12,672 nt of DNA, taken from contig JAFTMU010000115.1 in the NCBI GenBank assembly GCA_017452215.1, positions 1 to 12,672 of the forward strand. The letters are read 5' to 3'. Shown one piece after another: positions 1 through 12,672 of this stretch. The notes under the pieces were generated by a model, which ran no database searches, was not told where the DNA came from, and was given only the letters and a program-made list of their open reading frames with translations. The translations under genes were made by a program, and so were the position numbers. The stretch comes from Clostridia bacterium. GTDB lineage: Bacteria; Bacillota; Clostridia; Oscillospirales; CAG-272. Positions within the stretch are counted from its first letter, which is position 1. Every line of letters starts with the position of its first letter.

Positions 1-423
1 ACCCGTGTGTACGATACGGCGTCGGGGTGGTGTTTGCCCGCCCGCAGCGACGTCCAAAGCGAGCCAGTGTATTTTAAAAAGGTGAAGATGCAGGCGGGAG
101 AATTGCCCTTGGTGCTCTCCGAATTTGGCGGATACTCCTGCAAACTCGAGGGGCATGCCTTCAACCTGGATCAGACCTACGGGTACCGTTATTTTGACAC
201 CCCCGAGGCGTTTGAGGCGGCGTTGATCGACCTGTACCGTGACGAGATCCTTCCCGCCATTGAGGCGGGGCTCTGTGCGGCGGTTCTGACCCAGGTCAGT
301 GACGTGGAGGACGAGACTAACGGTCTCTTAACCTACGACCGTCAAGTGGTCAAGGTCACGCCCGAGCGCATGCGTACCGTTGCACGGGAGCTCTTTGAGG
401 CGTTTGAAAAAAGAAACGGCTGA
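1..423 (+). CDS. Glycoside hydrolase family 2 protein, C-terminal part (partial, 5' end outside window)
   Basis: The open frame enters from the left edge in frame 1 (first residues TRVYDTASGW) and stops at 421-423, giving about 140 C-terminal residues. The segment LVLSEFGGYS matches the end of the GH2 TIM barrel, where the Glu of the SEFG-type motif is normally the catalytic nucleophile. TQVSDVEDETNGLLTYDR is the following strand and loop typical of GH2 beta-galactosidase/beta-glucuronidase-like enzymes. Such enzymes remove terminal beta-linked sugars from glycans; the sugar cannot be told from this fragment. The N-terminal jelly-roll and immunoglobulin-like domains, the acid/base residue and the real start lie outside the window. 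A GTG at position 7 is in frame but is interior to the barrel, so it is not the start. The 3' end runs into a hairpin 10 bases after the stop. Confidence 0.85.
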   Translation, partial: TRVYDTASGWCLPARSDVQSEPVYFKKVKMQAGELPLVLSEFGGYSCKLEGHAFNLDQTYGYRYFDTPEAFEAALIDLYRDEILPAIEAGLCAAVLTQVSDVEDETNGLLTYDRQVVKVTPERMRTVARELFEAFEKRNG

Positions 424-432
424 ATAGAAAAA

Positions 433-459
433 GTGCGTTCGAGACATTCTCGGACGCAC
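433..459. repeat. Left copy of a duplicated 27-bp terminator stem
   Basis: The arm GTGCGTTCGAGA (433-444), a 3-base loop, and TCTCGGACGCAC (448-459) form a 12-bp stem with one G-T pair. Five A residues (428-432) precede it, but no T-run follows. The sequence recurs at 703-729 with one change in the loop. The two copies abut the two ends of the 460-702 element, so this reads as one half of a target duplication. As it stands this copy lacks the T-run of an intrinsic terminator. Confidence 0.8.
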
Positions 460-702
460 AGACTGTAGACAAAACTATCGACTTTCGTCAGTTCGACGAA
501 AGTTTTCGCCCGCCTTTTTCAAAAGGCGGCGCAGTGGAGGCTGCGTAAGCCTCCTCGCCGTCCGCAGACGGCGAAATCCCTTCTCTTTACGGCGCTTTTC
601 TTTTTGCCAAGCTTTTTCTTTTGCGCCTTTTTGGTCAAAAGAAAAAGCGGTATAAAATAACTTGTGCAAATTGAAAAACTGTGTTCCTTTGGGCTACAAC
701 CT
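460..702. mobile_element. Hairpin-rich element 1 with terminal inverted repeats, MITE-like, no coding capacity
   Basis: The left end AGACTGTAGACAAAA (460-474) is an imperfect inverted repeat of the right end TTTGGGCTACAACCT (688-702), and both ends recur at 4357-4371 and 4576-4590. The interior is nearly all stem-loops: 481-489/495-503, 511-518/521-528, 536-542/548-554, 556-562/567-573, and a 13-bp stem 611-623/636-648. Both sides are flanked by the same 27-bp palindrome. There is no transposase. A 64-residue minus-strand frame (475-669) is very rich in Lys and Arg, simply translates the hairpins, and is not a convincing gene. Seen: shared termini, flanking duplications, stems. Inferred: non-autonomous mobility. 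Confidence 0.6.
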
Positions 703-734
703 GTGCGTTCGAGATATTCTCGGACGCACTTTTT
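703..734 (+). terminator. Right copy of the duplicated stem, with T-run; intrinsic terminator
   Basis: A 12-bp stem (703-714/718-729, loop TAT) is followed directly by five T residues (730-734). It matches 433-459 in 26 of 27 positions. It was probably the terminator of the GH2 gene before element 460-702 separated the two stem copies. It now lies 279 bases beyond that stop codon. The original A-stem-T structure would have worked in both directions. Confidence 0.65.
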
Positions 735-751
735 GTATCGAGCTTTTTCGC

Positions 752-780
752 TTGACAGACCTTTTGTGAGATGGTATAAT
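752..780 (+). promoter_or_regulatory. Consensus sigma-A promoter pointing antisense into the DUF1836 gene
   Basis: TTGACA (752-757), a spacer of exactly 17, and TATAAT (775-780) with a TGG extended -10 (772-774) make one of the two strongest plus-strand promoters in the window. Transcription would start near 787, three bases before the 3' end of the minus-strand DUF1836 gene, and run antisense through it. No plus-strand frame with a ribosome site follows before fakB at 1529. It may make an antisense or long leader RNA; activity is inferred. Confidence 0.6.
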
Positions 781-789
781 AAAAGAGGG

Positions 790-1323
790 TCAATCCTGTT
801 TTGCTTTTTCCTGCTTCAATCGGGAGAAAAACGCAGTGATATACATACTGTGAGAGACCGAAATGATCACGTTGCGCAAAAAATCCTTTTCCTCGCTGTG
901 TGTTACCCCAAGATTTTCTGCGGGGTGCTCCTTGAGCCCGAAAACGAAGGCGACCATGTTTTCCAATTCACAGCAAAAATAGTCGTACGCCATGGGAAGC
1001 GTGTAGTTCCTTTTTTGCATATCAAAAAGCTCGACGATATCCTCGAGGGAAAGGACGTTTTTTGTGACCGCAATAAAAATGAGATATGCGATCCGATCCG
1101 CATGGTACTGCTTTTTCTCGGGAGCGGGGATGAAGCCCTTTTTTACATAGTTGCTGATCATCGACGGTGTAATTTCCGAGCAGCCCAGGGGAGCCAAAAA
1201 TCCGTTTACGTATTGAGTTACCTGTTCCAAATAAAGGCCGATGTTGGGGATCTCCTGATACCTTGGCAAACGGAAAGCCGTGGCACATTCCTGCAGCAGC
1301 GACCTGATCTCTGCGTTCTTCAT
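790..1323 (-). CDS. DUF1836 domain-containing protein, putative MerR-like DNA-binding regulator
   Basis: A 177-residue protein. The family core LPRYQEIPNIGLYLEQV (19-35) is followed by a MerR-like helix-turn-helix, ITPSMISNYVKKGFIPAPEK (51-70), and HADRIAYLIFI (74-84). These are hallmarks of DUF1836; the length is normal for the family. No signal peptide or membrane helix is evident, so it is cytoplasmic. The biochemical role of the family is not established; DNA binding is inferred from the helix-turn-helix pattern. It is divergent from the fakB-fakA operon with about 200 bp between starts, an arrangement often seen for a local regulator. The start is the only good Met before the family core. 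It has no Shine-Dalgarno, and the -10 box lies 7 bases upstream, so the message would be leaderless. A consensus promoter at 752-780 points antisense across the gene. Confidence 0.85.
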   Translation of the reverse strand: MKNAEIRSLLQECATAFRLPRYQEIPNIGLYLEQVTQYVNGFLAPLGCSEITPSMISNYVKKGFIPAPEKKQYHADRIAYLIFIAVTKNVLSLEDIVELFDMQKRNYTLPMAYDYFCCELENMVAFVFGLKEHPAENLGVTHSEEKDFLRNVIISVSHSMYITAFFSRLKQEKAKQD

Positions 1324-1330
1324 GTGAAAT

Positions 1331-1359
1331 ATTATAACGCATTCTTAATAAATTGTCAA
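1331..1359 (-). promoter_or_regulatory. Promoter of the DUF1836 gene, predicted to give a leaderless mRNA
   Basis: On the minus strand TTGACA (1359-1354), a 17-base spacer and TATAAT (1336-1331) form a full consensus promoter. Seven bases separate the -10 box from the ATG at 1323-1321, so the predicted first transcribed base is the A of the start codon. No ribosome site fits between them. Confidence 0.75.
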
Positions 1360-1376
1360 CATATTTCCCAAACCTC

Positions 1377-1405
1377 TTGACAATAATAAGAAAAAATGGT
1401 ATAAT
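1377..1405 (+). promoter_or_regulatory. Promoter of the fakB-fakA operon
   Basis: TTGACA (1377-1382), 17-base spacer, TATAAT (1400-1405), with TGG (1397-1399) as an extended -10. Transcription would start near 1412, leaving a leader of about 117 bases before the start at 1529. Its -35 box lies 17 bp from the -35 box of the divergent DUF1836 promoter. Confidence 0.8.
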
Positions 1406-1408
1406 ATA

Positions 1409-1431
1409 CATCGGTTTTTCAAAAACCGATG
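1409..1431 (+). promoter_or_regulatory. Perfect 23-bp palindrome over the predicted fakB transcription start
   Basis: The arms CATCGGTTTTT (1409-1419) and AAAAACCGATG (1421-1431) surround a single C. The palindrome begins 4 bases after the -10 box and covers the predicted start site near 1412. It could be a repressor operator or a stem at the 5' end of the leader. The divergent DUF1836 protein is an obvious candidate to bind it, but only by position. Confidence 0.5.
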
Positions 1432-1528
1432 ATGCGTTTTGAATTGTTTTAAAGCATTTTGGCGTGAATTGACGAAAAATATTTTGACCGGGTTCGAGGG
1501 TCAGCATTAAAGAAAAGGAGAACACGCA

Positions 1529-2395
1529 ATGAGAGACTATATCATTTTTGCAGATTCGGCTTGCGACATCAAGCCTGCAATGTTAGAGGAGTGGGGCGTT
1601 CGCTACCGCAGCCTGACGTTGAGATTTGAGGGCAGCGAGCAGGAATATCTTGACGGTGACATTCCCTCGCAGGAGTTTTATAACAGAATGCGTGCGGGAG
1701 AGGTAGCAAAGACTGCCGCCGTGAATACCGAGGCGTTTGCCGAGCTGTTTGAGTCGGCGCTCCAAGAGGGCAAGGACGTGTTGTATCTCGGCTTTTCCAC
1801 GGGGCTTAGCACCACCTACAATTCGGCAAGAATTGCCGCCCAGCAGCTGAAAGAAAAATATCCCGAGGCAAAGATCCTCACCGTAGACAGCCTTGCGGCT
1901 TCTGCGGGCTTTGGTCTTTTGCTGTATCTTCTGGTGCAAAAGAAGAAGGCGGGCGCTACCGTTGAGGAGGCGGCTGCATATGCAGAGGACAGAAAGCTGA
2001 ACATCTGCCATTGGTTTACGGTAGACGATCTGGTGTACTTGAAAAGAGGTGGCAGAATCAGCCCCATGGCTGCCTTTGCGGGAAATCTTTTGGGCATCAA
2101 GCCCGTTTTGCACGTGGATAACGAGGGACACCTGATCAACGTTTCCAAGGTGCGTGGCAGAAAGACGGCACTCTCCGCTATGGCGGATCGGTACGGCGAG
2201 TTGGCGCTGGACAGTGAGGGCGGCACGGTCTTTATCTCCCACGGCGATTGCATGGGAGACGTGGAGATGCTTTCGGGAATGCTCAAAACCAGATACGGAG
2301 CTGACGTAAAGGTGGTTACCGACGTGGGAACCGTCATCGGTGCGCATGCAGGTCCCGGTGTGTTGGCGCTGTTCTTTGAAGGAAAAGAGAGATAA
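1529..2395 (+). CDS. fakB: DegV family protein, fatty-acid-binding subunit of fatty acid kinase (FakB-type)
   Basis: A 288-residue DegV protein of normal length. FADSACDI (7-14) is the opening strand and loop; GFSTGLSTTYNSA (88-100) holds the Ser/Thr loop that binds the fatty-acid carboxylate in this family; YLKRGGRIS (170-178) and VGTVIGAHAGPGVLALFF (266-283) are the C-terminal signatures. FakB proteins present a bound fatty acid to the kinase FakA, and the acyl phosphate then enters phospholipid synthesis. The next gene is FakA, 50 bp downstream on the same strand, which supports this role over other DegV functions. The start is set by AAGGAG at 1515-1520, 8 bases before the ATG. Chain-length preference cannot be read from the sequence. 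Confidence 0.9.
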   Translation: MRDYIIFADSACDIKPAMLEEWGVRYRSLTLRFEGSEQEYLDGDIPSQEFYNRMRAGEVAKTAAVNTEAFAELFESALQEGKDVLYLGFSTGLSTTYNSARIAAQQLKEKYPEAKILTVDSLAASAGFGLLLYLLVQKKKAGATVEEAAAYAEDRKLNICHWFTVDDLVYLKRGGRISPMAAFAGNLLGIKPVLHVDNEGHLINVSKVRGRKTALSAMADRYGELALDSEGGTVFISHGDCMGDVEMLSGMLKTRYGADVKVVTDVGTVIGAHAGPGVLALFFEGKER

Positions 2396-2445
2396 TTTTT
2401 CTCATTTGCAAAATATAACGATTCCATCACAAGGAGAACACCTTT

Positions 2446-4230
2446 ATGTTTAAAGGAAAAAAGAAGGAAGCCGTAAAAAAGCCTTCCTCGAAAAAAAGCG
2501 CCTCTCCCAAGGGGACGAAAAAGAAAAAGAGCGGTCTTGGCATTAAGCTGTTGGGAGGACTTCTCCTTTCCAAAATGGCAAGGGGCGGCGCTATGGAGCT
2601 GCGCTCCAACGCCGATGAGGTCAACAAGCTCAACGTTTTCCCGGTTCCCGACGGAGATACGGGCGACAATATGCGTATGACCATCGAGAGCGGTATCGCC
2701 GCCATCGAAAACCTGGATTCCGATGACCTTGCAGAGGTGATGAAGGTTCTGTCTCACGGCATGCTGCTGGGCGCCAGAGGAAACTCGGGCGTTATTCTGT
2801 CCCAGTTCTTTGCGGGAACCGCAAAGGGCTTTGAGGGCGTGGATCAGGCGGATCCCGTAGCTCTTGGTCATGCATTGGAAATGGGTGTACAGCAGGCGTA
2901 TACATCGGTCATGACTCCTACCGAGGGAACCATTCTTACCGTGGCGAGAGAGGCGGTGGAATACGCTGTTGCCCGCATCACTCCCGAGAGCACGATCCGC
3001 AGCTTTTTTGCAGATCTTGTCAAGGAGATGCACGATTCGGTGGACCGTACCCCCGAGATCCTCAGTGTTCTCAAGGAAGCAGGCGTGGTGGATAGCGGCG
3101 GAGCGGGACTGTTCTATATCATGGACGGCTTTAACCGTGTGCTCAACGGCGAGGAGATCGCAGGTGAGGATACCTCTGTCAGCGCCCCGACGCCCGCACA
3201 CCCCTCCGCATTGGCTGCCTCTGCCGGCTTTAATGCCGACAGCACCATGACCTACGGCTATTGTACCGAGCTTTTGGTGCAGCTGCAAAACGCAAAGACC
3301 AACGTGGATACCTTTGATATGGAGGCGTTGAAGCAATTTCTGGCAAGCCTTGGCGATTCCATCGTGGCGTTCAAGACCGATAGCATTGTCAAGATCCACG
3401 TGCATACCTTCACCCCTGAAAAGGTGCTTGGGCATTGCCGCCGCTTTGGTGAGTTCTTGACGGTCAAGATCGAAAATATGTCCTTGCAGCACACCTCCAC
3501 TCTTGAAAAGGAGGAAAAGGACGCCCCCGATTCCACGCCCACAGTGAGCGAAAAGCCCGCACCTGCCAAAAAATACGGTGTGGTCGCCGTATGCAACGGC
3601 GAGGGAATCGAAAATCTGTTCTGCGAGCTTGGCACCGATGAGATCGTCCACGGCGGGCAGACGCAAAACCCCTCCACCAACGATTTTTTAGATGCATTTG
3701 CAGGCATTTCTGCCGAGCACATCTTCGTTTTCCCCAACAACGGAAACATTCTCATGGCGGCGCAACAGGCGGCGGAGCTTTATACCGATGCAAAGGTGCA
3801 CGTGATTCCCTCGAAGAACATCGGTACGGGTTACGTGGCGCTTTCCACCATTGATTTCCAAAGCGAGGACGTGGATGGGATCATTGCGGGAATGCAGGAA
3901 GCGATGCAAAGAGTGACGGCGGGATACGTTTCTCCCTCGATCCGTGACGCAGAGATCAACGGCGTACAGATCAAAAACGGTGATACCATTGGAATCATCG
4001 AAAAGGAGATCGTGGTTTCCAATGCCGACCGCATGGAGGCAACCTGCGCATTGGTGCAAAAGATCATGCAAGAGGAAAAATTTATGCTGACCGTATTTTG
4101 CGGCAAGGATGCCGACGAGGCGGAGCAAGCGCAATTGCAGGAAAAGATCAATGCGCTCTGTCCCGATGCCGAGGTCTATTTCGTCCCCGGCGGACAGGAC
4201 GTGTATCCTTATATTTTCGTAGCGGAATAA
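2446..4230 (+). CDS. fakA: DAK2 domain fatty acid kinase subunit FakA (YloV-like)
   Basis: A 594-residue kinase that phosphorylates FakB-bound fatty acids. The N-terminal DhaL/DAK2 nucleotide-binding domain spans about 40-240: NKLNVFPVPDGDTGDNM (60-76) holds the metal-binding Asp residues 69, 71 and 74, HGMLLGARGNSGVILSQ (104-120) follows, and VVDSGGAGLFYIMDG (214-228) closes it. The middle domain has GYCTELLVQL (271-280) and KIHVHTFTPEKVL (316-328), with the Cys and His-x-His pattern of FakA. A linker (about 350-376) leads to the C-terminal FakB-interacting domain (377-594) with VFPNNGNI and IPSKNIGTGYVAL. Odd: the first 28 residues are very rich in Lys (12 Lys, with Pro and Ser), an addition to the usual short FakA N-terminus. 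AAGGAG just upstream of 2446 supports this start. Confidence 0.92.
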   Translation: MFKGKKKEAVKKPSSKKSASPKGTKKKKSGLGIKLLGGLLLSKMARGGAMELRSNADEVNKLNVFPVPDGDTGDNMRMTIESGIAAIENLDSDDLAEVMKVLSHGMLLGARGNSGVILSQFFAGTAKGFEGVDQADPVALGHALEMGVQQAYTSVMTPTEGTILTVAREAVEYAVARITPESTIRSFFADLVKEMHDSVDRTPEILSVLKEAGVVDSGGAGLFYIMDGFNRVLNGEEIAGEDTSVSAPTPAHPSALAASAGFNADSTMTYGYCTELLVQLQNAKTNVDTFDMEALKQFLASLGDSIVAFKTDSIVKIHVHTFTPEKVLGHCRRFGEFLTVKIENMSLQHTSTLEKEEKDAPDSTPTVSEKPAPAKKYGVVAVCNGEGIENLFCELGTDEIVHGGQTQNPSTNDFLDAFAGISAEHIFVFPNNGNILMAAQQAAELYTDAKVHVIPSKNIGTGYVALSTIDFQSEDVDGIIAGMQEAMQRVTAGYVSPSIRDAEINGVQIKNGDTIGIIEKEIVVSNADRMEATCALVQKIMQEEKFMLTVFCGKDADEAEQAQLQEKINALCPDAEVYFVPGGQDVYPYIFVAE

Positions 4231-4236
4231 AGCAAA

Positions 4237-4284
4237 CAAAGCGACGGCACATCCTTCAACGGGGGAGCGCCGTCTCTTTGATTT
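4237..4284 (+). terminator. Probable terminator of the fakB-fakA operon
   Basis: CAAAGCGACGGC (4237-4248) pairs with GCCGTCTCTTTG (4269-4280) with one mismatch, around a 20-base loop, starting 7 bases after the fakA stop. The T-run is weak (TTTGATTT), so termination efficiency is uncertain. Confidence 0.55.
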
Positions 4285-4333
4285 GGTGCATTGTGCGGTT
4301 TCCACGGGGGAGAGAAGGAGAGTGGAAATTGTA

Positions 4334-4356
4334 GGGGCGGTTCACGAACCGCCCGC
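4334..4356. repeat. Left palindrome flanking element 2
   Basis: GGGCGGTT (4335-4342) and AACCGCCC (4347-4354) form an 8-9 bp stem around CACG. The 19 bases GGGGCGGTTCACGAACCGC recur exactly at 4592-4610 on the other side of element 2. The type GGGGCG-ATTC/GTTC-palindrome belongs to a hairpin repeat commonly seen between genes in clostridial genomes; a related copy with GATTC arms lies at 4642-4661. Confidence 0.75.
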
Positions 4357-4373
4357 AGACTGTAGACAAAAGG

Positions 4374-4426
4374 AACAACCCCTCAGTCACCTCACGGTGA
4401 CAGCTCCCCTTACACAGGGGAGCCTA
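4374..4426 (+). repeat. Intergenic hairpin repeat (AACAACCCCTCAGTCA family), copy 1
   Basis: Two stems in order: GTCACC/GGTGAC (4386-4391/4396-4401) and GCTCCCCT/AGGGGAGC (4403-4410/4416-4423). The layout AACAAYCCCTC-stem-CTCCC-ACA-GGGAG-CTA recurs inverted at 4461-4550 and 12454-12502, and direct at 12523-12577. Confidence 0.75.
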
Positions 4427-4460
4427 AAAGTAAAATATCGTTCGAAAGGCTACTTTTTAG

Positions 4461-4550
4461 TCTCCCTTGTGCAGAAGGGAAGGCGCAAGCGCCAGAGTTT
4501 TCCTACGGCAACTCGAAGGTGGCGCACACAGTGCGGCGGAGAGATTGTTT
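4461..4550 (-). repeat. Intergenic hairpin repeat, copy 2 (inverted, with internal additions)
   Basis: Minus-strand member of the same family: stem TCCCTT/AAGGGA (4463-4468/4475-4480), then GGCGC/GCGCC (4482-4486/4489-4493), ending GGCGGAGAGATTGTTTTT near 4534-4551. It is longer than the other copies through extra sequence at about 4494-4530. With copy 1 it can fold into one long hairpin, the CTAAAAGTA near 4424-4432 facing TACTTTTTAG at 4451-4460. Confidence 0.65.
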
Positions 4551-4591
4551 TTGTCATTTTGACGATCACTGTTACTTTGGTCTACAACCTG

Positions 4592-4613
4592 GGGGCGGTT
4601 CACGAACCGCACG
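4592..4613. repeat. Right palindrome flanking element 2
   Basis: It repeats the 19 bases of 4334-4352 immediately after the right end of element 2 (one extra G at 4591). The last bases diverge (ACG here, CCGC on the left), so the duplication is less perfect than around element 1. Confidence 0.7.
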
Positions 4614-4620
4614 TCGTAAG

Positions 4621-4675
4621 GGGTGCGGATTTTTTTAGAACGGGCGATTCGTGAATCGCCCCTACAGGGTGCGGA
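4621..4675. repeat. GGGCGATTC palindrome between 9-bp direct repeats
   Basis: GGGCGATTC (4642-4650) and GAATCGCCC (4653-4661) form a 9-bp stem, the common intergenic hairpin type of these genomes. It sits inside a 37-bp segment (4630-4666) flanked by the direct repeat GGGTGCGGA (4621-4629 and 4667-4675). The repeat could be a target duplication or chance. Confidence 0.5.
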
Positions 4676-4718
4676 AAGCAAGCGCAAGACAACATCGTAC
4701 TCTTGCAAAGTCTCTTTG

Positions 4719-4769
4719 AGCCTCCCCCTGTGGGGGCAAGTGCAAGCCACCGGTACGGTCGATGGTTGT
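4719..4769 (-). repeat. Possible degenerate copy of the intergenic hairpin repeat
   Basis: GCCTCCCCCTGTGGGGGCA followed about 28 bases later by GATGGTTGT follows the order of the inverted repeat copies (CTCCC stem, then a GAGGG-TTGT end). The middle stem is lost. The rest of 4676-4800 shows no gene or other clear structure. Confidence 0.3.
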
Positions 4770-4800
4770 GACTGTGCATACAAAATACAAAATTTATCTG

Positions 4801-4829
4801 TTGCCAAATGCGCAAAAATATGATATAAT
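4801..4829 (+). promoter_or_regulatory. Promoter of the flavodiiron-ZIP-rubredoxin operon
   Basis: TTGCCA (4801-4806), 17-base spacer, TATAAT (4824-4829), preceded directly by TGA (4821-4823) as an extended -10. The predicted start is near 4836, giving a short leader to the ATG at 4865. Confidence 0.75.
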
Positions 4830-4850
4830 ACTTTTGGAAAAACAAAAGTA
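4829..4850 (+). promoter_or_regulatory. Inverted repeat over the predicted transcription start of the redox operon
   Basis: TACTTTTG (4829-4836) and CAAAAGTA (4843-4850) are perfect 8-bp arms around GAAAAA. They overlap the last base of the -10 box and end at the AAGGAG ribosome site (4850-4855). It could be an operator for a redox- or metal-sensing repressor, or a leader stem. No known operator was recognised. Confidence 0.45.
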
Positions 4851-4864
4851 AGGAGATAGAAGTA

Positions 4865-6019
4865 ATGCAGATCACAAACGATATCAAATACATCGGTGTC
4901 AATGACCACGACATTGCGCTTTTTGAGGGACAGTATCAGGTGCCCAACGGCATGGCGTACAATTCCTACGTGATCATAGATGAAAAGATCGCCGTCATGG
5001 ATAGCGTGGACGCCTCCTTTGGCGAGGAATGGCTTTCCAACCTCAAAGCGGCGTTGGGCGAGCGTATTCCCGATTATTTAGTGGTGCAGCACATGGAGCC
5101 GGACCATTCCTCCAACATTGATTTGTTCATGAAAGCCTACCCCAACGCCGTGGTGGTTTCCTCGGACAGATCCTTTACGATGATGAAGCAGTTCTACGGA
5201 AACGACTATTCGGAGCGCCGCATTGCGGTAGGGGAGGGCTCGACGCTTTCTCTTGGCAAGCACACGCTGCACTTTTTGACGGCTCCCATGGTGCACTGGC
5301 CCGAGGTCATCGTTACGTATGATGACTGTGACAAGGTCCTTTTCTCGGCAGACGCCTTCGGTAAATTCGGGGCTCTTGACGCAGAGGAGGATTGGGCGTG
5401 TGAGGCTCGCAGATATTATTTTGGCATCGTTGGCAAATACGGCATGCAGGTGCAAAAGCTGTTGGATAAGGCGGAGAGCCTGGATATTGCCGTGATCTGT
5501 CCTCTCCACGGTCCGGTGCTTTGCGAGAATCTTGGATACTATTTGGATCTGTACCGCACCTGGTCCTCTTACGAAGTGGAGAGCGAGGGGGTTGCCATTG
5601 CCTTTTCCTCGGTCTACGGAAACACCGAAAAGGCAGTGGTCGAGCTGGTCAAGGAGCTGAAAGCACAGGGCTGTCCCAAGGTGGCGGTGAGCGATCTTAC
5701 CACCGACGATATGGCAGAGGCAGTGGAGGACGCCTTCCGCTACGGCAAGCTGGTGCTGGCGACCACCACCTATAACGGAGACATCTTCCCCTGCATGCAA
5801 GCCTTTGTGCACGCTTTGTGCGAGCGCAATTATCAAAAGCGTCAGATAGGATTGATCGAAAACGGCAGCTGGGCGCCTGTGGCGGCAAAGACCATGAAAA
5901 AGATGTTGGAGGGCTGCAAGGATATCACGTTCTGTGATTCCGTGGTGACACTGCGCTCCTCGATGAAGGAGGACAACAAGGCACAGATCCAAGCCCTTGC
6001 CAAGGAACTCTGCCAATAA
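4865..6019 (+). CDS. fprA: FprA-type flavodiiron protein (oxygen/nitric oxide reductase)
   Basis: A 384-residue class A flavodiiron protein. The metallo-beta-lactamase-like domain (1-245) carries the diiron ligands: H76-x-E78-x-D80-H81 in QHMEPDHSS, H144 in MVHWPE, D163 in FSADAFG, and H215 in CPLHGP. The flavodoxin domain (245-384) has the FMN phosphate loop SSVYGNTEKA (248-257), TTTYNGDIFP (300-309) and ENGSWAP (332-338). The enzyme reduces O2 to water and/or NO to N2O in the cytoplasm of anaerobes, using electrons from rubredoxin. It has no fused rubredoxin domain, but a separate rubredoxin ends the same apparent operon. AAGGAG at 4850-4855, 9 bases upstream, sets the start. Which of O2 or NO is the main substrate cannot be told from the sequence. 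Confidence 0.95.
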   Translation: MQITNDIKYIGVNDHDIALFEGQYQVPNGMAYNSYVIIDEKIAVMDSVDASFGEEWLSNLKAALGERIPDYLVVQHMEPDHSSNIDLFMKAYPNAVVVSSDRSFTMMKQFYGNDYSERRIAVGEGSTLSLGKHTLHFLTAPMVHWPEVIVTYDDCDKVLFSADAFGKFGALDAEEDWACEARRYYFGIVGKYGMQVQKLLDKAESLDIAVICPLHGPVLCENLGYYLDLYRTWSSYEVESEGVAIAFSSVYGNTEKAVVELVKELKAQGCPKVAVSDLTTDDMAEAVEDAFRYGKLVLATTTYNGDIFPCMQAFVHALCERNYQKRQIGLIENGSWAPVAAKTMKKMLEGCKDITFCDSVVTLRSSMKEDNKAQIQALAKELCQ

Positions 6020-6034
6020 TATCGGAGGAACACT

Positions 6035-6793
6035 ATGCAAGTCGTGCTTTTTACGGCGCTCGGAGTTGGAGGCGCTACCGTCATCGGTGCGCTTCTCGGC
6101 TTTTTGATCAAAAAGCCCTCCCATCGCTTTAACGATATCATTCTTTCCTTTGCCGCAGGCGTGATGCTGGCGGCGGCAGTGGTAGGCTTGATCCTGCCAT
6201 CCATCGAATCGGGAGGACAATTTGCCGTTCCGATGACGGTGGCAGGGATCTTTTGCGGCGCCCTTTGTCTCAATCTGATCGACAAGCTGGTTCCTCACCT
6301 GCATAAAATGACGGGGCTGGACCGGGAGGCGCATCCGGAGCAGACCGAGCGGCTGAATAAGGTGCTCCTGTTTATCATAGCCATTGCCATTCACAATCTT
6401 CCCGAGGGGATCGCCGCCGGTGTCAGTGCCGGCTCGGGAAACGATCTGCAAGCATTGAGTGTGGCAGGCGGTATCGCCTTGCAGAACATTCCCGAGGGCA
6501 TGGTGATCATTGCTCCCATGCTGGCGGCAGGCATGAAGCGTGGCAGGACCTTTGTGGTCGCCATGTGCACGGGAGTCGTTGAGGTCATTGGAACGCTTTT
6601 GGGCTATTTTGCAGTGAGCATTTCCTCGGCAGTGCTGCCCTTTGCCTTGGCGTTTGCGGGAGGAACGATGCTTTACGTCATCAGCGACGAGATGATCCCC
6701 GAGACCCATGCTCACGGCAACGAGCGGGGGGCAACCTATTCCTTGCTATGCGGCTTTGCCCTGATGCTGGTCTTTGATTTTTTGTTGGCATAA
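6035..6793 (+). CDS. ZIP family divalent metal transporter (ZupT/GufA-like)
   Basis: A 252-residue integral membrane protein with about eight hydrophobic segments. The paired signature motifs of bacterial ZIP proteins are present: HNLPEG (120-125) in helix 4 and QNIPEG (150-155) in helix 5, whose His and Glu residues line the binuclear metal site. DEMIPETHAHG (218-228) is the usual acidic and His-rich stretch near the end. ZIP proteins bring Zn2+, Fe2+ or Mn2+ into the cytoplasm. The start has GGAGG at about 6023-6027, and the ATG is 15 bp after the fprA stop, so co-transcription is likely. Position between two iron proteins suggests iron supply, but the substrate is inferred. Confidence 0.9.
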   Translation: MQVVLFTALGVGGATVIGALLGFLIKKPSHRFNDIILSFAAGVMLAAAVVGLILPSIESGGQFAVPMTVAGIFCGALCLNLIDKLVPHLHKMTGLDREAHPEQTERLNKVLLFIIAIAIHNLPEGIAAGVSAGSGNDLQALSVAGGIALQNIPEGMVIIAPMLAAGMKRGRTFVVAMCTGVVEVIGTLLGYFAVSISSAVLPFALAFAGGTMLYVISDEMIPETHAHGNERGATYSLLCGFALMLVFDFLLA

Positions 6794-6849
6794 AATAGGC
6801 GCCTTTGCGGTATCATATATTAAAGCAAATTGGAAAGGAGAAGAAACAA

Positions 6850-7005
6850 ATGAAGTACGTATGTGACGTATGCGGATACGAATATGACGAGGCTGTGGGA
6901 GATCCCGATCACGGCATTGCTCCCGGTACTCGTTGGGAGGAGCTTCCCGAGGACTTTGCCTGCCCCCTGTGCGGCGTTGGCAAGGAGCAGTTCTCCAAGG
7001 TGTAA
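6850..7005 (+). CDS. Rubredoxin
   Basis: A 51-residue protein with the two rubredoxin knuckles, CDVCGYEYD (5-13) and [11 protein letters not shown] (38-48); C5, C8, C38 and C41 bind a single iron. [20 protein letters not shown] (17-36) is the classic linking segment. It is a small cytoplasmic one-electron carrier and the usual direct donor to flavodiiron proteins, which fits the fprA gene two positions upstream. The frame is open upstream to 6805, but the ATG at 6850 has GGAAAGGAG at 6830-6838 and gives the standard rubredoxin start [10 protein letters not shown]. It lies 56 bp after the ZIP gene; no good promoter was found in that gap. A terminator follows directly. Confidence 0.97.
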
Positions 7006-7014
7006 GAAAAAAGA

Positions 7015-7060
7015 GGGTGTCACAAATGCGGTTTCGCATTTGAGACGCCCTTTTGTTTTA
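7015..7060 (+). terminator. Intrinsic terminator of the fprA-ZIP-rubredoxin operon
   Basis: GGGTGTCACAAATGCG (7015-7030) pairs with CGCATTTGAGACGCCC (7035-7050) around GTTT, with one G-T pair and one mismatch. TTTTGTTTTA follows (7051-7060). It starts 9 bases after the rubredoxin stop. The stem belongs to the same family as those at 9048 and 12338. Confidence 0.92.
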
Positions 7061-7126
7061 AATATCAAGAGGGGATCCGAGAATTGGAAGGCATGAGCGG
7101 AGTGACGCATTGTTTCGTCAAGACGG

Positions 7127-7155
7127 TTGCAACGGAAAGAATTTTATGGTATAAT
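7127..7155 (+). promoter_or_regulatory. Promoter of the AttH-like gene pair
   Basis: TTGCAA (7127-7132), 17-base spacer, TATAAT (7150-7155) with TGG (7147-7149) as an extended -10. The predicted start near 7162 gives a leader of about 57 bases to the ATG at 7219. The stretch 7061-7126 shows no other feature. Confidence 0.75.
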
Positions 7156-7218
7156 AAATAGCAAGAGCAACGGAACGTGCATCTGTTCCAAAAAATGATT
7201 GCAAAGAGGATCAATGAA

Positions 7219-8376
7219 ATGAAAAGAATTCAAAAATCCATACACCCAGATGACGATCTCCATTACAAGAAAATGGGGCTTGACCGCAAAACGGTAGAGC
7301 TTTGGGAGGACGGCGCACGAGTCGAGGGCAAGCGAGGAGAGTACGAGTGGTGGTATTACGACTCTCATTATCCTGACGGAACGATTCTGGTCATGTTCTT
7401 TTTTTCAAAAATGCCCATCAGCGTAGACGGTCCCATTAAACCGATTGCCTCGATGGAGCTGACGCTCCCCGACGGCAGAAAGCTTTCCGAGGAGGTGTAT
7501 GCCACAATAGAGGAGAGCCATTATGCAAAGGACAAATGCGACGTCAAGATCGGGGACTGTTGGTGTCGGGGTGATCTGAAGCATTACGACGTTGTATTCC
7601 GGGGTAAGACCATGAGCGCACGTCTTACCCTGGACGGAACCATTAGAGCATGGCGCTCCCAGACGGGAAGCATCTTCTTCGGTGACAACGAGGAGCACTA
7701 TTTCGCTTGGCTTCCTGCCATTCCCGAGGGCAAGGCGGTGGCAGACGTCACGTATGACGGAGGCAAGGAGCTACACTTGGAGGGATCGGGCTATCACGAC
7801 CATAATTGGGGCAACCTCTCTATGCTCAAGCTGATGCATCATTGGTATTGGGGCAGAGCCAAGGTGGGAGAGTATAAGGTGATCTCCTCCTGGATCACCG
7901 CAGAAAAGAAATACGGCTATCAGGATCACGACGTCTTTATGATCGCCAAGGGCGGTGAGATCCTTGGGGACAACTCCAATCATACGTTGAGGTTTCTTCC
8001 CGAGGAGCGGTATATGGATGCGTATACAGGCAAGCCCGTATACAACAAGGTGATCTATGAATATACCACCGAGGCGGGGGAGGAATATCGAATTACTTAT
8101 GACCGTAGCGGTGATATCAATAAAACCAGATTCGTTGACGTGCTTCCCGCACCCTTGGGACTTCTTGCAAAAATGATTGGGTTCGACGGCGGATATTTGC
8201 GTTTTGAGGGCACGGCAACCGTTGAAAAAACGGAAAATGGAAAAACCGTTGAAAGAGTCAGCGATCCTGCCGTGTGGGAGCTGATGTATTTCGGAAAATC
8301 CTGCGCTGATGAAAAATACAGGGCAGAGCAACAGGATAAATCAGCGAGGGGACGAAAAGAAAATGACAGAGCTTGA
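7219..8376 (+). CDS. AttH/CrtC-like lipocalin-fold protein of unknown function
   Basis: A 385-residue protein with the pattern of the AttH/CrtC (carotenoid 1,2-hydratase-like) double-lipocalin family: EWWYYDSHYPDG (43-54) opens the first barrel, GSGYHDHNWGN (189-199) and HWYWGRAK (208-215) lie in the second, where the Tyr/His/Asp cluster is typical. The family includes hydratases and Diels-Alderase-like enzymes acting on lipids or polyketides; the substrate here is unknown and no carotenoid genes are nearby. There is no signal peptide, so it is probably cytoplasmic. In-frame starts exist at GTG 7177 and ATG 7195, but AAGAGG at 7204-7209 favours ATG 7219. It overlaps the next gene by 14 bp, implying translational coupling. 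Confidence 0.75.
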   Translation: MKRIQKSIHPDDDLHYKKMGLDRKTVELWEDGARVEGKRGEYEWWYYDSHYPDGTILVMFFFSKMPISVDGPIKPIASMELTLPDGRKLSEEVYATIEESHYAKDKCDVKIGDCWCRGDLKHYDVVFRGKTMSARLTLDGTIRAWRSQTGSIFFGDNEEHYFAWLPAIPEGKAVADVTYDGGKELHLEGSGYHDHNWGNLSMLKLMHHWYWGRAKVGEYKVISSWITAEKKYGYQDHDVFMIAKGGEILGDNSNHTLRFLPEERYMDAYTGKPVYNKVIYEYTTEAGEEYRITYDRSGDINKTRFVDVLPAPLGLLAKMIGFDGGYLRFEGTATVEKTENGKTVERVSDPAVWELMYFGKSCADEKYRAEQQDKSARGRKENDRA

Positions 8377-9007
8377 AAAAATTGCATACGCAAAATCTTT
8401 TATTGATAAATTAGCCGACGGCATCAATCCTTTGGACGGTACGCCCATCCCCGAGGATGACATAGCAAACAACGTTCGCCTGTCCCGATGCTTTTTCTAC
8501 GTGTCAGGCATCTTGCGGCAAGCGATGGAATTTGAGCGCAAAAGGGAGCTGAAGGAGCAGAAAAATACGATCCTGCGGTTTTCGGTTACCCATGAGCAGC
8601 TTCAGCACTTTGAATACTCTCCCACTCCGATTTCAGTAACGGACATCGTGCAGAGGATCAATTGTCTCGTTGAGGACGTGGTAGAGAGGAAGATGGAACG
8701 GCTTTCCTATAGACAAATCAACCAATGGCTGTTAGATATCGGCATGATGGAATGGAGAGAATGGGAAAACGGAAAAAGTAAACGCTTTCCCACGCCAGAG
8801 GGGGAAGCGATCGGTTTTGTGTCCTTGATTTGGGAAAAATACGGCAGGAGAGCTCCGACGATTTATTTTTCGGAGGAAGCGCAAAGATTTATTATTGATA
8901 ACATGGATGCCGTGATGGCGACCAAGGTCGAAAAAGGAAAAAAGTCATATCGCTCCAATGGGGATGCGGAGGACACCGAGGATTCGACTTCTCAATTTGA
9001 CGGTTGA
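8363..9007 (+). CDS. Conserved hypothetical protein with a possible winged-helix segment
   Basis: A 214-residue protein. The opening part, AKSFIDKLADGINPLDGTPI (10-29) then PEDDIANNVRLSRCFFYVSG (30-49), is a pattern I associate with uncharacterised clostridial proteins. The middle, ISVTDIVQRIN (90-100) and LSYRQINQWLLDIGMMEW (114-131) followed by KRFPTPEGEAIG (140-151), resembles a winged helix such as those in phage antirepressor C-termini; this is inference. SEEAQRFIIDNMDAV (170-184) follows, then a charged tail. No membrane segment is present. The frame is open from 8309, but MTELEKIA at 8363 has GAGGGG 11 bases upstream and gives a compact start. It overlaps the AttH-like gene by 14 bp. 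No function is assigned. Confidence 0.75.
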   Translation: MTELEKIAYAKSFIDKLADGINPLDGTPIPEDDIANNVRLSRCFFYVSGILRQAMEFERKRELKEQKNTILRFSVTHEQLQHFEYSPTPISVTDIVQRINCLVEDVVERKMERLSYRQINQWLLDIGMMEWREWENGKSKRFPTPEGEAIGFVSLIWEKYGRRAPTIYFSEEAQRFIIDNMDAVMATKVEKGKKSYRSNGDAEDTEDSTSQFDG

Positions 9008-9039
9008 GAACGGGACGATCGAGATCTCTATCTGTTATG

Positions 9040-9080
9040 TAAAAGCAGGGCTGTCTCAAATTGCAAATTTGAGACAGCCC
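9040..9080 (-). terminator. Shared terminator hairpin between convergent genes
   Basis: GGGCTGTCTCAAATT (9048-9062) pairs perfectly over 15 bp with AATTTGAGACAGCCC (9066-9080). On the minus strand the stem is followed by TGCTTTTA, giving a modest T-run for the DUF6512 gene. On the plus strand there is no T-run, so it may only weakly end the 8363-9007 transcript. Confidence 0.8.
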
Positions 9081-9087
9081 CCTGAAA

Positions 9088-9612
9088 TTATATTCCATAG
9101 GTCCCCGTCAGCGGATCCTTGAAAATGTCAATCTCGGGAGTTGCGAATGTGAAAATGACAAACAAAAGGGCGATCACGCACAGGGCGGCGAGGGATAAAC
9201 GGGAAGAATGGCAGGCGGCGGGTTCTTTTTGGAAGAGCTTTGCTTCATAAATGTACACGATTGCGGCGGAAACAAAGAAAATTGCAATGTTGATCCAATC
9301 GGGCGAGGTGCCGATCACGCCGTTATAAGTATAAAAAATGACGGGGATGAGCGCAAGACCGAGCAGTGTTCCCCTCAGCTTGACGTACCAGAAATCCCAG
9401 CGGTCACGGAAGAAAAAGCTCTGCACGATAGCAAAGAGGAACATCGGCCAAAAGAGCAGCTTCATGTGCTCCCACGTGGATTCATTCACCCCGGAAAAGG
9501 GAGCGACGAGGGGAGATCCTCCCGTCCAATCGTATAAAAAATGTAATATCGTGCCCCCAAAGGACGTTATGGCAAAGCCCCAGAGCTGCCATAAATCAAT
9601 CGATCGTTTCAT
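9088..9612 (-). CDS. DUF6512-type integral membrane protein
   Basis: A 174-residue membrane protein with five predicted helices at about 7-27, 50-69, 80-98, 105-123 and 139-157. The motif LHFLYDW (23-29) followed by VNESTWEHMKLLF (42-54) is typical of the family I know as DUF6512; its conserved Glu and His lie at the entry to helix 2. The function of the family is not known. The start has AGGTG about 5 bases upstream on the minus strand. It is convergent with the 8363-9007 gene and divergent from the fused transferase-kinase gene, so it is probably a single-gene unit. Its promoter is not clear: a TATATT lies near 9639-9644 but no good -35 was seen. Confidence 0.8.
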   Translation of the reverse strand: MKRSIDLWQLWGFAITSFGGTILHFLYDWTGGSPLVAPFSGVNESTWEHMKLLFWPMFLFAIVQSFFFRDRWDFWYVKLRGTLLGLALIPVIFYTYNGVIGTSPDWINIAIFFVSAAIVYIYEAKLFQKEPAACHSSRLSLAALCVIALLFVIFTFATPEIDIFKDPLTGTYGI

Positions 9613-9696
9613 GGTTCACCTGCAAAATACTTGATAGGACAATATATGCAAGCGAGAAATTCAGTATGCAGGAAGGCGTCTGTTTTTAAATTTCTA

Positions 9697-9725
9697 TTGA
9701 AAACCACTGTCGTATGTGATATAAT
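9697..9725 (+). promoter_or_regulatory. Promoter of the fused nucleotidyltransferase-kinase gene
   Basis: TTGAAA (9697-9702), 17-base spacer, TATAAT (9720-9725), directly preceded by TGA (9717-9719) as an extended -10. The predicted start is near 9732, about 42 bases before the ATG. Confidence 0.75.
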
Positions 9726-9773
9726 GTATATTAGGAAAAGGCTCATTATTGCTTTTGGAGGTTTTAATTAACT

Positions 9774-12161
9774 ATGAATGCTGCGGCTGTAATCCTCTGT
9801 GCCGGAAAAGGCACAAGAATGAACGACAATTCAAAAAACAAGGTTTGTTTTGATTGCGCAGGTACGCCGACCATCAAAAGAATTATCTCTAATATGAAGG
9901 ATGCCGGGATCAAAAGCTTTGTGATCGTTATCGGTCACCAGGCTTACAGCGTTATGGATTGCTTGGATGGAGAAGAGGGCATCGTATATGCTTACCAAAA
10001 AGAGCAGCGAGGCACAGGACACGCTGCCATGTGCGGCTTGAAGGCTTTAAAGGCTTTGGGATATTCCGGTCCTGCGATCATCTCTATGGGAGATAAAATC
10101 ATTTCCGCAGGTGTAATTAAAAGTCTTTTGGAAAAATCGCACGAGGCGAAGGGCGTTTTCGGCGTTCAACCGTTGATGGATAATTTTAACGGCGGACGAG
10201 TTATAACCAGGGGTGAGAAACCGTTTGGCATCGTGGAATTTGCAGATGCAGCGCTTATGGCTCTGGCGGACGTTGATAGCAGCGATTATATGAAAAAGCT
10301 GAAAGAAATAGGGCTTAATCCCAAAAAGGCTGCTAAGGTCTACAGTAAAGCCATGGAAAAAAAGCCGCAGGGGGCGTTGTTTTTGTGCGGGGAGACTTTT
10401 TCGGCAAACGAGATCCTTTACGCTAAGTATGCCAATGCGGGATTATATTGCTTTGACGTTGACAAGGCTGTCGAGGTTATAGGAGGTCTTGGTTCCAATA
10501 ATGCACAGGGCGAGATCTATCTGACCGATGCTCTTGAATGCCTTGCGTCTACGGATGATGCTGTGATTTATGAGATCGCAGATTCAAACGATATGCTTAC
10601 GTATAGCACAAAAACCGAGCTGCGGAAAATCAGCAGATTCTTTTTACGGAACGCTTCCGAATTTATAGGCGATATCGAAAACGGAAAGCTCGATGACTCG
10701 TTTGCCTTGTTGTATAGAGATGATGCAGCTGCGCAAAAAGAAAGATACATTGGACTGCTCAACAGGTTTATAGAAAGGCACGGTGATAAAAAGGTCATTA
10801 TCACTCGCTCTCCCGGACGTGTCAATCTTATGGGGCGTCATATTGACCACAGAGGCGGCGGAATCAACGTTATTGCCACGGATAAGGATACCGTTTTTGT
10901 TTTTGCCCCAAGAGATGATGGTGACGTTATAACGATTTCCAACAGCGACGAGTCGTACAGTGAAAATGAATTTACCGTAAAACAGCTTATGGGGGAGAAA
11001 AAGTACGGTAAGTGGCTTGATTATCTTGCTGATGAAGTAGTTATGAAAAATCTCTCCGAAAGTGCGGGCGATTGGTCCAACTACGTAAAGGCTGCAATCG
11101 CAAGAGCGCAGTTTGAAAGCGATGAGTTGCTTTGTGGTATGGACATGGTTGTTGACGGAACGATTCCGGTGGCGGCAGGACTTTCCTCATCGTCAAGCAT
11201 TGTTGTGGGTGTTATGGAAGCTGTTGTTGCGCTTAACTGCCTGAATATCACGGACAAGGAATTTATAGAGATGTGTGGGGAAGGTGAGTGGTTTGTCGGT
11301 TCTCGGGGAGGAGCGGGCGACCATGCCGCCATGAAATGCGGAAAGCGGGATGCCATTGTGCATCTTTCATTCAAGCCCTTCGCAGTCGGTGATAGCGCAA
11401 GCTTTTCGGACAAATATGCGATCATCGTAGCAAACAGTATGATAAAAGCAAAGAAATCCGAAGGAAGCAAGAACAAGTTTAATGCAAAGGTTGCATCATA
11501 TGAGTTTGCCTTTATGCTTTTGAAACGGGCGAACCCAAAATATCGCCTTGAAGAATTCAGAGATCTTTCTAAAATTCGTCCCTACTCTGAAATTTATAAA
11601 ATGCTGAAGGCGCTTCCCGAAAAGATCACAAGGGAAGAAATCAAAAAACAACTTCCCGAATATATGGAAAGTATTGAAGTTATATTCAGAAATCATGCGG
11701 ATCCCGGTGTTTATCATTTAAGAGACGTTGCGCTTTACGGTATATCCGAGTGCGTCAGATCCGACAGATGTATGGAGATCCTGAATGACGGTAACTATGC
11801 GCTTCTCGGTGAAATGATGAAGATCAGTCACAACGGTGATAGATGCGGTTCGGTTTCCATTTCTGATGAAAAGCTCGAGAAATTAGCGCTTGAAAATGCT
11901 GATATCGCATTTCAATACGGCGCCTACGATTGCTCCACACCGGAAATAGATTATATGTGCGATATGCTTAATGCAGAAGACGGCGTTCTTGGCAGTGAGT
12001 TGGTAGGTGCAGGACTTGGCGGATGTGTTATTGCACTTGTCGAAAAGGAAAAAGCGGATAGGGTCATTGAGAGTCTGAACGTAAAATATTACGACAAATA
12101 CAATTTCTCTCACGCTGCTCAGATTTACACTCCGGCACCCGGCTCCTCTGTGCTGTTTTGA
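9774..12161 (+). CDS. Fused sugar-1-phosphate nucleotidyltransferase and galactokinase-like GHMP kinase
   Basis: A 795-residue two-domain enzyme. The N-terminal part (1-285) is a GlmU-like nucleotidyltransferase: LCAGKGTRM (8-16), Lys23, QKEQRGTGHA (75-84), ISMGDK (103-108), NAGLYCFD (221-228) and GEIYLTD (246-252). The C-terminal part (about 305-795) is a galactokinase-type GHMP kinase: SPGRVNLMGRHIDHRGG (346-362), the phosphate loop GLSSSSS (469-475), GAGDHAA (513-519) with D516 in the place of the catalytic Asp, and VGAGLGGCVIAL (744-755). Together they would convert a free sugar to sugar-1-phosphate and then to NDP-sugar, as Fkp does for fucose with different domain families. The usual galactokinase GEHTDY is GRHIDH, so the sugar is probably not galactose. 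GGAGG at 9757-9761 supports the start. The gene is richer in A+T than its neighbours. Confidence 0.85.
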   Translation: MNAAAVILCAGKGTRMNDNSKNKVCFDCAGTPTIKRIISNMKDAGIKSFVIVIGHQAYSVMDCLDGEEGIVYAYQKEQRGTGHAAMCGLKALKALGYSGPAIISMGDKIISAGVIKSLLEKSHEAKGVFGVQPLMDNFNGGRVITRGEKPFGIVEFADAALMALADVDSSDYMKKLKEIGLNPKKAAKVYSKAMEKKPQGALFLCGETFSANEILYAKYANAGLYCFDVDKAVEVIGGLGSNNAQGEIYLTDALECLASTDDAVIYEIADSNDMLTYSTKTELRKISRFFLRNASEFIGDIENGKLDDSFALLYRDDAAAQKERYIGLLNRFIERHGDKKVIITRSPGRVNLMGRHIDHRGGGINVIATDKDTVFVFAPRDDGDVITISNSDESYSENEFTVKQLMGEKKYGKWLDYLADEVVMKNLSESAGDWSNYVKAAIARAQFESDELLCGMDMVVDGTIPVAAGLSSSSSIVVGVMEAVVALNCLNITDKEFIEMCGEGEWFVGSRGGAGDHAAMKCGKRDAIVHLSFKPFAVGDSASFSDKYAIIVANSMIKAKKSEGSKNKFNAKVASYEFAFMLLKRANPKYRLEEFRDLSKIRPYSEIYKMLKALPEKITREEIKKQLPEYMESIEVIFRNHADPGVYHLRDVALYGISECVRSDRCMEILNDGNYALLGEMMKISHNGDRCGSVSISDEKLEKLALENADIAFQYGAYDCSTPEIDYMCDMLNAEDGVLGSELVGAGLGGCVIALVEKEKADRVIESLNVKYYDKYNFSHAAQIYTPAPGSSVLF

Positions 12162-12337
12162 ACAAGCCGTCGGAAACAAGGCTTGAAAACAACTCGAAAA
12201 TCTGCAAGAATTGAGTAGGTAGCCTTTGTTACTTAAGGGAAGAAAATCTCCTTTCGTATACAAAAGCTGTCAGAATACGCTTTTGGCTGTCGTGTGTTTC
12301 TGTAAGTAATTTCAATATGCGGTTAAGTTTTATGAGA

Positions 12338-12379
12338 GGCTGTCACAAATGAGCAAAATCATTTGGGGCAGCCCTTTTT
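12338..12379 (+). terminator. Intrinsic terminator downstream of the fused kinase gene
   Basis: GGCTGTCACAAATGA (12338-12352) pairs with TCATTTGGGGCAGCC (12359-12373) with one G-T pair and one mismatch, followed by CTTTTT. It lies 176 bases after the stop codon. The intervening 12162-12337 holds no gene and only a short CAAGCC/GGCTTG stem just after the stop. Confidence 0.85.
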
Positions 12380-12389
12380 GTATAACGAA

Positions 12390-12412
12390 AACCACCAGCA
12401 GTGCTGGTGGTT
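12390..12412. repeat. Short perfect palindromic hairpin
   Basis: AACCACCAGC (12390-12399) and GCTGGTGGTT (12403-12412) form a perfect 10-bp stem with a 3-base loop. It is followed by the weaker AAAGCT/AGCTTT pair (about 12417-12430). No T-run follows, and it sits between the terminator and the repeat cluster. Confidence 0.6.
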
Positions 12413-12453
12413 CCAAAAAGCTTTAGCTTTGCACCGTGTCCGCCGCAGCGGAA

Positions 12454-12502
12454 GGCTCCCCTGTGTAAGGGGAGCTGTCAGCGAAGCTGACTGAGGGGTT
12501 GT
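12454..12502 (-). repeat. Intergenic hairpin repeat, copy 3 (inverted)
   Basis: GCTCCCCT/AGGGGAGC (12455-12462/12468-12475) and GTCAGC/GCTGAC (12477-12482/12486-12491), ending GAGGGGTTGT. It is the reverse complement of the layout at 4374-4426, with the same 8-bp stem. Confidence 0.8.
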
Positions 12503-12522
12503 ACTCGTGGAAAATCAGGAAA

Positions 12523-12577
12523 AACAATCCCTCCGTCACGGCAAGCCGTGCCACCTCCCTTGACACAAGGGAGGCTA
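12523..12577 (+). repeat. Intergenic hairpin repeat, copy 4 (direct)
   Basis: AACAATCCCTCCGT, then CACGGC/GCCGTG (12537-12542/12545-12550) and CCTCCCTTG/CAAGGGAGG (12554-12562/12566-12574), ending CTA. With copy 3 it forms a head-to-head pair, the opposite arrangement to copies 1 and 2. Confidence 0.8.
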
Positions 12578-12586
12578 AAGGATAGT

Positions 12587-12672
12587 TGCCACATCTGTGG
12601 CAGTGGGGCAACTTCCGCAAGTGGAGGATCATTCGACGAGCCTATAGGCTCAGCGTGTGAAATGCCCCAAGG
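12587..12672. repeat. Folded repeat unit running to the window edge
   Basis: TGCCACA/TGTGGCA (12587-12593/12596-12602) is followed by TGGGGCA (12604-12610), which can pair with TGCCCCA (12663-12669) and enclose the perfect 14-bp palindrome GAGCCTATAGGCTC (12638-12651). It is non-coding and possibly cut off by the window end. Confidence 0.45.

What the first reader, a model, noticed from the sequence alone, without database searches (positions are those of the whole stretch)
433..734. Small element inserted in a terminator stem with duplication of the entire 27-bp palindrome
Two 27-bp palindromes (26 of 27 identical) abut the two 15-bp inverted-repeat ends of 460-702 with no spare base. Five A residues lie only before the left copy and five T residues only after the right copy. 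Removing the element plus one copy restores a complete A5-stem-T5 bidirectional terminator. That is strong internal evidence for a target duplication covering exactly the stem. Palindrome-targeting with such a long duplication in a 243-bp non-coding element is unusual, and I do not recognise this element by name.
Basis: partly seen in the sequence, partly recalled or inferred. Interest (0 to 1): 0.8.

Follow-up and report, generated by a model that had tools for sequence, protein, structure and literature searches.

The report
Hairpin-duplicating mini-transposon of IS1182 type
A short gene-less mobile DNA element of a gut Clostridia genus, with ends like those of IS1182-family transposons, inserts at DNA hairpins such as gene-end terminators and typically leaves a complete copy of the hairpin on both of its sides.

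Summary
Window 460-702 is a 243-bp element without a recognised gene, abutting two 27-bp hairpins (26 of 27 identical), A5 outside the left copy, T5 outside the right. It is one of about 17 related copies in its genome, with many more in its genus. Its ends match sequence beside IS1182 transposase fragments in congeners. Other copies duplicate other hairpins: 26 of 37 end-paired candidates carry an 18-45-nt direct duplication, 24 of these 26 being significant hairpins; 1 of 1332 cross-pairings scores as high. A sister copy at 4357-4590 lies in a GTAG-type REP hairpin; unoccupied repeats in the same genome have one hairpin, a paralogous empty site. Four IS1182-type ISs in the order have 27-35-nt hairpin duplications. 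So this is a non-autonomous IS1182-type element whose target duplication is the whole hairpin; the published relative IS1272 replaces its hairpin. No orthologous empty site was available. The interior carries hairpins that change by compensated substitutions with few G-T intermediates and are spread through the order.

The parts
428..432 (.). A5 tract, only before the left hairpin copy
433..459 (.). left copy of the duplicated target hairpin (12-bp stem, 3-nt loop on +)
460..474 (+). left terminal inverted repeat, IS1182-type
460..702 (+). non-autonomous IS1182-type element (MITE), 243 bp, no recognised gene
499..650 (+). interior core: three covarying hairpins, a fourth long hairpin and a possible cross-pairing; family spread through the order
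688..702 (-). right terminal inverted repeat (11 of 15 matches to the left one)
703..729 (.). right copy of the duplicated target hairpin
730..734 (+). T5 tract, only after the right hairpin copy
4334..4352 (.). left copy of the duplicated GTAG-REP hairpin at the sister element (19/19)
4357..4590 (+). second element of the same terminus type in the window (234 bp, different interior)
4592..4610 (.). right copy of the duplicated GTAG-REP hairpin at the sister element

Best explanation
460-702 is a MITE mobilised in trans by an IS1182-family DDE transposase. Shown: its ends match those beside IS1182 transposase fragments in congeners, related copies lie in many places, and the typical copy is flanked by a direct duplication of one complete hairpin that differs from place to place. 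Inferred: the transposase recognises an extruded hairpin or cruciform and joins the element ends to the 5' feet of the stem on the two strands. In a cruciform these points are neighbours in space however long the stem is, so gap repair copies the whole hairpin and the duplication length follows the target (18-45 nt here). Also inferred, without expression data: because the A and T tracts stay outside, transcripts from either side pass the near hairpin and the element and meet a hairpin with its U tract on the far side, so termination should be largely kept.
For: 26 of 37 end-paired type A candidates have direct duplications of 18-45 nt (15 of 26 perfect) within 5 nt of the ends; 24 of 26 are hairpins at p<=0.01 against mononucleotide shuffles; 8-nt flanks: A 3.9 and T 1.5 before the left copy, T 4.2 and A 1.2 after the right; 1 of 1332 cross-pairings scores as high. 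Type B: 5 of 8 at the same limit, a sixth (L021) at a lower score, 0 of 56 cross-pairings at that lower score. Paralogous empty sites. The terminus beside IS1182 transposase fragments: L073 and L079 in G012, the genome with most exact termini (19 of 58), and L070/L152 in G021. ISs L068, L192, L193, L197 with hairpin duplications 33/35, 30/30, 27/27, 34/34. Hairpin and terminator targeting is published for IS1272 and TnSha1 (passages of PMC5678879 and PMC4923244).
Against: No IS1182 transposase match in the own genome, 79% complete. No orthologous empty site. Eleven of 37 candidates lack a clean duplication: L079 is not an element; L188 here is one pairing within a tandem; L110 has an indel; L114 an inverted hairpin; L116 and L043 diverged; L060 two different hairpins; L002, L100, L128, L129 none or one. 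Two of 8 type B elements fail (L187, L019). Of seven plausible ISs three have a different hairpin at each end (L067, L190, L194). The IS end in L079 and the degenerate one in L070/L152 abut no hairpin. L108 has a 19-nt duplication that is hardly a hairpin. The published relative IS1272 loses the hairpin instead.
Confidence: 0.85

Rival explanations
1. The two hairpins were a pre-existing pair of terminators and the sequence between them is an unrelated spacer that happens to be repeated.
For: No orthologous empty site was found at this locus.
Against: The same ends abut different duplicated hairpins at 26 of 37 candidates, against 1 of 1332 cross-pairings; unoccupied GTAG repeats have one hairpin.
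Confidence: 0.04
2. IS1272-like replacement: the element swaps out a hairpin, and flanking hairpins arise later by recombination between copies.
For: IS1272 and TnSha1 replace or partly delete target hairpins (passages of PMC5678879, PMC4923244); some copies have two different hairpins at their ends (L060, L067, L190, L194).
Against: 26 of 37 candidates have the same hairpin on both sides, 15 perfectly identical, and the A/T tracts lie outside, which replacement does not produce.
Confidence: 0.06
3. A different DDE family moves the element; the shared ends with IS1182 transposase fragments are chance or a hitch-hiking insertion.
For: By eye only about the terminal 15 nt are shared between the element and the IS1182 ends seen; no partner in the own genome.
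Against: Two IS1182 C-terminal fragments in G012 and one degenerate N-terminal fragment in G021 carry the terminus close by, and IS1182 ISs elsewhere in the order behave the same way at hairpins.
Confidence: 0.07
4. REP/REPIN-type element moved by a RAYT (tyrosine) transposase.
For: GTAG-type REP dimers are abundant in the same genome and the interior is hairpin-rich.
Against: The element has terminal inverted repeats and long target duplications, and the one REP dimer seen with it is its target, not its end. RAYT genes were not searched.
Confidence: 0.02

Closest known systems
IS1272 / TnSha1 (IS1182 family, staphylococci; abstract and passages of PMC5678879, passages of PMC4923244)
   Same: IS1182 family; target is a stem-loop, often a transcription terminator, chosen by structure and not by sequence; variable target length
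   Different: IS1272 replaces or deletes the stem-loop and makes no target duplication; here the whole stem-loop is duplicated. PMC5678879 draws this outcome as a possible pathway (3b-6b in its Fig 13 legend) without an example in the passages I saw
ISMac2-associated MITEs of Methanosarcina acetivorans (IS1182 family; table in PMC3852290)
   Same: short multi-copy MITEs (160 and 169 bp) assigned to an IS1182-family partner
   Different: listed direct repeats of 4 and 0 bp; no hairpin targeting in the passages seen
Other IS1182 ISs with short duplications (ISPse1, table passage of PMC3281130, columns as I read them; ISCaa15, table passage of PMC3196728)
   Same: same transposase family, terminal repeats of 16-18 bp
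   Different: 4-bp direct repeats
REP / GTAG palindromic repeats (passages of PMC3733652)
   Same: dispersed palindromes, dimers; the sister copy in the window sits in one
   Different: from the passages and recall, REPs have no long target duplications and are tied to RAYT transposases; the paper notes frequent G-T pairing there, which is rare in the interior core here

Membership tests
IS1182-family MITE | terminal repeats match those beside an IS1182 transposase gene | tested here: met
   L073 and L079 in G012, NF033551 C-terminal matches then AGACTGTAGAC(G/A)AA; AGGTTGTAGACAAA beside a degenerate N-terminal match in L070/L152. All are fragments; no complete IS with exactly these ends was found
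IS1182-family MITE | multi-copy, with no transposase gene inside | tested here: met
   21 matches, 17 copies by my grouping, in the own genome; only a 64-aa minus-strand ORF lies fully inside, not family-searched
IS1182-family MITE | mobilised in trans by the IS1182 transposase | not testable with these tools
   needs a transposition or cleavage assay
IS1182-family MITE | autonomous partner in the same genome (usual, not required for a relic) | tested here: not met
   0 matches to PF13751 and NF033551 in G000, an incomplete genome
IS1272-type stem-loop replacement | target hairpin lost and no target duplication | tested here: not met
   hairpin on both sides in 26 of 37 candidates and in 4 of 7 plausible ISs as the same hairpin
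IS1272-type targeting | targets are hairpins without sequence consensus | tested here: met
   24 of 26 duplicated targets are hairpins; 1 of 1332 cross-pairings matches
REP/REPIN | short palindrome with GTAG tag, no TIR, no target duplication | tested here: not met
   element has TIRs and long duplications; RAYT not searched
Rfam RNA families (for the interior) | match at gathering score | tested here: not met
   0 matches; at E up to 5, 13 matches all far below gathering scores

The most novel reading that the evidence does not exclude
A lineage of IS1182-type transposases reads DNA shape: it joins both ends to the four-way junction of an extruded hairpin, so the target duplication has no fixed length but equals the target hairpin. 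This keeps a terminator on both sides and lets the element spread through gene ends with little harm. Its MITEs also carry a cluster of DNA hairpins kept as near-perfect palindromes by a DNA-level process (template switching, or selection for single-strand folding), visible as compensated changes with very few G-T intermediates and no strand preference.
Probability: 0.45. Interest if true: 0.7.

Novelty: new variant of a known kind. Interest (0 to 1): 0.55.

Why it matters
DDE transposons are generally taught to leave a short duplication of fixed length. Here the length varies with the target and equals the whole hairpin, in small MITEs and in four IS1182-type ISs. That is a natural experiment on structure-guided target choice, and it supplies examples of an outcome that the IS1272 authors drew as a possible pathway. 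It also suggests how an element can live in terminators without destroying them. In the listings of my nine paper searches (open-licence papers only, and only the listed part of longer result sets) I saw no report of whole-hairpin duplication by IS1182 elements or of such MITEs. ISfinder and the subscription reviews could not be checked; from recall, ISfinder lists long direct repeats for some IS1182 members, so parts may be known there.

Tried and rejected
Orthologous empty site: 20 of 35 genus genomes match DUF1836, 3 of them closely (68-73%); none offers a comparable junction (G024 another gene; G032 and G012 contig ends). Comparing the flanks of fetched loci gave no occupied/empty pair. 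Interior as a structured RNA: covariation is strong, but G-U pairs are 5 of 1340 cells in 52 sequences, 9 of 1529 when the 7 sequences I had left out are added, and 13 of 1606 in the order-wide set (three helices, alignment fitted to the model); and a crude ORF-based call shows no strand preference relative to neighbouring genes (genes reading in: 11 sense, 8 antisense, among 51 copies, many undecided; 29 and 30 among 59). So I favour a DNA-level cause; this is not proof against an RNA. One of five covariation measures (number of further pair types) does not exceed shuffles (444 of 500 at least as high). Interior as coding: not tested beyond ORF listing. Rfam gave nothing at gathering score. 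PF13751 in the own genome: none. In 20 of 30 IS1182 loci my terminus motif recognised no ends; they are no evidence either way. L202 and L213 (ends GGGCTGTTGACAAAGC and GAGCTGTTGACAAAGT) show neither hairpin nor duplication; L215 I take for a chance pair.

Full report
WHAT IS THERE. The window belongs to an incomplete assembly (G000, 1.76 Mb, 408 contigs, 78.6% complete). Window 433-459 and 703-729 are 27-mers, 26 of 27 identical, each a 12-bp stem with a 3-nt loop on the + strand. Between them lie exactly 243 bases whose outer 15 bases are inverted repeats with 11 of 15 matches. A5 is only outside the left hairpin and T5 only outside the right one. The left gene fragment (no Pfam hit) and the DUF1836 gene converge on the site. 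The scan plus its T tract a terminator on +, and nothing at 433-459 on -, where a G-T pair becomes a C-A mismatch.

IT IS A DISPERSED FAMILY. A DNA search of the own genome gives 21 matches, which I group into 17 copies. The exact terminus AGACTGTAGACAAAA occurs at 58 places in 10 of 60 related genomes, all in one genus; the reversed pattern occurs once. The element as DNA query matches in 28 of 60 genomes (three of the 28, outside the genus, are weak at E 3e-4 to 9e-6). By eye, two terminus types share the interior: type A (AGACTGTAGAC...) and type B (AGCTTGCTGACAAAG...); one copy (L020) has one end of each.

THE TYPICAL COPY HAS DUPLICATED A HAIRPIN OF ITS OWN. I paired type A ends within 150-600 bp in the loci fetched by then and compared the flanks. 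Of 37 distinct candidates, 26 have a direct duplication of 18-45 nt lying 0-5 nt from the ends; 15 are perfect. Twenty-four of the 26 fold at least as well as 99% of 200 mononucleotide shuffles; the exceptions are the REP hairpin of the window's sister copy (p 0.115) and L108 (no stem). In the 8 nt before the left copy A averages 3.9 and T 1.5; in the 8 nt after the right copy T averages 4.2 and A 1.2. Of 5000 random left-right flank pairings 3 reach the score; of all 1332 cross-pairings one does, the tandem L188 with itself. The 11 others: L079 is an IS end paired with a chance match; L188 (one pairing within a tandem); L110 (same hairpin with a 1-nt indel); L114 (right hairpin is the reverse complement of the left); L116 and L043 (diverged); L060 (two different hairpins); L002, L100, L128, L129 (none or one). 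These descriptions are by eye. The window's first copy is not in this count (4 mismatches at its right end). For type B, 10 candidate pairs reduce to 8 elements after removing a double pairing and a chance pair inside a gene; with offsets up to 8 nt, 5 of 8 reach the same limit (L007, L020, L022, L023, L024), L021 scores 10, L187 and L019 fail; none of 56 cross-pairings reaches 10.

EMPTY SITES. The orthologous test failed for lack of a comparable junction. A paralogous test succeeded: the sister element at 4357-4590 sits in a repeat beginning GTAGGGGCGGTTCACGAACCGCCC. The pattern has 24 matches in the genome with up to 3 mismatches, counting both members of dimers and three in the window itself. 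I printed 9 loci, some of them the same place. Unoccupied dimers have one such hairpin, and the start-to-start spacing to the inverted partner is 51-53 nt in the five pairs I computed; in the window it is 53 nt from the right copy. Removing the element plus one hairpin gives the unoccupied form. The repeat has the GTAG tag of REP families (PMC3733652, passages).

THE PARTNER. PF13751 and the IS1182 transposase model NF033551 have no match in the own genome. Among 60 relatives NF033551 matches in 9 genomes. In congener G012 two C-terminal fragments lie close to the element's terminus; in L073 a terminator-like palindrome lies right outside it, in L079 none. In G021 a degenerate N-terminal fragment lies next to AGGTTGTAGACAAA (L070/L152), again without a hairpin. 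In the order 25 of 295 genomes have matches at E<=1e-60. I examined 30 loci; my terminus motif found an end pair in 10. Four ISs with full-length ORFs (L068, L192, L193, L197) are flanked by duplicated hairpins of 33/35, 30/30, 27/27 and 34/34 nt (beyond the L197 copy the sequence reads N); three (L067, L190, L194) abut a different hairpin at each end; L202 and L213 have other ends and no hairpin; L215 I take for a chance pair. Different hairpins at the two ends could come from recombination between copies or from misassembly; this is not settled.

HOW IT PROBABLY WORKS. Shown: hairpin targets without common sequence, whole-hairpin duplication, A/T tracts outside. Inferred: the transposase joins the element's 3' ends to the 5' feet of the stem on both strands of an extruded cruciform, where these points are adjacent whatever the stem length; repair copies the stem. 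Wan et al. drew this outcome as a possible pathway next to the replacement they proposed for IS1272 (PMC5678879, abstract and passages). Furi et al. report hairpin and terminator targeting with blunt deletions for IS1272 and TnSha1 (PMC4923244, passages). [quoted passage not shown]). Other IS1182 entries have 4-bp repeats (table passages of PMC3281130 and PMC3196728), and ISMac2 MITEs 4 and 0 (PMC3852290). So this is a variant of a known kind, not a new kind.

THE INTERIOR. Window 499-650 belongs to a family of hairpin clusters. I found 59 distinct genus sequences and aligned 52, leaving out five near-duplicates and two aberrant ones (L108 and the second copy in L182); seven of the 52 were trimmed so that the first hairpin is not counted in them. 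Three hairpins and one cross-pairing have 98.3% of 1340 cells paired, 15 of 27 pairs with changes on both sides and 192 such cells; four of five measures exceed all 500 shuffles, the number of further pair types does not (444 of 500); sliding the partner by 1-3 columns drops pairing to 38-55% (MAFFT alignment, structure read from one sequence). G-U pairs are 5 of 1340 cells; with the seven left-out sequences added, 9 of 1529, with 34 unpaired cells. A covariance model finds the family at E<=1e-8 in 22 of 197 genomes of the order, 15 of 111 genera, in several at the limit of 16 scored candidates. In the order-wide alignment of 71 matches 13 of 1606 cells are G-U (three helices; fitted to the model). 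Strand relative to neighbouring genes is about even by a crude ORF call. Eleven of 59 loci hold two clusters on opposite strands, nine of them convergent and 39-142 bp apart. Compensated change with few G-U intermediates and no strand preference points to a process acting on DNA palindromes rather than a strand-specific RNA; that is inference.

VERDICT. Observation confirmed and interpretation supported. The cruciform-junction mechanism is the weaker step, perhaps 0.55.

Noticed in passing
window 499-650; order-wide loci L218-L276: Interior core is a family of covarying hairpins found in 22 of 197 genomes of the order, with few G-U pairs and no clear strand bias; no Rfam match at gathering score.
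   Followed up: partly
L221, L229, L244-L247, L249, L250, L252 (convergent); L269 (wider), L271 (divergent): The core occurs as an inverted pair, nine times convergent and 39-142 bp apart, as if it formed the ends of a larger palindromic repeat.
   Followed up: no
window 4331-4665: Sister element inserted in a GTAG-type REP dimer; 24 matches to the REP hairpin in the genome including the window's own.
   Followed up: yes
window 752-780, + strand: Perfect sigma-70-type promoter match (TTGACA, 17 nt, TATAAT, with TG) just right of the restored terminator, reading antisense into DUF1836.
   Followed up: no
L114 603-832: The right hairpin is the reverse complement of the left one: a flipped duplicate.
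   Followed up: partly
L188 (G005:C22): Two elements in tandem with three copies of one hairpin, suggesting re-insertion into, or recombination at, the duplicated hairpin.
   Followed up: no
L067, L190, L194 (ISs), L060: IS or element with a different hairpin abutting each end: recombination between copies, misassembly or another insertion mode.
   Followed up: partly
L017 (G000:C407) and L092 (G029:C111): Elements of two species lie near the same conserved stretch (81% over 183 nt) but at different hairpins, which suggests independent insertions.
   Followed up: no
window 9774-12161: 795-aa protein joining a nucleotidyltransferase domain to a galactokinase-like GHMP kinase.
   Followed up: no
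L108 490-733: Element with a 19-nt perfect duplication that is hardly a hairpin: a possible non-hairpin target.
   Followed up: no
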